Shown here: piece after piece, positions 1-64,000 of the stretch
How positions within the stretch are numbered: the stretch's first letter is position 1
How the letters are laid out: each line of letters begins with the position of its first letter
Source: Chloroflexota bacterium
Lineage (GTDB): Bacteria; Chloroflexota; Dehalococcoidia; Lucifugimonadales; UBA3495
Direction of reading: 5' to 3'
Assembly (NCBI GenBank): GCA_028875655.1
Contig: JAPPCX010000009.1
Location: 1-64,000 of the forward strand
Length of the DNA stretch: 64,000 nucleotides
Notes under the pieces: generated by a model
What the model saw: the letters and a program-made list of their open reading frames with translations, nothing else
Databases searched by the model: none
What the model was told of the DNA's origin: nothing
Position numbers and translations under genes: made by a program

Positions 1-120
1 CCATAGGCATTCACCACTCCTTGCGGGTCGTACACGGGTTTTCTGGGACAGGCTCAAAAGGCTTTCCCTTGGCCTCCGCATCTGCTCTGCGTTGCAGCCA
101 CTTCAGTGTTACGCTCGTTC

Positions 121-1074
121 TCATTCCTCATCCGGGTGCGTTGTGATGAAGCGTCCGGCCCGGGCCGGGTCAATGTGCGGCGCGCGCACTTCTACGCCCG
201 CCTGCTCTTCCTGCAGCCGCACCGTCACGCTGCTGTCCGATTCCGCCCAGCCCCGGTTCATCGCCTGCATTGCGATCTGCTCCGCCAGCGTGGACATGGG
301 CATGGGAACGTCATACTCCCGGGCCAGCTCCGTCGCCAACGAAATATCTTTGTAGGCCAGGTTCAGCGCGAAGCTGGCCGGCTCGAACTCGCCCCGAAAC
401 ATCGTGCGCACCAGCCCCTCGTGCAGCACTCGCATCCGGCCCAGGGATCCCCGTCGGACGCACTCCCACAGCGCTTCGGGTTCTACGCCGGCCTTCACAC
501 CCAGGGTCAGCCCCTCGGCGATGGCCTGCCGCACGCTGTGACCGATCATGTTGTGCACCAGCTTGGCGACGCTGCCCGCGCCGATCTGGCCGGCGTAGAA
601 AACCTTGTCGCCGAAGGCGTCCAGGATCGGCTTCACCCGGTCGAACACCTCCCGGTCTCCGCCCACCATCACCGCCAGGTTGCCCGACGCCGCGCCCGTC
701 TTGCCGCCGCTTACCGGCGCGTCCAACACGTGGCAGCCCTTGGCCCGGAACTTCGGCTCGATCTCCCGGATCAGCGTCGGACGGCTGGACGACAGGTCGA
801 TGTAAACGCTCCCCGGCCTGATGCCCTCCAGCACGCCCGCCGCGCCGGTTGATACCGACTCCACTTCGTAGGGCCCGGGCAAGGACGTAAAGGTAACGTC
901 GCTGGCTGCGGCGACTTCCGCCGGCGTGTTGGCCAGTCGCGCGCCGCCTTCCAGCAGGGGCAGCGCGGCCTCCTCGCGCAGGTCGTACACAATCATCGGG
1001 TAGCCGGCCCGTTGTATGTTCGCCGACATGCCGCCGCCCATGTTGCCCAGTCCAATGAATCCCACGGTTTCCAT
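121..1074 (-). CDS. 3-hydroxyisobutyrate dehydrogenase-family NAD(P)-dependent oxidoreductase
   Basis: A 317-residue protein of the beta-hydroxyacid dehydrogenase family, whose members oxidise 3-hydroxyisobutyrate or reduce tartronate semialdehyde with NAD(P). The N-terminal Rossmann motif GFIGLGNMGGGMSANI is at residues 5-20. The substrate-binding motif DAPVSGGKTGA lies near residue 118, and the conserved lysine is in GSVAKLVHNMI near residue 170. The length is a little above the family's usual 290-300. The ATG at 1074 gives a standard N-terminus. The gene diverges from the nucleotidyltransferase that starts at 1243. A paralogue lies at 52219-53121. The substrate cannot be fixed from sequence; tartronate semialdehyde, 3-hydroxyisobutyrate or a xenobiotic hydroxyacid are all possible. 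Confidence 0.9.
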   Translation of the reverse strand: METVGFIGLGNMGGGMSANIQRAGYPMIVYDLREEAALPLLEGGARLANTPAEVAAASDVTFTSLPGPYEVESVSTGAAGVLEGIRPGSVYIDLSSSRPTLIREIEPKFRAKGCHVLDAPVSGGKTGAASGNLAVMVGGDREVFDRVKPILDAFGDKVFYAGQIGAGSVAKLVHNMIGHSVRQAIAEGLTLGVKAGVEPEALWECVRRGSLGRMRVLHEGLVRTMFRGEFEPASFALNLAYKDISLATELAREYDVPMPMSTLAEQIAMQAMNRGWAESDSSVTVRLQEEQAGVEVRAPHIDPARAGRFITTHPDEE

Positions 1075-1242
1075 AATGCAGTCTCACTCCGTTCATCCCG
1101 CGTGTGGCGGTTGGCTCCCGACAGTATAACTATCCCCGACGTTAGTGTCATAAATCACCCTGCCGAACATACAACCCGGCTTGTCCCGCCGGGGTGCGGA
1201 TGCTACACTTTTTGCACCGCCGACCACCACTTGGGAAATCCG

Positions 1243-2523
1243 ATGCTGGCAGCCTCCGACGCCTCTACCGTCGGTATTTTTTTGGACACCGACCCGCGCC
1301 GGCAAGCGGTGTGCGATGCAGTTCGCCGCTTGGCCGTTGACGCCGGCATTGCTGCCTATCTGGTGGGCGGGCCGGTTCGTGACCACCAGTTGGGCGCTCC
1401 CGTCAAAGACCTGGACATCGCCGTGGTGGGCAGCGCGCCCTCCCTGGCTGGGAAACTGGTTGATGCCCTGGGTGGGCGGTTGACGGTACACCCCCGGTTC
1501 CGTACGGCTACGGTGTGGCTGCCCGATGGTATCTCCGTTGACCTGGTAACAGCCCGACGCGAAACCTACTCGCGCCCCGGCGCCCTGCCGGACGTCGAGC
1601 CTGGCGCTATCGCGGACGATCTGGGCCGGCGGGATTTCACCATCAATGCCATGGCCATTCCCCTCTCCGGCGATGATTCCGACCTGGTGGACCCACACAA
1701 TGGCCGCGCTGACCTGGAGGCCGGCATCGTCCGCACGCTGCACCGCGACAGTTTCGTGGACGACCCGACCCGCCTGTTTCGCGCGGTGCGCTACGAGCAG
1801 CGGTTCGGCTTTCGCATCGACGACGCCACGCTGGCCGATATGCGGTCGGCGCTGGACGCCGGCGCGATGAATACGGTTTCCGGCCCCAGAATCGACAATG
1901 AGCTGGGCCGGATGATTTCTGAACGCGACCCGTTGCCGGGATTGCGCCGGGCTACTGAGCTGGGTCTGCTGGCGGCGATCCATCCGGCCATGCCCACCAT
2001 GGAGCACTGGGACGCCCTGGACGGCTGGTCCTCCGTAGTGCCAGGCGCGCAGCCCGCTGACCGGGAATGGCCGGCAAGTTGGGACGCCGCGCTGTTCTGG
2101 ACCATGACGCACGACCAGGTTGCATCACTGGCGATGAAAAACCCGTACCGCACCAGGCGTTGCCGCTACGTGGATATGCTCAAGGAAGGGATGCCAATGC
2201 TCTCGGCCGATGGGCTGCTGCCCTCGGAGGTCTGCGCCTTCCTGGATTATCCGCGTCCGGAGGCTTCGGCGGCCCATGCGCTGACCGTTGCGCTGGCATT
2301 TGCCGAACCGGTGGCCGCCGAACGTATCCGACGCTACCTGACCGAATGGCAAGATTTGCAGCCCCATCTGCGCGGTTCCGACCTGCTGGAGCTGGGAGTG
2401 CCGGAAGGCCCGGCCGTGGGCGCAGCGCTGAAAGCGCTGCGCAAGGCGCGGCTCGACGGCGTAACCCGCACCCGACAGGACGAAGGCGCGTTCGCGCTGC
2501 AATGGGTACCCTCGTCAAAGTAA
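1243..2523 (+). CDS. tRNA nucleotidyltransferase / poly(A) polymerase family protein (CCA-type, no HD domain)
   Basis: A 426-residue class II nucleotidyltransferase that would add CCA, or part of it, to tRNA 3' ends. The head motif is YLVGGPVRDHQLGAPVKDLDIAVVG with the paired catalytic Asp residues in DLDIAV. It is followed by RRDFTINAMAIPL and the DDPTRLFRAVRYEQRFGF motif of the family. The open frame extends upstream to 1012, but that part overlaps the divergent dehydrogenase and reads like non-coding sequence. ATG 1243 sits just before the conserved region. No HD phosphohydrolase motif is visible in the C-terminal half. A second enzyme with an HD domain is encoded at 25458-26933, so the two could split CC and A addition as in some other bacteria, or one could be a poly(A) polymerase. 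Confidence 0.85.
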   Translation: MLAASDASTVGIFLDTDPRRQAVCDAVRRLAVDAGIAAYLVGGPVRDHQLGAPVKDLDIAVVGSAPSLAGKLVDALGGRLTVHPRFRTATVWLPDGISVDLVTARRETYSRPGALPDVEPGAIADDLGRRDFTINAMAIPLSGDDSDLVDPHNGRADLEAGIVRTLHRDSFVDDPTRLFRAVRYEQRFGFRIDDATLADMRSALDAGAMNTVSGPRIDNELGRMISERDPLPGLRRATELGLLAAIHPAMPTMEHWDALDGWSSVVPGAQPADREWPASWDAALFWTMTHDQVASLAMKNPYRTRRCRYVDMLKEGMPMLSADGLLPSEVCAFLDYPRPEASAAHALTVALAFAEPVAAERIRRYLTEWQDLQPHLRGSDLLELGVPEGPAVGAALKALRKARLDGVTRTRQDEGAFALQWVPSSK

Positions 2524-2608
2524 ATGCCCCCGGCAACCTGAAAAACCGAACCCGCCAACCATATCCAAAATCATTCAAATCCCAATACATCCCCCGTGAG
2601 GTAGTGAA

Positions 2609-2842
2609 GTGGCAACCCTATTCCAAATCCCCGGCCCGGTCTATTGCGTCGTCTGCAACGAAGAGCTCGATGGCCCGAATCGTTCCACCTGCCAGATGTG
2701 CGGCGGGCCGTTCCACCAGCCCTGGCTGCCCGACAGTGGTGTCCCCCGGTGCGGCCGCGGCGCAAGCCACGACGAAACCCTGGCCGTGGTTTTCCTCTGT
2801 GCCGATTGCTACGAGAACCGCCGGCCGCCGACTCAAAATTGA
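2609..2842 (+). CDS. small zinc-ribbon protein, unknown function
   Basis: A 77-residue protein with two clear CxxC knuckles: CVVCNEEL near residues 13-20 and CQMCGGPF near 28-35. A single Cys follows (PRCGRG), then CADC near residue 66. The pattern suggests one or two structural zinc sites. The start is GTG at 2609, preceded by GAGGT with about 7 bases of spacing. It lies 16 bp before the MDR dehydrogenase on the same strand and is probably co-transcribed with it. I do not recognise the family. The role is unknown, perhaps nucleic-acid or protein binding. Confidence 0.75.
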   Translation: MATLFQIPGPVYCVVCNEELDGPNRSTCQMCGGPFHQPWLPDSGVPRCGRGASHDETLAVVFLCADCYENRRPPTQN

Positions 2843-2858
2843 GGAGTAGAAGTTACCG

Positions 2859-3896
2859 ATGAAAGCCGTTTACATTGAAGCCCACGGGGACGTTGAGGTA
2901 CTGCAATACGGCGAGCGGCCCGACCCATCGCCCGGTCCCGGGGACGTGGTGGTTAGAGTTGGCGCCAGCGCGCTCAACCGCCTGGACATATTCACCCGTG
3001 AGGGCCAGCGCGGATTGGAGCGAGAGTTCCCGCCGCCGCTGATTCTGGGCGGCGACACCGCCGGCGAGGTGGTTGCGGCCGGCGCCGGTGTATCCAGCCT
3101 GAGCGTCGGCGACCGCGTCGTGGTCAACCCTCGCCTCAGTTGCGGCGTGTGCCAGTGGTGCGGGTCGGGACGCGACGAGCTTTGCCGGCGCAGCCGTTTC
3201 CTGGGCACCGCAATGGACGGCAGCTACGCCGAGCTGGTTGTCGTTCCTGAAGTCAATGCCTACCGCCTGGATGATGCGGTTCCTTTCGCCGACGCCGCGG
3301 CAGTCCCCACCACCTACCTCCCGGTGTGGAACATGGCCGTCCGCCGCGCGGCCCTCCAACCCTGGGAAACTGCGCTGGTGTTTTCAGCCTCGGCGGGCGT
3401 GGGCGCCGCTGCCATCCAGGTGTTCAAGAACGTGGTCGGGGCGACGGTGATCGCCACCACCAGCACGCCCGAAAAGGTCGAACAAGCTCGCCAGTTGGGA
3501 GCGGATCACGTCATCAACTATAACGAGGAGGATATTTCCCAACGCGTAAGGGAGATAACCGCCGGCGCCGGGGTTGACCTGCTGGTTGACCATGTTGGAG
3601 CCGACGTATGGGGCCACGGCTTCCGCTCGCTGCGCGCCGGCGGCCGTTATTGCATCTGCGGAGCCACCAGTGGCCTGCGCACCGAGCTGCATCTCGGCCT
3701 GCTGTTCAGCCGCCAGATTGAGGTGTACGGTGGTTACATGGGTGCGCGGGAGGACATGCGACAGATCGTCACCAGCCTGAACCGGGGCGTAATCAAGCCT
3801 GCCATCCACCAGACTTATCCGCTGGCCCAAGCCGCCGACGCGCATCGAGCGATGGAGGCTACCAACTTCTTTGGCAAGCTGCTGTTGAAGCCGTAA
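2859..3896 (+). CDS. Zinc-type alcohol dehydrogenase / quinone oxidoreductase (MDR superfamily)
   Basis: A 345-residue medium-chain dehydrogenase/reductase. The GroES-like domain has a structural zinc lobe with CGVCQWCGSGRDELC near residues 96-110. The nucleotide fold motif is SASAGVGAAAIQVFK near 177-191. It would oxidise or reduce alcohols, aldehydes or enones with NAD(P). The lobe has four Cys residues, but the usual catalytic-zinc Cys-His pair is replaced in the N-terminal region (SALNRLDIFTREG), which points to a quinone-oxidoreductase-like catalytic centre. GAGGAG precedes the ATG. The substrate is unknown. Confidence 0.9.
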   Translation: MKAVYIEAHGDVEVLQYGERPDPSPGPGDVVVRVGASALNRLDIFTREGQRGLEREFPPPLILGGDTAGEVVAAGAGVSSLSVGDRVVVNPRLSCGVCQWCGSGRDELCRRSRFLGTAMDGSYAELVVVPEVNAYRLDDAVPFADAAAVPTTYLPVWNMAVRRAALQPWETALVFSASAGVGAAAIQVFKNVVGATVIATTSTPEKVEQARQLGADHVINYNEEDISQRVREITAGAGVDLLVDHVGADVWGHGFRSLRAGGRYCICGATSGLRTELHLGLLFSRQIEVYGGYMGAREDMRQIVTSLNRGVIKPAIHQTYPLAQAADAHRAMEATNFFGKLLLKP

Positions 3897-3956
3897 GACC
3901 GGTGGGATTGCTTTCTGCTAAACTCGGTTCGCAATTCACGACAAAGGAAGGTAACT

Positions 3957-4235
3957 TTGCGAAACGTACCCCCCGGACTTTGGAGCATTAAGAATCTGAC
4001 CAAGCCGGCGCATCGGCTCGCGGGAATGTTGTTTCTTGCCGGCGCGCTGACCCTGCTGGCCTGCACCAGCGCCGCGCCTTCGGAATGTATCAAAGCGGCT
4101 GAGGATGCCGGCCTGCCGGAAAACGTCATTGAGCAACTCAAAAAGCCCGGTGATCTGAACGCCATTGAGCGGATTGCCCTGCGTGAAGTTCTCAAGAAAG
4201 CCGGACTGGACGATGTTTGCGCGCAGATCAACTGA
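3957..4235 (+). CDS. Small lipoprotein, unknown function
   Basis: A 92-residue protein starting at TTG 3957 behind a strong AAGGAAGG site 5 bases upstream. The N-terminus has a basic region, a hydrophobic core (LAGMLFLAGALTL) and a lipobox LLAC with Cys36, so export and lipidation at the membrane are expected. The mature part, about 56 residues, is helical and charged with two further Cys residues (SECIK and DDVCAQ) that could form a disulfide. It is followed after 9 bp by a small membrane protein, which suggests a two-gene unit. No family is recognised. Confidence 0.75.
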   Translation: MRNVPPGLWSIKNLTKPAHRLAGMLFLAGALTLLACTSAAPSECIKAAEDAGLPENVIEQLKKPGDLNAIERIALREVLKKAGLDDVCAQIN

Positions 4236-4244
4236 TGCGAGCTT

Positions 4245-4550
4245 ATGACCTTTGCCAAGTGGGTTGCTCTGTATGTGGCGATTTTTACGCTTCTAGGTAT
4301 CGCCTGCCACCACCTGCCGACCACCATAAACACGTGGGCGTTCGTTGCCATAGTGGGACTGCTCGTCGCAGCTCTGCACGGAATATTCATCCCGGATGTA
4401 ATCAACTGGTTTCGGTTCGCGTTCAAATGCGCTCGGATGGCAATCAAATGGGCACGGATTACGCTCAATTGGCTGTTCACTCGACTCTGGCCGAAAGTTA
4501 AGGGAAGGCGGAAACCGGAGGAGGACCCGCCGTTTAACAGAGAGGTGTGA
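4245..4550 (+). CDS. Small membrane protein, unknown function
   Basis: A 101-residue protein with two predicted membrane helices at about residues 5-22 and 28-52. A basic amphipathic stretch follows (FKCARMAIKWARITLNW) and then a charged tail (KGRRKPEEDPP). The ATG at 4245 is 9 bp after the lipoprotein stop. The gene converges with proS, with almost no space between the two stops. I recognise no family. It may work with the upstream lipoprotein in the envelope. Confidence 0.65.
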   Translation: MTFAKWVALYVAIFTLLGIACHHLPTTINTWAFVAIVGLLVAALHGIFIPDVINWFRFAFKCARMAIKWARITLNWLFTRLWPKVKGRRKPEEDPPFNREV

Positions 4551-4551
4551 C

Positions 4552-6258
<1,707 letters not shown>

Positions 6259-6261
6259 AGG

Positions 6262-6696
6262 TCAGGCGGTTCCCTCCGTTGACCAGGGGTTGATGATATC
6301 TACGCCGCAATCGGTGAAGTCGCTGACGTTGCGGGTGGCTACGGCCATGTCTTGGGAGCGGGCGATGGCGGCGATTTGGCAGTCTTGCAGGCTGATAGGC
6401 AGTCCACGCTGGCGACGGCTGGCATATATCTCAGCATAAACTTTGGCGGCGACGCTGTCGAAAGGCAGGATGCGGTCTTCAAAATACCCGTCAAGCAGAT
6501 AATACGTTTGTATGGCGACTTCATCGCGTCGCCGTCCAAGCGGCATGATCGCCACTCCGTAGCGCATTTCGGCCTCGGTTACAGCGGTGGTGAACATCTC
6601 CTCAATAGGCTGCCTATCCCACCATTCCAGAACCGCCGGATGCGCGTGAGGCTCGCCGATTTCAGACACCACATTGGTATCAACTATTATCGCCAT
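6262..6696 (-). CDS. VapC/FitB-type PIN-domain ribonuclease toxin
   Basis: A 144-residue PIN-domain protein, predicted to be a Mg2+-dependent RNase acting as a toxin. The first acidic residue is in MAIIVDTNVVSEI. The mid-protein glutamate is in TTAVTEAEMRYGV, typical of FitB/VapC. The last acidic cluster is SLQDCQIAAIA and VATRNVSDF. ATG 6696 is preferred over an in-frame TTG 12 bases upstream because it begins the canonical PIN strand and has GAGGAAG before it. It overlaps the antitoxin gene by 17 bp and abuts proS. Confidence 0.9.
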   Translation of the reverse strand: MAIIVDTNVVSEIGEPHAHPAVLEWWDRQPIEEMFTTAVTEAEMRYGVAIMPLGRRRDEVAIQTYYLLDGYFEDRILPFDSVAAKVYAEIYASRRQRGLPISLQDCQIAAIARSQDMAVATRNVSDFTDCGVDIINPWSTEGTA

Positions 6697-7228
6697 CTTC
6701 CTCGTCAAGCCAATAGTATCGGACGACCGGATCAGGATTCTCGCTCCGAGGCCGGACTTCTATCCCGAAGCCGAGGTCTTTGAACAGTTCATTGATGGCC
6801 ACTCCCAGACGTTTCGGCTGCGGCAGGCGGGCCGGCTTTTCCAGCGCAAACCGCAGTACGTTCAGCGTCTCTTCTTCTACCGAACAGTCGTTGGCAAGAG
6901 CGCGTATGCGCAACTCTTTGGCGAGTTGCTCGTCCACGCTGGGCTCCACGAAATCGTCTTCGTCGTCCTCGTCCTCGAAAATGAACTGTATCGGCTCGCC
7001 TGTGCTACGCCGCGGGACTACTATATCAACTAAGCCGATGTCCTTAAAATGCTCGCGGGCAGCCAATGCCCAGTCTTTAGGCGGCGGCACCCACAACCCA
7101 CGATCCACCAGCGCAAAACGCAGCAGGTTCAGCGCCTCTTCCTCTGATGAACAGTCGTTGCCGGCGGCCCGGGCACGCAAGCGCACCGCCGTTATATGGT
7201 CAAGGCCGTCCAGGTTTATGCTGCCCAC
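6680..7228 (-). CDS. FitA/VapB-like antitoxin with two tandem ribbon-helix-helix segments
   Basis: A 182-residue protein from GTG 7228, which has GGAGGT 6 bases upstream. This start is preferred to longer in-frame alternatives that run into the TPR gene. Two similar segments are seen, one near residue 3 (INLDGLDHITAVRLRARAA, then SSEEEALNLLRFAL) and another near residue 95 (QLAKELRIRALANDCSVEEE, then TLNVLRFAL). Each matches the FitA pattern: a strand, then a helix, then the EEE-(A/T)-L-N-x-L-R helix. Between and after them are acidic linkers. It would bind operator DNA and neutralise the overlapping PIN toxin. Family antitoxins normally have one such domain in 70-90 residues, so this looks like an internal duplication. 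Confidence 0.75.
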   Translation of the reverse strand: MGSINLDGLDHITAVRLRARAAGNDCSSEEEALNLLRFALVDRGLWVPPPKDWALAAREHFKDIGLVDIVVPRRSTGEPIQFIFEDEDDEDDFVEPSVDEQLAKELRIRALANDCSVEEETLNVLRFALEKPARLPQPKRLGVAINELFKDLGFGIEVRPRSENPDPVVRYYWLDEEDGDNS

Positions 7229-7328
7229 CGCGCCACCTCCGTTCGAGGCATTGTTGTATTTTAGCACGGCGGGCGTTGGGGTCAGTTGGGGCAGTGAGAA
7301 CGCTAACTGCCGCATGGGATGGGAACTC

Positions 7329-8429
7329 TCATCCAGCGTGCAGGGCATTGCCGATGCTGAAGTCCTCGTTGGAGCCAACGAAATCGCCTTTGGCTTCTTT
7401 GGCCTCGCCGCGGCTAATGTAGGCATCCGCATTGCTAGGATCCAGCGCAATGGCAAGACTGTAGTCTGCGATAGTGCCGTCTAAATCTCCCATGCCGTGT
7501 TTAGCGCTACCTCGGGAATAGTAATAGACCGAAGTGCTATGGTCTAACGCTATGGCACGATCAAAATCAAGGATGGCACCGTCAAAATCTCCCACGATAT
7601 GTTTGACAACACCTCGTAAGTAGCGCAAATCAGCGTAGTTGGGATTCAGCGCAATGGCAAGACTGAAATCGGCAATAGTGCCGTCAAAATCTCCCTTAGC
7701 GTATTTGGTGTCACCGCGGAAGAAGTAATACATCGAATTGCTAGGGTCTAGCGTGATAGCCTGGTCGAAATCGGTGATGGCGTCGGCGTGGTAGCCCAAG
7801 TTGCCGTTGGCAAGGCCCCGGCCGTAGTAGGCGTCTGCGTCGTTGGGGTTGAGGGAAATGGCCTGGTCGAAATCGGTGATGGCGCCGGCGTGGTAGTCCA
7901 AATTGCTTTTGGCAAGGCCCCGGCCGTAGTAGGCGTCTGCATAGTCGGGGTCGATGGAGATAGCCCTGTCGAAATCGTCAATGGCGGCGGCGATGTCGTC
8001 CAAGTCGCCCTTGGCATTACCCCGGTTGCAGTATGCTATGGCGTAGTCGGGATCGATGGAGATAGCCCGGTCGTAATCGGCAATCGCAGCGGCGGGGTCG
8101 CCCAAGTCACGCTTGGCATTGCCCCGGTTGTTGTAGGCGAGTGCGTAGTTGGGGTTGATAGAGATGGCCCGGTCGTAATCGGCGATTGCAGCGGTGTGGT
8201 CGCTCAACTCGCTTTTGGCAATGCCCCGGTTGAGGTAGGCTGGGGCGTAGTCAGGGTTGATGGAGATGGATCGGTCGAAATCCTCAATAGCAGCTTCGAA
8301 GTCGCCCAAGTCGAGTTTGGCATTGCCCCGATAGTAGTTTGTGAATGCGTAGTCGGGGTTGATGGAGATGCCCTGTGCCAGTATCTCTTGCGCCAGCTGT
8401 CGGACGATTGATGAGCGCTGATTAGTCAT
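7329..8429 (-). CDS. Tetratricopeptide-repeat protein
   Basis: A 366-residue protein made almost entirely of about ten 34-residue TPR units, with recurrent motifs such as AYYGRGLAK, GDFDGTIADF and AISINPDYA. TPR solenoids are protein-interaction scaffolds. No catalytic domain and no signal peptide are visible. ATG 8429 (MTNQRSS) is chosen. A TTG 13 codons upstream keeps the frame open, but the residues in between look non-coding. The repeats are similar enough at the DNA level that copy number could change by recombination. The partner is unknown. Confidence 0.85.
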   Translation of the reverse strand: MTNQRSSIVRQLAQEILAQGISINPDYAFTNYYRGNAKLDLGDFEAAIEDFDRSISINPDYAPAYLNRGIAKSELSDHTAAIADYDRAISINPNYALAYNNRGNAKRDLGDPAAAIADYDRAISIDPDYAIAYCNRGNAKGDLDDIAAAIDDFDRAISIDPDYADAYYGRGLAKSNLDYHAGAITDFDQAISLNPNDADAYYGRGLANGNLGYHADAITDFDQAITLDPSNSMYYFFRGDTKYAKGDFDGTIADFSLAIALNPNYADLRYLRGVVKHIVGDFDGAILDFDRAIALDHSTSVYYYSRGSAKHGMGDLDGTIADYSLAIALDPSNADAYISRGEAKEAKGDFVGSNEDFSIGNALHAG

Positions 8430-8487
8430 AGATTTGCCGCCGATTTGTTTGGTTGTAGGTGCGCCCAATTATGCAGGCCACAGTCGC

Positions 8488-9729
8488 TTACCCCATCGCG
8501 TTCACGTTGGCCATGCCCAGCCGGAACTGGCCCAGGTTGTCGTAGGCGCTGGTGTTGACCATGAAGTGTTGCGCGGCGGCGTTGATGTCTCTCATGCAGC
8601 GTTGCAGGACGCGGTCGTTGTAGATGGCGTTGCCGCCGCCGTAGCGGAACGCCGTGGTCGTTACCTGGCAGGCGATGTCCGTCGCGTACACGCAGGCGCC
8701 GCGCAGCCGCAGTTGACTTTCCAGGTCCGGCCGCTCGTTCCGGAGACAGAACTGCCACGCGTCGGCCAGGGCTTCCCGGCACAGCGCGTGAGCCGCCCTC
8801 AGTTGCTGGTCGCAGCGGCCCAGATCATGTTGCAACGCTCCCCGCTGCGCGATGGGCGATGCCAGGTAGCCCCGCTGGTATGAACCCGCTTGCAGCGAAA
8901 TCTCATCCAGGGCACGTCTCGCCACGCCCAGCGCGAACGCGGCATGGTCGGTGGTCACGAACCCCGGCCGGCCCAGCCAGAACATAGGCCCGCCCTTGCG
9001 CGGATCGGTGGACAGCAGGTCGAATGCCAGGTCCTCCGGGACGAAATAGTCGGTCAGCACGAAGTCGCGACTGCCCGTACCCTGTAGCCCCATCACCTGC
9101 CAGTTGTCCAGGAACTGCACGTCCTCGACCGGACAGGCCATGATCATGTGCTCGGGACCCGGCTGGTCCTCCCGCACGATGCGAAACCCGGCCAGCAGCC
9201 AGGACGAATGCGCGGAACCGCTGGCGAACGGCCACCGTCCGCTGACCCTCCACCCGCCCTCCACCGGCGTCGCCAGACCACGGGGTATGAGCGCGCCCGA
9301 TGCTATGGGCATCCTGTCGCCTGGGAATATCCGCTCCACGCCTGCGTCGGGAATAAATGCCCCACACAGGGCGGTGCTGGTGCTGTTTATGAACGCGCAC
9401 CATCCCGCCGAAGTGTTGATATACGAAAGCTCGTCAATCAACTCCAGGTACAGCAGTGGGTCCACTTCCGGCCCGCCCAATTCCCGTGGCACTTTCAACG
9501 ACAGCAACCCCTCACGATACAGAGCTTCTACCGACGACCACTCCAGCGTTTCGGTCACGTCGTTGGCTTCGGCGTCGGCTTCCAGTGTTGGTCGAACTCG
9601 ATCTATGGCGGTTAGCAGGTCCTCCCGCAGGGTTTCCCGATCCGACGGCAACTCCGGTATCCCTGCCCTCTCCAGCGCCGATACGTCGAACGGTTGGATA
9701 AAGTCTTCTGTGCTGGTTGCGGTGGTCAT
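8488..9729 (-). CDS. Acyl-CoA-dehydrogenase-like flavoprotein (group D monooxygenase / HsaA-type)
   Basis: A 413-residue protein with the acyl-CoA dehydrogenase fold. The N-terminal helical domain contains LSLKVPRELGG. The central beta domain contains GGWRVSGRWPFASGSAHSSWLLAG and WQVMGLQGTGSRDFVLTDYFVPE, features of flavin-dependent monooxygenases such as HsaA or DszC. The C-terminal helical bundle contains AFRYGGGNAIYNDRVLQRCMRD. True acyl-CoA dehydrogenases have a catalytic Glu that I cannot find in place here. It therefore probably hydroxylates an aromatic or terpenoid substrate using reduced flavin from a separate reductase. The substrate is unknown. Confidence 0.85.
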   Translation of the reverse strand: MTTATSTEDFIQPFDVSALERAGIPELPSDRETLREDLLTAIDRVRPTLEADAEANDVTETLEWSSVEALYREGLLSLKVPRELGGPEVDPLLYLELIDELSYINTSAGWCAFINSTSTALCGAFIPDAGVERIFPGDRMPIASGALIPRGLATPVEGGWRVSGRWPFASGSAHSSWLLAGFRIVREDQPGPEHMIMACPVEDVQFLDNWQVMGLQGTGSRDFVLTDYFVPEDLAFDLLSTDPRKGGPMFWLGRPGFVTTDHAAFALGVARRALDEISLQAGSYQRGYLASPIAQRGALQHDLGRCDQQLRAAHALCREALADAWQFCLRNERPDLESQLRLRGACVYATDIACQVTTTAFRYGGGNAIYNDRVLQRCMRDINAAAQHFMVNTSAYDNLGQFRLGMANVNAMG

Positions 9730-9763
9730 GCCCTATCCCTGTATTCCCGGAACATCGTGCCAT

Positions 9764-10906
9764 TCACGCCTTCACCGGTGTCTTCTCGATCTCCTCCATC
9801 AGCGCGTCCAGCATCTCCGCCTCGGGCACCACCCGCACCTTCTCGCCCTTGCGGAAGATGATGGCCCGGCCCGCGCCGGCCGCAATGCCCACGTCGGCGT
9901 CCTTAGCCTCGCCGGGGCCGTTCACCTCGCAGCCCATCACCGCGACCTTGATGTTCTTGTCCGTGCCCTTCAACAGTCCGTCCACGTCGTTGGCCAGCTT
10001 GCGTATGTCCACGTCAGCGCGGCCGCAACTGGGGCAGGCCACCATCACGGCGCCCTTATCCCGCAGGTTCAGCGACTTCAAGATTTCGTAGCCGGCGATC
10101 ACTTCCTCCACGCTGTCGTCGCTCAGCGACACTCGGATGGTGTCGCCGATGCCCTCGTACAGCAGCACGCCCAGCCCGACCGCCGTTCGTATCGAGCCGG
10201 ACTTGGCGGTTCCCGCCTCGGTGATGCCCAGGTGCAACGGGTACGGTACCATCTCGCTGAGCTGGCGATAGGCTTCGACGGTGGTCGGGACGTCAAAAGC
10301 TTTCATGGAGATTTTGATCTGCTCAAAGTCCTGCTCTTCCAGCAGGCTGATTTCCCACAGCGCGGTCGCGACCATGTGGTCAACGACGCTGTAATCGCCT
10401 TCCTGTGCCTCGCCCGCCTTGGGCAGTTGGTTGACCAGGTCCATGTGCCTGGAGAACCCTCGTGTCCGGCCGATGCCTCCCACCGGCGGCAGGCTGCCGA
10501 AGTTCACGCCGATCCTGATGGGAATGTTGCGCTCTTTGGCCGCCTTCACCACTTCCCGCACCTGGTCCTCGTTCCGCAGGTTACCGGGGTTCAACCTCAG
10601 GCAGTCCACGCCGCCGGCGGCGCATTCCAGCGCCAGTTGATAGTGAAAGTGTATGTCGGCAATCAGCGGTATGCGGATCTGCTTCTTGATCTCCGCCATC
10701 GCTTTGGCCGCGTCCATGTCCGGCACCGCTGAGCGAATGATTTCGCAGCCGGCCTCTTCCAGTTCGTGAATCTGGCGCACGGTGGCTTTCACGTCACGAG
10801 TGTCGGTCTTGGTCATGGACTGGACGCTCACGTCGGCTCCGCCGCCAACCTTGACGCCGCCTACGTACACCGGTTTGGTAACGCGCCGTTTGGTCATGGT
10901 CATCAT
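9764..10906 (-). CDS. ispG: 4-hydroxy-3-methylbut-2-enyl diphosphate synthase (IspG/GcpE)
   Basis: A 380-residue IspG that converts MEcPP to HMBPP, the penultimate step of the MEP isoprenoid pathway. The N-terminal TIM-barrel includes SVQSMTKTDTRDVKAT and IPLIADIHFHYQLAL. The C-terminal domain carries the [4Fe-4S] cysteines in VACPSCGRADVD and VMGCEVNGPGEA. This is the two-domain bacterial form with the usual length. The start lies in a run of ATG codons (MMTMTKRR) and the exact one is uncertain. The gene stands apart from other MEP genes in this window. Confidence 0.96.
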   Translation of the reverse strand: MMTMTKRRVTKPVYVGGVKVGGGADVSVQSMTKTDTRDVKATVRQIHELEEAGCEIIRSAVPDMDAAKAMAEIKKQIRIPLIADIHFHYQLALECAAGGVDCLRLNPGNLRNEDQVREVVKAAKERNIPIRIGVNFGSLPPVGGIGRTRGFSRHMDLVNQLPKAGEAQEGDYSVVDHMVATALWEISLLEEQDFEQIKISMKAFDVPTTVEAYRQLSEMVPYPLHLGITEAGTAKSGSIRTAVGLGVLLYEGIGDTIRVSLSDDSVEEVIAGYEILKSLNLRDKGAVMVACPSCGRADVDIRKLANDVDGLLKGTDKNIKVAVMGCEVNGPGEAKDADVGIAAGAGRAIIFRKGEKVRVVPEAEMLDALMEEIEKTPVKA

Positions 10907-11153
10907 CGCACCGCCATTCGGGGTAGTGGGACACTGTCGTTGCTATTGTGAGCAATCATACACGATGGCTAACTCCTCCTGCCACCGCAGACCGCTCGGC
11001 GCTCAGAGCTTTTCGGCCTTTAACGCCTCACACTCCCCCTTCATCCCCGCGCTTCGCACCGTCATCGCCGCCGTTCTACCCGTCATCCGAAAAAGGAGCA
11101 TCAATCCAAATGGGAACCGTCCCTTACCATCGCCACGAGGGCGCTGCGGCTTC

Positions 11154-12185
11154 TTACAGGTCGATGATCGACACCCACATCGGGCCTTGTCCCACCGGAT
11201 ATACGTCCAGCGGTTCCAGTCCGCCCGAGTCCTGGTCCACTCGGTAGGCGGCCAGGTTCCCGGACTCCAGCCCGGCGGCGTACAGGAAGTTGCCGGACGT
11301 GTCCAGGCTGAACGCGCGCGGGATGGGTTCGGTGGCGGTTTGGCCCAGCGGCGTCAGGCTGCCGTCGTCCGGGTCAACCGCGAACCCGGCGATGCTGTTG
11401 TGCCCGCGGTTCGGCGCGTAGAGGAACCGCCCCGACGGCGTAATCTGGATTTGCGAGCAGGAGTTATGCCCGCCGTACCCCTTCGGCAGGGTGGTAACGG
11501 TCTGCAACCGTTCCAGCGTACCGTCCGCATGGTTGAAGTGGTACGCCGTCACGCTGCACCCTTGCTCGTTCGACGAGTACAGCACGTGCAGGCTGGGGTG
11601 GAAGCAGAAATGCCTCGGCCCCTCGGGTGTGGCGGGGTTGGCCCGGTCGGGCGAGTTGGGTGTGAGGCGGCCCGAGCTCTGGTCGAACCGGAACTGGAAA
11701 ATCGCGTTCACTCCGGTATGATTGCCCTCGGCGATGTGCGGCACAAAGGCGTACCGGTTCTGCGGGTCGGTCTGTATGTAGTGGGCGCCGATGCCCGTTT
11801 CCCGCCATTCGATGGGCGACACCGCGAGCGTTCCGCCGGCGTCAAACCCGTGGACGCCCACCCGAGCCTGGTAGTAGTACGCGGACAACAGGTAGTTTCC
11901 ACCCCGGTCAACGGAGATGTGGACCGGGTCACCCCCCAGCGGAACGCTGTTGATCTGCTCCAGGTGTCCCGTCGCCGGCTGGATGGCGAATCCGGTGAGT
12001 CCGAACTCGCCGGCCAAACGGCGGCCCACGAATAGGAAACGCTTTTGAGGATCCACGGCCATGGGCGCGGGCATTCCGGCCACCGCGTAATCGGCGTGAT
12101 GCTCCAACCCGCCGGTGGCCGGGTCCAGCGTGCACTGGGCGATGCGGTCTTCCTGCTGGAGTGATACGTACATGAACGTAGTCAT
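11154..12185 (-). CDS. Lactonase family seven-bladed beta-propeller (6-phosphogluconolactonase-like)
   Basis: A 343-residue protein of the YbhE/lactonase family (PF10282 type). It has repeated propeller blades such as LFVGRRLAGEFGLTGFAIQP, LYSSNEQGCSVTAYHFN, RFLYAPNRGHNSIAGFAVDP and NFLYAAGLESGNLAAYRVDQ. Family members hydrolyse sugar lactones, but many have unproven substrates. ATG 12185 is preceded by AGGAGGT 6 bases upstream, which fixes the start despite a longer open frame. No signal peptide is seen, so it is probably cytoplasmic. mutM lies 29 bp upstream on the same strand. Confidence 0.88.
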   Translation of the reverse strand: MTTFMYVSLQQEDRIAQCTLDPATGGLEHHADYAVAGMPAPMAVDPQKRFLFVGRRLAGEFGLTGFAIQPATGHLEQINSVPLGGDPVHISVDRGGNYLLSAYYYQARVGVHGFDAGGTLAVSPIEWRETGIGAHYIQTDPQNRYAFVPHIAEGNHTGVNAIFQFRFDQSSGRLTPNSPDRANPATPEGPRHFCFHPSLHVLYSSNEQGCSVTAYHFNHADGTLERLQTVTTLPKGYGGHNSCSQIQITPSGRFLYAPNRGHNSIAGFAVDPDDGSLTPLGQTATEPIPRAFSLDTSGNFLYAAGLESGNLAAYRVDQDSGGLEPLDVYPVGQGPMWVSIIDL

Positions 12186-12214
12186 TTCATTACCTCCTGG
12201 TGGAGCGCACCTTT

Positions 12215-13036
12215 TCAATTTTTCAATAGCATTCCCGGTTGGCAGCGCCGGCAGTAGCTGGTAATGCGCTGGTTGGCGCGCAGTTCCGTAATGGCGTTGC
12301 CGCACTGCGGGCACGGCTGCCCGCCCTTGTTGTGTACGGCGAGAAAGTCCCGCAGCTTGTGGTCAATCTGGTTGCCCATGCGCTGCCGCACCTGCTCCAC
12401 GGCCTCCAGCACGACTTCGCGGGAGCATTGGTGGATGCTACGCAGTTCATCATCGGAGAGGGCGCGGCGTTTCTTGAAGGGATAGACGCCGGCGCGGAAC
12501 AGGATCTCGTCAGCGTATGCGTTGCCGATGCCGGCGATGACCCGGCCGCGGGTGAGCACGCCCTTGATCTCGCCGCTGAACCCCTTGAGGTTGGCCTTGA
12601 AGTCGTTGAAGCTGAAATCGTCAAGCACGTCCGGCCCCTGCTCGGCCAGGCCGGGGACGGTTTCGATCAGGTCGTCGGGAACGTAGTAGAACTGGCCCAT
12701 CTGCCGGTCGTCAATGTAGCGCAGGTCGTTGCCGTCGGAGAGGCTGAACCGCACGCAGGTCTTTTTGAGGACGCGCTGCTTTGCGGCTACGAACTGTATG
12801 CCGCCGGTTAGCTTGGGGTTGATGACCAGGGTATAGCCGCCGGTCAGAGACAGCAGCAGGAACTTGCCGCGCCGGGCGATGGCAACGAACTCGCGGCCGG
12901 CGGCATCGTCCGGCAGCGGTTGCGCCAGCGAACGGACGACGCTGGGCTTGAGCACCTGCGCGGCGGTGATGCTCCGGCCGGGCAGACGTTCGCCGAGATA
13001 TTCAACGGCCACCTGCAATTCGGGGGCTTCGGGCAT
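12215..13036 (-). CDS. mutM: Formamidopyrimidine-DNA glycosylase (Fpg/MutM family)
   Basis: A 273-residue base-excision repair glycosylase/AP lyase. After Met removal the protein would begin PEAPELQ, giving the catalytic N-terminal proline and the conserved Glu. The H2TH domain includes GVLTRGRVIAGIGNAYADEILFRAGVYP. The C-terminal zinc finger is CPQCGNAI...YCRRCQPG with four Cys. The second-loop residue before the finger hairpin is QR rather than the usual GR. It removes 8-oxoguanine or ring-opened purines. It lies in a leftward run with the ATL gene, so this is a small DNA-repair neighbourhood. Confidence 0.93.
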   Translation of the reverse strand: MPEAPELQVAVEYLGERLPGRSITAAQVLKPSVVRSLAQPLPDDAAGREFVAIARRGKFLLLSLTGGYTLVINPKLTGGIQFVAAKQRVLKKTCVRFSLSDGNDLRYIDDRQMGQFYYVPDDLIETVPGLAEQGPDVLDDFSFNDFKANLKGFSGEIKGVLTRGRVIAGIGNAYADEILFRAGVYPFKKRRALSDDELRSIHQCSREVVLEAVEQVRQRMGNQIDHKLRDFLAVHNKGGQPCPQCGNAITELRANQRITSYCRRCQPGMLLKN

Positions 13037-13051
13037 GGAGCCACCTCCCGT

Positions 13052-13381
13052 TTAGTATGGGTCCAGCCAGCCGAACCTGCGGAAGCTGATGCGGTCGGCG
13101 TCGCTGAACTCGACGCCCTCTGCGATGAGCAGTTGTCGCTGCCTCAGCGCGCCGTCGCCGACACCACGGGGGCTGATCTTGCCCTGAGCGTTGATCACCC
13201 GCTGCCACGGCACGTCGGAATCGGGGTCGAGAGACGCCATGCAGTAACCCACCATGCGCGGCGTGCATTCCCCCACGATCATGGCAATCTGGCCGTAGGT
13301 TGCCACCTGGCCGCGCGGAATTTGCCGCACTACTTCGAGCACGCGGTCATAAACGGCGGGAACTTCGCGCGTCGCCGGCAT
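13052..13381 (-). CDS. Alkyltransferase-like protein (ATL; MGMT homologue with Trp for Cys)
   Basis: A 109-residue protein matching the DNA-binding half of O6-alkylguanine-DNA alkyltransferase. It has PRGQVATYGQIAMIVG, then PRMVGYCMAS (with the arginine finger region) and PWQRVINAQGKISPRG. The methyl-acceptor Cys of the PCHRV motif is replaced by Trp in PWQRV. This defines ATL proteins, which bind O6-alkylguanine without transferring the alkyl group and flag the lesion for nucleotide excision repair. It is 15 bp upstream of mutM on the same strand. Confidence 0.92.
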   Translation of the reverse strand: MPATREVPAVYDRVLEVVRQIPRGQVATYGQIAMIVGECTPRMVGYCMASLDPDSDVPWQRVINAQGKISPRGVGDGALRQRQLLIAEGVEFSDADRISFRRFGWLDPY

Positions 13382-13388
13382 TGCGGAC

Positions 13389-13955
13389 TTACCCCGAATC
13401 CTCCACTGCTGCTACGTTGGCCCAGCTGGCGCCGGCGGCCCACACCAATTCCGTGAGCATCCGTACCGGGTCCAGTATCTGCCAGAGGATTCCGTTGTTG
13501 ACGAAGTAGGCGTTGGCGAAGACGACGGCGCCGAGGGCGACCGAGATTGCCGCGCCCACCTTACCGGCTGCGCACCCGCAGCGCCACAGGACTACCGCGG
13601 CCACGCTGCACGAGCCGATGAACAGCGGGTTGACCGTGCGCCACACATCGCCCCAGTACGCACCGAACAAGCCGGTGTAGGCATTGGCGAAAACCACCGC
13701 CGCCAGGATGCCCAAGGCCAGGCTGCGCACCCAGGGAACCCGGCGGGTGCTGAGCCAAATCCACCAGACGCCGACGAAGCCCATCAGCAGCGGGCCGATT
13801 TGCCACAGCTTCCAGGGCCAGTACGTAACGGACAGGCCATCGGGGTCAACTATGACCGTCCGCTCCGTCCAGGCGAAAATGGCCAGCGCGACGAAAGCGC
13901 AGGCGGCAATGGCCTGGACGGCGTTCAGGTCGCAGCGGCAGAACAGGTTGCGCAT
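13389..13955 (-). CDS. Integral membrane protein, unknown function
   Basis: A 188-residue protein with about five hydrophobic segments (roughly residues 14-30, 50-68, 76-96, 107-125 and 132-150) separated by short loops containing WPWKLWQ and SLALGILAAVVFANAYTG. The string VVFANAY occurs twice, at about residues 87 and 145, hinting at an internal repeat. The start codon is ATG 13955. It lies 7 bp upstream of the ATL gene. I recognise no family. Confidence 0.65.
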   Translation of the reverse strand: MRNLFCRCDLNAVQAIAACAFVALAIFAWTERTVIVDPDGLSVTYWPWKLWQIGPLLMGFVGVWWIWLSTRRVPWVRSLALGILAAVVFANAYTGLFGAYWGDVWRTVNPLFIGSCSVAAVVLWRCGCAAGKVGAAISVALGAVVFANAYFVNNGILWQILDPVRMLTELVWAAGASWANVAAVEDSG

Positions 13956-13985
13956 TTGGGAGCGTTCCTCGCTTATCAGGCCTCT

Positions 13986-14011
13986 GGATTCCCGCCTTCG
14001 CGGGAATGACG
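13986..14011. repeat. dRS3-like dispersed inverted repeat
   Basis: The stretch GGATTCCCGCCTTCGCGGGA and following bases form an inverted repeat with CCCGC and GCGGG arms flanked by ATTC and GAAT. It resembles the ATTCCC...GGGAAT repeats common between genes in many bacteria. A degenerate copy is at 30898-30924. Confidence 0.6.
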
Positions 14012-14059
14012 AGTGAGAGTGGGAAAAGACGGGTGGGTGGGGGAATGACGGGCAAGGAT

Positions 14060-14398
14060 TTACCAGTTCACCAGGCCCGGCTTTTGGGCACGCCAGCCGT
14101 CGTCGGATGGGAAGACCGTCTCCATTTCGACGCGGCCCAGGTCTCCCTCAAACATGTGCTCCACGGCGGAACGCCAGGCGACGTAGTGGGGCTGCTCGCG
14201 GTGAGTAGCGTGGGCCTCGCGGTTGGCGTACACCTCGTACAGGTAGAACTGGTTAGGATTGTCGGGGCTGCGCAGGATGTCAAAGCGGAAGCAGTTTTCC
14301 TCGTCGCGGACGCTGCCCTGGCCGTCGCCCAGGCTGGCGGCGGCGAACTCGTCGGCAAAGCCATCCTTGATGTTGATGGTAACGAAAATGGCGTACAT
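14060..14398 (-). CDS. Antibiotic biosynthesis monooxygenase (ABM) domain protein, YgiN-like
   Basis: A 112-residue ABM-fold protein. MYAIFVTINIKDGFADEFAA opens the ferredoxin-like fold, followed by CFRFDILRSPDNPNQFYLYE and the typical AHATHREQPHYVAWRSAVE helix. Such proteins oxidise quinols or polyketide-like substrates, or act as dimeric stress proteins. ATG 14398 has AGGAGG 9 bases upstream, so the longer in-frame start is rejected. Stand-alone gene; no partner is evident. Confidence 0.88.
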   Translation of the reverse strand: MYAIFVTINIKDGFADEFAAASLGDGQGSVRDEENCFRFDILRSPDNPNQFYLYEVYANREAHATHREQPHYVAWRSAVEHMFEGDLGRVEMETVFPSDDGWRAQKPGLVNW

Positions 14399-14525
14399 GG
14401 TGGGGTTCCTCCTGTAGGTTGGAACGGCGGCATGGATCTGTGGATGAACCGCCACCGGGATTATAGCAGGGCGAGTTCAGCAGCTGTGAGTGGCGGACGC
14501 CCGGGGTCTTTCGATTCTCCTGCAA

Positions 14526-14551
14526 CCCCTTCTCCCATCAAGGGAGAGGGT
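14526..14551. repeat. CCCTCTCCC-type dispersed repeat
   Basis: The stretch TTCTCCCATCAAGGGAGAGG forms an inverted repeat (CTCCC / GGGAG). It belongs to a family widespread in environmental bacterial genomes. A longer member lies inside ybeY near 33036-33070. The flanking 14399-14629 holds no recognisable gene. Confidence 0.55.
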
Positions 14552-14629
14552 CAGACCCCCGTACTGGATACCGAGGCGAGGGCGCCCGGTGACGCTTTCC
14601 CCCTTCCCCCTAACCCCTACCCATCCGTA

Positions 14630-14911
14630 CCATTAACTAAACCATCCAATCGCCCCAATCCTGCTAATCCTGAAACCCCAAAAGTCCCGATTCAGACAAT
14701 CACGAGCCGGTGCCCAACACCACTCCTCCAAACCCTCTCAAATGCCCGCCAAAACCACCAATATCACCCCCAAAACCCACCCATTTCGCCCCCATCATCC
14801 GCGCATAGCCCTACTCAAACGAACGAAAATGAAAGGAAATGAGCGGAAAATCCCAAAATCCTGTCCATCCTGTTCATCCATGCAAGTAACTCCCCGTAAA
14901 GAGGTAGGCCC
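14630..14911 (+). repeat. C-rich block upstream of the 107-residue gene, copy A
   Basis: This gene-free stretch is very C-rich on the + strand. Much of it matches, with gaps, the reverse complement of 36993-37293. Shared blocks include ACCCATCCGTACCAT, ATCACCCCCAAAACCCACCC, GCCCTACTCAAA and ATCCTGTCCATCCTG, ending in CCCATGACC at the start codon. In both copies the block lies directly before a homologous gene. Confidence 0.7.
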
Positions 14912-15235
14912 ATGACCATCTCCCAACTCCGACGCCGCATCGACGCCCTCAAGCGCCGGCTCGCCCCCGAACTCGCCATCATCAAGGCCCGCCGCATCGC
15001 CGAAGCCGTCGCCGACGACTGGAAACCTTCTGACCCTCCCGACCCGGCCCACGTCGTCAAGCGTTTCGCCGACGCCGGCTTCCGTCTCCCCACCTTCGCC
15101 AGGCTCCACAGCTACCTGGAAGACAACCGGCGCAAGGGTGAAATCCCCGGCTACGACGTCATGGTGTGCAAGCTGCTGCCCTGGGCCTGGGATCACCGCT
15201 ACGACCGGCTCCTCGACTTTGACCTGCCCGCCTAA
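14912..15235 (+). CDS. Conserved 107-residue protein, unknown function, copy A
   Basis: A 107-residue protein of charged helical character with MTISQLRRRIDAL at the N-terminus, RRIAEAVADDW at about 27-37, AGFRLPTFARL at about 54-64, and KLLPWAWDHRYD near residue 86. A homologue of identical length is at 36669-36992 on the other strand, with about half the residues identical. The start has GAGGTAG 5-6 bases upstream. Shared upstream DNA suggests both copies moved or were duplicated as one unit. I do not recognise the family. A DNA- or RNA-binding role is possible from the Arg-rich N-terminus but is only a guess. Confidence 0.75.
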   Translation: MTISQLRRRIDALKRRLAPELAIIKARRIAEAVADDWKPSDPPDPAHVVKRFADAGFRLPTFARLHSYLEDNRRKGEIPGYDVMVCKLLPWAWDHRYDRLLDFDLPA

Positions 15236-15361
15236 ACGTTTTAGCCATGCCCCCCAACCCGGTTCAGACCCGCAATCTAAAGGTCCTGGGCGGGCGCTAC
15301 GATGACTGGCATCGTAGTAGAATGCCCGTCAGAGCGCATGACCGGTAAGGAGGAAGCAACG

Positions 15362-17308
15362 ATGGCCATTTCCACCACGGCAAGAACTGAGAGGTCAGCT
15401 ATATCGTCGGTTTCCCACCCTCTGGATCCACTGACGGCTGAGGAAATAGCCGAGGCATCGGCCATCCTGAAAGAGCAGCGCCAACTGGGGGCACGAGTCC
15501 GGTTCGAGACCGTCGTGCTGCGCGAACCGGACAAGGACTCGGTGCTCGGCTTTCAAACCGGCGACCCCATCCGGCGCGACGCTTTCCTGGTGGTGCTGGA
15601 CAATGACGGCCCGGCAACCTATGAGGCAGTGGTGTCGCTGGACGAGGGGCGGGTCGTGTCGTGGCATCACATCCCGGGCGTGCAGCCCCGGGTGATGTTC
15701 GACGAGTTCATGGAGTGCGAGGCCGCGGTGCAGGCTGATCCCAGGTTTCAGGCCGCCATCAAAAAGCGCGGCATCACCGATCCCAGCCTGGTGATGGTGG
15801 ACCCGTGGTCGGCCGGCAACTACGGCTATGAGGATGAGGAGGGCCGCCGGCTGGTGTTGTGTCGCAATTTCGCACGCTCCAGCCCAACGGATAACGGGTA
15901 CGCCAGGCCCATCGAGGGCGTTACCGCAGTGGTGAACCTCAACAGCATGGAGGTGGTGCGGGTGGACGACTACGGCGTGACGCCGCTCCCGCCGGAGGCC
16001 GGCAATTACTCCGCCGAGTTTGTGGGAAAGTTTCGCGATGACCTGAAGCCGCTGGAAATCACCCAGCCGGACGGGCCCAGTTTCACGGTGGACGGCCGGA
16101 AAGTCACTTGGCAGAAATGGCATCTGCGCATTGGGTTCACTCCCCGCGAGGGCCTGGTCATCCACACCGTCGGCTACGAGGACCAGGGTCGCGTCCGGCC
16201 AATCCTGTACCGGGCCGCCCTGTCCGACATGGTGGTGCCTTATGGCGATCCCAGCAAGGACCATTACCGCAAAAACGCCTTCGACGCCGGCGAGTACGGC
16301 ATCGGCTCACTCACCAACTCCCTGACCCTGGGGTGTGACTGCCTGGGCGAGATCTACTACTTCGACGCCGTGATGAACACGGGCAGCGGGGAGCCGTTCA
16401 CCATACCGAACGCCGTGTGCATGCACGAGGAGGACTACGGCATCCTGTGGAAGCACACCGACTGGCGCATCGGCCAGACCGAGGTGCGCCGCTCCCGACG
16501 CTTGGTGGTGTCCAGCGTCGCCACCGTCGGCAATTACGAGTACGGGTTCTTCTGGTATTTCTACCAGGACGGGACCATCCAGATGGAGATCAAACTCACG
16601 GGCATCATCAACACCGCCGGCATCCCGGAGGGTGAGACACCCAGGTACGGCACCATCGTCGCGCCCCAGCTCAATGCCCACATTCACCAGCATTTCTTCA
16701 ACTTCCGGATGGACATGAGCGTGGACGGCGAGGCCAACACGGTGTACGAGGTCAATACGGTGGCCGAACCGCCGGGCCCAGACAACCCCCACGGCAATGC
16801 CTTCTACGCGGAGAAGACCGCACTGCGGACAGAGTGGGAAGCGCAGAGGGTGATTGACCCCATGAAAGGACGTTACTGGCTGGTCTCCAATCCCACGGTT
16901 GCCAATTCCCTGGGACAGCCCGTCAGCTACAAGCTCATGCCAGGCGAGAACATCCTGCCCTTTGCCCATCCCAACGCCAGCATCATCAAACGCGCCGGCT
17001 TCATGACCAAGCATTTATGGGTCACGCCTTACGACCGGAACGAGATTTCGGCCACCGGGCCGTATCCCAATCAGCACCCGGGCGGCGCCGGACTACCCGA
17101 GTACACCAAGCATGACCGCAACGTGGAAAACACCGACATGGTGCTCTGGTACACCCTGGGCTATCACCACGTGCCCAGGCCGGAAGACTGGCCTATCTCC
17201 CCGGTGGCCTACTGTGGTTTCAGCCTGAAGCCCGTAGGGTTCTTCGACACCAACCCGGTGCTGGACGTCCCGCCCAGCGCCCACCACGACGGGGCCTGCC
17301 ATCCCTGA
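15362..17308 (+). CDS. Copper-containing primary amine oxidase
   Basis: A 648-residue copper amine oxidase, which oxidises primary amines to aldehydes with release of NH3 and H2O2. The tyrosine that becomes the TPQ cofactor is in TVGNYEYGFFWYF near residue 391. The catalytic Asp is in IYYFDAVMNTGSGEP near 337. The Cu ligand pair is HIHQHFFNFRMDMS near 440 and the third ligand is in the C-terminal TLGYHHVPRPEDWP. Length is typical of bacterial enzymes. ATG 15362 is preceded by AAGGAGG. There is no signal peptide, so it is probably cytoplasmic, allowing growth on amines as N and C source. Confidence 0.96.
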   Translation: MAISTTARTERSAISSVSHPLDPLTAEEIAEASAILKEQRQLGARVRFETVVLREPDKDSVLGFQTGDPIRRDAFLVVLDNDGPATYEAVVSLDEGRVVSWHHIPGVQPRVMFDEFMECEAAVQADPRFQAAIKKRGITDPSLVMVDPWSAGNYGYEDEEGRRLVLCRNFARSSPTDNGYARPIEGVTAVVNLNSMEVVRVDDYGVTPLPPEAGNYSAEFVGKFRDDLKPLEITQPDGPSFTVDGRKVTWQKWHLRIGFTPREGLVIHTVGYEDQGRVRPILYRAALSDMVVPYGDPSKDHYRKNAFDAGEYGIGSLTNSLTLGCDCLGEIYYFDAVMNTGSGEPFTIPNAVCMHEEDYGILWKHTDWRIGQTEVRRSRRLVVSSVATVGNYEYGFFWYFYQDGTIQMEIKLTGIINTAGIPEGETPRYGTIVAPQLNAHIHQHFFNFRMDMSVDGEANTVYEVNTVAEPPGPDNPHGNAFYAEKTALRTEWEAQRVIDPMKGRYWLVSNPTVANSLGQPVSYKLMPGENILPFAHPNASIIKRAGFMTKHLWVTPYDRNEISATGPYPNQHPGGAGLPEYTKHDRNVENTDMVLWYTLGYHHVPRPEDWPISPVAYCGFSLKPVGFFDTNPVLDVPPSAHHDGACHP

Positions 17309-17322
17309 TTGTTTCGACTATC

Positions 17323-17346
17323 CTTGCCGCCGGGGAAAGCCGGCAA
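17323..17346 (+). terminator. Possible terminator hairpin after the amine oxidase
   Basis: TTGCCG and CGGCAA arms enclose an 11-12 base loop just after the stop codon at 17308. There is no T-run after it, so function is uncertain. Confidence 0.3.
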
Positions 17347-17384
17347 TTGGGAACCAACCAGACTGTACATACGGACTGCATTGT

Positions 17385-18257
17385 ATGAAGCACGCTAGAG
17401 ACCTTTACATCAACTTGCGCGGACTGCCCTTTCACTACCGCGACTGGGGCGGTGATGGGCGGCCGGTGCTGCTGTTGCACGGGCTGGCGTCCACGTGCCA
17501 CATCTGGGACCTGGTTGCGCCGCTGCTCGCCGCCGATTTTCGGGTCGCCGCGCTGGACCAGCGAGGACATGGGCAGTCGGCGCAGGTGGACAACGGGTAT
17601 GACTTCGCCACCGTGCTGGGCGACGCCGCGGCATTCATCGAGCACTTAGGCTGGGAGCGCCCGATAGTTGTCGGGCATTCCTGGGGGGCGGACGTGGCCC
17701 TGGAACTGGCCGTGGCGAAACCGGAGCGCGTTACCGGCCTGATTTTCGTGGATGGCGGCACTATCGACATATCCAGCCGCCCCGGTTGGACGCTGGCGCA
17801 GGCGCGGGAGGAAATGGCGCCCCCGATTTTCACCGGCTTTACGCCGCAAATGATGCGGGAGCGCGTGGAGTCCAGCGGCCGGTTCGGCCCCGACGCGCCC
17901 CCGGAAACCACCGAAGCCGTACTGGCTAACTTCCGCGTACTGGACGACGGCACGATTCAGTCCAATCTGCGGCGTGAGAACCACCTGCGCATCATCGACG
18001 CGCTGTGGGATCACAAGCCCGGCGATTTGTACCCGCGCCTGAAGTGCGCCACTCTGATGCTGCCGGCACGGCAGGCCACGCCCGACGCCATGGACCGGCG
18101 GTTTCGGCGGGAGGAGTCGATAGCCCGCGCGGAGTCGCTGCTCTCTTGCAGCAAGACGGTGTGGCTGGAGGACAGCATCCACGATGTGCCTCTGCAACGT
18201 CCGACGTTGGTGGCAGACACCATACGAGAGCACATTCAGAATGGGTTCTTCGACTGA
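17385..18257 (+). CDS. Alpha/beta-fold hydrolase
   Basis: A 290-residue alpha/beta hydrolase. The oxyanion motif is VLLLHGLASTCHIWD near residues 28-42. It continues with ALDQRGHGQS, the nucleophile elbow VGHSWGADVALELA (Ser near 101), and a late His in EDSIHDVPLQRP. Such enzymes cleave esters, lactones, epoxides or C-C bonds. The gene is downstream of the amine oxidase on the same strand and 75 bp before the NHL propeller. No specific substrate can be assigned. Confidence 0.9.
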   Translation: MKHARDLYINLRGLPFHYRDWGGDGRPVLLLHGLASTCHIWDLVAPLLAADFRVAALDQRGHGQSAQVDNGYDFATVLGDAAAFIEHLGWERPIVVGHSWGADVALELAVAKPERVTGLIFVDGGTIDISSRPGWTLAQAREEMAPPIFTGFTPQMMRERVESSGRFGPDAPPETTEAVLANFRVLDDGTIQSNLRRENHLRIIDALWDHKPGDLYPRLKCATLMLPARQATPDAMDRRFRREESIARAESLLSCSKTVWLEDSIHDVPLQRPTLVADTIREHIQNGFFD

Positions 18258-18332
18258 TAACCTGACAGAGCGGTCTGTTAGAATTGCCGCAACAGCCCGC
18301 CGGCGAGGCAGACGCGATAAGGAGGCTCCACT

Positions 18333-19208
18333 ATGACCACAGTAGGCTCCGGCAAATACACTTACGTTTTGGAACGAGACTGGGCGCAGCTCCCCGAAGG
18401 GATGACCATGGGCAACGCCTCTGCGGTTGCCACCGATTCGCAGAACCAGGTGTACGTATTCCAACGCAAGGACCCGCCGGTACTGATCTTCGGGTCCGGA
18501 GGCAACTACCTTGGCTCGTGGGGCCTGCGGGCCATCGACGAAGCCCACGGCATCTACATCCAGGACGACATTGTCTATCTGACTGACCGCACCGACTCGG
18601 TATGCGTCATCTACACGCTGGACGGCAAGCCGTTGCAGGTAATCGGCGACCGCGGCGTCCACTCCGACACCGGCTGCGAGATTCCCGGAGAAGTGTGCCC
18701 GCGCTCGGCGGGGCCGTTCAACTATCCCACGGAACTGGTGCCGGCGCCTAACGGCGACCTGTACGTATCCGACGGATACCGCAACGCGCGAGTGCATCGC
18801 TTCTCCCGCGACGGGCAGCTCAAGCAGTCCTGGGGCGAGCCGGGCAAGGGAGGGCCGGGTGAGTTCCACCTGCCCCACAGCATCGTGGCGCACCCCAACG
18901 GCAACTTGTACCTGTGTGACCGCGAAAACAACCGGATGCAGATCTACTCCCCGGACGGCGAGTTCCTCACCATGTGGGAGGACATGCGCCGCCCGCTGGA
19001 CATTTCCGTAGACAGCGAGGGAGCGCTGGTCATCAGCGAGGGCGGCGTGAACGGCATGTCGCCGCGCGTCAGCATCATGGACGCAGACGGCAACGTGCTG
19101 GCCCGCTGGGATTCGGAGTCGGCCCACGGCAGTTGGGTTGACGCCGACGGCAACATCTACATGGCCTTGGGCGCCCAGGAGCGCGTGAACAAGTACGTGC
19201 GGCAGTAG
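18333..19208 (+). CDS. NHL-repeat six-bladed beta-propeller protein
   Basis: A 291-residue protein of NHL blades, for example NQVYVFQRKDPPVLIFGSGG, GDLYVSDGYRNARVHRFSRD, and NLYLCDRENNRMQIYSPDGE. It resembles the lyase half of peptidylglycine amidating enzyme and other NHL lyases or scaffolds. AAGGAGG stands 8 bases before the ATG. No signal peptide is seen. Function is unknown beyond the fold; it may be a lyase or a binding scaffold acting with the neighbouring hydrolase. Confidence 0.85.
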   Translation: MTTVGSGKYTYVLERDWAQLPEGMTMGNASAVATDSQNQVYVFQRKDPPVLIFGSGGNYLGSWGLRAIDEAHGIYIQDDIVYLTDRTDSVCVIYTLDGKPLQVIGDRGVHSDTGCEIPGEVCPRSAGPFNYPTELVPAPNGDLYVSDGYRNARVHRFSRDGQLKQSWGEPGKGGPGEFHLPHSIVAHPNGNLYLCDRENNRMQIYSPDGEFLTMWEDMRRPLDISVDSEGALVISEGGVNGMSPRVSIMDADGNVLARWDSESAHGSWVDADGNIYMALGAQERVNKYVRQ

Positions 19209-19247
19209 TCGCAATCGAAAGTAACGACAACGGTCAACGTGCCTCTG

Positions 19248-19256
19248 TGCTATAAT
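19248..19256 (+). promoter_or_regulatory. Extended -10 promoter candidate for rplS
   Basis: TGCTATAAT forms an extended -10 element with a perfect TATAAT hexamer 59 bases before the rplS start. No good -35 hexamer is visible, which is normal for extended -10 promoters. Confidence 0.5.
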
Positions 19257-19314
19257 CGTTGGCCGTTGCCAATCATTGACTTTGTGCGCTTCGAGCGCTG
19301 TGTGAAGAACTACC

Positions 19315-19671
19315 GTGAAAGCATCCGAACTTGTTCCCATTGAAGCTAACGAGAATATTCCGGACTTTGGGCCGGGCGACACCGTGCGCGTGAACTTCCG
19401 TATCCGGGAGGGTAACCGGGAGCGTGTACAGGCGTTCCAGGGCGTGTGCATCCGACGCACCCATGGGAAGGGGCCGGCTGCCAACTTTACGGTGCGGCGT
19501 ATCACGGCCGGAATTGGGATTGAGCGCGTGTTCCCCCTGCACTCACCTCTGATTGAATCTCTCGAAGTGACCAGGCAGGGCAAGGTGCGCCGGGCCAGGC
19601 TGTATTACCTGCGGGGACGCCAGGGCCGCGCCGCTCGCATCAAGGAACGCACCACCTATCGCAACCGGTAA
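19315..19671 (+). CDS. rplS: 50S ribosomal protein L19
   Basis: A 118-residue L19, located at the 30S-50S interface of the ribosome. Family signatures are [16 protein letters not shown], the [16 protein letters not shown] segment and [15 protein letters not shown], followed by [23 protein letters not shown]. The start is GTG 19315 with only a weak GAAG upstream. The usual partners trmD and rimM are not adjacent. A hairpin follows the stop codon. Confidence 0.97.
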
Positions 19672-19690
19672 ATTCCGGAGGCGTATCGAG

Positions 19691-19730
19691 AACCGCCGCC
19701 CGTGTCCTTCTGGCACGGTTGCGGCGGTTT
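19691..19730 (+). terminator. Terminator-like hairpin after rplS
   Basis: AACCGCCGC and GCGGCGGTT arms pair, extended inside by CGTG and CACG, and TTTC follows. It lies 20 bp after the rplS stop and before priA. Confidence 0.6.
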
Positions 19731-19777
19731 CGCTTATCCTGGTGGTGTACGCTCTCAAGCGTGGTTGGGATTGAACC

Positions 19778-22222
19778 GTGAACTACGCAGATGTTGCCAT
19801 CGATGCCGACTGGATTCCGGCCGGCAAGACTTTCTCCTACCGGGTCCCTCGCCATCTTGCTGTGGAGCCGGGGCAGTTGGTTTGGGTCCAGTTCGGGCGC
19901 AACTACGTGCAGGGTGTGGTGGCTCGCATGGCCGAACAGTCGCAGGTTTCGGAGGAGGAAACCCGCGACATCCTGCACCCGGTGGAACCGTCGCCGCTGA
20001 TCGGATCCCTGGGTTTGGAGTTGGCCGAATGGATCGGCCAAACCTATCTGTGCTCGCCCTTTGAGTCCGTCGCGCCCTTGCTGCCGCCGGGATTTCGCGC
20101 TCATCAGCAGTCGCGCTTGACGGCAGTGTCCGGGGCGGACGATGACGCCGGCCTGGCGACGTTCCGGGAGCCGGTCCGTGAAGCCTGGCGTGAGCTGGCG
20201 GCGTCGGGAAAAATCTGCGACGAGCCGGATTTTTTGAAAGGCATCGAAACCAACCCCAACCGCATGGACATCGCCCGTCTGGATTTGCGGCGCCTGGTTG
20301 ACCGGGGAATGGTCAAAAAGGATGTCAGCCTGCCTCGACCGCGCACCCATCGCTACCGCCGTGCGCTGATCCCCGGCCATTACCCGGCCGCTGACGACAG
20401 CACGGCGGACGAAATTCCAACCCGGTTCCACCGCCAGGCGAACTTGCTGGCGGCGGTTCGGGAATCGCCGACTCCCTACGCCGCCACCGGCCTCGGCGCG
20501 GCAGCCGACGCGCTGCTGCGTCGCGGCCTCATCGCCGAGGAATGGCAGCGGACAAAACCGGAGATACCGCCCGGCGCCGCTCCGACCGCGTCTCCGCCGA
20601 ACTCGCTGACTTGCGCGCAGGTGGAAGCTCTGACCCGCATTACGGCTACGTTGGACGACCCTGGAGCTATACCCCGCAGCTTACTGCTGCACGGCGTCAC
20701 CGGGAGCGGAAAAACCGAAGTGTATCTGCGTGCCATTGCCCACGCCGTCGAGTTGGGCAGGCAGGCGATTTACCTGGTGCCCGAGATTGCGCTAACGCCT
20801 CAAACCGTGGGCTTGGTCAACGAGCGGTTCCCGGGGCGCACCGCCGTGTTGCACCATCGCCTCACCGACCGCGAACGGTTCGACCAGTGGTGGCGCATAC
20901 GCGATGGGTTGGCCGACGTCGTAGTCGGCCCCCGCAGCGCACTGTTTGCGCCGACGTTCAACCTGGGTCTCATCATCGTGGACGAGGAGCACGAGCCGGC
21001 CTACAAGCAGGAAGAGTTTCCGCCGTATTACCACGCCCGCGACGCCGCCCTAGCGCTGGCCCGACGGTGCGGCGCCGTGGTCGTGATGGGATCGGCGACG
21101 CCGGATGTAGTCACGTTCCATGACGCAGAGCGAGGACGCCACCGCTTGCTGTCCTTGCCCGACCGGGTGCCCGGATCCGACGGAGAGCCGATACCCCTGG
21201 CGGAGGCCGGCATCGTCGATATGCGCCGTGAGTTGCGGGAAGGCAACCGCAGCGTATTCAGTCGCAGCCTGACCGACGCCCTGGACGCCACCATCGCGGC
21301 AAATCAACAGGCCATTCTGTTCCTGAATCGGCGGGGCAGTGCGGCTTTCATGCAGTGTCGCCAGTGCGGCTGCGTGGTGACGTGCAGCCGCTGCTCGGTT
21401 GCCTACGCCTACCACCGGGATACAAGTCGCTTGCTCTGCCACTACTGCAATCATTCCCGCAGGCTGCCGCGGGCGTGTCCCCAGTGTCGGGGCGGACTCA
21501 TCCGCGAGATGGGCACCGGCACCGAGGCGGCTGAGGCCGAATTGCAACGCCGCTATCCCGGCGCACGGATCGAACGCTGGGACTCCGACGTGGTGCGCGA
21601 TCCCGCCGAGCTTGAGCGAGCAATGGGGCGGCTGGCGAACGGCGAGGCGCAGATTCTGATCGGGACGCAGATGGTCGCTCGTGGCCTGGACTTGCCCAAC
21701 GTGACCCTTTCCGCGGTGCTGTTGGCCGACCTGGGGCTGAACCTGCCCGATTTTCGGGCCGGAGAGCGGGCGTTCGCGCTGCTGTGCCAGGTCTGTGGAC
21801 GTTCCGGGCGAGGGAGCCAGCCGGGTCGGGCCATCATCCAGACCTACCAGCCTGACCACTACGCCATCGCAGCGGCGGCGGCGCAGGATTACCAGGCGTT
21901 TTATCAAACGGAGGTCGAAGCGCGACGGCTACAGGGCAACCCGCCGTTCAGCCGACTTGCCCAGATACTCTGCGCCGACTTGAGCGTCCGCGCGGTTCAG
22001 CAGACGCTGGAGGAGTTGGGCGGCCGGCTGCGAAACCGCACAGCCCGGGAAGGACGTGGTGACGTAGAGGTCATCGGGCCGACGCCGTGCCAGCCGGAGC
22101 GCGTGCGAGGCCGCTATCGCTGGCGGTTATTGCTGCGGGGCCGTCGCCTGTGGCAGTTCCTGGACGGCGAACCCATCCCGCGCAACTGTCGGGTGGTGGT
22201 TGACCCGGTGCGGCTGGATTGA
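19778..22222 (+). CDS. priA: Primosomal replication restart helicase PriA
   Basis: An 814-residue PriA, the 3'-5' DNA helicase that reloads the replisome at stalled forks. The N-terminal 3'BD has VWVQFGRNYVQGVVARM. Walker A is HGVTGSGKTEVYLRA near residue 308. The DEEH box is LIIVDEEHEPAYKQEEFPP near 404, followed by GSATPD. The zinc-binding insert holds eight Cys in CRQCGCVVTCSRC, CHYCNHS and CPQC. The C-terminal helicase lobe contains ILIGTQMVARGLDLPNV. It starts at GTG 19778. The length is longer than E. coli PriA (732) because of an extra 3'BD-winged helix linker. Confidence 0.96.
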   Translation: MNYADVAIDADWIPAGKTFSYRVPRHLAVEPGQLVWVQFGRNYVQGVVARMAEQSQVSEEETRDILHPVEPSPLIGSLGLELAEWIGQTYLCSPFESVAPLLPPGFRAHQQSRLTAVSGADDDAGLATFREPVREAWRELAASGKICDEPDFLKGIETNPNRMDIARLDLRRLVDRGMVKKDVSLPRPRTHRYRRALIPGHYPAADDSTADEIPTRFHRQANLLAAVRESPTPYAATGLGAAADALLRRGLIAEEWQRTKPEIPPGAAPTASPPNSLTCAQVEALTRITATLDDPGAIPRSLLLHGVTGSGKTEVYLRAIAHAVELGRQAIYLVPEIALTPQTVGLVNERFPGRTAVLHHRLTDRERFDQWWRIRDGLADVVVGPRSALFAPTFNLGLIIVDEEHEPAYKQEEFPPYYHARDAALALARRCGAVVVMGSATPDVVTFHDAERGRHRLLSLPDRVPGSDGEPIPLAEAGIVDMRRELREGNRSVFSRSLTDALDATIAANQQAILFLNRRGSAAFMQCRQCGCVVTCSRCSVAYAYHRDTSRLLCHYCNHSRRLPRACPQCRGGLIREMGTGTEAAEAELQRRYPGARIERWDSDVVRDPAELERAMGRLANGEAQILIGTQMVARGLDLPNVTLSAVLLADLGLNLPDFRAGERAFALLCQVCGRSGRGSQPGRAIIQTYQPDHYAIAAAAAQDYQAFYQTEVEARRLQGNPPFSRLAQILCADLSVRAVQQTLEELGGRLRNRTAREGRGDVEVIGPTPCQPERVRGRYRWRLLLRGRRLWQFLDGEPIPRNCRVVVDPVRLD

Positions 22223-22302
22223 TGACGCGGTTGTCAGTTAGCCCAATACGCAATGTGATACGATCAGTTGTGTGGTATCCCAATGGCCCACGGAGGTGAA
22301 CC

Positions 22303-22584
22303 ATGAGCGCGTTCGGTATGTCCTACGACGAACAGAAAAAGCGTGGCGAAGAGATCTACAACGCTCAAATCCGGCATTTGATTTCCGAATCGGATGCCGG
22401 CAAGTACGTGATGGTTGACGTGCTATCCGGCGACTACGAAATCAATGAAAATTCAGCCACCGCCGGATTTATATTACGTGAGCGTCGCCCTGACGCCGTT
22501 ATCCACGGGATGCGGAACCACGAAACCTACGTAGGGTACTTGCGAAGTCCGCGCAAAATTCGCTACCTGGAGGATTCGGAGTAA
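22303..22584 (+). CDS. Small protein paired with a clan AA aspartic protease
   Basis: A 93-residue protein with a basic N-terminus (SYDEQKKRGEEIYNAQIRHL), the segment GKYVMVDVLSGDYEINENSA, and HGMRNHETYVGYLRSPRKI near the C-terminus. GGAGGTGAACC precedes the ATG. Its stop overlaps the next start (TAATG), so the two are translationally coupled. Similar small proteins recur beside retropepsin-like proteases in Chloroflexota and cyanobacteria; this is from memory and not checked. The layout resembles a toxin-antitoxin pair, but no function is known to me. Confidence 0.7.
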   Translation: MSAFGMSYDEQKKRGEEIYNAQIRHLISESDAGKYVMVDVLSGDYEINENSATAGFILRERRPDAVIHGMRNHETYVGYLRSPRKIRYLEDSE

Positions 22585-22961
22585 TGCACTACGGTACGGT
22601 AGTGAATGGAAGTGAACCGACCATTGACCTCACCATGATAAGCATCAATGGTGAATCGGTTGAAGTAGAGTTTGCCGTTGATACCGGTTTCACCGATGAT
22701 GTAACTTTGCCTTTCGACATAATTGAACAGTTGAACCTGCCAATCAACAGGGATGTTCAACTCGTTATGGCCGATGGAGCCGTGTACGTAGGACAAGCTT
22801 ACACCGGTTGGGTACTGTGGCACGAACGGGTTAGACGAATTGACGTTATCAGTGTGGATTCGACTCCGCTGATCGGGATGAGGTTGCTGTCGGGTTCCAA
22901 CTTAAGCGTTGACGCTGAACCTGACGGACTGGTTACTATAACGGAGTTGGCCGCCCGTTAG
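22584..22961 (+). CDS. Retropepsin-like clan AA aspartic protease
   Basis: A 125-residue protein with the aspartic protease catalytic motif in EFAVDTGFTDDVTLP near residue 30 and the conserved PLIGMRLLSGSNLSV hairpin near 94. It has the length of a single retropepsin monomer, so it would act as a homodimer. The start ATG overlaps the upstream stop. The usual hydrophobic-hydrophobic-Gly motif after the active site is present in modified form. Its substrate is unknown; the upstream partner protein is one candidate. Confidence 0.8.
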   Translation: MHYGTVVNGSEPTIDLTMISINGESVEVEFAVDTGFTDDVTLPFDIIEQLNLPINRDVQLVMADGAVYVGQAYTGWVLWHERVRRIDVISVDSTPLIGMRLLSGSNLSVDAEPDGLVTITELAAR

Positions 22962-23017
22962 AGGCTATCTGACGGCGTAGGCGCGCAACGACCGTAAAAC
23001 TTTACACTGGGGGCAGA

Positions 23018-24658
23018 ATGGACCCAATCAACGCGGTGGCAGAACGGCTTGGCCTTGATCAGGAACACCTTATCCCGTTCGGGCGGTACAAGGCGAAGAT
23101 CAACCTGGACGCCATCAAACCCGACGCGCCGCAGGGCAAGTTGGTGGTGGTGACCGGCATTACGCCCACTCCCGCCGGCGAGGGCAAGACCACCACGTCC
23201 ATCGGTTTGACCGACGGATTGGGGAGGTTGGGCTACAAGCCAGTGGTGAACCTGCGGGAGCCCGCGCTGGGGCCGATTTTCGGCATCAAGGGCGGCGGAA
23301 CCGGCGGCGGCAAGGCGCGCATCGTACCCGAGGATGAAATTAACATCCATTTCACCGGCGACGCCCACGCAGTAGGTTCCACTCACAACCTGCTGGCCGC
23401 GCTGGTGGAGAACGCCGTTTATCGCAACAACGCCAACGACATGGCGCCGGAAGGGGTTACCTGGTCACGGGTGACCGACGCCTCGGACCGGGCGTTGCGG
23501 CAGATTACCGCCGGCCTGGGGGGCAGCGCCAACAGCCCATTGCGAGAAACGCGGTTCGATTTCATCACGGCGTCGGAAATCATGGCGATTCTGGCGTTGA
23601 CGGCCGATCTGGATGACCTGCGGGCGCGGCTGTCTCGCATGGTGGTGGGAACCAACCGCAGCGGCGCGCCGGTATCGGTGGGCGACCTGGGATTTGAAGG
23701 CTCGCTGATGGCCGTGATGCGGCACACCATCATGCCCAACCTGGTACAGACGCTGGAAAGCCAGCCGGCCATCGTCCATGCCGGACCCTTCGGCAACATC
23801 GCCCACGGTTGCAGTTCCATTATCGCCGACCGCCTATCCATGGGGTACGCAGACCACATCATCACCGAGGCCGGTTTCGGTTCCGACCTGGGGTTTGAGA
23901 AGTTCATGCACATCAAGACGCGCCAGAGCGGCTTGCCGGTGAGCGCGGCGGTGTTGGTGTCGTCGGTGCGGGCGATGCGCTGGCACGGCGGCGCAACTCG
24001 CCGCAACCTGGGAGAACCGAACCTGGAGGCTATGAAAGCGGGCGCTGCCAACATGGTGCACCACATCAACAACGTGCGAGCGTTCGGCCTGCCCTGCGTG
24101 GTGGCGTTGAACCGCTTCCCCGGCGACAGCGCCGAGGAATTGCAGGCGGCCGCCGAAATAGCCACCGACGCCGGCGCCTACGCCACGGCGGAATACGCCG
24201 GCTTCACCGACGGCGGCGAGGGCGGCATGGCGCTGGCCGAGGCGGTGGCGCAGGCGGCGGCCAGCAACGACGGCTTGACGCCGCCGCAAGTGGATTATGC
24301 CTACGAGCTGGACGGAACCATCGAGGAGAAAACCCTGGCGTTGGCGAAACGAGTGTACGGCGCGGAATCGGTGAGCTGGTCGGCAGAGGCCCGCCGGCGG
24401 GCGCGGTTTTTCACCGAACAGGGCTGGGGCAACCTGCCCATCTGCATGGCGAAGACGCACCTGTCCGTGTCCCACGACCCGACGCTGCGGGGCAGCCCGT
24501 CGGGATACACGTTCCCCATCTCGGACCTCCGCGCGTCTGTGGGCGCAGGATTCCTGTACGCGCTGGCCGGCCGGATTGAAACGCTGCCGGGATTGCCCAC
24601 GCGCCCGCGAGCGATGGACATGGACGTTACGTCGGACGGGGAGATAACCGGCTTGTAG
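23018..24658 (+). CDS. fhs: Formate-tetrahydrofolate ligase
   Basis: A 546-residue Fhs that makes 10-formyl-THF from formate, ATP and THF, feeding purine and one-carbon metabolism. The P-loop TPTPAGEGKTTTSIGL is at about residues 46-61. The signature regions include VNLREPALGPIFGIKGGGTG, ITASEIMAILAL, and NRFPGDSAEE. The length is typical (about 555). The stop is followed by a dispersed repeat with hairpin potential. Acetogenic Wood-Ljungdahl genes are not beside it, so a biosynthetic role is the default. Confidence 0.97.
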   Translation: MDPINAVAERLGLDQEHLIPFGRYKAKINLDAIKPDAPQGKLVVVTGITPTPAGEGKTTTSIGLTDGLGRLGYKPVVNLREPALGPIFGIKGGGTGGGKARIVPEDEINIHFTGDAHAVGSTHNLLAALVENAVYRNNANDMAPEGVTWSRVTDASDRALRQITAGLGGSANSPLRETRFDFITASEIMAILALTADLDDLRARLSRMVVGTNRSGAPVSVGDLGFEGSLMAVMRHTIMPNLVQTLESQPAIVHAGPFGNIAHGCSSIIADRLSMGYADHIITEAGFGSDLGFEKFMHIKTRQSGLPVSAAVLVSSVRAMRWHGGATRRNLGEPNLEAMKAGAANMVHHINNVRAFGLPCVVALNRFPGDSAEELQAAAEIATDAGAYATAEYAGFTDGGEGGMALAEAVAQAAASNDGLTPPQVDYAYELDGTIEEKTLALAKRVYGAESVSWSAEARRRARFFTEQGWGNLPICMAKTHLSVSHDPTLRGSPSGYTFPISDLRASVGAGFLYALAGRIETLPGLPTRPRAMDMDVTSDGEITGL

Positions 24659-24665
24659 TGTAAAC

Positions 24666-24692
24666 GTCCTTCGACAAGCTCAGGACGAGCGG
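24666..24692. repeat. TTCGACAAGCTC-type dispersed repeat
   Basis: The sequence GTCCTTCGACAAGCTCAGGA followed by CGAGCGG contains an inverted repeat (GTCCT / AGGAC) and belongs to a repeat type widespread in environmental genomes. It may act as the fhs terminator. A related copy is at 37211-37239. Confidence 0.55.
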
Positions 24693-24720
24693 AAAGGTCA
24701 GTTTGCGGCGGCAGCTTCGC

Positions 24721-24750
24721 TTTACACCGTTCCCGGCGTAAGCATATAAT
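24721..24750 (+). promoter_or_regulatory. Promoter candidate for the def-cca-secDF operon
   Basis: TTTACA and TATAAT hexamers are 18 bp apart and end 70 bases before the def start. No other gene start lies in between. Confidence 0.5.
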
Positions 24751-24820
24751 CGGTTGTCGGCCGTTACGAAATTCGCAATGGCGGTGTGCAAGCTAACCGT
24801 TCCAACATTGGGGTTCAATC

Positions 24821-25456
24821 GTGGCAATACTGGAAGTCCGTAAATTCCCCGACCCGATCCTCCGCCAGCGGGCCGTCAAAGTCGCCCGTTTTGACGCCAA
24901 GTTGGCGAAATTGGCTGCCGATATGTGCGAAACCATGGAGGCCGAGCGCGGTGTCGGGCTCGCCGCCAACCAGGTTGGGGTGTTGCAACGGCTCTGCGTG
25001 GTCAAGCCGGAGGACTGGGAAGAGCCTCTGATACTGGTCAACCCCGAAATCATCCGCAGGGAAGGACAACGCGAAGTCGAGGAGGGCTGTCTCAGCCTGC
25101 CAGGTTACCGGGGGATGGTCAATCGCTCGGTACGAATTCGCGTGCGCTACCAGGATCTGGCGGGCAAGCAGTTGCGCCTGAAGGCCGACTGCATCCTCGC
25201 CCAAGCCATTGAGCACGAAACCGACCACCTCAACGGCATCCTCTACATCGACCACCTGGTTGCCCACGACCAGTTTTTCCGCATCCACGTCACCGAAGAC
25301 GGCGACGTTGAGTACATCCCCACCGGCGAGCCGGACGCGGCGGAACTGGAAAACGCCGCCCGCCGCATGAGTCATGCCCCGCCAGTTCCCCAGTTCGACC
25401 CCACCCACGGCCGGTCGGTTTCCCAGCGGAACGAAGACGCCACCGCAGCTGACTGA
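24821..25456 (+). CDS. def: Peptide deformylase
   Basis: A 211-residue peptide deformylase that removes the N-formyl group from nascent proteins. Motif I is GVGLAANQVGV near residue 46, motif II is EEGCLSLPGYRG near 88 and motif III is QAIEHETDHLNGILYIDHL near 127, giving the Cys and two His metal ligands and catalytic Glu. The start is GTG 24821 (MAILEVRKFPDPILRQ). The C-terminus, after about residue 165, is an extra tail. The stop codon is 1 base before the cca start. Confidence 0.96.
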   Translation: MAILEVRKFPDPILRQRAVKVARFDAKLAKLAADMCETMEAERGVGLAANQVGVLQRLCVVKPEDWEEPLILVNPEIIRREGQREVEEGCLSLPGYRGMVNRSVRIRVRYQDLAGKQLRLKADCILAQAIEHETDHLNGILYIDHLVAHDQFFRIHVTEDGDVEYIPTGEPDAAELENAARRMSHAPPVPQFDPTHGRSVSQRNEDATAAD

Positions 25457-25457
25457 T

Positions 25458-26933
25458 ATGGATGCTGACCGCCTGCTCACCCGGCTGGGCGGGTTCTTCG
25501 CTGCCCGAGGGCAGGACGACGTTTGGGTGGTCGGCGGCGCCGTTCGTGACGCCATACGTGGCCGCGAAGTCCACGACATTGACTTGGTAGTGGCCGGGGA
25601 CGCGCAACCCGCGGGACGCGCTGTTGCCGATTTCCTGGGCGGGACTCCGGTGCAGGTTGAGCCATGGAACATCACGCGGGTTGCCCTGCTGGCTGCAACG
25701 GAGGGCGGATCGCCGTTCCTCATTGATATCGGCGGCTGCCACGACTCTTTGGAAGAAAACCTGCGCTCCCGCGATTTCACCGTGGACGCCATGGCGATAC
25801 CTCTGCGCTGTTGGGACACCGACGAACGATTTGAGGCCATCGTGGACCCGCTGAACGGCAAAGCCGACCTGGTGCATGGTGTTCTGCGGGCCACGAGCGA
25901 TGACGTATTTCAAAATGACCCGGGCCGCATGTTGCGCAGCGTGCGCTTGGCCAACCGCCTCGGTTTCCGCATGGAGCCCGACACCGCCCGCGCCATCCGC
26001 CGGGACGCGCCCCTGCTGCATCGTGTGTCCGCGGAGCGCGTGCGCGACGAGTTCCTGGGGATCCTAGCCGCTGACGGAGCCCGGGTGCAGCTTGAGGTGC
26101 TGGATCGCCTCGACCTGCTCTGTCGCGTGCTCCCGGAGCTGGAAGCCGCCCGCAACTGCGAGCAGCCGCGCGCCCATCACTACTGGGACGTTTGGGGCCA
26201 CCTGCTACACTGTGTCGAATACGCCGAAGCGATCACGGCCGGCCATCGCAACAACGCCATCTATACCATGGCCCCGTGGACCGCGGCTGAGGATGCGTAT
26301 TTCAGCGAGATAATTGGCGACGGTCACACCCGCCGCACCGTCCTCAAGCTGGCGGCCCTGCTCCACGACATCGCCAAGCCGCAGACCAAAGCCCCGGACC
26401 ACAACGGACGCATCCGTTTTCTGGGGCACAGCGAGCAAGGCGCGGAGATCGTGGAAGCCCGGCTTCCGGCCCTCCGCCTCTCCCGTCGCACCACGTCCCT
26501 AGTGTCCGCAATGGTACTGCACCACCTGCGGCCCAGCCAGCTTCGCGAAAAGGACAAGATGCCGTCGAGCCGCGCCATCTACCGATACTATCGGGATGTG
26601 GGGGACGCCGCGGTGGACACGCTGTACCTGGCGATGGCGGACTTTCTGGCGGCGCGCGGACCGGAATTGTCGCCGGAGCGCTGGAATAACTATGCTAGAA
26701 TGATTGCCGCTGTTCTTGAAGCGGGCGCTGCCCCTCCGTCCCGGGAGGAAGGCCCCCGCGCATTGGTGAACGGCTATGATTTAATGGATACTTTGAACAT
26801 ACCTCCCGGCCCTCGCATCGGCGCGTTGCTGGAACGGCTGCGCGAAGCCGAAGCGGTTGGCGAAATTGCCAATCGGGACGATGCCCTGTCTCTGGCCGCG
26901 CGTTTGCTGGCCGATAATGCGTTTGAGGTTTGA
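25458..26933 (+). CDS. cca: CCA tRNA nucleotidyltransferase with HD domain
   Basis: A 492-residue class II nucleotidyltransferase that builds or repairs the CCA end of tRNAs. The head has VWVVGGAVRDAIRGREVHDI with Asp pair in DIDLVVAG. RDFTVDAMAIPL and DPGRMLRSVRLANRLGFRM follow, and VSAERVRDEFLGIL occurs in the neck. The C-terminal HD domain has AALLHDIAKPQTKAP and FLGHSEQGAEI, and would be a phosphohydrolase. The ATG directly follows the def stop. This is one of two such enzymes in the window; the other (1243-2523) lacks the HD domain. Confidence 0.92.
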   Translation: MDADRLLTRLGGFFAARGQDDVWVVGGAVRDAIRGREVHDIDLVVAGDAQPAGRAVADFLGGTPVQVEPWNITRVALLAATEGGSPFLIDIGGCHDSLEENLRSRDFTVDAMAIPLRCWDTDERFEAIVDPLNGKADLVHGVLRATSDDVFQNDPGRMLRSVRLANRLGFRMEPDTARAIRRDAPLLHRVSAERVRDEFLGILAADGARVQLEVLDRLDLLCRVLPELEAARNCEQPRAHHYWDVWGHLLHCVEYAEAITAGHRNNAIYTMAPWTAAEDAYFSEIIGDGHTRRTVLKLAALLHDIAKPQTKAPDHNGRIRFLGHSEQGAEIVEARLPALRLSRRTTSLVSAMVLHHLRPSQLREKDKMPSSRAIYRYYRDVGDAAVDTLYLAMADFLAARGPELSPERWNNYARMIAAVLEAGAAPPSREEGPRALVNGYDLMDTLNIPPGPRIGALLERLREAEAVGEIANRDDALSLAARLLADNAFEV

Positions 26934-26942
26934 TTACGCGAT

Positions 26943-28766
26943 ATGCGACGCCGCACCATTCTGTTGACCGCCCTGATACTGGTCGTCCTGGGTATTTCCG
27001 CCGTTTCCCTGGCCCTCCCTGAAATCCACATTGCGATACCTGGCCTGCCTCGCTTGGACCGCGCCGAGACCGGGCCGTTGGGCCTGAAATTGGGCTTGGA
27101 CTTGCAGGGGGGCGCGCATCTGGTGTACCAGGCGCAGACCGGCACCACCTTGGCGGTGACCTTCCCGGACGACGTTGAGGTGGATACGGAAGCGGTTCAG
27201 GAAGCGCTGGCCGGCGCCGATTACCAGGCCAACGTAGTCCAAATCGCCGGTGGTCAATCCTTCGAAATCGAAGGGTCGTACTTGGATCCCGAACCACGGG
27301 AAGCGGTGCGCCTGGCGCTGGTGAACGACATTGGAGAACCCACCGAGTTTGTGAACAGCGACCTGCCCCCGCCGACCTCCGATCAGATGGACGGCGTGCT
27401 GGACATCATCAGTCGCCGCGTCAATCTCTACGGCACAGAGGAACCCATCGTCCAGCGGTTCGGCGATGACCGCATCATCGTGCAACTGCCCGGCGCCAGC
27501 GGGTCGGTGGTCACCGTCCGTTTTTCCGACGCTGCCGATGTTGAAAAGCTGGGCAGCGTAGTGGACGGCCGTGGCTATGGCGATACCCAGGTGGTGAGCC
27601 GGGACAACAATGAGTATCGGGTTACCACCGAAAACACCCTGAGCCTCGACCAACGGCAGCAGTTGCGAGCGATACTTGAAGCTGAGGTCGGGACCATTGA
27701 GGATTACCAGGTCACCGGCGGCATTGAGGATGCCAAGCGGCTGATCGGCGAAACAGCTCAGCTGGAGTTCCTGCGCCGTCAGTGCGCTGGCCCGGTAATC
27801 GGTTTGGGTTGCGTGCCGCCGTTCACCGACAGCAGCATCGGCCTGACCGGCGACGACCTCGTGGACGCTTACGCGAGCACCGACCAAGTCACCGGCCTGT
27901 GGGTGGTCAACATCCAGTTCAACAATCGGGGCGCCGAAATTTTCAGCGATATGACCGAGGAGATCAACGTCCAGACCAACCCGGATTCCGATGAGGTAAT
28001 CGCGGTCATCCTTGACGACCAGCAGTTGATTGCGCCGGTGGCTCGCGCCCACATCCGAGACGGACGCAGCCAGATTTCCGGCGACTTTGACCGGGAGCGC
28101 GCCCGTACGCTGGCGGTGCAGCTAAAATCCGGTAGCTTGCCGGTGCCGCTAACGCTGATCCAGGAATCCAATGTTGACGCCCTGTACGGTGCAGAGTCGT
28201 TGCAGCGCAGCCTGATGGCTGGGCTGGTGGGCCTGGGCCTGGTGCTCGTATTCGTCATCGCATACTACCGGGCGGCCGGCGTAGTTGCGGCCGTCGCGCT
28301 CATCTGCTACTCGGTGGTAACCCTGGCTATCTTCAAGCTGGTCCCTATCACGCTGACGCTGCCCCACATCGGCGGCTTCATCCTGTCCATCGGCCTGGCG
28401 GTGGACGCCAACATCCTGATATTCGAGCGCATCAAAGAGGAAATACGCCTGGGACGCGGCCTGGCGTCGGCCATGGACGTAGGATTCAACCGGGCGTGGC
28501 CTGCCATCCGGGACGGCAACGTCAGCACCCTGATCACCTGCGTGGTGCTGCTGTGGTTCGGCAACCGTTTGGGCGGTGGGTTGATCAACGGGTTCGCGTT
28601 GACCCTGCTGGTCGGCGTGCTGGTGAGCATGTTCACCGCAGTGCTGGTGAGCCGCAATCTCCTGCAGGCTTTGCAGGCCATGGGTCTGGGACGCATGTCG
28701 AACCTGTTCACACCAGAGAAGATTCAACCCCGCGCTTCGGAACAACGACCCCGATCAGCCCCCTGA
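26943..28766 (+). CDS. secD: Protein translocase subunit SecD
   Basis: A 607-residue SecD, the proton-driven RND-like partner of SecYEG. An N-terminal membrane helix (residues 4-24) is followed by GLKLGLDLQGGAHLVYQ, the SecD signature, near residue 41. The large periplasmic P1 domain ends around residue 420. The C-terminal block of five helices includes GGFILSIGLAVDANILIFERIKEE and FGNRLGGGLINGFALTLLVGVLVSMFTA. The ATG is 9 bp after the cca stop, and secF follows 27 bp later. Length is close to E. coli SecD. Confidence 0.96.
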   Translation: MRRRTILLTALILVVLGISAVSLALPEIHIAIPGLPRLDRAETGPLGLKLGLDLQGGAHLVYQAQTGTTLAVTFPDDVEVDTEAVQEALAGADYQANVVQIAGGQSFEIEGSYLDPEPREAVRLALVNDIGEPTEFVNSDLPPPTSDQMDGVLDIISRRVNLYGTEEPIVQRFGDDRIIVQLPGASGSVVTVRFSDAADVEKLGSVVDGRGYGDTQVVSRDNNEYRVTTENTLSLDQRQQLRAILEAEVGTIEDYQVTGGIEDAKRLIGETAQLEFLRRQCAGPVIGLGCVPPFTDSSIGLTGDDLVDAYASTDQVTGLWVVNIQFNNRGAEIFSDMTEEINVQTNPDSDEVIAVILDDQQLIAPVARAHIRDGRSQISGDFDRERARTLAVQLKSGSLPVPLTLIQESNVDALYGAESLQRSLMAGLVGLGLVLVFVIAYYRAAGVVAAVALICYSVVTLAIFKLVPITLTLPHIGGFILSIGLAVDANILIFERIKEEIRLGRGLASAMDVGFNRAWPAIRDGNVSTLITCVVLLWFGNRLGGGLINGFALTLLVGVLVSMFTAVLVSRNLLQALQAMGLGRMSNLFTPEKIQPRASEQRPRSAP

Positions 28767-28793
28767 CCCTGTCCAAAGAGAGGCCGTTAGCAA

Positions 28794-29750
28794 ATGTTCA
28801 ACATAGTCGGCAAGCGGGGCTGGTACTTCCTCATTTCCGCTCTGATTATAATTCCCGGTCTGCTGTCTATGATCGCCCCGCCCGGTTGGTCCAGCGGCGG
28901 TTCCGGATTGAAACCCGGCATCGACTTCACCAGCGGCTCGGTGCTCAACGTCACTTTCGAGGAAGCGGTGCAACCGGCGGACGTGAAGAGTGTGCTGGGC
29001 CGGCTGGGCCATCCCAACGCTCTAGTGCAGGCAGTGGGCGACAACTCAGTGCTGATCCGCACCAGTGTACTGGAGGAAGCGTCCGGCGGCCGGGTATCCG
29101 AGCGGCAAGTAATTCAGGACGCTCTGGAAGACTCCATCGGGGCTATCGCGGCGTCCGGTGTGGACACGGTCTCGCCGATCATCGCTCAGGAAACGGTGCG
29201 CAACACCTTCCTGGCGCTGCTGGTGGCGTCGGTGTTCATCCTGGGCTACATCTGGTACGCCTTCCGGCGGGTGCCCCGGGCCTACCGCTACGGCGTCGCC
29301 GCCGTGGTCACGCTGGCCCACGACACGCTGATCGTGCTGGGGGTGTTTTCCATCCTGGGCCGCGTGCTGGGCATGGAGGTCAATTCCATGTTCATCGTAG
29401 GCATCCTCACCGTGGCCGGCTATTCGGTGAACGACACCATCGTGGTGTTCGACCGCATCCGCGAAAACGCCATCCGCGTGCCCGACCGCCGGCTGGAAGA
29501 CACCGTGAACCTCAGCATCATCGAAAGCGTTGGCCGCTCCGTCAACACCAGCTTCACCACATTGCTGGTGCTGCTGGCGATGCTGCTGATTGGCGGCGAG
29601 TCCATCCGGGAATTGCTGCTGGTGGTGGCCATAGGCGTGGTGGTCGGAACCTACAGCTCCATATTCATCGCCGCCCAGTTCATCGTCATCTGGGAACGCC
29701 GCGAGTTCGGCCGCGTATTCACGCTGGGCCGGCGGGAAGCGGCTGCGTAA
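28794..29750 (+). CDS. secF: Protein translocase subunit SecF
   Basis: A 318-residue SecF, forming SecDF with SecD to drive protein export. The signature GIDFTSGSVLNVTFEEAVQ is near residue 41, with TSG where the common form has GG. The membrane block contains GILTVAGYSVNDTIVVFDRIRENA and SVGRSVNTSFTTLLVLLAMLLIGG. Six helices are expected. It is the last gene of the def-cca-secD-secF unit. Its 3' end overlaps the convergent alcohol dehydrogenase by 32 bp. Confidence 0.96.
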   Translation: MFNIVGKRGWYFLISALIIIPGLLSMIAPPGWSSGGSGLKPGIDFTSGSVLNVTFEEAVQPADVKSVLGRLGHPNALVQAVGDNSVLIRTSVLEEASGGRVSERQVIQDALEDSIGAIAASGVDTVSPIIAQETVRNTFLALLVASVFILGYIWYAFRRVPRAYRYGVAAVVTLAHDTLIVLGVFSILGRVLGMEVNSMFIVGILTVAGYSVNDTIVVFDRIRENAIRVPDRRLEDTVNLSIIESVGRSVNTSFTTLLVLLAMLLIGGESIRELLLVVAIGVVVGTYSSIFIAAQFIVIWERREFGRVFTLGRREAAA

Positions 29751-30801
29751 GCGTCACCCGCCCCAGCACACGCCGTTCCGACAACAGCCGCCACGCCTCC
29801 ATTGCCCCCTCCGCCGTCAGCGGCAGTGCCTGCGATACCACCGGGCGCAGTTGTTCCGATGATGCCAGGTCCACTGCTTGACGCAGCGTAGCCATCGAAA
29901 CTCCCGACACTCCCAGGATCTGCGCGTCCCGGAAGATAACCTCCGCCAGGCGCAGGCTGGCAGCCTCGCCGGACACGTCGCCGAGCAATGCCAACCTGCC
30001 GTACTGGCCCAGGCAGCGCAGCGTCGCCGGCCACAGCGGCGAGCCAACCGTGTCGATAACGGCGTCCGCACCGGCGTCGTCGGTCAACGCCATGACCACC
30101 TCGGCGAAGTCCGGGCTGTCGCCGGCGTCGATAACCACAAACGCGCCCAATGATCCCAGGGCGTCTGCCTTGTCAGGCGATGTGGTAACTGCGATCACTT
30201 GCGCGCCCCGCATGGCGGCCATCTGCACGGCGTGGACGCCCAACCCGCCGCCCGCTCCCGTGACCACCACGGTCTCGCCGGCCGCCACGCCGGCGGACTC
30301 CACGCCGTTAAGGGCGACGCCAACCGGACACGCCAGCAACGCGCCTTCCTCGTCGGGTATGCCATCGGGTATCGTAACCAACGCTGTCGCCGACAGGGCC
30401 ACGTATTCCGCGAAACCGCCGGCCCGACCGTGTCCGATGCCCTCGCCCGTCAGGCAGCGATGTTCCCGGCCGGCGCGACAGCGGGCGCATTGGCCGCAGG
30501 CGGCGGTCAACAAGCTCACCACGCGGTCACCGACCTGCACGCCCACAACGTCTTGCGACGTTGCCACTACCGTGCCCGCGATTTCGTGCCCCAGCGTAAC
30601 CCCCTCAGCGACGCCCCGGCGCAGCGTCCCGCTCATCACGAGCAGGTCGTGATGGCAGAATCCACAGGCGTTCACCCGCAGCAGGACTTCGCCGGGGCCG
30701 GGCGTTGGTGTGGGTCGGCGTATCACCGCCAGCTTCGGAGGCCGGCCCGGTCTCGCCATCGACAGCGCTGCCATGGTATCGGGAACATTCGCAAGCGTCA
30801 T
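29719..30801 (-). CDS. Zinc-dependent alcohol dehydrogenase (MDR superfamily)
   Basis: A 360-residue zinc alcohol dehydrogenase. The catalytic zinc site is in VNACGFCHHDLLVMSG and GHEIAGTV. The structural zinc lobe has CGQCARCRAGREHRC. The coenzyme site is VTGAGGGLGVHAVQMAA. It would oxidise primary or secondary alcohols with NAD(P). ATG 30801 is chosen; an upstream extension to 30849 and a later ATG at 30774 are possible. No clear ribosome binding site marks either. Its 3' end overlaps secF. The substrate is unknown. Confidence 0.9.
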   Translation of the reverse strand: MTLANVPDTMAALSMARPGRPPKLAVIRRPTPTPGPGEVLLRVNACGFCHHDLLVMSGTLRRGVAEGVTLGHEIAGTVVATSQDVVGVQVGDRVVSLLTAACGQCARCRAGREHRCLTGEGIGHGRAGGFAEYVALSATALVTIPDGIPDEEGALLACPVGVALNGVESAGVAAGETVVVTGAGGGLGVHAVQMAAMRGAQVIAVTTSPDKADALGSLGAFVVIDAGDSPDFAEVVMALTDDAGADAVIDTVGSPLWPATLRCLGQYGRLALLGDVSGEAASLRLAEVIFRDAQILGVSGVSMATLRQAVDLASSEQLRPVVSQALPLTAEGAMEAWRLLSERRVLGRVTLTQPLPAGPA

Positions 30802-30897
30802 AGTTGCTATAGTACCGACAACCGCCCGATTCTGCGATACTACTGGCACTTATTCGGCTCGCTCACTCAAATGGCCACCACCGTCCTAATGAGCACC

Positions 30898-30924
30898 GTC
30901 ATTTCCGCGAAAGCGGCAATCCGT
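30898..30924. repeat. Degenerate dRS3-like inverted repeat before nfo
   Basis: CGTCATTTCCGCGAAAGCGG, followed by CAATCCG, is an imperfect match to the reverse complement of the repeat at 13986-14011. It sits directly upstream of nfo. Confidence 0.5.
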
Positions 30925-30942
30925 AAAACTGAGGGAATCAAC

Positions 30943-31806
30943 ATGATAATAGGGGCTCACGTTTCCGCCGCCGGCGGTATCGGCAACGCCGTTGACCGCG
31001 CCGTCGCCATCGGCGCGGAAGCCGTCCAGATTTTCGGCTCGTCCACCCGCTCGTGGCGTTTCAAGGCGTTGACTGATGCCCAGGCGGAGAATTTCCGAGA
31101 GAAGAACGCGGAGGCCGGCCTGGCTCCGCCTTTCCTGCACGCGATCTATCTGATTAACCTGGGTAACTCTAACCCCGACAATGTGGATAAATCCGTAACG
31201 TCGCTAGTGCAGTACATGAACCTTGCCGACCAGATCGGCGCCGGCGGGGTGATATTCCATCCCGGCAGTCACGGCGGGGCCGGCTACGATGGCGTCTTTC
31301 CGCAGGTTGTGGAGGCCGTCAACCGGGTGCTGGATCAGACTCCCGAGGGGCCGATCCTGTGCCTGGAGAACATGGCCGGCATGGGCCAGCACATCGGCGC
31401 GAAGTTCAGCGAGCTGGGCGAGGTGCTGCGCGCGGTGGACAGCCCGCGCCTGGGCATCTGCCTGGACACTCAGCACGCTTTCGCAGCTGGCTACGACCTC
31501 ACCAACTCCGGTGGCGTCGCCGGCATGATCGACGAGTTTGACCGGGACATCGGGCTGGACCGGCTGACCGCGGTCCACGCCAACGACTCCAAGCGGCCCT
31601 GCGGTTCCGGCGTGGACCGCCACGACAACATCGGCGAGGGGCTGATTGGCGAGGAGGGTTTCGCCAACATCATGGCCCATCCCGCCTTTGCCGAAGTCCC
31701 TTTCTTCCTGGAAGTGCCCGGCTACGACAAGGACAATCGAGGGCCGGACAAGCCCAACGTGGACATCCTCAAGGCGATTCGGGAGCGGGTGAACGCCAGG
31801 GGCTGA
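30943..31806 (+). CDS. nfo: Deoxyribonuclease IV (endonuclease IV)
   Basis: A 287-residue AP endonuclease with a three-zinc TIM barrel. It has MIIGAHVSAAGGIGNAVDRA at the N-terminus, then AVQIFGSSTRSWRFK, HAIYLINLGNS, VIFHPGSH, CLENMAGMG, GICLDTQHAFAAGYDL, HANDSKRPCGSGVDRHDNIGEG and LEVPG. The His, Glu and Asp metal ligands are all present. ATG 30943 has GAGGG 7-8 bases before it; a longer open frame upstream comes from the opposite strand gene. It acts in base excision repair with mutM. Confidence 0.96.
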   Translation: MIIGAHVSAAGGIGNAVDRAVAIGAEAVQIFGSSTRSWRFKALTDAQAENFREKNAEAGLAPPFLHAIYLINLGNSNPDNVDKSVTSLVQYMNLADQIGAGGVIFHPGSHGGAGYDGVFPQVVEAVNRVLDQTPEGPILCLENMAGMGQHIGAKFSELGEVLRAVDSPRLGICLDTQHAFAAGYDLTNSGGVAGMIDEFDRDIGLDRLTAVHANDSKRPCGSGVDRHDNIGEGLIGEEGFANIMAHPAFAEVPFFLEVPGYDKDNRGPDKPNVDILKAIRERVNARG

Positions 31807-31809
31807 CGC

Positions 31810-32349
31810 CTAGCCGGCGACCCATGCGACAAGCAAGGGCAAGCCGATGGCGTAGAACGCCAGCAGCATCAACATTATCAGCATACCCCACAGGCCGGCG
31901 CCCACGTCGTCCAGCATGATGCCCCAGCCGCGGGGCAGCCTTTCCAGCCGGCGGCACGGCCAGGGTTTCAGCACGTCCAACGCCCGGAACACTAGGAACG
32001 CTATCGCTAGCCATACCGGGGAGTGGAACGGTATCAGTAAACAGGTCAGCCACATGCCCACGAACTCGTCCCAGGTCGCGCTGCCGGGGTCGGGGCCTTC
32101 CGGCGTTGACATGCGCCCCGTCGCCCAGACTCCCACGGTCAGACCGGCGACGGACATTGCGGCAAGTATCCCCGTCCGTTCCCAGCCGCCCGGCATACCG
32201 GGCATGATGAAGGATAGCAGGTAGAGAATTAGCGCCGCCGCCAGCGACCCCACCGAACCCGGCGCCAGCGGCGATAGCCCGCATCCGAAACCTGACCCGA
32301 TGAACCACGCGATTCGGTCGGCCCAGGAATCGTCTGGCATTTCAGCCAT
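31810..32349 (-). CDS. pgpA: Phosphatidylglycerophosphatase A
   Basis: A 179-residue PgpA, which makes phosphatidylglycerol from PGP at the membrane. The signature GSGFGCGLSPLAPGSVGS is near residue 16, and TWDEFVGMW and the ALDVLKPWPCRRLERL motif follow. Several hydrophobic helices are present. The ATG 32349 overlaps the end of the upstream zincin gene by 8 bp, so they are coupled; the next ATG is at 32340. It is the last gene of the ybeY-zincin-pgpA group. Confidence 0.93.
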   Translation of the reverse strand: MAEMPDDSWADRIAWFIGSGFGCGLSPLAPGSVGSLAAALILYLLSFIMPGMPGGWERTGILAAMSVAGLTVGVWATGRMSTPEGPDPGSATWDEFVGMWLTCLLIPFHSPVWLAIAFLVFRALDVLKPWPCRRLERLPRGWGIMLDDVGAGLWGMLIMLMLLAFYAIGLPLLVAWVAG

Positions 32350-32779
32350 AACCGAGCCGTTCCAGATCCTGTTCGCCGAGGCCGAGGTAATGCCCAATCT
32401 CGTGGAGCAGCGTAACGCGAATCTCCTCCACCACTGCGTCGTAGGAATCGCAAACCTCCATGATGGGGCGACGGTAGATGTAGATGCAGTCGGGCAGCGC
32501 CGGCTCGCCGCCGTAACGGTCAATCAACGGGATGCCAACATAGAGCCCGAGCAAGGATGACTCGCTGCCATGACGATCAACAAGGGGCGTTCCCACGTAC
32601 AGACCTTGCGGGCTTGTATCTCCGGCGTCCGGGTCAAAGGCTCCCTCTGATTCCGGCCCCGGCCAGTCCTCCACCACGATGTCAATGTTGCCCTCGTCCA
32701 CTGCGGCCCGCGCCGCCGGGGGCAATTGTTCGTAGGCAGCCAACACGTGCTGCTCAAATTCCCGGCGGGACATTCGCAT
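32342..32779 (-). CDS. Zincin-like metallopeptidase family protein (PF06262 type)
   Basis: A 145-residue protein of the small zincin family often found in Actinobacteria and Chloroflexota. The metal-binding motif HEIGHYLGLGEQDLERLGY closes the protein near residue 126, and CIYIYRRPI is upstream. An N-terminal segment (FEQHVLAAYEQLPP) is typical. The usual single LLGLYxGxPLxxR segment occurs twice in tandem here, with units GLYVGTPLVDRHGSESSLL and GLYVGIPLIDRYGGEPALP. Substrate and role are unknown. It starts 3 bp after the ybeY stop. Confidence 0.9.
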   Translation of the reverse strand: MRMSRREFEQHVLAAYEQLPPAARAAVDEGNIDIVVEDWPGPESEGAFDPDAGDTSPQGLYVGTPLVDRHGSESSLLGLYVGIPLIDRYGGEPALPDCIYIYRRPIMEVCDSYDAVVEEIRVTLLHEIGHYLGLGEQDLERLGYG

Positions 32780-32782
32780 CCG

Positions 32783-33346
32783 TTAACCCTCCGACGGTCC
32801 GAAGATGGCAGACAGCGCGAGACGTTCCAACCGCTGCATCTCCTCGCGCTCTCCATCATCGTAATGGTCATGCCCCATCAGGTGCAATGCGCCATGCACC
32901 AGGAGCAGCGCCAACTCCCGGCACAGGGGAACTCCCTGTTCCGCCGCCTGCCGCGCCGCCTGGGGCAGGGACACCACGATGTCGCCCAGAGGTGGCGGCT
33001 CTTCATCAGGGATGGGGAATTGGTTCGGAGATTCACCCTCACCCCAGCCCTCTCCCATGAAGTGAGAAGGAGCATTCAATCCCTCCCAATGCCCGCCGTG
33101 CTCAGCAGAGAACGACAGCACGTCGGTGGTCTCGTCCAGACCGCGATACTGCCGGTTCAGTTGCCGAACCGCCGTGTCGTCGGTAATCAGCAGGCTCACC
33201 TGGCCCTCCGCATCGGGTTCCAATACCTGCGCCAGGCCGGAACGAATCGCGGCGGCCATCCATTCGGGACGAGGTAGGTCGCTGCAATCGTCGGGTAGGC
33301 CGGTTTGCACGGACACGGCGACGTTGAGAAGTGGCAGGTTCATCAT
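32783..33346 (-). CDS. ybeY: Endoribonuclease YbeY with repeat-derived insertion
   Basis: A 187-residue YbeY, needed for 16S rRNA maturation and ribosome quality control. The motifs are NRQYRGLDETTDVLSFS, LGDIVVS and the zinc site HGALHLMGHDHYDDGE. The usual spacing between DVLSF and LGDI is 8-15 residues; here it is about 40. The extra residues include APSHFMGEGWGEGESPNQF, which is the translation of a CCCTCTCCC-type dispersed repeat. The start is probably the ATG pair at 33346/33343. An upstream ATG at 33364 is possible; none has a good ribosome binding site. It opens the ybeY-zincin-pgpA operon. Confidence 0.88.
   Translation of the reverse strand: MMNLPLLNVAVSVQTGLPDDCSDLPRPEWMAAAIRSGLAQVLEPDAEGQVSLLITDDTAVRQLNRQYRGLDETTDVLSFSAEHGGHWEGLNAPSHFMGEGWGEGESPNQFPIPDEEPPPLGDIVVSLPQAARQAAEQGVPLCRELALLLVHGALHLMGHDHYDDGEREEMQRLERLALSAIFGPSEG
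33015..33075. repeat. CCCTCACCCC/CTCTCCC-type dispersed repeat inside ybeY
   Basis: The + strand core CCCTCACCCCAGCCCTCTCC is a well known environmental repeat type. Here it is in frame in the ybeY coding strand, with the boundaries only approximate. No frameshift or stop is created. Confidence 0.65.
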
Positions 33347-33544
33347 TTTGATCCGCAAGAACTCCATCGGAATATTACCAAATCGGAGAGGCCACGCCAC
33401 AGTTCCATCGCTCCTTGATACAAGCAGTTGATCCAAGGCCCCGTGATACAATTGCTTTTGTGGACCGGCAATCCTCGCCGGCCGGGTTTGCTCCTCCGTG
33501 GACGGCGACCCGGGCGGCCAAGTCAGCCCATGTGAGATCCTACG

Positions 33545-34018
33545 ATGAGCGACGAACAGTACAGCCCTCTCCCCGAATCCGGCGAAGACCCCTGGGCCGA
33601 TTTCGCCCTGCCTGAAGAGGGTGTCGCCGACCTCACAGACCGGCTCACCGAGTTTTTGCCGGAGCAGGACGAGAACGACCCTCCCTTGATCATTGGCCAG
33701 GTGCTGGACGACTTCATCGACCAGTCCGGCGCCATGCCCGAAAACGTCCGCGAGGATGACGCCCACGCGTTGATCTGCCAGATGCAGATGGCCGTCACCC
33801 TGGCCTACCAGTTGGGACGCCTGGAAGCTCGCTCCCCTGACATGGTGCGGCGCTTCATTCAGGAAGCCATCCAGAAATGGGAGGCCCGGCCCTTGCCCGA
33901 CTCGCTGGACTTCGTAGAGGCGGACTTCCGCAAGCCCAAGGAGTTGGTGCTGCCGCGCCTCCGCCGCTGGTGGCAGGAAAACCTCACCGCCGAGGACTAC
34001 TATTGGGACGAGGATTGA
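33545..34018 (+). CDS. Conserved hypothetical acidic protein
   Basis: A 157-residue soluble protein, acidic N-terminally (ESGEDPWADFALPEEGVADL). A helical segment (QMQMAVTLAYQLGRLEAR) is in the middle, and it ends in RRWWQENLTAEDYYWDED. There are no Cys-rich, membrane or signal segments. The ATG starts after GAGATCCTACG. It diverges from ybeY and precedes the amidohydrolase. I recognise no family. Confidence 0.7.
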   Translation: MSDEQYSPLPESGEDPWADFALPEEGVADLTDRLTEFLPEQDENDPPLIIGQVLDDFIDQSGAMPENVREDDAHALICQMQMAVTLAYQLGRLEARSPDMVRRFIQEAIQKWEARPLPDSLDFVEADFRKPKELVLPRLRRWWQENLTAEDYYWDED

Positions 34019-34032
34019 CCGACCGTCTTGCC

Positions 34033-34062
34033 TGTCATTGCGAGCGCAGCGCGGCACTCTTG
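34033..34062. repeat. TGTCATTGCGAGCGCAGCG dispersed repeat, copy 1
   Basis: TGTCATTGCGAGCGCAGCG followed by CGGCACTCTTG is a member of a repeat type widespread in bacterial draft genomes. It lies between the hypothetical gene and the amidohydrolase start. An opposite-orientation copy lies at 36621-36649. Confidence 0.65.
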
Positions 34063-34081
34063 CTATCGAGGTATCCTTCCC

Positions 34082-35260
34082 ATGACCACACCTGCCTACG
34101 ACCTGGCACTTACCGGCGGCAACCTGCTGGATCCGGGCCAGGGCATCAACAACGAGCGCCGGGACATCGCCTTCAAGGACGGCAAGGTCGCCGCCGTCGC
34201 CGACAGCATTGACCCGGCCAGCGCGACCCAGACCGTTGACGTGTCCGGCAAGCTGGTTACGCCAGGCCTCATCGACCTGCACGGCCACTTCTACCATGGC
34301 GGCAGCGGCAGCGCGGTTCACGCCGACCAGACCTGCCTCGGCAGCGGCGTCACGACAGGCGTCGATGCCGGCAGCGCCGGGTTCCTCAACTACGGCGCCA
34401 TGCGCGACTACGTCTTTCCCGCGCACCGCACCCGCCTGATCGCGTTCCTGCACATCGGAGCCGTCGGACTGGCCGCCAACCGCGTGCTCGGCGGCGGCCT
34501 CCACGACATGCGCGTCATCGACGTGGGCCAGACGGCGCAGGCCATCAAGGACAACCCCGGTTTCATCTTCGGCGTCAAGGTGCGGATGCACTACGACGCG
34601 GTGGCCCGCTGGAACGCCCACGAGGCCATGGCCAAGGCAAAGGAAGCGGCAACCGAAGCCGGTGTCCGCCTCATGGTTCACGTCAGCGGCACACCGATAC
34701 CCCTGCCCGACGTGCTGGAGCACCTCGGCCCCGGCGACATCTCCACCCATGCCTTCAACGGCCTGCCCGAGAACATCCTGGACAACGCCGGCACGATTCG
34801 GCCCGAAGTCCGAGCCGCCGCCGACCGGGGCGTCATCATGGACGTGGCGCACGCCGGCGTCCACTGCGACGTTGAGGTGGTCAAGGCCGCTATGGACCAG
34901 GGCCTGCTTCCGGACACCATCAGCACCGATATCCACATTGCGCCCCCCGGACGCATCGTCTATCTGATGAACGACCTGGTGAGCAAGTTCCACGCCCTGG
35001 GGATGCCGCTGGCTGACGCCATCGCCGCGAGCACCAGCCGGCCGGCGGAAGTACTGGGATTGCAGGACAGCATAGGCTCGCTGGCCGTGGGCATGGAGGG
35101 CGACGCCGCCGTGTGGGAGCAGCGCCAGGGCCGCTTCGTCTGGCATGACATGGCCGGGCACAACGTGGACGGTTCCCTGCGCCTGGACACCTTCGCCACG
35201 GTGAAAGGCGGCATGGTGGCCTGGCGCGAGGGGCGCCTCACCGAGATGGGGAACTGCTGA
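34082..35260 (+). CDS. Amidohydrolase/deacetylase family metallohydrolase
   Basis: A 392-residue amidohydrolase of the dihydroorotase-like class. The metal motif is TPGLIDLHGHFYHGG near residue 60. GVTTGVDAGSAGFLNYGAMRDYV follows. The likely carbamylated Lys is in FGVKVRMHYDAV. HVSGTPIPLPDVLEHLGPGD and DVAHAG carry further ligands, and the Asp is in DTISTDIHI. Related enzymes hydrolyse N-acyl-D-amino acids or cyclic amides. ATG 34082 is preferred; an in-frame GTG-type extension to 34028 runs through the dispersed repeat. Substrate unknown. Confidence 0.9.
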   Translation: MTTPAYDLALTGGNLLDPGQGINNERRDIAFKDGKVAAVADSIDPASATQTVDVSGKLVTPGLIDLHGHFYHGGSGSAVHADQTCLGSGVTTGVDAGSAGFLNYGAMRDYVFPAHRTRLIAFLHIGAVGLAANRVLGGGLHDMRVIDVGQTAQAIKDNPGFIFGVKVRMHYDAVARWNAHEAMAKAKEAATEAGVRLMVHVSGTPIPLPDVLEHLGPGDISTHAFNGLPENILDNAGTIRPEVRAAADRGVIMDVAHAGVHCDVEVVKAAMDQGLLPDTISTDIHIAPPGRIVYLMNDLVSKFHALGMPLADAIAASTSRPAEVLGLQDSIGSLAVGMEGDAAVWEQRQGRFVWHDMAGHNVDGSLRLDTFATVKGGMVAWREGRLTEMGNC

Positions 35261-35267
35261 CGGTCAG

Positions 35268-36521
35268 CTAGTCAGCCTCCGGGGCTTCCGCCCGGTTGGA
35301 TACCGGCAGCAGCAGGAAGACCACCGCGGACACGGCGAACAGCGCCGCGATGAAGTACACCGCGGCCGGGAACCCGCCCCATTCGTAGAGTGCGCCGGCG
35401 ATCACGGACGACGTAGCGGCCATCAGGAACGCGGCGAACGCCACCACCCCCAGGCCCGTGGAGGCTACTTGCCGACCCACCACGTCGAAGATGGTGGCCG
35501 TCAGGATAGGCTGGTCGGGGTAAAGGAACAGCCCCAGCAGCGCGATGGTAACGGTGAGCATGATGCCGCCGTCAAACACCACCAGTCCAAGGGCCATCAG
35601 GCACGACCAGACCAAGCCCGGCACCAGCACCTGCTTGCGCCCAAACCGGTCGGACAGGTAGCCGGCCCCGGTCTTGGCGACCAGTCCCACGGCGATCAGC
35701 AAGCCGATGTGGAATCCCCGGTTCCATTCGCTCAGTGCGAGGTCGTTGTCCAGGTAGAGCGGCAGGATCGTAACCAGCGCCACCAAGGCCATGGACCGGA
35801 ACCCTCGCACCGACATCAACCCCCAGAGCGCCGGATTTCGGAGCAGCTGCTTGGTGGCCGCCACCCGGCTGGACAGATCCGCGCCGGACTGCTCCTCGTC
35901 GGTCACCCTGCCGATGTTGCGGAATGCCCACAGCGCCAGCACGCCCAGGATCAGCGGCACCGCAGCATACAGGCTGAGCAGATTCTGCCACGTGAGGAAC
36001 AGCAACAGCGCACCGGTGACCACAGGCCCCGCCACGTCGCCGATGCTGCCGCCAACGCCGTGAATCGACAGCGCCATACCCCGCCGTTGCGCGAAGTGAT
36101 GCGAGAGGGACGACGAAGCCGGCAGGTGCCAGATGGAATGGGACGCGGCCACCGCCGCGATTCCGATGAGCAGCAGAATGTAAACGGGCGACACCCCAAT
36201 GACCAGCGACCCCAGCGCGCAGATGGCCAAGCACGCCGCCAGCAGCAGCCCCCAGTAGCGGCGCACGATGTCCACCGCCACGCCGCCGGGCAGGGCGACG
36301 ATGCCGGCCGCAACCTCCCGGGCCGACAGCAGCCCGCCCACGCCGACCGCCGACAGGCTGAACGCGGCCTGGATTTCGGGCAGCACCACGATGAAGCTCT
36401 GCACTATCCAGTGGAACACCACGTGCCCGGAGGCCAGCCCGGGCATGATGGTCCGCCCTCCCAACGGCAGATGGGAACGATCAACCTGTGGTGTCGCTGG
36501 CGCTTCTTGCATGGCGCACAT
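35268..36521 (-). CDS. MFS transporter
   Basis: A 417-residue major facilitator protein with 12 predicted membrane helices. The loop 2-3 region has FSLSAVGVGGLLSAREVAAG. The central loop contains FRNIGRVTDEEQSGADLSSRVAATKQLL. The loop 8-9 motif is GYLSDRFGRKQVLVPGLVW. ATG 36521 is chosen; ATG 36512 is equally possible. It converges with the amidohydrolase, whose stop is 8 bp away. The solute is not predictable; a substrate of the neighbouring amidohydrolase is one possibility. Confidence 0.88.
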   Translation of the reverse strand: MCAMQEAPATPQVDRSHLPLGGRTIMPGLASGHVVFHWIVQSFIVVLPEIQAAFSLSAVGVGGLLSAREVAAGIVALPGGVAVDIVRRYWGLLLAACLAICALGSLVIGVSPVYILLLIGIAAVAASHSIWHLPASSSLSHHFAQRRGMALSIHGVGGSIGDVAGPVVTGALLLFLTWQNLLSLYAAVPLILGVLALWAFRNIGRVTDEEQSGADLSSRVAATKQLLRNPALWGLMSVRGFRSMALVALVTILPLYLDNDLALSEWNRGFHIGLLIAVGLVAKTGAGYLSDRFGRKQVLVPGLVWSCLMALGLVVFDGGIMLTVTIALLGLFLYPDQPILTATIFDVVGRQVASTGLGVVAFAAFLMAATSSVIAGALYEWGGFPAAVYFIAALFAVSAVVFLLLPVSNRAEAPEAD

Positions 36522-36620
36522 TTTAGGCGCGTGAACCGAGTAAATCAAACCGACAAACCAACGTCATGCTGCTGATCCAGCCCTGAAGCCTCAAGGGTCT
36601 TCAGGCGGGCAGGTCGCAGC

Positions 36621-36649
36621 GAGATTGCCACGCTGCGCTCGCAATGACA
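36621..36649. repeat. TGTCATTGCGAGCGCAGCG dispersed repeat, copy 2 (inverted)
   Basis: GAGATTGCCACGCTGCGCTC followed by GCAATGACA is the reverse complement of the repeat at 34033-34062. It lies downstream of the second 107-residue gene. A hairpin CCTGAAG...CTTCAGG is at about 36583-36605 next to it. Confidence 0.65.
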
Positions 36650-36668
36650 ATCGAAGGGCCTCTAGGCG

Positions 36669-36992
36669 TCAGGCGGGGAGTTCCCAGCGGAGGAAATTGC
36701 GGTAGCGGTCTTTGCCGGCCCAGGGCAGCAGGTCGAGGACGATCTCCTCAGGCTCGGGGACGTCGCCCTGACGTATGGTGTCGTCGAGGTAGCGGCGGAG
36801 GCGCATGAAGGTGGAGAGGCGGAAGCCGGCCTTGACGACGCGCTGGATGACGTCGTGGGGCTCCGGGGGTTGGTCGGGGTCCCAGTCGTCGCTGACGGCT
36901 TGGGCGAGGCGGCGGAGCCTGATGATGGCGAGTTCGGGGGCGAACCGGCGGTTGAGGGCGTTGACGCGGCGGCGGAGTTCGGAAAGGGTCAT
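36669..36992 (-). CDS. Conserved 107-residue protein, unknown function, copy B
   Basis: A 107-residue homologue of the protein at 14912-15235, with the same length and no gaps needed. Shared motifs are RRR near residue 7, APELAII near 18, AV.DDW near 32, AGFRL.TF near 54, LLPWA near 88 and a final LPA. The start is ATG 36992 with GGAGGT 6 bases upstream. The conserved C-rich block lies upstream at 36993-37293. The family is unknown to me. Confidence 0.75.
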   Translation of the reverse strand: MTLSELRRRVNALNRRFAPELAIIRLRRLAQAVSDDWDPDQPPEPHDVIQRVVKAGFRLSTFMRLRRYLDDTIRQGDVPEPEEIVLDLLPWAGKDRYRNFLRWELPA

Positions 36993-37293
36993 GGGATTAC
37001 CTCCGAGAGGGAGTTATTGGCATGGATGAAACCGCCAGAGGCGGACCTGCGGCAGGATGGACAGGATTATCGGGATTTCCCGCTCATATCTGGTCATTTG
37101 AGTAGGGCGATTGGCGGGTCGCGGAGCGGAATGAGGGTGGATTGGGTGGGTTTTGGGGGTGATTTCAGGGGTTTGGGGGGCGTTTGAGAGGATTTGGGCA
37201 TTGGATGGGTGGTGGTTCGACAGGCTCACCATGAGCGGGGGTTGGGCGATTGGGTGGTTAGATAGTTAAATGGTACGGATGGGTGACGGGTGG
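36993..37293 (-). repeat. C-rich block upstream of the 107-residue gene, copy B
   Basis: The reverse complement of this gene-free stretch aligns with 14630-14911 in block order, ending in CCCATGACC. It has an extra segment between ATCCTGTCCATCCTG and TTCATCCATG that forms a small hairpin (CCGCAGGTCC / CCTCTGGCGG region). A TTCGACAGGCTC repeat has inserted at 37211-37239. The rest of the gap to 37454 holds no gene I can see. Confidence 0.7.
37211..37239. repeat. TTCGACAGGCTC-type dispersed repeat
   Basis: GGTGGTTCGACAGGCTCACC followed by ATGAGCGGG. It is an inverted repeat (GGTG / CACC) related to 24666-24692, present inside block B and absent from block A. Confidence 0.55.
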
Positions 37294-37454
37294 GGCAATG
37301 GCGGAAGGGTCACCTATCGGGCCGGCTTGGATAGTTCAGCCACCGACCGATATATCGCAACGTGGTGTAGAATGCAGTTCGTAGAACAGTGCCTTTCCGG
37401 GAGCCAAAGCGAGGCGGTGCACCGCTTGGCGCCGACCGCCGGACGAGATGCGAT

Positions 37455-38165
37455 ATGACCACACCTGACATCCACCTCAAGACGCCTCCGGGTCCGGGCC
37501 GTTTCCAACTGCCGGACCCGCCCGAAAACCCGGAAGACAAGATGACCAGCTTTGACCGCCTGACCATCAACGGCAATGCTCACTACCTGAAGCAGCACCT
37601 GGTGGACCGGCGACCTGAAGAGCGGGACCGCATCCTGGTGGCCGGAGACCGATACACGGTGGCGGAGCCGAGCCGCTACCTGGCGGGCGGGCGGTACCCG
37701 GACCTGCTGGTGGCGTTTGACGTGGACCCGGCGGCGTACCAAGCCAGCAACGGGTATATCATTGCCGAGCAGAGGAAGCCACCAGACTTCGTGCTGGAAA
37801 TCGCGTCGCGGAGCAGCGGCAGGGAGGACACGGGGCCGAAGCGTCAGGACTATGCCGCCATCGGGATCCCGGAGTACTGGCGGTTTGACGAGACCGGGGA
37901 GCATCATGGGGAGCGACTGGCCGGGGACCGGCTGGAGAACGGAGAGTACGCAGCCATTGAGATAGCGGAGTTGCCGGACGGGAGTTTGCAGGGGTACAGC
38001 GCGATGCTGGACCTGTATCTGCGTTGGGAGGCAGGAGAGTTGGTGTTTTACGATCCGGTTACCAACCGGCCAATCCTCACCTACGAGGATCAACGCGCCC
38101 GAGCCGATAGCACCGAGGCCCGGGTCCGCGAGTTAGAGAGGCTGCTGCGCCAGCAGAATCTGTGA
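37455..38165 (+). CDS. Uma2 family endonuclease (DUF820)
   Basis: A 236-residue Uma2/DUF820 protein with a PD-(D/E)XK-like nuclease fold. The acidic residue is in GRYPDLLVAFDV near residue 78. The core is PPDFVLEIASRSS with D..K (DTGPKRQDYAAIGIPEYWRFD). The C-terminal coiled-coil tail (RADSTEARVRELERLLRQQ) is usual in the group. The start is ATG 37455, with an alternative GAT codon just upstream. Uma2 genes are numerous in Chloroflexota and cyanobacteria and their role is unproven. Confidence 0.85.
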   Translation: MTTPDIHLKTPPGPGRFQLPDPPENPEDKMTSFDRLTINGNAHYLKQHLVDRRPEERDRILVAGDRYTVAEPSRYLAGGRYPDLLVAFDVDPAAYQASNGYIIAEQRKPPDFVLEIASRSSGREDTGPKRQDYAAIGIPEYWRFDETGEHHGERLAGDRLENGEYAAIEIAELPDGSLQGYSAMLDLYLRWEAGELVFYDPVTNRPILTYEDQRARADSTEARVRELERLLRQQNL

Positions 38166-38300
38166 CGACTTCGCCGACCTCGTAGCGTTGGCGTAACAAG
38201 TTGACGGCTCAGCCAGGGCGGGTGAAAGGTGCGGGCAATGGGGGCGATAGCCAACTCGTCCTTGACGCGAAATATCGCCGATGTTACCGTGAACCACGTT

Positions 38301-39230
38301 ATGCGCATCGGCGAATTTGACATTGCGGAACCCGTCCCGGAGCTGCGAGACCCACACATGCTGGTTGTGCTCCGACCCTGGATTGACGTGGGCAATGTAG
38401 GGAGCCTCTCCCTGGGCCGCATCGAACGGCACCTACGGAGCAAGGAGTTGGGTCGCCTGCATCGACCGGGCCGTTACTACGACTTCACCCGCTATCGCCC
38501 GCGCTCGTACCTGGTCAGCGGCAATCGCGAGGTAACGATCCCCAACACCATCATCCGCTATTCCAACCCCGAAGACGGGCCGCACCTGCTCACCACCCAT
38601 CTGCTGGAGCCGCACCTTTATGGGGAGGACTACTCGGACGCCCTGCTGGAGGTCATCCAGTACTTCGGGGTGAAGCAGTATGCCCTCATCGGCGGCATGT
38701 ACGACATGGTTCCACATACCAGGCCGCTGGTGGTGTCCGGGTTGGGCACCGGCGAGTACGTGGAGCGCGATTACGCCATCGCCAACGCCCGACCCAGCAA
38801 CTACGAGGGCCCCACCACCATTACGTACACCATCAGTGAGACGGCCACCAAGATGGGCATCGAAACGCGGGCGTTCGTAGTGCACCTCCCTCAATACCTG
38901 AACCTGGACGACGATTACCAGGGCGCGGCGCGCATGATGGGCCTGCTGTGCCGGCTGTACGACTTCCCCGACTACATCGCGCAGTCGGACCGTGGGCAGA
39001 AACAGTACGACGAGCTGACCTCTCGCGACGGTCAGATACCCAGCGGCGACGTGCTGACCCGCATCGAAGAGATGTACGACAGCGAATATGGCGCCGATAA
39101 TCGCCCGGAGCCCACGACACCGCTGCCCTCCAGCATTGAAGAGTTCCTGCAAGGCCTGGACGTGGATCTGAGCGATGCCGGCGAGTCGGACGACGGCGAC
39201 GACCCTGATCGCGGGTTGGCCGGCGTCTAG
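38301..39230 (+). CDS. PAC2 (proteasome assembly chaperone-like) family protein
   Basis: A 309-residue PAC2-family protein. The N-terminus MRIGEFDIAEPVPELRDPHM and the WIDVGNVGSLSLGRIERHL segment are typical. GVKQYALIGGMYDMVPH and MGIETRAFVVHLPQYL follow. The C-terminal part is acidic. The frame is open back to GTG 38229; ATG 38301 is preferred because it begins the conserved domain, but the upstream start cannot be excluded. Bacterial family members are found widely in organisms without proteasomes, so function is uncertain. Confidence 0.8.
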   Translation: MRIGEFDIAEPVPELRDPHMLVVLRPWIDVGNVGSLSLGRIERHLRSKELGRLHRPGRYYDFTRYRPRSYLVSGNREVTIPNTIIRYSNPEDGPHLLTTHLLEPHLYGEDYSDALLEVIQYFGVKQYALIGGMYDMVPHTRPLVVSGLGTGEYVERDYAIANARPSNYEGPTTITYTISETATKMGIETRAFVVHLPQYLNLDDDYQGAARMMGLLCRLYDFPDYIAQSDRGQKQYDELTSRDGQIPSGDVLTRIEEMYDSEYGADNRPEPTTPLPSSIEEFLQGLDVDLSDAGESDDGDDPDRGLAGV

Positions 39231-39242
39231 CGGCGCGATGCC

Positions 39243-40574
39243 ATGACAGGCCGTGCCCCGGCGGTGGCGGACCGTCCCCACGTAGCGGAGCTGCTGCGGA
39301 CGCTGATCCGGTACGACACGACGAATCCCCCGGGCAACGAGCGCGAGTGCGCCGCCTACTGCCGGGACGTTTTGAACAGCGTGGGCATCCCCGCCGAATT
39401 GATGGGTAACGACCCCGACCGGGTCAACGTGATCAGCCAACTGAAGGGGCGTGGCGACGCACCGCCGCTGCTCATGTACGGGCACATCGACGTGGTGCCC
39501 ACGGCGGCCCAGCCCTGGGACGTGCCGCCGTTCGAGGGCCGTTTGCAGGGCGGCTACATATGGGGCCGCGGCGCCCTGGACATGAAGGGCGGCGTCGCCA
39601 TGATGATGGACGCTTTCATGCGCGCCCACCTGGAGGACGCCGACCTGCCCGGCGACGTCATCCTGGCATTGGTTACCGACGAGGAGGCTGGCGGGCACAC
39701 CGGGGCGGAGTGGTTGGTGGACGCTCATCCTGAGTTGTTCGAGGGAGCGCGCTACGCCGTCGGCGAATTCGGCGGCTTCAGCAAGACCTACCGGGGTCGC
39801 AAATTTTACATGGTACAGGTGGCCGAGAAGCAGGGTTGCCGGGTGGAGGCCATCGCCCGCGGGCCAGGCGGCCACGGCTCCCTGGTGCACCATGACACTG
39901 CTCCCACACGCATGGCACAGTTCCTGGTCAAGCTGGACCGCACTCCGCTGCCGTTCCACATCCACCCGGTGACCCGTATGATGGTGGAGGCGATGAGCGG
40001 CAGCCTGCCGCTACCCGACAGCGCGTTTTTGAAGCTGCTGATCAACCCGGCGTTCACCGGGAGTATGCTGCGGCGAATGGGCACGGTGGGCAAGGAGATG
40101 GAACCGCTTTTTCGCCACACCGCCAACGCCACCATAATCAACGGCGGTGAGAAAGCCAACGTCATCCCCAGCGAGGTCACCGTCAACCTGGACTGCCGGA
40201 TGCTGCCCGGCTACGATTCGGAGGACCTGCTGGGGGAGTTACAAGCCATCGCCGGCCCGGACATCGAGTTCCGAGCGGTCAATTTTCAGCCGAAGCCCTG
40301 GATTTTCAACATGGGCCTGTTCGATACGTTGGCTGGCATAATCTCAGAGCAGGACCCGGAAGGGGTGTCGGTCCCCATGCTGATGCCGGCGGGAACCGAT
40401 GGCCGGCACTTCGCCCAGCTCGGCATTCAAACCTACGGCTGGATGCCCATGAACCTGCCGGCTAATTTCGATTTCCTGAAGACCATCCACGCCGCCAACG
40501 AGCGGGTGCCGGTATCCGCGCTGGAGTTTGGGGCGGAAGCGCTGTATCGGCTTTTACAGCGGTTTCACGAATGA
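39243..40574 (+). CDS. M20 family metallopeptidase / acetylornithine deacetylase-like
   Basis: A 443-residue M20/M25/M40 hydrolase. The first zinc ligand is in LLMYGHIDVVPTAAQPW near residue 76 and the bridging Asp is in GRGALDMKGGVAMMM. The catalytic Glu pair is TDEEAGGHTGAEW. The dimerisation domain includes GPGGHGSLVH. The last ligand His is in AGTDGRHFAQLGI near 390. It cleaves amide bonds in N-acyl amino acids or dipeptides. It begins 12 bp after the PAC2 gene. The exact substrate is unknown. Confidence 0.92.
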   Translation: MTGRAPAVADRPHVAELLRTLIRYDTTNPPGNERECAAYCRDVLNSVGIPAELMGNDPDRVNVISQLKGRGDAPPLLMYGHIDVVPTAAQPWDVPPFEGRLQGGYIWGRGALDMKGGVAMMMDAFMRAHLEDADLPGDVILALVTDEEAGGHTGAEWLVDAHPELFEGARYAVGEFGGFSKTYRGRKFYMVQVAEKQGCRVEAIARGPGGHGSLVHHDTAPTRMAQFLVKLDRTPLPFHIHPVTRMMVEAMSGSLPLPDSAFLKLLINPAFTGSMLRRMGTVGKEMEPLFRHTANATIINGGEKANVIPSEVTVNLDCRMLPGYDSEDLLGELQAIAGPDIEFRAVNFQPKPWIFNMGLFDTLAGIISEQDPEGVSVPMLMPAGTDGRHFAQLGIQTYGWMPMNLPANFDFLKTIHAANERVPVSALEFGAEALYRLLQRFHE

Positions 40575-40587
40575 CGGCGGGCCAGCT

Positions 40588-40637
40588 ACGCTAGAGCCGT
40601 AGGGGCGAATAATCATTCGCCCCTACGGCTCTAGCGT
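40588..40637. repeat. Long perfect palindrome of the GTAGGGGCG dispersed type
   Basis: Arms of about 23 bases (CGCTAGAGCCGTAGGGGCGA and onward) surround an AATC loop with no mismatch. It lies between convergent genes (M20 peptidase and rplT) and could terminate transcription both ways. Related but imperfect palindromes lie at 49062-49095 and 49705-49732. Confidence 0.8.
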
Positions 40638-40653
40638 CATTTGAGCGGCTGAC

Positions 40654-41013
40654 CTAGCTGACCGCTGCCCCTTTGGCCACCTCAACCAAGCGCTCGAAAG
40701 CGTCGGGGTCGCGGACGGCCATGTCGGCCAGCATTTTGCGGTCGATCTCGACGCCGGCTACGTTCAGCCCGTGCATGAACTGGCTATAGGTGGTACCGTG
40801 CTGACGGCATGCGGCGCCGATGCGGATGATCCACAGCCGTCGGAAGTCTCCCTTGCGTTGGCGACGGTGGCGGTACGCATGGCTCCAGGCGTGCATTACC
40901 GCCTCTTTGGCCCACTTGTAGTTGCGGCTTGATGACGCCCGGTAGCCCTTGGCGGCTTTCAATACTTTCTTGTGGCGGGCGCGTTTGGTTACGCCTCTCT
41001 TGACTCTTGGCAC
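40654..41013 (-). CDS. rplT: 50S ribosomal protein L20
   Basis: A 119-residue L20, an early assembly protein that binds 23S rRNA. Signatures include [40 protein letters not shown] and [22 protein letters not shown]. It is the third gene of the infC-rpmI-rplT operon, 20 bp after rpmI. In many bacteria L20 represses this operon by binding a leader; no clear leader structure was sought here. It ends before the long palindrome. Confidence 0.98.
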
Positions 41014-41033
41014 GGTGTACAGTTCTCCGGTGT

Positions 41034-41234
41034 TTAGGCGTCGTAGGGTATCAACCGGCTGAGACGCTTGACGTCAGCCTTGTCGTAAGCCATTTTCTGC
41101 GCGAACTTCCTGGTCACCTTCTTCGGCTTCTTGCGACGCAAGTGACTGCTCATGCGCTTGCGACGCATGAGCTTGCCGGAGCCGGTGACATGGATGCGCG
41201 CCTTGGCGCCCTTGTGTGTTTTGAGTTTGGGCAT
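41034..41234 (-). CDS. rpmI: 50S ribosomal protein L35
   Basis: A 66-residue L35 with [20 protein letters not shown] and [20 protein letters not shown]. It has the standard length and lies between infC and rplT. Confidence 0.97.
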
Positions 41235-41255
41235 ATTCCTCTATTCCAAGTTACT

Positions 41256-41819
41256 CTATTCAGGGGTGGCTGTTTCCCTGGTTTCGTTGCGTTCTTGCCG
41301 AGCGGTGGTGGCGGGGCTTGGAATCAGCACCATCGACATCGCTCGTCCCTCCATGGAAGGTTGCTGCTCGAGGCGGATCTCGTCCTTCATCTCCTCAGCC
41401 ACCTTCTTCAGCAAAGAGAGGCCGTTTTCCTGGTGGACCGCCTCGCGCCCGCGGAACCGCACCGTCAACTTGACCTTGTCTCCGTTGCCGATGAACTGCT
41501 TGACCTTGCGCATCTTGGCGTCAAAGTCGTGGGTTCCGATGTTGGGGCGGAATCGCACTTCTTTCAGTTCGTTGCTTTTCTGGGATTTTCGGGTCTCACG
41601 TTCCTTCTTGGACGAAAGGTATCGGAGCTTGCCGTAATCAAGAAGTCGGGCGACCGGAGGGTCCGCGTTTGGCGCCACCTCCACCAAGTCAAGGTCGTGC
41701 ATACGCGCCCTGGAGAGCGCGTCGGACACTGTCATAACCCCAAGCTGCTCGCCGTCTTCTCCGATTACCCTTACCTGCGGGACACGTATTTGTTCGTTGA
41801 CCCTGTATTGCCTGGCTAT
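41256..41819 (-). CDS. infC: Translation initiation factor IF-3, probable ATA start
   Basis: A 187-residue IF-3, which keeps ribosomal subunits apart and checks the start codon. The N-domain begins ARQYRVNEQIRVPQVRVIGE and contains DALSRARMHDLDLVEVAPNA; the C-domain has VRFRPNIGTHDFDAKMRKV. The only strong ribosome binding site (AGGAGGT) lies 6 bases before an ATA codon at 41819-41817, immediately before the conserved N-terminus. In-frame ATG codons 9 and 12 codons upstream lack such a site. infC in other bacteria often uses a rare start (AUU), letting IF-3 repress its own synthesis; ATA would fit that scheme. Confidence 0.93.
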   Translation of the reverse strand: MARQYRVNEQIRVPQVRVIGEDGEQLGVMTVSDALSRARMHDLDLVEVAPNADPPVARLLDYGKLRYLSSKKERETRKSQKSNELKEVRFRPNIGTHDFDAKMRKVKQFIGNGDKVKLTVRFRGREAVHQENGLSLLKKVAEEMKDEIRLEQQPSMEGRAMSMVLIPSPATTARQERNETRETATPE

Positions 41820-41890
41820 GGTGCCACCTCCTGTGTAAGTGGTCATTGACCGCAACCCGCTGACCGGGGCGGCCTGCTCTCGATAGCCCT

Positions 41891-41919
41891 ATTTTAGCGG
41901 TGGCTCAATGCTCAGTCAA
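41891..41919 (-). promoter_or_regulatory. Sigma-70-type promoter of infC-rpmI-rplT
   Basis: On the minus strand TTGACT and TAAAAT are spaced by 17 bp, ending about 72 bases before the infC start. This is the best -35/-10 match noticed in the window. The leader would be about 65 nt long. Confidence 0.8.
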
Positions 41920-41984
41920 CGATTTCCCACGGGTAAATGCGATAATAGGTATTTGCTCTTATTGGGGGTAGGAGCGCCTCCCGG

Positions 41985-42575
41985 TTAATCGGCATCCTCC
42001 TCGTCCTCGTCATCCTCGTAGGGGTCGTCGTCCTCGTCGTCATCAAGGAAGTCGTCTTCGTCCTCCTCCAGTTCAGAGAGAATGTCGCGCATCAGGTCGT
42101 CCGCCCCGTCTCCGCCGGCCAACAGCATCGGTGATTCCGGTTCTGCCGCCTCCGGCTCCGGCGGGGCTATGAGTTCAAACCCGTAGAAAACGTCGCCATC
42201 CATAATGCGGGCGAGGCCGGAGACGGTCACAGTGATGGGCCGAATCGGAGAAGACCAGCGTTGGGTCAGTTCGTAATGCAGTTCGCGCAGCGTCAGCGTC
42301 TGATCATCGGCCAGCAGGAGGGTGCGAAACACGATTTCCTGCAACGGCATGGACTGGCGGATATAGTCCTCATCGTCGGCGCAGTTGGCGCGTATTTCCG
42401 CAACCAGGGCAGCCGGGTCATCCATTTCGACCGAACTCTTCCCGTAGGATGGGCACGCGTTGTTCAAACGGGCCAGGAGCAGCGGGATAGGGGAGCGGTT
42501 CAACTCGGCCAGGCGGTCCAGGCTGAGGCGATATTCCAGCCCTTCCAAGCGGGGATTGACGGAAACAGTGCTCAT
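41985..42575 (-). CDS. Hypothetical protein with acidic C-terminal tail
   Basis: A 196-residue protein. The N-terminal part has LEYRLSLDRLAELNRSPIPL and IRQSMPLQEIVFRTLLLADD; a Pro/Glu linker follows. The last 45 residues are almost all Asp and Glu. Its start overlaps the moeA stop (ATGA), so it is translationally coupled to moeA. The acidic tail could mimic nucleic acid or bind metal. I recognise no family. Confidence 0.7.
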   Translation of the reverse strand: MSTVSVNPRLEGLEYRLSLDRLAELNRSPIPLLLARLNNACPSYGKSSVEMDDPAALVAEIRANCADDEDYIRQSMPLQEIVFRTLLLADDQTLTLRELHYELTQRWSSPIRPITVTVSGLARIMDGDVFYGFELIAPPEPEAAEPESPMLLAGGDGADDLMRDILSELEEDEDDFLDDDEDDDPYEDDEDEEDAD

Positions 42576-43975
42576 TGGGCAACCTCTTCATTCCAGTCGA
42601 GCATGATGATTTTGACGGCCTGCCCGGCTTCTTTGCGCGGCAGGTCCGCCGGGCAAATCGCCAGACCATTCGCCCGCGACAGGGACGTGAGTATGTTGGA
42701 GCCCTGAGGCCCGGTAGGGTTGGCGAACCAGGTCCCGTCGCGCCGCTGGACCTCTACCCTGGCGTACACGCGACGACCGTCGCTGTTGAAAATCGGAGCG
42801 GTGAGCACGCCTTCCACCACCGGGCGGGCCAGCAGATCTCGCCCCAGCATCCGCCGGACGGCAGGCCGGCCGAACATCTCGAAGGCCAGCAGCGCGCTGA
42901 CCGGGTTTCCGGGCAACCCCAGCAAGGGCAGCGGACGGTCCTGTTCGCCGCGGAGCAGGCCGAAAGCCAGGGGCTTGGCCGGACGCATCCGCACCGACCA
43001 GAAGTTCATGTCGCCCCGCTGTTCCAGCACGTCCTTCACCATGTCGTAGTCGCCCTTGGACACGCCGGCGGAAGTCACCAGCAGGTCGGCGTCTGCGGCC
43101 TCGTCAATGCAACGGTGCAGGTCTTCCAGGGTGTCTCGTGCGATACCGATGATGCGCGGCGTGCCGCCGGCCGCGATTACCGCGGCCGCCACGCTGCTGC
43201 TGTTGCTGTCGTAGATATGGCCCGGAGCCAGCGATTCGCCGGCCGGGGTAAGTTCATCCCCGGTGGACAACACCGCCACGACCGGGCGGCGGATTACGCG
43301 GGCCGTGGTCAATCCCAGTGAGGCCATGACGCCGGCCTCGGCCGCCCGAATGACGGTCCCTGCCGGCAGCACCAACTCGCCGGCGGAAACATCCTCCCCA
43401 GCGGGGCGCACGTTGCTGCCCAGGGGCAGCGCCTTGCGAATAACTATCTCGTCCAGCGTCTCTCCCCGCGCCCGGCGATCAAGCTCGTCCGTTTCCTCAA
43501 AGGGCACTACGGTATCGGCGCCGTTGGGGACGGGAGCGCCGGTCATGATACGGATAGCCTTACCCTCGGCCACGGTGTCCTCGGAGACCTGCCCGGCGGC
43601 TACTGCGGAAATCACCGACAGCGTTGGAGGAGTTTCCGCCGCGCCGGCGATGTCGGAATGCAGCACCGCGTAACCGTCCATGGCCGAGTTGGCCAGTGGG
43701 GGCAGATCCAGGGGCGACGTGATGTCTTCGGCCAGGATCATGCCCAGGCACTCCAGGACTGGCAATTCCACCGAGTCCAGCGGCGAGAAGTGGGCCAGGA
43801 TTCTTGCGAAGGCTTCCTCCACCTCCAGCATATCTTCGTGGCCGTGAGGATCGTCGCGATGCCCTCCGTGGCGGCCGTGGCCGTGGTGGGCGCCGTGGTC
43901 GTGGATGCTCTCGTGATCCCCGTCCCCGTGAGCATCGTGGGCGTGCAGGTGGCGTGTGTGCTGGTGAGTAGCCAT
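42572..43975 (-). CDS. moeA: Molybdopterin molybdenumtransferase MoeA with His-rich head
   Basis: A 467-residue MoeA, which inserts molybdate into adenylylated molybdopterin. Conserved parts are NSAMDGYAV near residue 101, IMTGAPVPNGADTVVP, the SNVRPAGEDV segment, VLSTGDELTPAG, ITSAGVSKGDYDMVKDVL-type sequence (VTSAGVSKGDYDMVKDVL), and GLPGNPVSALL. Residues 1-50 form an unusual head with about one-third His (HQHTRHLHAHDAHGDGDH, then more). A clear ATG at 43975 lacks a strong ribosome binding site. The downstream acidic gene overlaps by 4 bp. Confidence 0.94.
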   Translation of the reverse strand: MATHQHTRHLHAHDAHGDGDHESIHDHGAHHGHGRHGGHRDDPHGHEDMLEVEEAFARILAHFSPLDSVELPVLECLGMILAEDITSPLDLPPLANSAMDGYAVLHSDIAGAAETPPTLSVISAVAAGQVSEDTVAEGKAIRIMTGAPVPNGADTVVPFEETDELDRRARGETLDEIVIRKALPLGSNVRPAGEDVSAGELVLPAGTVIRAAEAGVMASLGLTTARVIRRPVVAVLSTGDELTPAGESLAPGHIYDSNSSSVAAAVIAAGGTPRIIGIARDTLEDLHRCIDEAADADLLVTSAGVSKGDYDMVKDVLEQRGDMNFWSVRMRPAKPLAFGLLRGEQDRPLPLLGLPGNPVSALLAFEMFGRPAVRRMLGRDLLARPVVEGVLTAPIFNSDGRRVYARVEVQRRDGTWFANPTGPQGSNILTSLSRANGLAICPADLPRKEAGQAVKIIMLDWNEEVAQ

Positions 43976-44029
43976 AACGATTAATATTACCATAGTGCGC
44001 GGCTACTGCCGGCGCAGCTTCGTCGTCGG

Positions 44030-46516
44030 TTAACCGCGTATTGTGGCGCCCGCTTCCCGTTCCAGAACCCGCGTCAGTCCGTTCAGCGCCCGGTTCACGT
44101 CTTCGTTGGTCAAGGTACGGTCGGAAGCGCGGAACCTGATGCGAAAGGCCAGGGACCGGGCGCCTTCAGGCACGTTTTCGCCCGAGTACACGTCAAACAG
44201 TTCGGCTTGCTCCACCAGGCGCACGCGCTCGATCAGGCATTGCACCTGGCTGGCCGGCACGTTCTCCGGCACGACGAGCGCCAAGTCTCGGTTGGCTGCC
44301 GGGAATCGCGAAAGCGACTGGAAGCGATTTTCAGTTGATCCGTCGCCCTGAGTGGCGGCCAGCAGGTCATGCAGGCGCAACTCGAAATAGATGACCGGGT
44401 CCGCACCGAGGTTGAAAGCCTCGCGGATGTCGGGGTGCAATTCGCCCACGGCGCCGACGTCAACCGGCTGCGGGCCGGCAACGGCGATACTGGCGCAGCG
44501 GCCCGGATGGAACAGCGGACCGTCGGCCGACTGGTACAAGGCGGTGATGCCTATGCGGTCCAGCGAGGTGGTCAGTGTTCCGGTCAGGTCGAAAAAGTCC
44601 AGTGAATCGGATCCGCTCAGCCAGTTGGCATCGTAGCGTGGGCCGGACATAACGCCGGCAACCAACTCCTGTTCCATTGGTAAGGGGCTCGGTGGCAAAG
44701 AACTCGGAGGTAAGAGGCTCGACGGCGAAAGGTTCGGCGGCAGCCCAGAATCCTGCGGGATGAATGCCCGCCCCAGCTCGAACAGCCGGAAACCGCCGTC
44801 GTTGTGCCCCTGGTTGTAGGCCAGGGTGTTCAGGATGCTGGCGGCAAGGGTCGGCCTGAGCACGTCCTGCTCGGCGGACATCGGGTTGGCGACTCGGAGC
44901 AGGGATTTCGGCTGGTGGCCGGCGCGGTTCAGTTTTTCCAAATCATCCGGCCCTACCAGCGGGTAGCTGATGGTTTCCTGCATACCGGCGGCGGCCAGGG
45001 CGTCGCGCATTTGGTCCTTCAGCGCAGTCATCGCGTTGCCCTGGTGGTACGGGATGGGAGAGGACAGCATCGTGGTGGGCACCTCGTCGTAACCGATGAT
45101 GCGCACCACTTCCTCGATCAAATCTTCCTCAATGGCGATGTCGCTGCGCCAGTAGGGCGGGTCGGCTTCCAGGCTGTCCGGGCTCGTGCGCCGGGTCGTG
45201 ATGCCCAGGCTGCCCAGCACGGACTCCGCGCGGGCGATGTCCAGGTCCATGCCCAGCAATTGCCGGAGGCGCGCCACGGTTAAAGGCACGGGCGTGACGG
45301 GTTCGTCCCCAGCCGGAAACACGTCGATGATGCCGGCAGCCGCTTCGCCGCCGGCCGTTTCCAGGATCAGCCGGGTTGCGCGGCGCAGGGCGATGGGCGC
45401 GAGTTCGGGACGCAGGCCCTTCTCGAAACGCAGGCTGGCCTCGGTGCGCAGGTTGAGTTCGGTGGACGTGCGCCGGTTGTTCAGGTTGTGGAACGTCGCG
45501 GATTCCAGCAGCATATTCTTTGTGGCCGGCGTGATCTCGCTGTTGGCGCCGCCCATCACGCCGCCGATGCCGATGGCCTGCGCCGGGTCGGCGATCAGCA
45601 GGTTGTCGGAATTCAGAGTCCGCTCCACCTCATCCAGGGTGGTGAACTTCTCGCCGTCCGTGGCGCGACGCACCACCACGTGGCGGTCGGTGACGGTATC
45701 CAGATCGAAGGCGTGCAAGGGCTGGTTGAACTCCAGCATGACGTAGTTGGTGACGTCCACCACGTTGTTGATGGGACGCAGGCCGGCGCGGGTGAGGCGG
45801 TCCTGCAACCAATGGGGTGATGGTCCGATGGTGATTCCGGTGATGACCGAGGCGGTGTAGCGCAAGCACAGGTCGGGGTCGGCGATGCTGACTTTGGCAA
45901 GTTCCGAGACCGGTGTAGCCGACTCCGCGTAGGATATTTCCGGCACGCGCACCTGCTGGCTGGTAATCGCGCCGATCTCGCGCGCCACGCCCAGCATGGA
46001 AAGGCAGTCGCCCCGGTTGGGCGTCAGCTCCAGCTCAAGGAAAGTGTCGCCGAGAACGTCGTCGAGAGCCGTGCCGACGACAGCATCATCGGGGAGGACT
46101 ATGATGCCCTCGTGTTCGTCGCTGATCTCCAGTTCCGCCTCGGAGCAGATCATGCCCTCGGAAACGATGCCCCGGATGCGGGCGGGTTTCAGCTCCTCAC
46201 GGCGTCCGGTGTGCATGTTGAGCAGGGTGACGCCGGGGCGGGCGAAGCAGATTTTCTGACCCGCCGCCACGTTGGGCGCACCACACACCACTTCCAACGG
46301 CGGGCCGTCGCCCGGGTCAACCTGGCACAGGGTCAGCGTATCGGCGTTGGGATGCGGCCTGGTGGCGCGCACGTAGCCGACCACGCAGCCGTCCCAGCCG
46401 CCCCGGGTGATAACGTCGCCCACTTCAATGCCACCCATGGTGAGCCGGTGGGCCAGCTCGTCCGGCGGCAGGGTAATGTCAACGTATTCGGAAAGCCAGG
46501 AGAAAGGGATGAGCAT
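44030..46516 (-). CDS. pheT: Phenylalanyl-tRNA synthetase beta subunit
   Basis: An 828-residue PheT of the alpha2beta2 synthetase. The N-terminal tRNA-binding OB fold contains DELAHRLTMGGIEVGDV and GCVVGYVRATRPHPNADTL. The B3/B4 editing module contains the MLEFNQPLHAFDLDTV motif. The B5 domain and the catalytic-like module follow, and the C-terminal FDX-ACB anticodon domain ends it (FPAANRDLALVVPENV, FRIRFRASDRTLTNEDVN). A Pro/Ser/Leu-rich insertion coded by four 15-bp tandem repeats is at 44679-44738. It lies 36 bp after pheS. Confidence 0.96.
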   Translation of the reverse strand: MLIPFSWLSEYVDITLPPDELAHRLTMGGIEVGDVITRGGWDGCVVGYVRATRPHPNADTLTLCQVDPGDGPPLEVVCGAPNVAAGQKICFARPGVTLLNMHTGRREELKPARIRGIVSEGMICSEAELEISDEHEGIIVLPDDAVVGTALDDVLGDTFLELELTPNRGDCLSMLGVAREIGAITSQQVRVPEISYAESATPVSELAKVSIADPDLCLRYTASVITGITIGPSPHWLQDRLTRAGLRPINNVVDVTNYVMLEFNQPLHAFDLDTVTDRHVVVRRATDGEKFTTLDEVERTLNSDNLLIADPAQAIGIGGVMGGANSEITPATKNMLLESATFHNLNNRRTSTELNLRTEASLRFEKGLRPELAPIALRRATRLILETAGGEAAAGIIDVFPAGDEPVTPVPLTVARLRQLLGMDLDIARAESVLGSLGITTRRTSPDSLEADPPYWRSDIAIEEDLIEEVVRIIGYDEVPTTMLSSPIPYHQGNAMTALKDQMRDALAAAGMQETISYPLVGPDDLEKLNRAGHQPKSLLRVANPMSAEQDVLRPTLAASILNTLAYNQGHNDGGFRLFELGRAFIPQDSGLPPNLSPSSLLPPSSLPPSPLPMEQELVAGVMSGPRYDANWLSGSDSLDFFDLTGTLTTSLDRIGITALYQSADGPLFHPGRCASIAVAGPQPVDVGAVGELHPDIREAFNLGADPVIYFELRLHDLLAATQGDGSTENRFQSLSRFPAANRDLALVVPENVPASQVQCLIERVRLVEQAELFDVYSGENVPEGARSLAFRIRFRASDRTLTNEDVNRALNGLTRVLEREAGATIRG
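44679..44738. repeat. 15-bp tandem repeats (4 units) within pheT
   Basis: Units GGTAAGGGGCTCGGT, GGCAAAGAACTCGGA, GGTAAGAGGCTCGAC and GGCGAAAGGTTCGGC follow one another on the + strand. In PheT they encode a Leu/Pro/Ser-rich loop, and the period keeps the frame. Confidence 0.75.
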
Positions 46517-46552
46517 GATTAGCGCGTAGCCTTTAGGAGGGACACCGGGTGA

Positions 46553-47614
46553 TCAGAACTGCCTGAGGAACCTCACATCGTTGCGATAGAAGTGGCGGAT
46601 GTCGTCGATGCCGTATTTGAGCATACCGATGCGCTCGGGTCCCATGCCGAAGGCGAAGCCGGTGTAACGCTGGGGGTCGTAGCCCACGCCTTCCAGCACG
46701 CGAGGATGCACCATGCCGGCGCCCATGATCTCGATCCAGTCCTCATCCCGGTTGATGGGGCGCTTTCCGGTGGCCGGGTCAACAAAGTTGGATATCGACA
46801 TATCGACGCCTGGTTCAACGAAGGGGAAATAGTCGCACCGGAACCGGATCTGACGGTCGGGGCCGAACACCCGGCGGGCGAATTCGTACAACGTTCCCTT
46901 CAGGTTGGCGAAAGTGATGCCCTCAGCCACGGCCAACCCTTCGACCTGGTAGAAATGCCATTCGTGGGTAGCGTCCGTCGCCTCGTAACGGTAGCACTTG
47001 CCGGGCACGATCACGCGCACGGGCGGATCCTGAGCCTCCATGACGCGGGCCTGCATGGGCGAAGTGTGGGTACGCAGCAGCATCGGCTGCTGCCCTTCCT
47101 CGTTGACGTAGTCCACCCACAGCGAGTTCCACATATCCCGCGCCGGATGGCCGGAGGGGATGTTCAACATCTCGAAGTTGTAGTGATCCAGCTCCACTTC
47201 CGGCCCTTCGACCACGCTGAAGCCCATGGCGATGAACGCGGCGCAAATCTCGCGGACGATCTGAGTGGTGGGATGGAGTCGCCCGGTGATTACCGGCCGG
47301 CCGGGCAGGGTGACGTCCAGTGCGCCGGCCGCCGCCAGTTTGGCCTCGGACAGTTCCCGGATCCGGCGGGCCAGCGCTTCTTCCAGGGCGTTTTTGGCCT
47401 GGTTGGCCTGCGCGCCGACTTCACGCCGTTGCTCCGGCTCGAGCTGGGGGATGGAGCGCAAAACGCCCGTAATCTGCCCTCGCCGGCCCAGGTAGCTTAC
47501 TCGCCATTGCTCGGCACCATCCGGATTGGAGACGGCGTCCAGTTCCTTAAGGGCTTGGTTGGTCAACGTTGCGATGGACGCTGCGGAGGGCGATTCGACA
47601 CTGGGTTGGGACAC
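46553..47614 (-). CDS. pheS: Phenylalanyl-tRNA synthetase alpha subunit
   Basis: A 353-residue PheS, the catalytic subunit. GRLHPTTQIVREICAAFIAM leads the catalytic core near residue 113, with GFSVVEGPEVELDHYNFEML and LLRTHTSPMQARVME after it; the C-terminal GFAFGMGPERIGMLKYGI holds motif 3. GTG 47614 (VSQPSVESP) is the likely start. The frame stays open to 47695, but that part looks non-coding. No strong ribosome binding site marks the start, so it is uncertain by some codons. Transcribed with pheT. Confidence 0.95.
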   Translation of the reverse strand: MSQPSVESPSAASIATLTNQALKELDAVSNPDGAEQWRVSYLGRRGQITGVLRSIPQLEPEQRREVGAQANQAKNALEEALARRIRELSEAKLAAAGALDVTLPGRPVITGRLHPTTQIVREICAAFIAMGFSVVEGPEVELDHYNFEMLNIPSGHPARDMWNSLWVDYVNEEGQQPMLLRTHTSPMQARVMEAQDPPVRVIVPGKCYRYEATDATHEWHFYQVEGLAVAEGITFANLKGTLYEFARRVFGPDRQIRFRCDYFPFVEPGVDMSISNFVDPATGKRPINRDEDWIEIMGAGMVHPRVLEGVGYDPQRYTGFAFGMGPERIGMLKYGIDDIRHFYRNDVRFLRQF

Positions 47615-47796
47615 GATAGCATTCTGCAATACAATAGTGGGTACGAAATTATAGGCAGCTGCCCGGCGACGGGTCAAGGCGCGGAAATTTGTCATATAAT
47701 GATTGGGCCGCTAATTCTGTATCCGTGGCTGGAATGGACGACCCTGCAATCGGTCGTACTATCGTAGTGACGCAGTTCCCAAGGAGGAAAATCCCG

Positions 47797-48123
47797 ATGG
47801 CTGACGAATTTGTCAAAGTCGCCTCTCTCAGCGACATCCCCCCAGGCGACATGGTTTCAGTGAGAGTTGGGTCGGAAGAGATTCTGCTGGTCAACCTAGA
47901 CGGTGAGTTGCACGCCTGCGACGACATCTGCACCCACGCCTACGCCAACCTGTCCGAAGGGGATCTCGAAGAGGGTGAAGTGGTTTGCCCGCTGCACGGG
48001 GCGGTTTTCGACGTTGCCTCCGGGAATCCCGTAACCCCGCCCGCCACCGAGGCGCTGCGCAAGTTTGCCATCCAGGTGGATGGCGACGACGTGCTGGTCG
48101 GGCCGGTTATCGAAGCCGAATAG
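47797..48123 (+). CDS. Rieske-type [2Fe-2S] ferredoxin
   Basis: A 108-residue Rieske ferredoxin. The cluster ligands are in CDDICTHAYANLSEGDLEEG (Cys-x-His) and VVCPLHGAVFDVASG (Cys-x-x-His). AAGGAGG stands 9 bases before the ATG. It would carry electrons to a Rieske oxygenase or a nitrite reductase-like enzyme. No oxygenase is next to it. It diverges from pheS, and TATAAT at about 47694-47699 could be its -10 element. Confidence 0.93.
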   Translation: MADEFVKVASLSDIPPGDMVSVRVGSEEILLVNLDGELHACDDICTHAYANLSEGDLEEGEVVCPLHGAVFDVASGNPVTPPATEALRKFAIQVDGDDVLVGPVIEAE

Positions 48124-48217
48124 CGTCTATCCCAAAGAAAATAACAGCGGCACCGACACTAGGCCGGCGTCGCTGTTTCACGTCTGGACGGCTAATGGCG
48201 TCCGTCGCTCTTCCCGT

Positions 48218-49048
48218 CTAGTCCCCTTCCCGGATGTTCTGGTACACCGCCAGCGGCGTCGCCGCCAGCAAGCCTGCGTCCACCGGCAGCACCACGCCCG
48301 ACACCCAGCGTGACTCGTCGCTGGCCAGAAAGAGGGCGGCGTAAGCGATGTCCCAGGCGTTGCCTTCCGTTCCCAGCGGCCCGGCCTTGCGCCGGCGTTC
48401 CCGCGTCTGCTCCGGCATCGCGCCGGCCACCATGGGCGTGTAGATGTGCCCCGGCGCGATCACGTTCACCCGCACGTTGTCCCGGCCCAGGTGTACCGCC
48501 ATCGTCTCCGACATACCGATCACGCCGGACTTGGATGCCGAGTAGGGAATGCTCGCCAGCCCGCTGCCGGCTCGCACGCCGGCGATGGATGACATATTGA
48601 TGATGCTGCCCCCGCCGGCGTCAATCATCTTCGGCACGGCGTATTTGGTGGTGAGCATCATGCTCTTCAGGTTCACGTCCAGGACGTTGTCCCATACGCT
48701 TTCCTCAACGTCGGTGGGCGTCCCGGGGCCGGTGATGCCCACGTTGTTGAACAGGACGTGCAACGCGCCGTAGCGTTCTACTGCGGCATCAACTATGGCC
48801 TCGCAGTCGGCGGCAGACGTCACGTCGGCCGCCATGATGGAACCCTCGCCGCCCTCTTCGTGAATGACCGCCAGGGTCTCTTCGGCCGCCTGCGGATTCC
48901 GGTCCACCAGGAGCACCTTCGCGCCCTCCCGTGCGAACAGGATCGAGGCGGCTTTGCCGGTTCCCATGCCCGGCCCGCTGGAACCGGCGCCGGTGATGAT
49001 GGCGACTTTGTCCTGGAGCCGTGGGCGTCCAGAGGGGAGCAGCGTCAT
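48218..49048 (-). CDS. SDR family oxidoreductase
   Basis: A 276-residue short-chain dehydrogenase. The coenzyme motif is ITGAGSSGPGMGTGKAASI near residue 17. FNNVGITGPG is the NNAG-type motif and the catalytic Ser-Tyr-Lys are in SSIAGVRAGSGLASIPYSASKSG. ATG 49048 has TGGAGGT 6-7 bases before it. It is the last gene of the leftward cluster from 53121. The substrate is unknown; the context suggests an alcohol or hydroxyacid. Confidence 0.92.
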   Translation of the reverse strand: MTLLPSGRPRLQDKVAIITGAGSSGPGMGTGKAASILFAREGAKVLLVDRNPQAAEETLAVIHEEGGEGSIMAADVTSAADCEAIVDAAVERYGALHVLFNNVGITGPGTPTDVEESVWDNVLDVNLKSMMLTTKYAVPKMIDAGGGSIINMSSIAGVRAGSGLASIPYSASKSGVIGMSETMAVHLGRDNVRVNVIAPGHIYTPMVAGAMPEQTRERRRKAGPLGTEGNAWDIAYAALFLASDESRWVSGVVLPVDAGLLAATPLAVYQNIREGD

Positions 49049-49061
49049 TATGTACCTCCAG

Positions 49062-49095
49062 TAGCTAGGGGCAGGTTTCAAACCTGTACCTACGG
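49062..49095. repeat. GTAGGGGC-type palindromic repeat
   Basis: An imperfect palindrome centred on GGTTTCAAACC, with TAGGGGC and GTACCTA sides. It lies between the SDR and the AhpD-like gene. Confidence 0.6.
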
Positions 49096-49102
49096 GCGCA
49101 GT

Positions 49103-49669
49103 TCAGGACACGGGCACAGCCTCGGTTTGCAGCAGCCAGTCCTGCGCCCGTTTCGCTTCGTCCGAAAGCCACTGGCTCATTATGGCTTCCCTGCCTTCGG
49201 GTATCTCAACGCCGAGGCCGTCGGCCAGCCGGTTCATGAAGTTGAACACGCAGGTGATGGCTACGGTGGACAGCACCTGCTCGTCGGTGAGGCCAAGGGA
49301 ACGCAGATGTTCGATGTCTGATTCTGCCATCGCGGCCGGCGTCAGCGTGAGCTTGACGGCGTAGTCCAGGATAGCCCGTGTCTGTGGGTCCAGGTCAGCC
49401 TGCTTGTAGTCGTGGATGATGTGCGACGAGTATTCAGGATCGCCGCAATGTTGACGGAGGAACCCTCCGTGGGCGACGGCTCAATACCGGCAACGGTTCA
49501 CCAGCGACACCACAGTGGCGATGGCCTCTTCCTGCGTCCGGGTCAGCGCCGAAGAGCCGAAGGTGGCGTTGGCGTTCAGGTTCTGCACCGCCGCCATCAG
49601 GTCCGGATTGATGGACATGCACTTGATGACGGCGGGAACGGCGGCATCCGTTTCACGTATCCATGACAT
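49103..49669 (-). CDS. AhpD-like selenoprotein (CxxU), carboxymuconolactone decarboxylase superfamily
   Basis: A 188-residue AhpD/peroxidase-related protein read through an in-frame TGA at 49483-49481. Before the TGA, MSWIRETDAAVPAVIKCMSI and LTRTQEEAIATVVSLVNRCRY fit the family; after it the frame continues AVAHGGFLRQHCGDPEYSSH and on to LAIT-like helices (VLSTVAITCVFNFMNRLADG). The active site CxxC would read CRYU, with the conserved HG after it. GGAG is 7 bases before ATG 49669. A hairpin lies just after the TGA. Known family members reduce peroxides or partner with redox relays. AhpD-like selenoproteins are known from earlier surveys. Conventional calling splits this gene in two. Confidence 0.85.
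49442..49480 (-). promoter_or_regulatory. SECIS-like hairpin after the AhpD-like TGA
   Basis: Following the UGA, ACGGAGG and CCTCCGT form a perfect 7-bp stem with a GTT loop, starting 10 bases after the codon. A GCCG/CGGC outer pairing may extend it. Bacterial SECIS elements sit in this position and have a guanine in the apical loop. Confidence 0.65.
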
Positions 49670-49704
49670 TGCATTGCTCCTTGGTGTAGGACGTGATTTT
49701 GAAT

Positions 49705-49732
49705 GGGGGGCGGGTTTCAAACCCGTCCCTAC
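49705..49732. repeat. GTAGGGGC-type palindromic repeat
   Basis: GGGGGGCGGGTTTCAAACCC followed by GTCCCTAC. It covers the stop codon of the FlK-like gene (TAG at 49731-49729) and is related to 49062-49095. Confidence 0.6.
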
Positions 49733-50124
49733 GCCAGGTCAGATTGCGGCACCACGGCCATTTTGTGCTCGGCGGTGCCTAATATCACGTCGCCCAGCCG
49801 CGCGACCACCTCGAAGCGCAGCTTGTTGCCGGACACATCCATCAGCGTAGATGTTCCCGTCACCCGGTCGCCCACGCCGGCCGGCGCCAAGTGCTTGACG
49901 TTGACCTCATAGCCCACCACCGTTTGACTCTCGGCCAGCAGCGGGCGCACCGCCGCGAACGATGCCTGCTCCATGAGCATCACCATGGCCGGGGTGCTGA
50001 ACTTGGGCGTGTGCGGGGCCAGGTGTTCGTCCGCTACGGTCAATTCGACCTCGCCCGCCAGACCCGGCCGGATGGCCGGATTCAACGGCGGGCGAGATAC
50101 GTTTGCTTGATTGGGAGTAGCCAC
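49729..50124 (-). CDS. FlK-like hotdog thioesterase
   Basis: A 131-residue hotdog-fold protein like fluoroacetyl-CoA thioesterase FlK. FSTPAMVMLMEQASFAAVRP carries the Thr and Glu, and VNVKHLAPAGVGDRVTGTST has the conserved His. It would hydrolyse a small acyl-CoA. The start is GTG 50124, without a clear ribosome binding site. It lies between two selenoprotein genes on the same strand. Its partner metabolite is unknown. Confidence 0.85.
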   Translation of the reverse strand: MATPNQANVSRPPLNPAIRPGLAGEVELTVADEHLAPHTPKFSTPAMVMLMEQASFAAVRPLLAESQTVVGYEVNVKHLAPAGVGDRVTGTSTLMDVSGNKLRFEVVARLGDVILGTAEHKMAVVPQSDLA

Positions 50125-50143
50125 AGGCTACCAATGCGGAGGT

Positions 50144-50707
50144 TTACGCGGCTGGGACGGGCGCTCCGGTCAGGATGGACTCAACCTCGTCGGCCAGCTC
50201 GGCGGCTCGCTGTTTCACCTCATCGTCGGTGAGGCTGGACAGCGGATGCTGGGCCACGATGTACCGGTAGTCGGGAACACCCATCATGCGGGTCATAGCC
50301 TGGGCGGTGTTCAGGAACACGTGGGTGATGATGGCAGCGGTGGGGACGCCGCGCTTTTCCATGTCGATTCCGTCGTGCACACTGCACGAACTGCAAGACC
50401 CTCAATCACCCACCCCGGTGATGAGGTAGTCCACCTCGCCCAGGATGGAGTCGATCACATCCTGCTTGGCCGGCAGGCTGGCGTGGTGCTTACTGAAATA
50501 CTTGACCTCGGAAAAGCCGTGGCGCTCGTTGAGGATATTCCCCAGTTCATGCAGCAGCTTATCGGCGTTGGCCTTGGAGTTCTCCATGAGGCCCAGCCGC
50601 TTGCCGGCAAGGCCGCCAGAGCGGTCGTTCATGCGGAACTCGGTTTGGGGCAACTCGGTGCCCTTGGGGTTGACGAGCCGTAGGCGGCTCATTTCGGCGG
50701 TAGTCAT
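50144..50707 (-). CDS. UGSC-family selenoprotein
   Basis: A 187-residue protein with the signature GVGDUGSCSSCSVHDGIDME, in which U is the in-frame TGA at 50404-50402. The N-terminal part has NDRSGGLAGKRLGLMENSKA and DKLLHELGNILNERHGFSEV; the C-terminal part has RGVPTAAIITHVFLNTAQAM. ATG 50707 has GGAGGT 5 bases upstream. The UGSC family is named for this motif and occurs with Sec or Cys; its biochemical role is not established to my knowledge. The codon after the TGA fits the family exactly, so misassembly is unlikely. Confidence 0.9.
50382..50396 (-). promoter_or_regulatory. SECIS-like hairpin after the UGSC TGA
   Basis: UUGCA and UGCAG arms (one U-G pair) enclose a GUUCG loop, starting 5 bases after the TGA. 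It is short but well placed for SelB recognition. Confidence 0.5.
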
Positions 50708-50830
50708 ATCTAACCTCCGTTGGCGTGGTGATCGGAACTTGCGTAGTAGCGTGATTGTACCGTTATTCGACGGTGTTGCGTAACCCCTGGGACGCACAAT
50801 CGTGGCCGGCTCGGGAACTCAACGCCGCGA

Positions 50831-51859
50831 CTAGTTTCCGCCGATCTTCCGGGTGCGGATGCGGAAACCCGTGGTGTCGATGATGGCGCTGTAGCGACCG
50901 CCGGTGCCGCCGCCGTGCATGATCAGGATGTCGTCGGGGTCGTTGGCGCAGCGCATGATCAGATCCTCGTCTCCGGGACGTTCCGGCCCCTGCTTGGAGC
51001 CCAGGCGCACCAACTCGGCGCGGGAGCGGCCGCTGTTCTCGATGAGGAATTCCTGGATGTCCGTGCGACTCCAGCCGTCGCTTTGCAGCGTCAGCGCGTG
51101 CTCCGGGCCGATGACGATTACCCACTGGGCCGGGTAGCGGTGAGCCAGGGCGGTGGAGCGCAAGGCATCGCAGATGGAGTACAGGATTTGACGACCCGCA
51201 TGGCCGTAGCTGTTGGGCACGCTGACCGGGTTATACGCCACCGCCACTGTTACGACGCTGTCCGACGCCTGAAATCCCCGACTCACGTGCAGCGGTTCCC
51301 ACGGCGAGTCCTCTTCGTTCTCGGCGATGCAGAAGGTGTACTTGGCCGGCGTGCCGAGAGTTCCCCGGTCCAGCTGACCCGGCAACGCGTCGAAGCCGTT
51401 CATAAAGCAGAGACGAACGGCCCGGCCGATGCTGGCGTTGGCGCGGAAACCGGGGCCGAAAAGCCCGTCGCGGCTATTGATGCCCAGCGCCTCCCGGATC
51501 GGGCCGTTAAGCACCATCAGAATGCTGGGAGAGCTGGTGGAGGACGCTGCCATGTTGACGAAGTTGCGTTCCTCCTCCAGAGTTTTCAGCGCGGTGACCA
51601 GCACCGGAAAGTACTCGGCCTGGCAGCCGGCCATCACCGCGTTGGCGGCGGCGTTCTCGGACGTGATGACTCGGCTGCGCATGTCCAGGTTGAGCAGCTC
51701 CTCCTCGCCGGTCAGCCCGGCCACGGACAGCATCTCGCGGACTTTGTAATCGGCTGGGGGAACCACGGGCAACCCGTCAGTCCAACCCATGCGAAAACAT
51801 TCCTCAATGGCCTCAATGGTGTCGGCGGTTTCGACGTGGCGTTCGGCGCTGCTGGTCAT
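50831..51859 (-). CDS. Conserved protein of unknown function next to the UGSC gene
   Basis: A 342-residue soluble protein. Recognisable stretches are RMGWTDGLPVVPPADYKV near residue 23, VITSENAAANAVMAGCQAEY near 64, ASSTSSPSILMVLNGPIREA near 104 and FGPGFRANASIGRAVRL near 130. The C-terminal part has VIVIGPEHALTLQSDGWSR and ILIMHGGGTGGRYSAIIDTT. Family function is not known to me. AGGAG stands 6 bases before ATG 51859. It lies 123 bp upstream of the selenoprotein gene on the same strand, so a working partnership with UGSC is plausible. Confidence 0.75.
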   Translation of the reverse strand: MTSSAERHVETADTIEAIEECFRMGWTDGLPVVPPADYKVREMLSVAGLTGEEELLNLDMRSRVITSENAAANAVMAGCQAEYFPVLVTALKTLEEERNFVNMAASSTSSPSILMVLNGPIREALGINSRDGLFGPGFRANASIGRAVRLCFMNGFDALPGQLDRGTLGTPAKYTFCIAENEEDSPWEPLHVSRGFQASDSVVTVAVAYNPVSVPNSYGHAGRQILYSICDALRSTALAHRYPAQWVIVIGPEHALTLQSDGWSRTDIQEFLIENSGRSRAELVRLGSKQGPERPGDEDLIMRCANDPDDILIMHGGGTGGRYSAIIDTTGFRIRTRKIGGN

Positions 51860-51875
51860 CGTAATCTCCTGATGT

Positions 51876-52208
51876 TTAGTCGCGAATATTTTTCAGTTTC
51901 CCGGTCACAATCAACCCGTCGGTAACGCTGTAACCGTGCCCCGGGTCAGCGAGGTCCGTGTTGGTTGCCATATACGCGGTGCGGCCGCTGACGACGGGAG
52001 TGATGGAAATCACCTCGTAGCCTTCCGCGTCCAGATCGTTGCAACAGCGTTCCAGGTACTCAGCCATTTGTTGCAGCCGCGTATGCTCCTCGCTGGTGAT
52101 GCTGACGCGACCGACGTTGCCGCCATGGGTGGACAACTGCGTGTCGGCATACACGTACCGGGTGGCATACGCGGGCTTGTCTTTGGCAGGATACTGTGAA
52201 CGGAACAA
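51876..52208 (-). CDS. Small hypothetical protein
   Basis: A 110-residue protein with TRLQQMAEYLERCCNDLDAE and GYEVISITPVVSGRTAYMAT, resembling the small 'unknown' proteins with a DUF4177-like two-helix/strand layout. The start is TTG 52208 with GAGGT 7 bases before it, just after the stop of the dehydrogenase gene. I cannot assign a function. It is probably in one transcript with its neighbours. Confidence 0.6.
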   Translation of the reverse strand: MFRSQYPAKDKPAYATRYVYADTQLSTHGGNVGRVSITSEEHTRLQQMAEYLERCCNDLDAEGYEVISITPVVSGRTAYMATNTDLADPGHGYSVTDGLIVTGKLKNIRD

Positions 52209-52218
52209 CGGCGGTACC

Positions 52219-53121
52219 TCAGCCGCCCATGCCGCCGAACCGCAGCTGCACTCCTGACTTCTCTTCCTGCAGCTTGGCTACGGCGTCGGAGTCTTCGGGA
52301 CCCCAGCCGCGGAACAGGGCTTCCACGTGGCGCTGGTCCACCAGGTTGGAGAGTTCCATGGGGATGCCGTACTCGCGTCCCAGGTCGGTGGCGAGGCGCA
52401 CGTCTTTGGCGGCCAGGGCGGTGGCGAATCCCGGCTCGAAGTTGTCGGCGAACAGGTAGCGGGGGAACTTCTCCACCAGGCGGCGGTTGCCGCCGCTGCT
52501 GTTGGCGATGACGTCGGCCAGGGTTTCCAGGGACACACCGGCTTTAACGCCCAGGGTCAGCGCTTCCGACATCAGCACGCCGATGCCCATGGACAGCAGG
52601 TTGTTGCAGATCTTGGTGACCATGCCGTTGCCGATTTCTCCGCAATAGACCACGTGGGCGCCGATGGCGTCGAGCATGGGCTTGACGTTGTTGTACGTCG
52701 CCTCATCGCCGCCGACCATGACGGCCAGCGTGCCGGCCGCCGCGCCATAGACGCCGCCGCTCACCGGCGCGTCCAGCACCGTGACGCCCCGCGCGCCACA
52801 CTCGGCATGGATGCGGCGGATGACCGTTGGCGAGTTGGTGGAGAGGTCAACGTACACGTCGCCGTCGGCGGCCGCCGACATGATGCCGTTCTCACCCATC
52901 ACCACCGCCTCAACATCCCGTGGCACCGGCAGCGAGGTGAACACGGCGTCGTTGCCGGCCACGCAGCCGGCCGGCGTGTCCGACCATTCCGCGCCCATCT
53001 CCAGCAGGTTGGTGGCCGATTCCCGGCGCAGGTCGTGAATGGTGAGTTGGTGGCCGGCCTTGATCATGTTGGCGGCCATCGGGTTTCCCATATTGCCGAC
53101 GCCAATAAACCCAGCTTTCAT
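52219..53121 (-). CDS. 3-hydroxyisobutyrate dehydrogenase-family oxidoreductase, paralogue
   Basis: A 300-residue beta-hydroxyacid dehydrogenase. GFIGVGNMGNPMAANMIKAG opens the Rossmann fold, DAPVSGGVYGAAAG binds substrate and the catalytic lysine is in NGMVTKICNNLLSMG near residue 170. The ending KLQEEKSGVQLRFGGMGG resembles the paralogue at 121-1074 (LQEEQAGVEVR). It starts the leftward cluster with the selenoprotein genes and may handle a hydroxyacid there. Confidence 0.92.
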   Translation of the reverse strand: MKAGFIGVGNMGNPMAANMIKAGHQLTIHDLRRESATNLLEMGAEWSDTPAGCVAGNDAVFTSLPVPRDVEAVVMGENGIMSAAADGDVYVDLSTNSPTVIRRIHAECGARGVTVLDAPVSGGVYGAAAGTLAVMVGGDEATYNNVKPMLDAIGAHVVYCGEIGNGMVTKICNNLLSMGIGVLMSEALTLGVKAGVSLETLADVIANSSGGNRRLVEKFPRYLFADNFEPGFATALAAKDVRLATDLGREYGIPMELSNLVDQRHVEALFRGWGPEDSDAVAKLQEEKSGVQLRFGGMGG

Positions 53122-53244
53122 ATTGTCATCATCTCCTGAACGGATGCGCCACGGTATTGGTGGCAGGTGGCGGCATTATAGCACCGGGGGCCGTGTATAA
53201 TGCGGGACCAACCGGGCGTGCGAAGTTTGCCAAGGAGCGCGGAA

Positions 53245-54177
53245 ATGGCCACCGAATCGGATCTCATTTCGTTCTCTACCCAGGTCACCTGCCCCGATGA
53301 TTTCGACCAATTCTGGGATGGAGCGCTCTCTGAACTTGCACAAATGCCTCTCGAATCCAGCATAACCCAGGACCCGCTGCGCAGCACCGACGCGGCGACG
53401 GTGTTCCAAGTAACCTACCGCAGCCTGGACGGGCTGGAAATTTTCGCGTGGTACACCGTGCCGGCAGTGGGCGACGGCCCCTTCCCGGCGGTCCTGATTT
53501 TGCCCGGCTACAAATCGGAACCGGCCCTGCGCCGCGACTGGGCGAGCAAGGGTGTTGCCGCATTGTCCGTCGCCGTTCGGGGCAAACTGCCCAGCAGCGC
53601 GCAGTTCAACCCCGGCTATCCCGGCCTGCTCACCCATGGCGTTGAGGATCGGGATAGCTATTCCTACAAGGGGGTTATATCCGACTGCTCGCGTGGCGTG
53701 GATTTTCTGCTGTCTCGCCCGGAGATCGATTCGGAGCGGATTTACTGTTGCGGAAGCAGCCAGGGCGGCGGCCTGACCCTCATCACCACCGGGTTGCGCC
53801 ATGAAATCAAGGCCGGCGTGGCCGGTTATCCGTTCCTCTGCTGCTATCCTGAATCCATGCGGATGCTGCGCAGCTACCCTTACGACGAGCTTTCCTGCTA
53901 TGCCCGCGCCTACCCCGACCGCACTGAGCAGATGCTGGACACCCTGCGGTACTTCGACGCAGTGAACTTCGCGCCGCGCATCGAGTGTCCCATGGTGGTG
54001 GGCATCGCCATGGAGGACGAGGTCTGCCCGCCGGAGACGAGCTACGCCGCCTACCGGCTGCTGAACTGTGAGCGGGAACTGTGGCTGTTCCCCAACTCCG
54101 GGCACGGCAACGCCCACGGGTATCCGGCCCGCGAAAACGCCTGGCTCCAGCAGCGTATCGGCGTGTCGCCAGCCTAG
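53245..54177 (+). CDS. Acetylxylan esterase-like alpha/beta hydrolase
   Basis: A 310-residue AXE1-type hydrolase. FPAVLILPGYKSEPALRRDW holds the oxyanion region; CCGSSQGGGLTLITTG is the nucleophile elbow with Ser near residue 173; the Asp is in ECPMVVGIAMEDEVCPPETS and the His in FPNSGHGNAHG. It would remove acyl groups from sugars or antibiotics. ATG 53245 has AAGGAG upstream. The next gene is a degenerate paralogue. Confidence 0.9.
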   Translation: MATESDLISFSTQVTCPDDFDQFWDGALSELAQMPLESSITQDPLRSTDAATVFQVTYRSLDGLEIFAWYTVPAVGDGPFPAVLILPGYKSEPALRRDWASKGVAALSVAVRGKLPSSAQFNPGYPGLLTHGVEDRDSYSYKGVISDCSRGVDFLLSRPEIDSERIYCCGSSQGGGLTLITTGLRHEIKAGVAGYPFLCCYPESMRMLRSYPYDELSCYARAYPDRTEQMLDTLRYFDAVNFAPRIECPMVVGIAMEDEVCPPETSYAAYRLLNCERELWLFPNSGHGNAHGYPARENAWLQQRIGVSPA

Positions 54178-54187
54178 GTGATAACCA

Positions 54188-55084
54188 ATGACAACCGGCG
54201 CTCCATCGTCCCCCGTTGCCTTCTGGGAGCAGACCGAGGCCCAACTGGCCGAAATCCCTCCCGACGTGTCCCTGGAGCGGGATACTTTCTACTCGCAGCC
54301 CGAGTGGGACGTGTACCGGATGCGCTACAACAGCAGCGGCGGCCACCGCCTGTTCGCCTGGCTGTCCGTGCCCCATGGCGACGGCCCGTTCCCGGCGCTG
54401 GTGCGGATGCCGGACTATGCCAGCGTGCATGACATAATCTATACAGGGCTGCGCCACCGCGCCGTGGTGATGAACCCAACGTACCGGGGACAGCGCAACA
54501 GCGATGGCCTGGTTCAAGCCAGATACCCCGGCCTGCTCACCGACGGCATCGAAAACGCTGAAACTTACACTCTGCTTGGCGCCTGGGCCGACGCTCTGCG
54601 CGCCGTCGACGCCCTGCTCGCTCAGGAACGGGCGTCAATCGTAACCATCGCGTTAACCGGCACGGGTCTTGGGGCCAGCCTGGCGCTGGCCGCGGCCGCC
54701 CGCCGCTCCAACGTGACGGCGGTGGCCGCTGATACTCCCATGGCTCTGGGCCATCCGGCGTCATTGCAGCGGGGGCTGGGCTACCCGCTGGCCGAGCTTG
54801 ACGACTACCTGCGCTCGCATCCCGAACGTCGTTACGAAGTGGAGGGGACCACAATGCTGGTCAATCCGATGGACTTTGCGGCACAGGTGCAAATTCCTGT
54901 GCTGATGAGCGCCGGACGTTTTGACCGAAGCCTGTGCCCGCTGCCCTTCGCTGAGGAACTGGCTGCCGCGCTGTCCTACTGCGATCTCCGCGTGTACGAC
55001 GGCGCAGCCGAGGGCGGCGGACACGAACACGCGCAGGTGCGTGCGGCGTGGCTTGCCGAACGGCTCGGGATCGCTACTCCATGA
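54188..55084 (+). CDS. Acetylxylan esterase-like paralogue lacking the nucleophile Ser
   Basis: A 298-residue relative of the preceding hydrolase. It keeps FPALVRMPDYASVHD, GLLTDGIENAETYTLLGAW and the late VYDGAAEGGGHEHAQ. At the elbow the sequence is ALTGTGLGASLALAA, where the catalytic Ser of GxSxG is Gly. It is therefore probably not a serine hydrolase and may be a regulatory or binding partner. It is 10 bp after its paralogue. Confidence 0.85.
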   Translation: MTTGAPSSPVAFWEQTEAQLAEIPPDVSLERDTFYSQPEWDVYRMRYNSSGGHRLFAWLSVPHGDGPFPALVRMPDYASVHDIIYTGLRHRAVVMNPTYRGQRNSDGLVQARYPGLLTDGIENAETYTLLGAWADALRAVDALLAQERASIVTIALTGTGLGASLALAAAARRSNVTAVAADTPMALGHPASLQRGLGYPLAELDDYLRSHPERRYEVEGTTMLVNPMDFAAQVQIPVLMSAGRFDRSLCPLPFAEELAAALSYCDLRVYDGAAEGGGHEHAQVRAAWLAERLGIATP

Positions 55085-55155
55085 AAATCGCGCAAACCGG
55101 ATGCTGAGATATTTCCGCTATCCTGTCCGAGACACATTCTTGGGATAAATACGTT

Positions 55156-55617
55156 ATGCAGATGGCGCAGAATCGTCCATGTTTGCCTCAATGCCTGACT
55201 CCTGGAGTCTGGCGGTTGGCTATAGTCGCGATCATGGCGTTGACGGTGTGCGCGCTTGTGGCGTGTGGCGGTGAACCTACGCCAGGAGCCCCCACCGCTC
55301 AACAGGGTGAGAATCCTGCTGCGACTGTGCCTCCGCAGACGCTCACTGATTTGCAGGCAGCGGCGCGCGGCGTTTTGGCGGAACGTCTGTCTGTGCCGGC
55401 GGACACGCTGGCCCTGGTCAGCGACGATAAAGTGCAGTGGTCGGATGCCTCATTGGGGTGTCCCCAGGAAGGCATGATGTATGCCCAGGTGATCACTCCC
55501 GGTCATCGAATCACCTTCAGTTATGGAGGCGAGCATTATGAAGTACACACCTCGGTGGCAGGCGATCCGGGGCCGCCATTGAATATGGTTTCGTGCGAAG
55601 GCGGTACTGCTTACTAA
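55156..55617 (+). CDS. Lipoprotein, unknown function
   Basis: A 153-residue lipoprotein. A hydrophobic stretch AIVAIMALTVCALVACGGEP ends in the lipobox LVAC with Cys near residue 37. The mature part has a Pro/Ala-rich linker, then LQAAARGVLAERLSVPADTL and WSDASLGCPQEGMMYAQV with a short beta-rich domain. The two Cys (SLGCPQEG and VSCEGG) may form a disulfide. Start uncertain (55156 or 55162). No function is known. Confidence 0.75.
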   Translation: MQMAQNRPCLPQCLTPGVWRLAIVAIMALTVCALVACGGEPTPGAPTAQQGENPAATVPPQTLTDLQAAARGVLAERLSVPADTLALVSDDKVQWSDASLGCPQEGMMYAQVITPGHRITFSYGGEHYEVHTSVAGDPGPPLNMVSCEGGTAY

Positions 55618-55742
55618 GCCGGATGCTGCGCCGGAGTCTATGATAGCGGATACAATACGGTTACTATCCAGTAGGGAGCGGCCCCGAAGAACGGCGCGAG
55701 CGAATATAACTCCAACGAGGCGCCATTGTGGTAACATGAAAG

Positions 55743-55818
55743 TGCCCCCGTAGCTCAGTGGATAGAGTGCTGGCCTCCGGAGCCAGAGACCGGAGTTCGA
55801 GTCTCCGCGGGGGTACCA
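55743..55818 (+). tRNA. tRNA-Arg(CCG)
   Basis: The cloverleaf runs 55743-55815 with the encoded CCA at 55816-55818. The acceptor stem GCCCCCG pairs with CGGGGGT (one G-U end pair). The anticodon arm is CTGGC-CTCCGGA-GCCAG with anticodon CCG, and the T arm has GGAG-TTCGAGT-CTCC. The reading is arginine CGG. The adjacent recombinase gene's 3' end is antisense to most of it. Confidence 0.95.
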
Positions 55819-56981
55819 CCACTTCCAATACTGCGAACACCGCTGTTCAGGGCGATTTCAGCGGCGTCCGCTCCCCTTATTGGACTATCTTCCGGCGTGG
55901 GGATCGTGTAGATAATGGTCGCCCCGCCGGCTCTCACCAGTACCTCCCTGACGAACGACCGCACGAAGGCTTTGGTCTCGGTGAGTTCACTGGTCTTCAG
56001 AAACGCGCTCATGTCGGCGGCAAACGCGGCGATGGTGTCGGCGCTGTCCAGCAATTCGCGCCGTTCCGCCAGCACGACCCTGGCATCCTCGGCAGCGGCT
56101 TCCAGTTGTTCCCGGCGGTGCCGGTGTGCCAGGATGCGCTCCGAAGCGTCGGCCATCTCCAGGTCGGTACTCTCCACAAAGTGCCAGATGCGATCCAGCT
56201 TCCGCTTGACCTCTTCCAACTCGGCTTCGATGGTCTCCAGGTTCTGCCGCTGTTCTCGGGCCACACCGTCCATCTCCTCGTCCAGCAGCTTCACCAGGTC
56301 GCGGATGTTGGACTCGGTGAGGATGTGGTCCCGGATGTTGGAGATGATAACCTCCTCGAAGGACTTGGCGTTGAGCCTGGGGGTCTGGCAAGAACCGCTG
56401 CCCTGCTTGAGGATGGACTGGCAGACGTAGTAGGTGTATTTGCCGCTCTTGGCTTCGGAGGCGGAGAGGGCCTTGCCACAGGTCTCGCACTTGGCCAGGC
56501 CGCTGAGGAGGTAGGGACTGGCGGCGCGGCGGGGATGCGTGACTGAAGGTGCGCGGGCTGCCAGCAGCTTCCTGACCCGCTGAAACTCCTCGTGCGAGAC
56601 AATCGCGGGGAAGGCATCTTCCACCCGCACCGGGTCCTGGCCGTCCTTGGCGTTGGTTCCCCAGACCAGGGTTCCGGTGTAGGCTTCGTTGGTGAGGAGC
56701 TTGTGGATGACGGTCTTGCTCCACCGCTTCCCGCTGGAGGAGGGAATGCCCTCGGCGTTGAGAGTCTTGAGGATGTCCAGGGTGGTCCTGCCCTGGAGGG
56801 TGAGGTCGAAGATGCGTCGGACCACGGCGTCGTGGGGCGGGTTCAGTTCCAGGCGGGGGCGCTTCTTGGCGCCGTCCTGGACGTAGAGCCGCCGGTAGCC
56901 GTAGGGGGCGTAGGTGGTCATCCAGAAGCCCCGGGAAGCGGCCTCGCGCATTCCCCGCGTGACTTCCTGGGCCAAGATATC
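55755..56981 (-). pseudogene. Serine recombinase, N-terminally truncated
   Basis: About 409 codons of a large serine recombinase. It begins near DILAQEVTRGMREAASRGFW, continues with APYGYRRLYVQDG, the recombinase domain (IFDLTLQGRTTLDILKTLNA), and a zinc ribbon CETCGK...CQS...C. A coiled coil (QNLETIEAELEEVKRKLDRI) follows. The N-terminal resolvase domain with the catalytic Ser is missing. The last ~20 codons are antisense to the tRNA-Arg gene, as is typical of elements that integrate into tRNA genes. The frame is open farther upstream, but that part looks non-coding. Confidence 0.85.
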
Positions 56982-57571
56982 CGTTTTCCAATCAACACCA
57001 AAAATTGAGATACTCTTGGAGTGTGGCATTGGAAAGCAAATGACGTTTGGCACAAAAGCGGCTCTTGGTCCAGTCAGGCCATAACGCCGGAAAATTGCCA
57101 CCTCTAGCTTTGCAAAGCTGGAATAGGGACTCAGTTTGAAATGGGGCATTGAAAAATCAAATGGTAGCCCTCGCACGCCAGCTAACCAAGTCACAGCCAA
57201 GCCAACTCGCCGACGGACCGATAACCGCATTCGCGGCAGCGGTAACGCTGTCGTCCTGAAGTGTCCCGATTTGATGCAGCTCCCTACGCCCGGTTCAAGG
57301 TGGACTGGTTCCAGTACCCACTTCTCACGGGCCACAGGGTGAACCCGCAGCCGGCTCCAGTCCTATCGGTCAACCAGCACTGGCACCCTTGCCGCCCTCC
57401 GGAACGGCACCCCACGCCGTGGGTAGCGAGTCTGCCGCCCCAGACGGCAGAACCTGCTAAAGGGATTTTGCGCAACTCACCCTTCCGTGCTTGGCCATGG
57501 AGAAAATGCCAATCGCGGAAGGCACCAAGGCAAACGCCGTTTCCACACCGTGCGCGCGTTCCCCCCTGACC

Positions 57572-57652
57572 CCGGTGGCCTTCTTCGCCCGGGTCTCCGA
57601 CCGCCGCCAGGACGTGGAACTGCTGGTGCCGGGCAGACTTTTGCGAAACACG
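57572..57652 (+). pseudogene. Fragment of a serine recombinase N-terminus, inverted
   Basis: Read on the + strand this gives PVAFFARVSDRRQDVELLVP and GRLLRNT, close to the start of a resolvase domain (ARVS..RQDVEL, with Ser in the RVS position). The remaining resolvase part is missing. It could be the displaced head of the recombinase at 55755-56981, which is on the other strand. Confidence 0.55.
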
Positions 57653-58057
57653 CTCAACTCCGCCGCTGCCGGCAGTTGCGCCGGCGGGACGGCGAGTAGT
57701 AATCTTATACGGTACATTCATGTCCAATATGAGTGCAAAAACCTTGATCAGGCTGAATGAGGTTCGTTGCCATGTTTGACTCGGTGAAGCAATCCCTGAC
57801 GCGATGGAGCCGCGCCCCGCGCCGGCCCCTTTCAGCCGCCCCCCTGACAGGGGTAGGTATCGACCTAATTTAGGCATAAATCCTTGGAAATTCGTCGAAC
57901 CGGACATGGACTCCTCCTGGCCCTGAAAGCGAGCCAAAACCGAGTTTTCAGGTTTGTGAACCGCTCTCTGGGTCGTCTATCGAAATGAAGGTGATTAACA
58001 TGATACGAAAATACCTACCCCTTTCAGCCCCCCCCCCGATTCTGGGGAGGTGCTCTG
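57653..58057 (+). other. Gene-free leader of the giant surface protein, with C10 tract
   Basis: No gene is seen here. CCCCTTTCAGCC occurs at 57826 and 58018, and GGGGTAGGTAT (57850) has its reverse complement at 58011. A hairpin CCTGAAA...TTTCAGG is at 57922-57952. A run of ten C is at 58028-58037, followed by GGGGAGGTG, the ribosome binding site of the next gene. The interval 56982-57571 likewise holds no gene besides open-frame noise. Confidence 0.5.
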
Positions 58058-61000
58058 ATGACGGCTGCCAGGTGGCGCCGGCCACTGTTGGGACTGGCCT
58101 TCCTGGCCGTGATGGCCGTCCTGGGGGCGTCGTTCATGCTGTTGAGCAACCTGTCCGGCCCTGGGAACACCGCCCAGGCCGCTGATAGCGACTGCTCATC
58201 CTATCTGCCCTCGGACAGGATAACGGTGACCGAGGTCACCGGGTGGCGCAACGCCCTGGACCCCGCCAAAGCCGCCCCCGGCATCAAGCGCTGGAACCGC
58301 GTGCTTGAGGCGCTTGGCGAGGACACCGGGACCAACGTCAGCCCGATGACGGCGGAGCAGGCCCAGGAGATATCCGACTGGCTGAAGAACCAGCGATGGG
58401 ACCGCACGGCCCGCACCCTGTCCGGCCTGGAGGAGTGCGCCGAGGCGGATAACGGGAACGGCGGAGGCAACCCGCCGCCGCCCACGCCCGAGATCAGCAT
58501 CTCGGGCGGCACGGCCGTCACCGAGGGCGGGAACGCGACCTACACCCTGAGCGCCAGCCCGGCGCCCTCCGCCGACCTGGACGTGAGCGTGAGCGTCTCG
58601 CAGAGCGGCGACTTCGCCTCATCCACCGGCACGCAGACCGTCACCATCACCAGTGGCGGCAGCGCCACCCTGCCGGTGGGCACCGACGACGACAGCGTAG
58701 ACGAGGCCGACGGCTCGGTCACGGCGACCGTGAACTCGGGCTCCGGCTACACCGTGGGTTCCGCAGGCGCGGCCACCGTCGCCGTCTCCGACAACGACGT
58801 GCCCGAGGTCAGCGTCTCCGGCGGCCCGGGCGTGACCGAGGGCGGCGACGCCGTCTTCACCCTCAGCGCCAGCCCGACGCCTCACGCCGCCCTGCCGGTG
58901 AGCGTGAGCGTGACGCAGAGCGGCGACTTCGCGACGACCGGCACGCAGACCGTCACCATCCCGACCGGCGGCAGTTACACCCTGAGTGTATCTACCGACG
59001 ACGACGGCGCGGACGAGGCCAACGGCTCGGTCACGGCGACCGTGAACGCGGGCAACGGCTACACCGTCGGCTCCGCCGGCGCGGCGACCGTCAACGTCGC
59101 CGACAACGACGTCACGCAGCAGGACGACGACGAAGCCGCCTGTCTGCCCGCTGACGCCGTTGACGCGGACGAGGTCAAAGACTGGCGCGACGGACTCCAC
59201 CCGGTGGACGCCGCCCCTGGCGTCCGGCGATTCAACCGCGTGCTGGAAGCCCTGGGAGTCGACACCGGCACCGACGAGCGCGCGATGAAATACCAGGAAG
59301 CGCAGGCCATCTACGACCGCCTCCAGAACACCCGCTGGGACCGCATCGCGCGGACCCTCACCGCCATGCAGCGGGACAACTGCGACGCAACCCCGCCGCC
59401 GGCCGACCCCGTGGTCAGCATCGCGGGCGGCGCGGCCATCACCGAGGGCGGCAGCGCCGTCTTCACGATCACCGCCAGCCCGGTGCCGAGCGCCAACCTG
59501 GACGTCACCGTCAGCGTCACGCAGTCGGGCGACTTCACGTCCGGCGCCGGCGCTCAGACCGTCACGATCCCGTCCACGGGCAGCGCGACGCTGAGCGTGG
59601 GCACCACCAACGACAACGTGGACGAGGCCGACGGGTCGGTAACCGCGACCGTCAACAGCGGCTCCGGCTACACCGTATCCGGTTCCGCGAGCGCGGCGAC
59701 CATCGGCGTCGAGGACGACGACGACCCGGCGCCGTCCGACCCCGTGGTCAGCATCTCCGGCGGCTCGGCCATCACCGAGGGCGGCAGCGCCGTCTTCACC
59801 GTGAGCGCGAGCCCCGCGCCGAGTGCCAACCTGGACGTCACCGTCAGCGTCACCCAGAGCGGCGACTTTGGCGCGACGACCGGCACGCAGACCGTGACGA
59901 TCCCGACCTCCGGCAGCGCCACGCTGAGCGTGGGCACCACCAACGACAACGTGGACGAGGCCGACGGCTCCGTCACGGCGACCGTGAACAGCGGCTCCGG
60001 CTACACCGTGTCCGGTTCCGCGGGCGCGGCGACCATCGGCGTCGAGGACGACGACGACCCGGCGCCGTCCGACCCCGTGGTCAGCATCTCCGGCGGCTCG
60101 GCCATCACCGAGGGCGGCAGCGCCGTCTTCACCGTGAGCGCGAGCCCCGCGCCGAGTGCCAACCTGGACGTCACCGTCAGCGTCACCCAGAGCGGCGACT
60201 TTGGCGCGACGACCGGCACGCAGACCGTGACGATCCCGACCTCCGGCAGCGCCACGCTGAGCGTGGGCACCACCAACGACAACGTGGACGAGGCCGACGG
60301 CTCCGTCACGGCGACCGTGAACAGCGGCTCCGGCTACACCGTGTCCGGTTCCGCGGGCGCGGCGACCATCGGCGTCGAGGACGACGACGACCCGGCGCCG
60401 TCCGACCCCGTGGTCAGCGTCTCGGGCGGCTCGGCCATCACCGAGGGCGGCAGCGCCGTCTTCACCCTGACCGCCAGGCCGGCGCCGGCGGCCAACCTGG
60501 ACGTCAGCGTCAGCGTCACGCAGTCGGGCGACTACGGAGCGGCGACGGGAACCCAAACCGTATCCATCCCGACGGGCGGCAGTTACACCCTGACGGTGGC
60601 CACGACCAACGACGGAGTGGACGAGGCCGACGGGTCGGTGACCGCCGCGGTCAACGGCGGGGCGGGCTACACCGTGTCGAGCACGGCCGGCTCCGCCACC
60701 GTCAACGTCTCCGATGACGACGTGCCCGAGATCAGCATCTCGGGCGGCTCGGCCGTCACCGAGGGCGGGAACGCCGTCTTCACGATCACCGCCAGCCCCG
60801 CGCCGGCGGCCGACCTGGACGTCGCCGTCAGCGTCACGCAGTCGGGCGACTTCACGTCCGGCGCCGGCGCGCAGACCGTCACCATCCCGACCTCCGGCAG
60901 CGCCACGCTGAGCGTGGGCACCACCGACGACGGCGCGGACGAGACCGACGGCTCGGTCACGGCCACCGTGAGCTCGGGCTCGGGCTACACCGTGTCCGGC

Positions 61001-64000
61001 ACGGCGAGCGCGGCGACCATCGGCGTCGCGGACAACGACCCGGCCAGGCCGTACGTCAAGCCCGAGATCAGCGTGGTCGCCGGCCCCGCCATCACCGAGG
61101 GCGAGGACGCCGTCTTCACCATCTCGGCCGACCCCCCACAGGACCAGAAGCTGCGGCTCTTCATCTCCGTCCGCCAGGAGGGCAGGTTCCTCCAGAGCGG
61201 CGGCGAAGACCGCTACTTCACCATCCCGCCCTCGGGCAGCGCCACGCTGACGGAGCCCACCATCGACGACGACATCATCGAGGACGACGGCACGATCACC
61301 GTGTACATCGTGTACCAGCGCGGGTACAACCTGTCCGCCAACTGGAAGGCGACCCTCAACGTCGCCGACAACGACACGGTGCAGGCGGACACCCGCGAGC
61401 CGCGCACCGACATCACCTGGGCCGACTTCTGGGCGCCCTACGAAGACCTGATTACCGAGATTGAGAACCACCGCGACAATCCGCCGGTGCTGGTCCTCGC
61501 CAGGCAGCACGCCGACTTCTGGGACCGGGTGCTGCTGGCCTTCGGCCGCGAGGTGGATGACACGTCGCTGACGGCGATGACCGTCGCCGAGGCGGAAGAC
61601 CACCAACTGCAAGGCAAGGAGAAGTTCGACCGCATCGCGCCGGCGCTCAAGGAGATCTACGACAACGGCCCGCCGCCGGTGAACCCCGGCGACCCGCCCG
61701 AGCAGACCACGGCCTTCCCGACGTACATCCCGATCACCGGCGGGATCACGTTCAAGACGCTGACCCTGACCGACTACTTCTCCGACCCGGAGGGCGCAGA
61801 CCTGACCTTCACCGCCACAATCAGCGGCACGACGATGACCGCGACCGTCAACGGCGCGGACCTGACCCTGGCCCTCAACAACGGGCTCAGCCGCGGCGGC
61901 GGAGACCTTACGGTGACCGCCTCCGACGGTCAGCTCACCGACACCGCCACGGCCCACGTCGTGGTCGGCTGCGGCACCAGCGCCACCTGGAACGAGAGTT
62001 GGGGCTTCTGCACCGCCGCCGCGAGCAGCAACTCCTTCAGCGGCTCGGCGCAGGGCGACGGTCCGAACACCGTGGACCGGACCGACCCCGACAACCACAT
62101 CAACCGCTACGAGGACGAGCACACCGCCCAGGTCACCCTATCCGAAGGCGCGCCGAGCGCCGTCATACTCGTGCGCGTCTACCCCGACGTGCTCAGCGAC
62201 CGCGACTCAAACGGCGTCCTGCAGGGCAGCAACGACAGCACCTGCGGGATGCGCGGCTACCTGACCATCCAGGACGCCAAAACCACGATCAGCGGCGATG
62301 GCCTCAGTCTCATGAATGATAGCGGCACCGAAACGGGCACGTGGTCGGTGCGGGTTACCGGCAACGGGTTCACCAACAGCCCGGCGAACGCGAAGAACAG
62401 GCAGGGCACCGCCGACGTGGCGGGCACCGGCAACCCCGGCTGGAACGACAGCGGCTGCGGCAACGCGGCGCTGACGGAGCACAAGTACCGCGAGGTGCGC
62501 GTCGAGCACACCCTGCCCGCGGATGACGGCGTGCCCGGCACGGATCTCACCGGCATCAAGCTCATGTACCACGACATCGGCAGCTCCGGCACCACAGTGC
62601 AGGGCATCCACGAAGTGATGCTGGTCAGGCTCCAGGACACCATCGACGCGGTGAAGATCGGCTCGCTCTCGGGGATCGACGAGTCGCGCATCATCGGCGA
62701 GGGCACGGGACCCAGAAGCCATGATCTGATCCTGGTCAGCGACGACAAGCTGGTCGGCTATGTGGCCGTCGTGGTGGACGGCGGCAAGGACAACATTCGG
62801 CCCGACCTGACGCAGGCAACGTCCAATCCGCAGAACGGCTGGTGGACCCTGCTCGACAGCTCGAACCGCTCGACGTACATGACCACGACGATCTGGGCCC
62901 ACATCGGCCAGAACGTGCTGCCCAAGTGGAGCTCCTCGGGGACGTACGCCGTCAGCACCGGCGTCTGGCACAACAATGCGCTGTGGATTCGCGGCGCGTC
63001 GGGCGACTACGCCGCCGGCGACGAGCCCGGCGGCGCCAACGACGGCTGGCAGCCCCTGATCATGTCCGGCAATATGTTCACGTCGGGCTACGCGGGCTCC
63101 AACAACGGCGCCGGCCGCGCCACCCCCGAGACGGTCTACGCCTGGACGCCGCAAGGCAGCTACGTAGAGGGCGAGTTCGTGTGGAACGAGCACAACACCA
63201 AACTGTACATCCGCACCGCCGAGGGCTTCGTCTCCCCCGTCGACAACTTCGAAGAGAAGATGTTCGTCGCCTACCGCGACAACGGCCCCGCCATGCAGCT
63301 CGGCCTGCGCCTCAGCGGCGGCGGCAAGTGGCCCTGGATCGACAACCAGAACTGCTTCTTCAACGCGCCCAACCTGGGCGGCGCGGTGCGCGCCTGCACC
63401 ATATCGTGGAACTGGCCGGAAAACGGCTACTACCAGAATGACCAGACGCTCGAGCTCTGGTGGGTGGAGCTGGAAGAGTACGACCCGCACGCGCCGGTGA
63501 AGTTCCGCACCAAGCTGAGCACCCTCACCCTGCGCGACAGCGGCACCCCCGACGGCCCCAGGTCGTACCCCGTGCCGCACACCGGCAACTACTGGATCGA
63601 GTTTGAGAATCTACGCGGCTCCGGCTACAGCGGCAGTGCCACCCAGAAGCTCAGCGAGCAAGGGGGAGAGAATAATCACACGGATGTCAAGGGCTACATC
63701 GTGACCGCCAGCAACCCAATCCAGTCCGGCGGCAACAACGATCGCGTCGTCGCGGTGGAGGTGCGGCGCGGCACCTCGGCGAACGGCGCGCGCGCCAACC
63801 ACCGGCAGCCGCTCAACAAGTTCGTCGGACGCGGCTCGTTCGCCATCAACGGCAAGGCGCACCGCGATCTCTACCTCCTAGACGAGGATCCGAAGCCGTG
63901 CAACCTGTCCGGCTACGAGTACAGCTGCTTCGGCGGCGAGGGCAACTGGACGAAGGTTTCGGGTGCGAACAGATGGCGGACGCCGATCAACCTGGCGGTG
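58058..64000 (+). CDS. Very large secreted Calx-beta repeat surface protein (3' end outside window)
   Basis: An open frame of 1981 codons that runs off the window without a stop. An N-terminal signal (about residues 10-42) ends AQA. A helical repeat with W.R.L, LEALG and W.R.A appears near residues 60-125, again at about 365-445, and in weaker form near 1145-1205. Eight Calx-beta domains (residues about 145-355, 450-1108) have VTEGG or ITEGG starts, SGDF, and GSVTATV. An Ig/cadherin-like domain (SDPEGADLTFTAT) is near 1240. The last 650 residues match nothing I know. The protein is likely exported and surface-attached or released, and Ca2+-binding in the Calx-beta domains. GGGGAGGTG stands 6 bases before the ATG. 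Confidence 0.85.
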   Translation, partial: MTAARWRRPLLGLAFLAVMAVLGASFMLLSNLSGPGNTAQAADSDCSSYLPSDRITVTEVTGWRNALDPAKAAPGIKRWNRVLEALGEDTGTNVSPMTAEQAQEISDWLKNQRWDRTARTLSGLEECAEADNGNGGGNPPPPTPEISISGGTAVTEGGNATYTLSASPAPSADLDVSVSVSQSGDFASSTGTQTVTITSGGSATLPVGTDDDSVDEADGSVTATVNSGSGYTVGSAGAATVAVSDNDVPEVSVSGGPGVTEGGDAVFTLSASPTPHAALPVSVSVTQSGDFATTGTQTVTIPTGGSYTLSVSTDDDGADEANGSVTATVNAGNGYTVGSAGAATVNVADNDVTQQDDDEAACLPADAVDADEVKDWRDGLHPVDAAPGVRRFNRVLEALGVDTGTDERAMKYQEAQAIYDRLQNTRWDRIARTLTAMQRDNCDATPPPADPVVSIAGGAAITEGGSAVFTITASPVPSANLDVTVSVTQSGDFTSGAGAQTVTIPSTGSATLSVGTTNDNVDEADGSVTATVNSGSGYTVSGSASAATIGVEDDDDPAPSDPVVSISGGSAITEGGSAVFTVSASPAPSANLDVTVSVTQSGDFGATTGTQTVTIPTSGSATLSVGTTNDNVDEADGSVTATVNSGSGYTVSGSAGAATIGVEDDDDPAPSDPVVSISGGSAITEGGSAVFTVSASPAPSANLDVTVSVTQSGDFGATTGTQTVTIPTSGSATLSVGTTNDNVDEADGSVTATVNSGSGYTVSGSAGAATIGVEDDDDPAPSDPVVSVSGGSAITEGGSAVFTLTARPAPAANLDVSVSVTQSGDYGAATGTQTVSIPTGGSYTLTVATTNDGVDEADGSVTAAVNGGAGYTVSSTAGSATVNVSDDDVPEISISGGSAVTEGGNAVFTITASPAPAADLDVAVSVTQSGDFTSGAGAQTVTIPTSGSATLSVGTTDDGADETDGSVTATVSSGSGYTVSGTASAATIGVADNDPARPYVKPEISVVAGPAITEGEDAVFTISADPPQDQKLRLFISVRQEGRFLQSGGEDRYFTIPPSGSATLTEPTIDDDIIEDDGTITVYIVYQRGYNLSANWKATLNVADNDTVQADTREPRTDITWADFWAPYEDLITEIENHRDNPPVLVLARQHADFWDRVLLAFGREVDDTSLTAMTVAEAEDHQLQGKEKFDRIAPALKEIYDNGPPPVNPGDPPEQTTAFPTYIPITGGITFKTLTLTDYFSDPEGADLTFTATISGTTMTATVNGADLTLALNNGLSRGGGDLTVTASDGQLTDTATAHVVVGCGTSATWNESWGFCTAAASSNSFSGSAQGDGPNTVDRTDPDNHINRYEDEHTAQVTLSEGAPSAVILVRVYPDVLSDRDSNGVLQGSNDSTCGMRGYLTIQDAKTTISGDGLSLMNDSGTETGTWSVRVTGNGFTNSPANAKNRQGTADVAGTGNPGWNDSGCGNAALTEHKYREVRVEHTLPADDGVPGTDLTGIKLMYHDIGSSGTTVQGIHEVMLVRLQDTIDAVKIGSLSGIDESRIIGEGTGPRSHDLILVSDDKLVGYVAVVVDGGKDNIRPDLTQATSNPQNGWWTLLDSSNRSTYMTTTIWAHIGQNVLPKWSSSGTYAVSTGVWHNNALWIRGASGDYAAGDEPGGANDGWQPLIMSGNMFTSGYAGSNNGAGRATPETVYAWTPQGSYVEGEFVWNEHNTKLYIRTAEGFVSPVDNFEEKMFVAYRDNGPAMQLGLRLSGGGKWPWIDNQNCFFNAPNLGGAVRACTISWNWPENGYYQNDQTLELWWVELEEYDPHAPVKFRTKLSTLTLRDSGTPDGPRSYPVPHTGNYWIEFENLRGSGYSGSATQKLSEQGGENNHTDVKGYIVTASNPIQSGGNNDRVVAVEVRRGTSANGARANHRQPLNKFVGRGSFAINGKAHRDLYLLDEDPKPCNLSGYEYSCFGGEGNWTKVSGANRWRTPINLAV
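59738..60403 (+). repeat. Near-identical 333-bp tandem Calx-beta modules
   Basis: Two consecutive modules of 333 bp (111 codons) are almost identical at the DNA level; in the stretch compared I saw only isolated changes. Neighbouring modules are clearly more diverged, so this duplication is recent. Confidence 0.85.

Follow-up and report, generated by a model that had tools for sequence, protein, structure and literature searches.

The window analysed here, a stretch of 64,000 nucleotides from a Chloroflexota genome, carries on its minus strand an apparent operon in which two genes contain an in-frame TGA. One of them codes for a UGSC-family selenoprotein of 187 aa (50144..50707), with its start codon ATG at 50707-50705, its stop codon TAA at 50146-50144 and, as codon 102, a TGA (50402..50404) which is read here as selenocysteine (Sec). 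Readthrough of this codon yields GVGD-U-GSCSSC, the UGSC signature. A Shine-Dalgarno sequence, GGAGG (50714..50718, minus strand), lies 6 nt 5' of the ATG, and a SECIS-type hairpin, UCGUGCA-GUG-UGCACGA (50373..50389, minus strand), occupies nucleotides 15-31 after the T of the TGA. An earlier, sequence-only reading of this DNA had placed the gene, its TGA and the motif exactly, and the single reading frame with a strong ribosome binding site and the single hairpin that it described (7-bp stem, GUG loop) were likewise recovered. Its assignment of the protein to the UGSC family is also supported: the protein scores 193.9 bits against Pfam PF24696 (cut-off 25) and 156.7 bits against NCBIfam NF041046 (cut-off 125), and both matches extend across the TGA and cover nearly the whole protein. 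In its full-length match, its U-G-S-C motif and its in-frame TGA, the protein thus agrees with the family as described in the GOS and Olavius symbiont papers, and the gene by itself is a new member of an already known family. What goes beyond the earlier reading is the partner protein, the presence of eight paralogues, the relationship to GrdB/PrdB and the extreme expansion elsewhere.

The neighbouring genes lie on the same strand. Directly upstream is the gene of the partner protein (50831..51859; 342 aa), which neighbours UGSC, or forms a fusion with it, across bacteria. Between it and a 3-hydroxyisobutyrate dehydrogenase-family gene (52219..53121), also found upstream of the partner in loci L068-L071 at 78-95% identity, lies a 110-aa ORF (51876..52208) of uncharacterised function, with a 78% identical copy in L068. 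Downstream follow a hotdog thioesterase (49729..50124), whose best Pfam match is FlK (PF22636, 2.2e-25) and which is kept in L068, then an AhpD/CMD peroxidase-related selenoprotein with a CxxU motif (49103..49669; TGA 49483-49481) and a short-chain dehydrogenase (SDR; 48218..49081), at which the apparent operon ends. The AhpD/CMD-type gene has its own hairpin (49470-49454; 7 bp, GUU loop, 13-29 nt after the T of the TGA). The window's two Sec codons are 921 nt apart, a distance fairly rendered by the earlier description of UGSC as 1 kb upstream of the other selenoprotein. The AhpD-like CxxU selenoproteins (TIGR01926, NF041238), to which that second protein belongs, are unrelated to UGSC and differ in motif order.

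The neighbours of UGSC are largely catabolic and diverse; among 136 neighbours of many UGSC loci, the commonest are amidohydrolases, NHL propellers, SDRs, CBS-domain proteins and luciferase-type monooxygenases. Reading a function from these neighbours was tried and abandoned, as in most genomes they belong to mixed families and name no single pathway or substrate. Elsewhere in the window, a large serine recombinase-like ORF (55755-57335, minus strand) directly abuts and slightly overlaps a tRNA-Arg (CCG) gene (55744-55818, plus strand), an arrangement like that at the border of an integrated element.

Selenocysteine at the in-frame TGA

A TGA inside a reading frame may in general also terminate translation, result from a sequencing error or be a codon reassigned throughout the genome. 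Nothing apart from this general possibility favours such an explanation for the UGSC gene, and it is rendered exceedingly improbable by several independent observations, the first of which is repetition: the genome that holds the window (3.45 Mb, 97% complete) codes for eight UGSC proteins, the window's and seven more, each with exactly one TGA, at the UGSC site. The same genome has selA (553 bits), selB (361 bits) and a tRNA-Sec with anticodon UCA (66.4 bits); an absence of selB and selC was one of the two findings that the sequence-only reading had named as fatal to its claim. The other was homologues that end at the TGA. The homologues do not end there, and the rare ones lacking a TGA carry a cysteine or a TAG in its place. 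Within the phylum, UGSC is present in 32 of 301 genomes, and 73 of the 76 UGSC matches listed from it have the TGA, as do 70 of 72 UGSC homologues near a partner gene. selA lies above its cut-off in 31 of the 32 UGSC genomes, but also in 243 of the 301 genomes of the phylum, and thus says little as a discriminator.

The selective constraint on the gene also counts against a stop. Relative to L068, dN/dS is 0.109 before the TGA and 0.117 after it, and purifying selection of equal strength on both sides implies that readthrough is not a matter of chance.

The hairpin provides further evidence. Across homologues it keeps a stem of 6-7 bp and a GU-containing loop at the same 15-31 nt after the T of the TGA. 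In 38 distinct homologues, picked from 68 for diversity and not for pairing, 96.9% of the hairpin cells are paired (80.1% when shuffled), 26 are changed on both sides (5.9 when shuffled) and the covariation score is 0.410, compared with 0.116 for shuffled alignments and at most 0.063 for slid versions. The same stem is recovered unaided by RNAalifold, and pairing over its seven pairs reaches 91% across all 68 windows. Synonymous-codon shuffles (300 rounds), which separate the hairpin signal from protein constraint, show a stem of at least 5 bp with a GU loop in 68 of 77 UGSC genes, where 11.3 are expected and 22 is the maximum in the 300 shuffles. The folding energy of the 54 nt after the TGA gives only a weak signal (mean z-score -0.61 versus +0.05), far below that of the explicit hairpin tests. 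By covariation and by synonymous shuffling, the gene thus has the SECIS hairpin shortly after UGA that is expected of a bacterial selenoprotein, and a covarying hairpin would not be accounted for by a stop, an error or a reassigned codon.

The variants at the Sec site are equally informative. In Geodermatophilus ruber (L107 3700-3790 and L181 1501-1592) the codon is TAG instead of TGA, and the tRNA-Sec of this organism has the anticodon CUA (labelled Pyl by ARAGORN), so that the Sec codon tracks the anticodon; the hairpin is intact despite the TAG, with 6 of 6 pairs. Such a use of UAG for Sec was reportedly described in this family of Actinobacteria by Mukai and colleagues in 2016. The joint switch of codon and tRNA is a further point against a stop, an error or a reassignment. 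In another actinobacterium, Amycolatopsis bartoniae (L141), Sec is replaced by Cys; homologues of this kind had been suggested as a check by the earlier reading. Taken together, the comparative evidence strongly argues that Sec is almost certainly inserted at the UGSC TGA, by SelB, tRNA-Sec and the downstream hairpin.

The motif itself is narrower than the window sequence suggests. Of 71 homologues, 70 retain the Cys at position +3 from Sec, and only 31 of 70 have the third Cys; UxxCxxC was rejected on this count as the family motif, which is UGxC. A UGSS variant, in which Sec is retained and the Cys of UGSC has become Ser, occurs in L144 (725-1237).

The partner protein and the multiplication of UGSC

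The 342-aa partner matches no NCBIfam model, and no Pfam model even at E values up to 10. No GrdE or PrdA model was matched, and the processing of a pyruvoyl proprotein would be invisible in the sequence. The association of this protein with UGSC is nonetheless close. In the window's genome, every one of the eight UGSC genes has a partner homologue next to it or fused with it. Among the 301 genomes of the phylum the partner, like UGSC, occurs in 32, of which 31 are common to both (Fisher p 6e-40). A scan of genome contigs with the partner returned more than 580 relatives, in Chloroflexota, Burkholderiales, Rokubacteria, Binatia, Actinomycetes, Poribacteria and others. Among the best 80 of these, 69 loci have UGSC on the same stretch, at a median gap of 79 nt, and the order is not fixed (partner first in 56, UGSC first in 17). 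For the 11 partner loci with no UGSC nearby, the genomes checked (9 of 9) have UGSC elsewhere. A shorter partner of ~270 aa, with no UGSC nearby and a single UGSC gene elsewhere in each genome, is found in Poribacteria (L117, L119, L127, L137), and a Bacillota MAG (HOT.MB2.4; L104) has two adjoining partner genes with no UGSC nearby and two UGSC genes elsewhere.

Natural fusions point in the same direction. The predicted structure of the UGSC-partner fusion in L103 is a single compact unit (pLDDT 94.5, pTM 0.91), and the confidence of this model indicates a defined arrangement of the two halves. Co-occurrence, adjacency, fusions and the fused model together argue that UGSC and its partner are coupled genetically and probably physically, and it is highly likely that they form a two-subunit complex. 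The 2008 GOS paper described UGSC as fused to a domain termed "Unknown_1", which is possibly the same domain as the partner; neither that paper nor the one on the Olavius symbiont mentions, in relation to UGSC, a near-obligate partner or a kinship with GrdB/PrdB.

The family is multiplied to an extreme in a groundwater Chloroflexi MAG (G515; NC_groundwater_644_Ag_B-0.1um_60_123, assembly JACPQD01, 5.0 Mb, the genome of locus L135), which has at least 148 UGSC matches, with 60 more candidates outside this count. Nearly all of the matches listed have one TGA; they lie on contigs C99, C9, C97, C11, C80 and others (L201-L256). Two contigs, of 350 and 359 kb, hold 25 and 22 UGSC genes, a density which binning errors cannot explain. 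Nor are the genes assembly duplicates, as the identity to the nearest paralogue has a median of 69% and exceeds 90% in only two cases. In the DNA sampled from this genome, 91 of 95 UGSC genes have the Sec codon, the hairpin test is positive in 58 of 91 (8.2 expected), and most of the genes are paired with a partner gene. TGA serves as the normal stop of 25 of 91 neighbouring genes, a further observation against a reassigned codon. SelA and SelB queries and a tRNA-Sec search found nothing in the ~1.9 of 5.0 Mb examined. The commonest neighbours are family-5 ABC solute-binding proteins (SBP_bac_5), which make up 55 of 91 sampled neighbouring genes; this suggests that each UGSC-partner pair may have its own imported compound.

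Fold and kinship of the UGSC protein

Modelled alone, the UGSC protein is predicted (pLDDT 90.4) to alternate strictly between beta and alpha units, and its Sec opens a late helix (102-117). This model argues for a flavodoxin/Rossmann-like sandwich and not for the thioredoxin order. A thioredoxin-like fold had been assumed for UGSC in the 2008 GOS paper, and UGSC might on that basis be a thioredoxin-like selenol redox protein, a peroxidase or disulfide reductase, with the partner as its reductase or target. The UxxC motif and the AhpD-type CxxU selenoprotein of the same operon would fit such a role. The thioredoxin fold itself (beta-alpha-beta-alpha-beta-beta-alpha, with UxxC at the first helix) is disfavoured by the alternating units and the late position of Sec in a confident model, and no thioredoxin proteins are among the fold matches listed. 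Since the sequence kinship set out below points to GrdB/PrdB, and more than 140 paralogues with solute-binding proteins as neighbours fit housekeeping redox poorly, a thioredoxin-like role is improbable.

The top structural match of the UGSC model is 8s7v_H, from the MCR activation complex (Z 11.4, rmsd 2.8, 127 residues, 18% identity). McrC and Mmp7 of that complex bind nitrogenase-like clusters (PMC12176620), and the match could be taken to mean that the UGSC module handles a metal or Fe-S cluster in a similar manner. The matched protein is known here by its chain letter H only, the fold is very common and the next match, a de novo design, is one Z unit lower (10.4), so that the similarity is no more than a lead. 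No sequence relatives were found in the PDB with the UGSC, partner or GrdB/PrdB profiles, and cofactor assembly is difficult to reconcile with more than 140 copies lying beside solute-binding proteins. A role in metal or cluster handling is accordingly rated as very improbable.

The relationship to GrdB/PrdB, the selenoprotein B of glycine, sarcosine, betaine and D-proline reductases, is better supported. A profile of 56 UGSC proteins, compared by hhalign with the GrdB and PrdB-like Sec domain from related genomes, gave 94.4% with the Sec columns aligned; the values were 90.9% for GrdB alone and 55.0% for PrdB-like proteins alone, whereas the controls (partner, SDR, HIBADH, AhpD) gave 0.1-0.5%. 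Besides that of UGSC, the only NCBIfam models matching many UGSC members are five for GrdB, GrdF, GrdH, selenoprotein B or PrdB, and one of these, TIGR01917, matches 26 of the 56 members (best 5.9e-7). UGSC is therefore very probably a distant relative of the GrdB/PrdB Sec domain (PF07355, TIGR01917/01918/04483), with which it shares the UGxx signature, E..GIP and an HPL region, and both probably consist of two subunits, the second being a substrate-side partner. It is not a GrdB: with only 187 aa it lacks the N-terminal half of that protein, and PF07355 gives no match to it at E values up to 1. The two groups differ further in that the partner of UGSC is unrecognisable as GrdE or PrdA, and in that UGSC occurs in aerobes and in far larger sets of paralogues. 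A search of the window's genome for GrdA (PF04723) gave no match, and the search controls were equally silent. Two further selenoprotein genes of this genome are PrdB-like and carry a U-P-x-C motif (L148 on contig C68, L149 on C106); their PF07355 matches end at Sec, probably because the database entries are truncated there.

A possible reductive selenoenzyme

Those GrdB/PrdB relatives whose activity is known carry out reductions, which would be consistent with a reductive role for UGSC. The complete proposal, that UGSC is the Sec subunit of a substrate-specific, two-subunit, PrdB-like reductive selenoenzyme of which the partner is the other subunit, stands at an even balance of probability; reductive cleavage of a carbon-heteroatom bond, as the chemistry in particular, is put forward somewhat more hesitantly, just short of that balance. 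The Sec subunit would descend from the same domain as that of GrdB/PrdB, presenting Sec at a helix start in an alternating alpha/beta fold. The selenolate may then attack a carbon atom in a small bound substrate and displace a heteroatom, as proposed for D-proline reductase, after which the Cys of UGxC would form an Se-S bond and free the reduced product, and a thiol or disulfide system would regenerate the enzyme. The partner would have the task of binding the substrate, activating it and determining specificity, and each paralogue may serve a different imported compound. In the window, the product would feed a pathway of 3-hydroxyacid dehydrogenase, thioesterase and SDR; from the neighbouring dehydrogenase, our guess is a short hydroxy or keto acid.

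Many hosts of UGSC, such as Burkholderiales and Geodermatophilus, look aerobic, unlike the classical hosts of GrdB/PrdB, and this speaks against a reductive reaction. Sec might instead be a covalent nucleophile in a non-reductive reaction on organic acids, as in a lyase, hydrolase, isomerase or racemase, the kinship with GrdB being only ancestral. In addition to the aerobic hosts, the amidohydrolases, CoA transferases, SDRs and thioesterase among the neighbours and the poorly kept third Cys would be in keeping with such a reaction. The near-invariant Cys at +3 from Sec is, however, what is expected for an Se-S redox step, and together with the reductive activity of the relatives it leaves the non-reductive nucleophile unlikely, though the most plausible of the alternatives to a reductive selenoenzyme. 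A precedent for the recruitment of a GrdB-type protein to a non-amino-acid substrate, with its own transporter, is the fluoroacetate dehalorespiration operon of Synergistota (PMC10838667), which has a different gene set, a true GrdB-like protein and no demonstrated link to UGSC.

The two-subunit enzyme proposed here, its probable lineage, the corrected fold predicted for it and the extreme multiplication are new to a family that accounts for 8.2% of marine selenoprotein genes (PMC9402790) and whose function was listed as uncharacterised in 2026 (PMC13188914). With the partner, the enzyme lineage and the predicted fold, the function of UGSC becomes a defined biochemical question, and the results show where an explanation may be sought for a selenoprotein that is among the most frequent of those without an assigned role. 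In the broadest interpretation, for and against which the balance is about equal, UGSC and its partner would belong to the GrdB/PrdB lineage and form a large superfamily, so far overlooked, of two-subunit selenoenzymes that are each specific for a substrate and occur in aerobes and anaerobes alike. The superfamily would be multiplied to more than 140 copies in some Chloroflexi, many of them beside ABC solute-binding genes, where selenium chemistry would be the main route to opening organic molecules and the selenoproteome by far the largest known. The largest bacterial selenoproteome in the 2026 review has 63 members (PMC13188914), and the UGSC genes of the groundwater genome would, if this is true, more than double that record from one family. 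Some groundwater bacteria would then depend on selenium to a degree not previously described.
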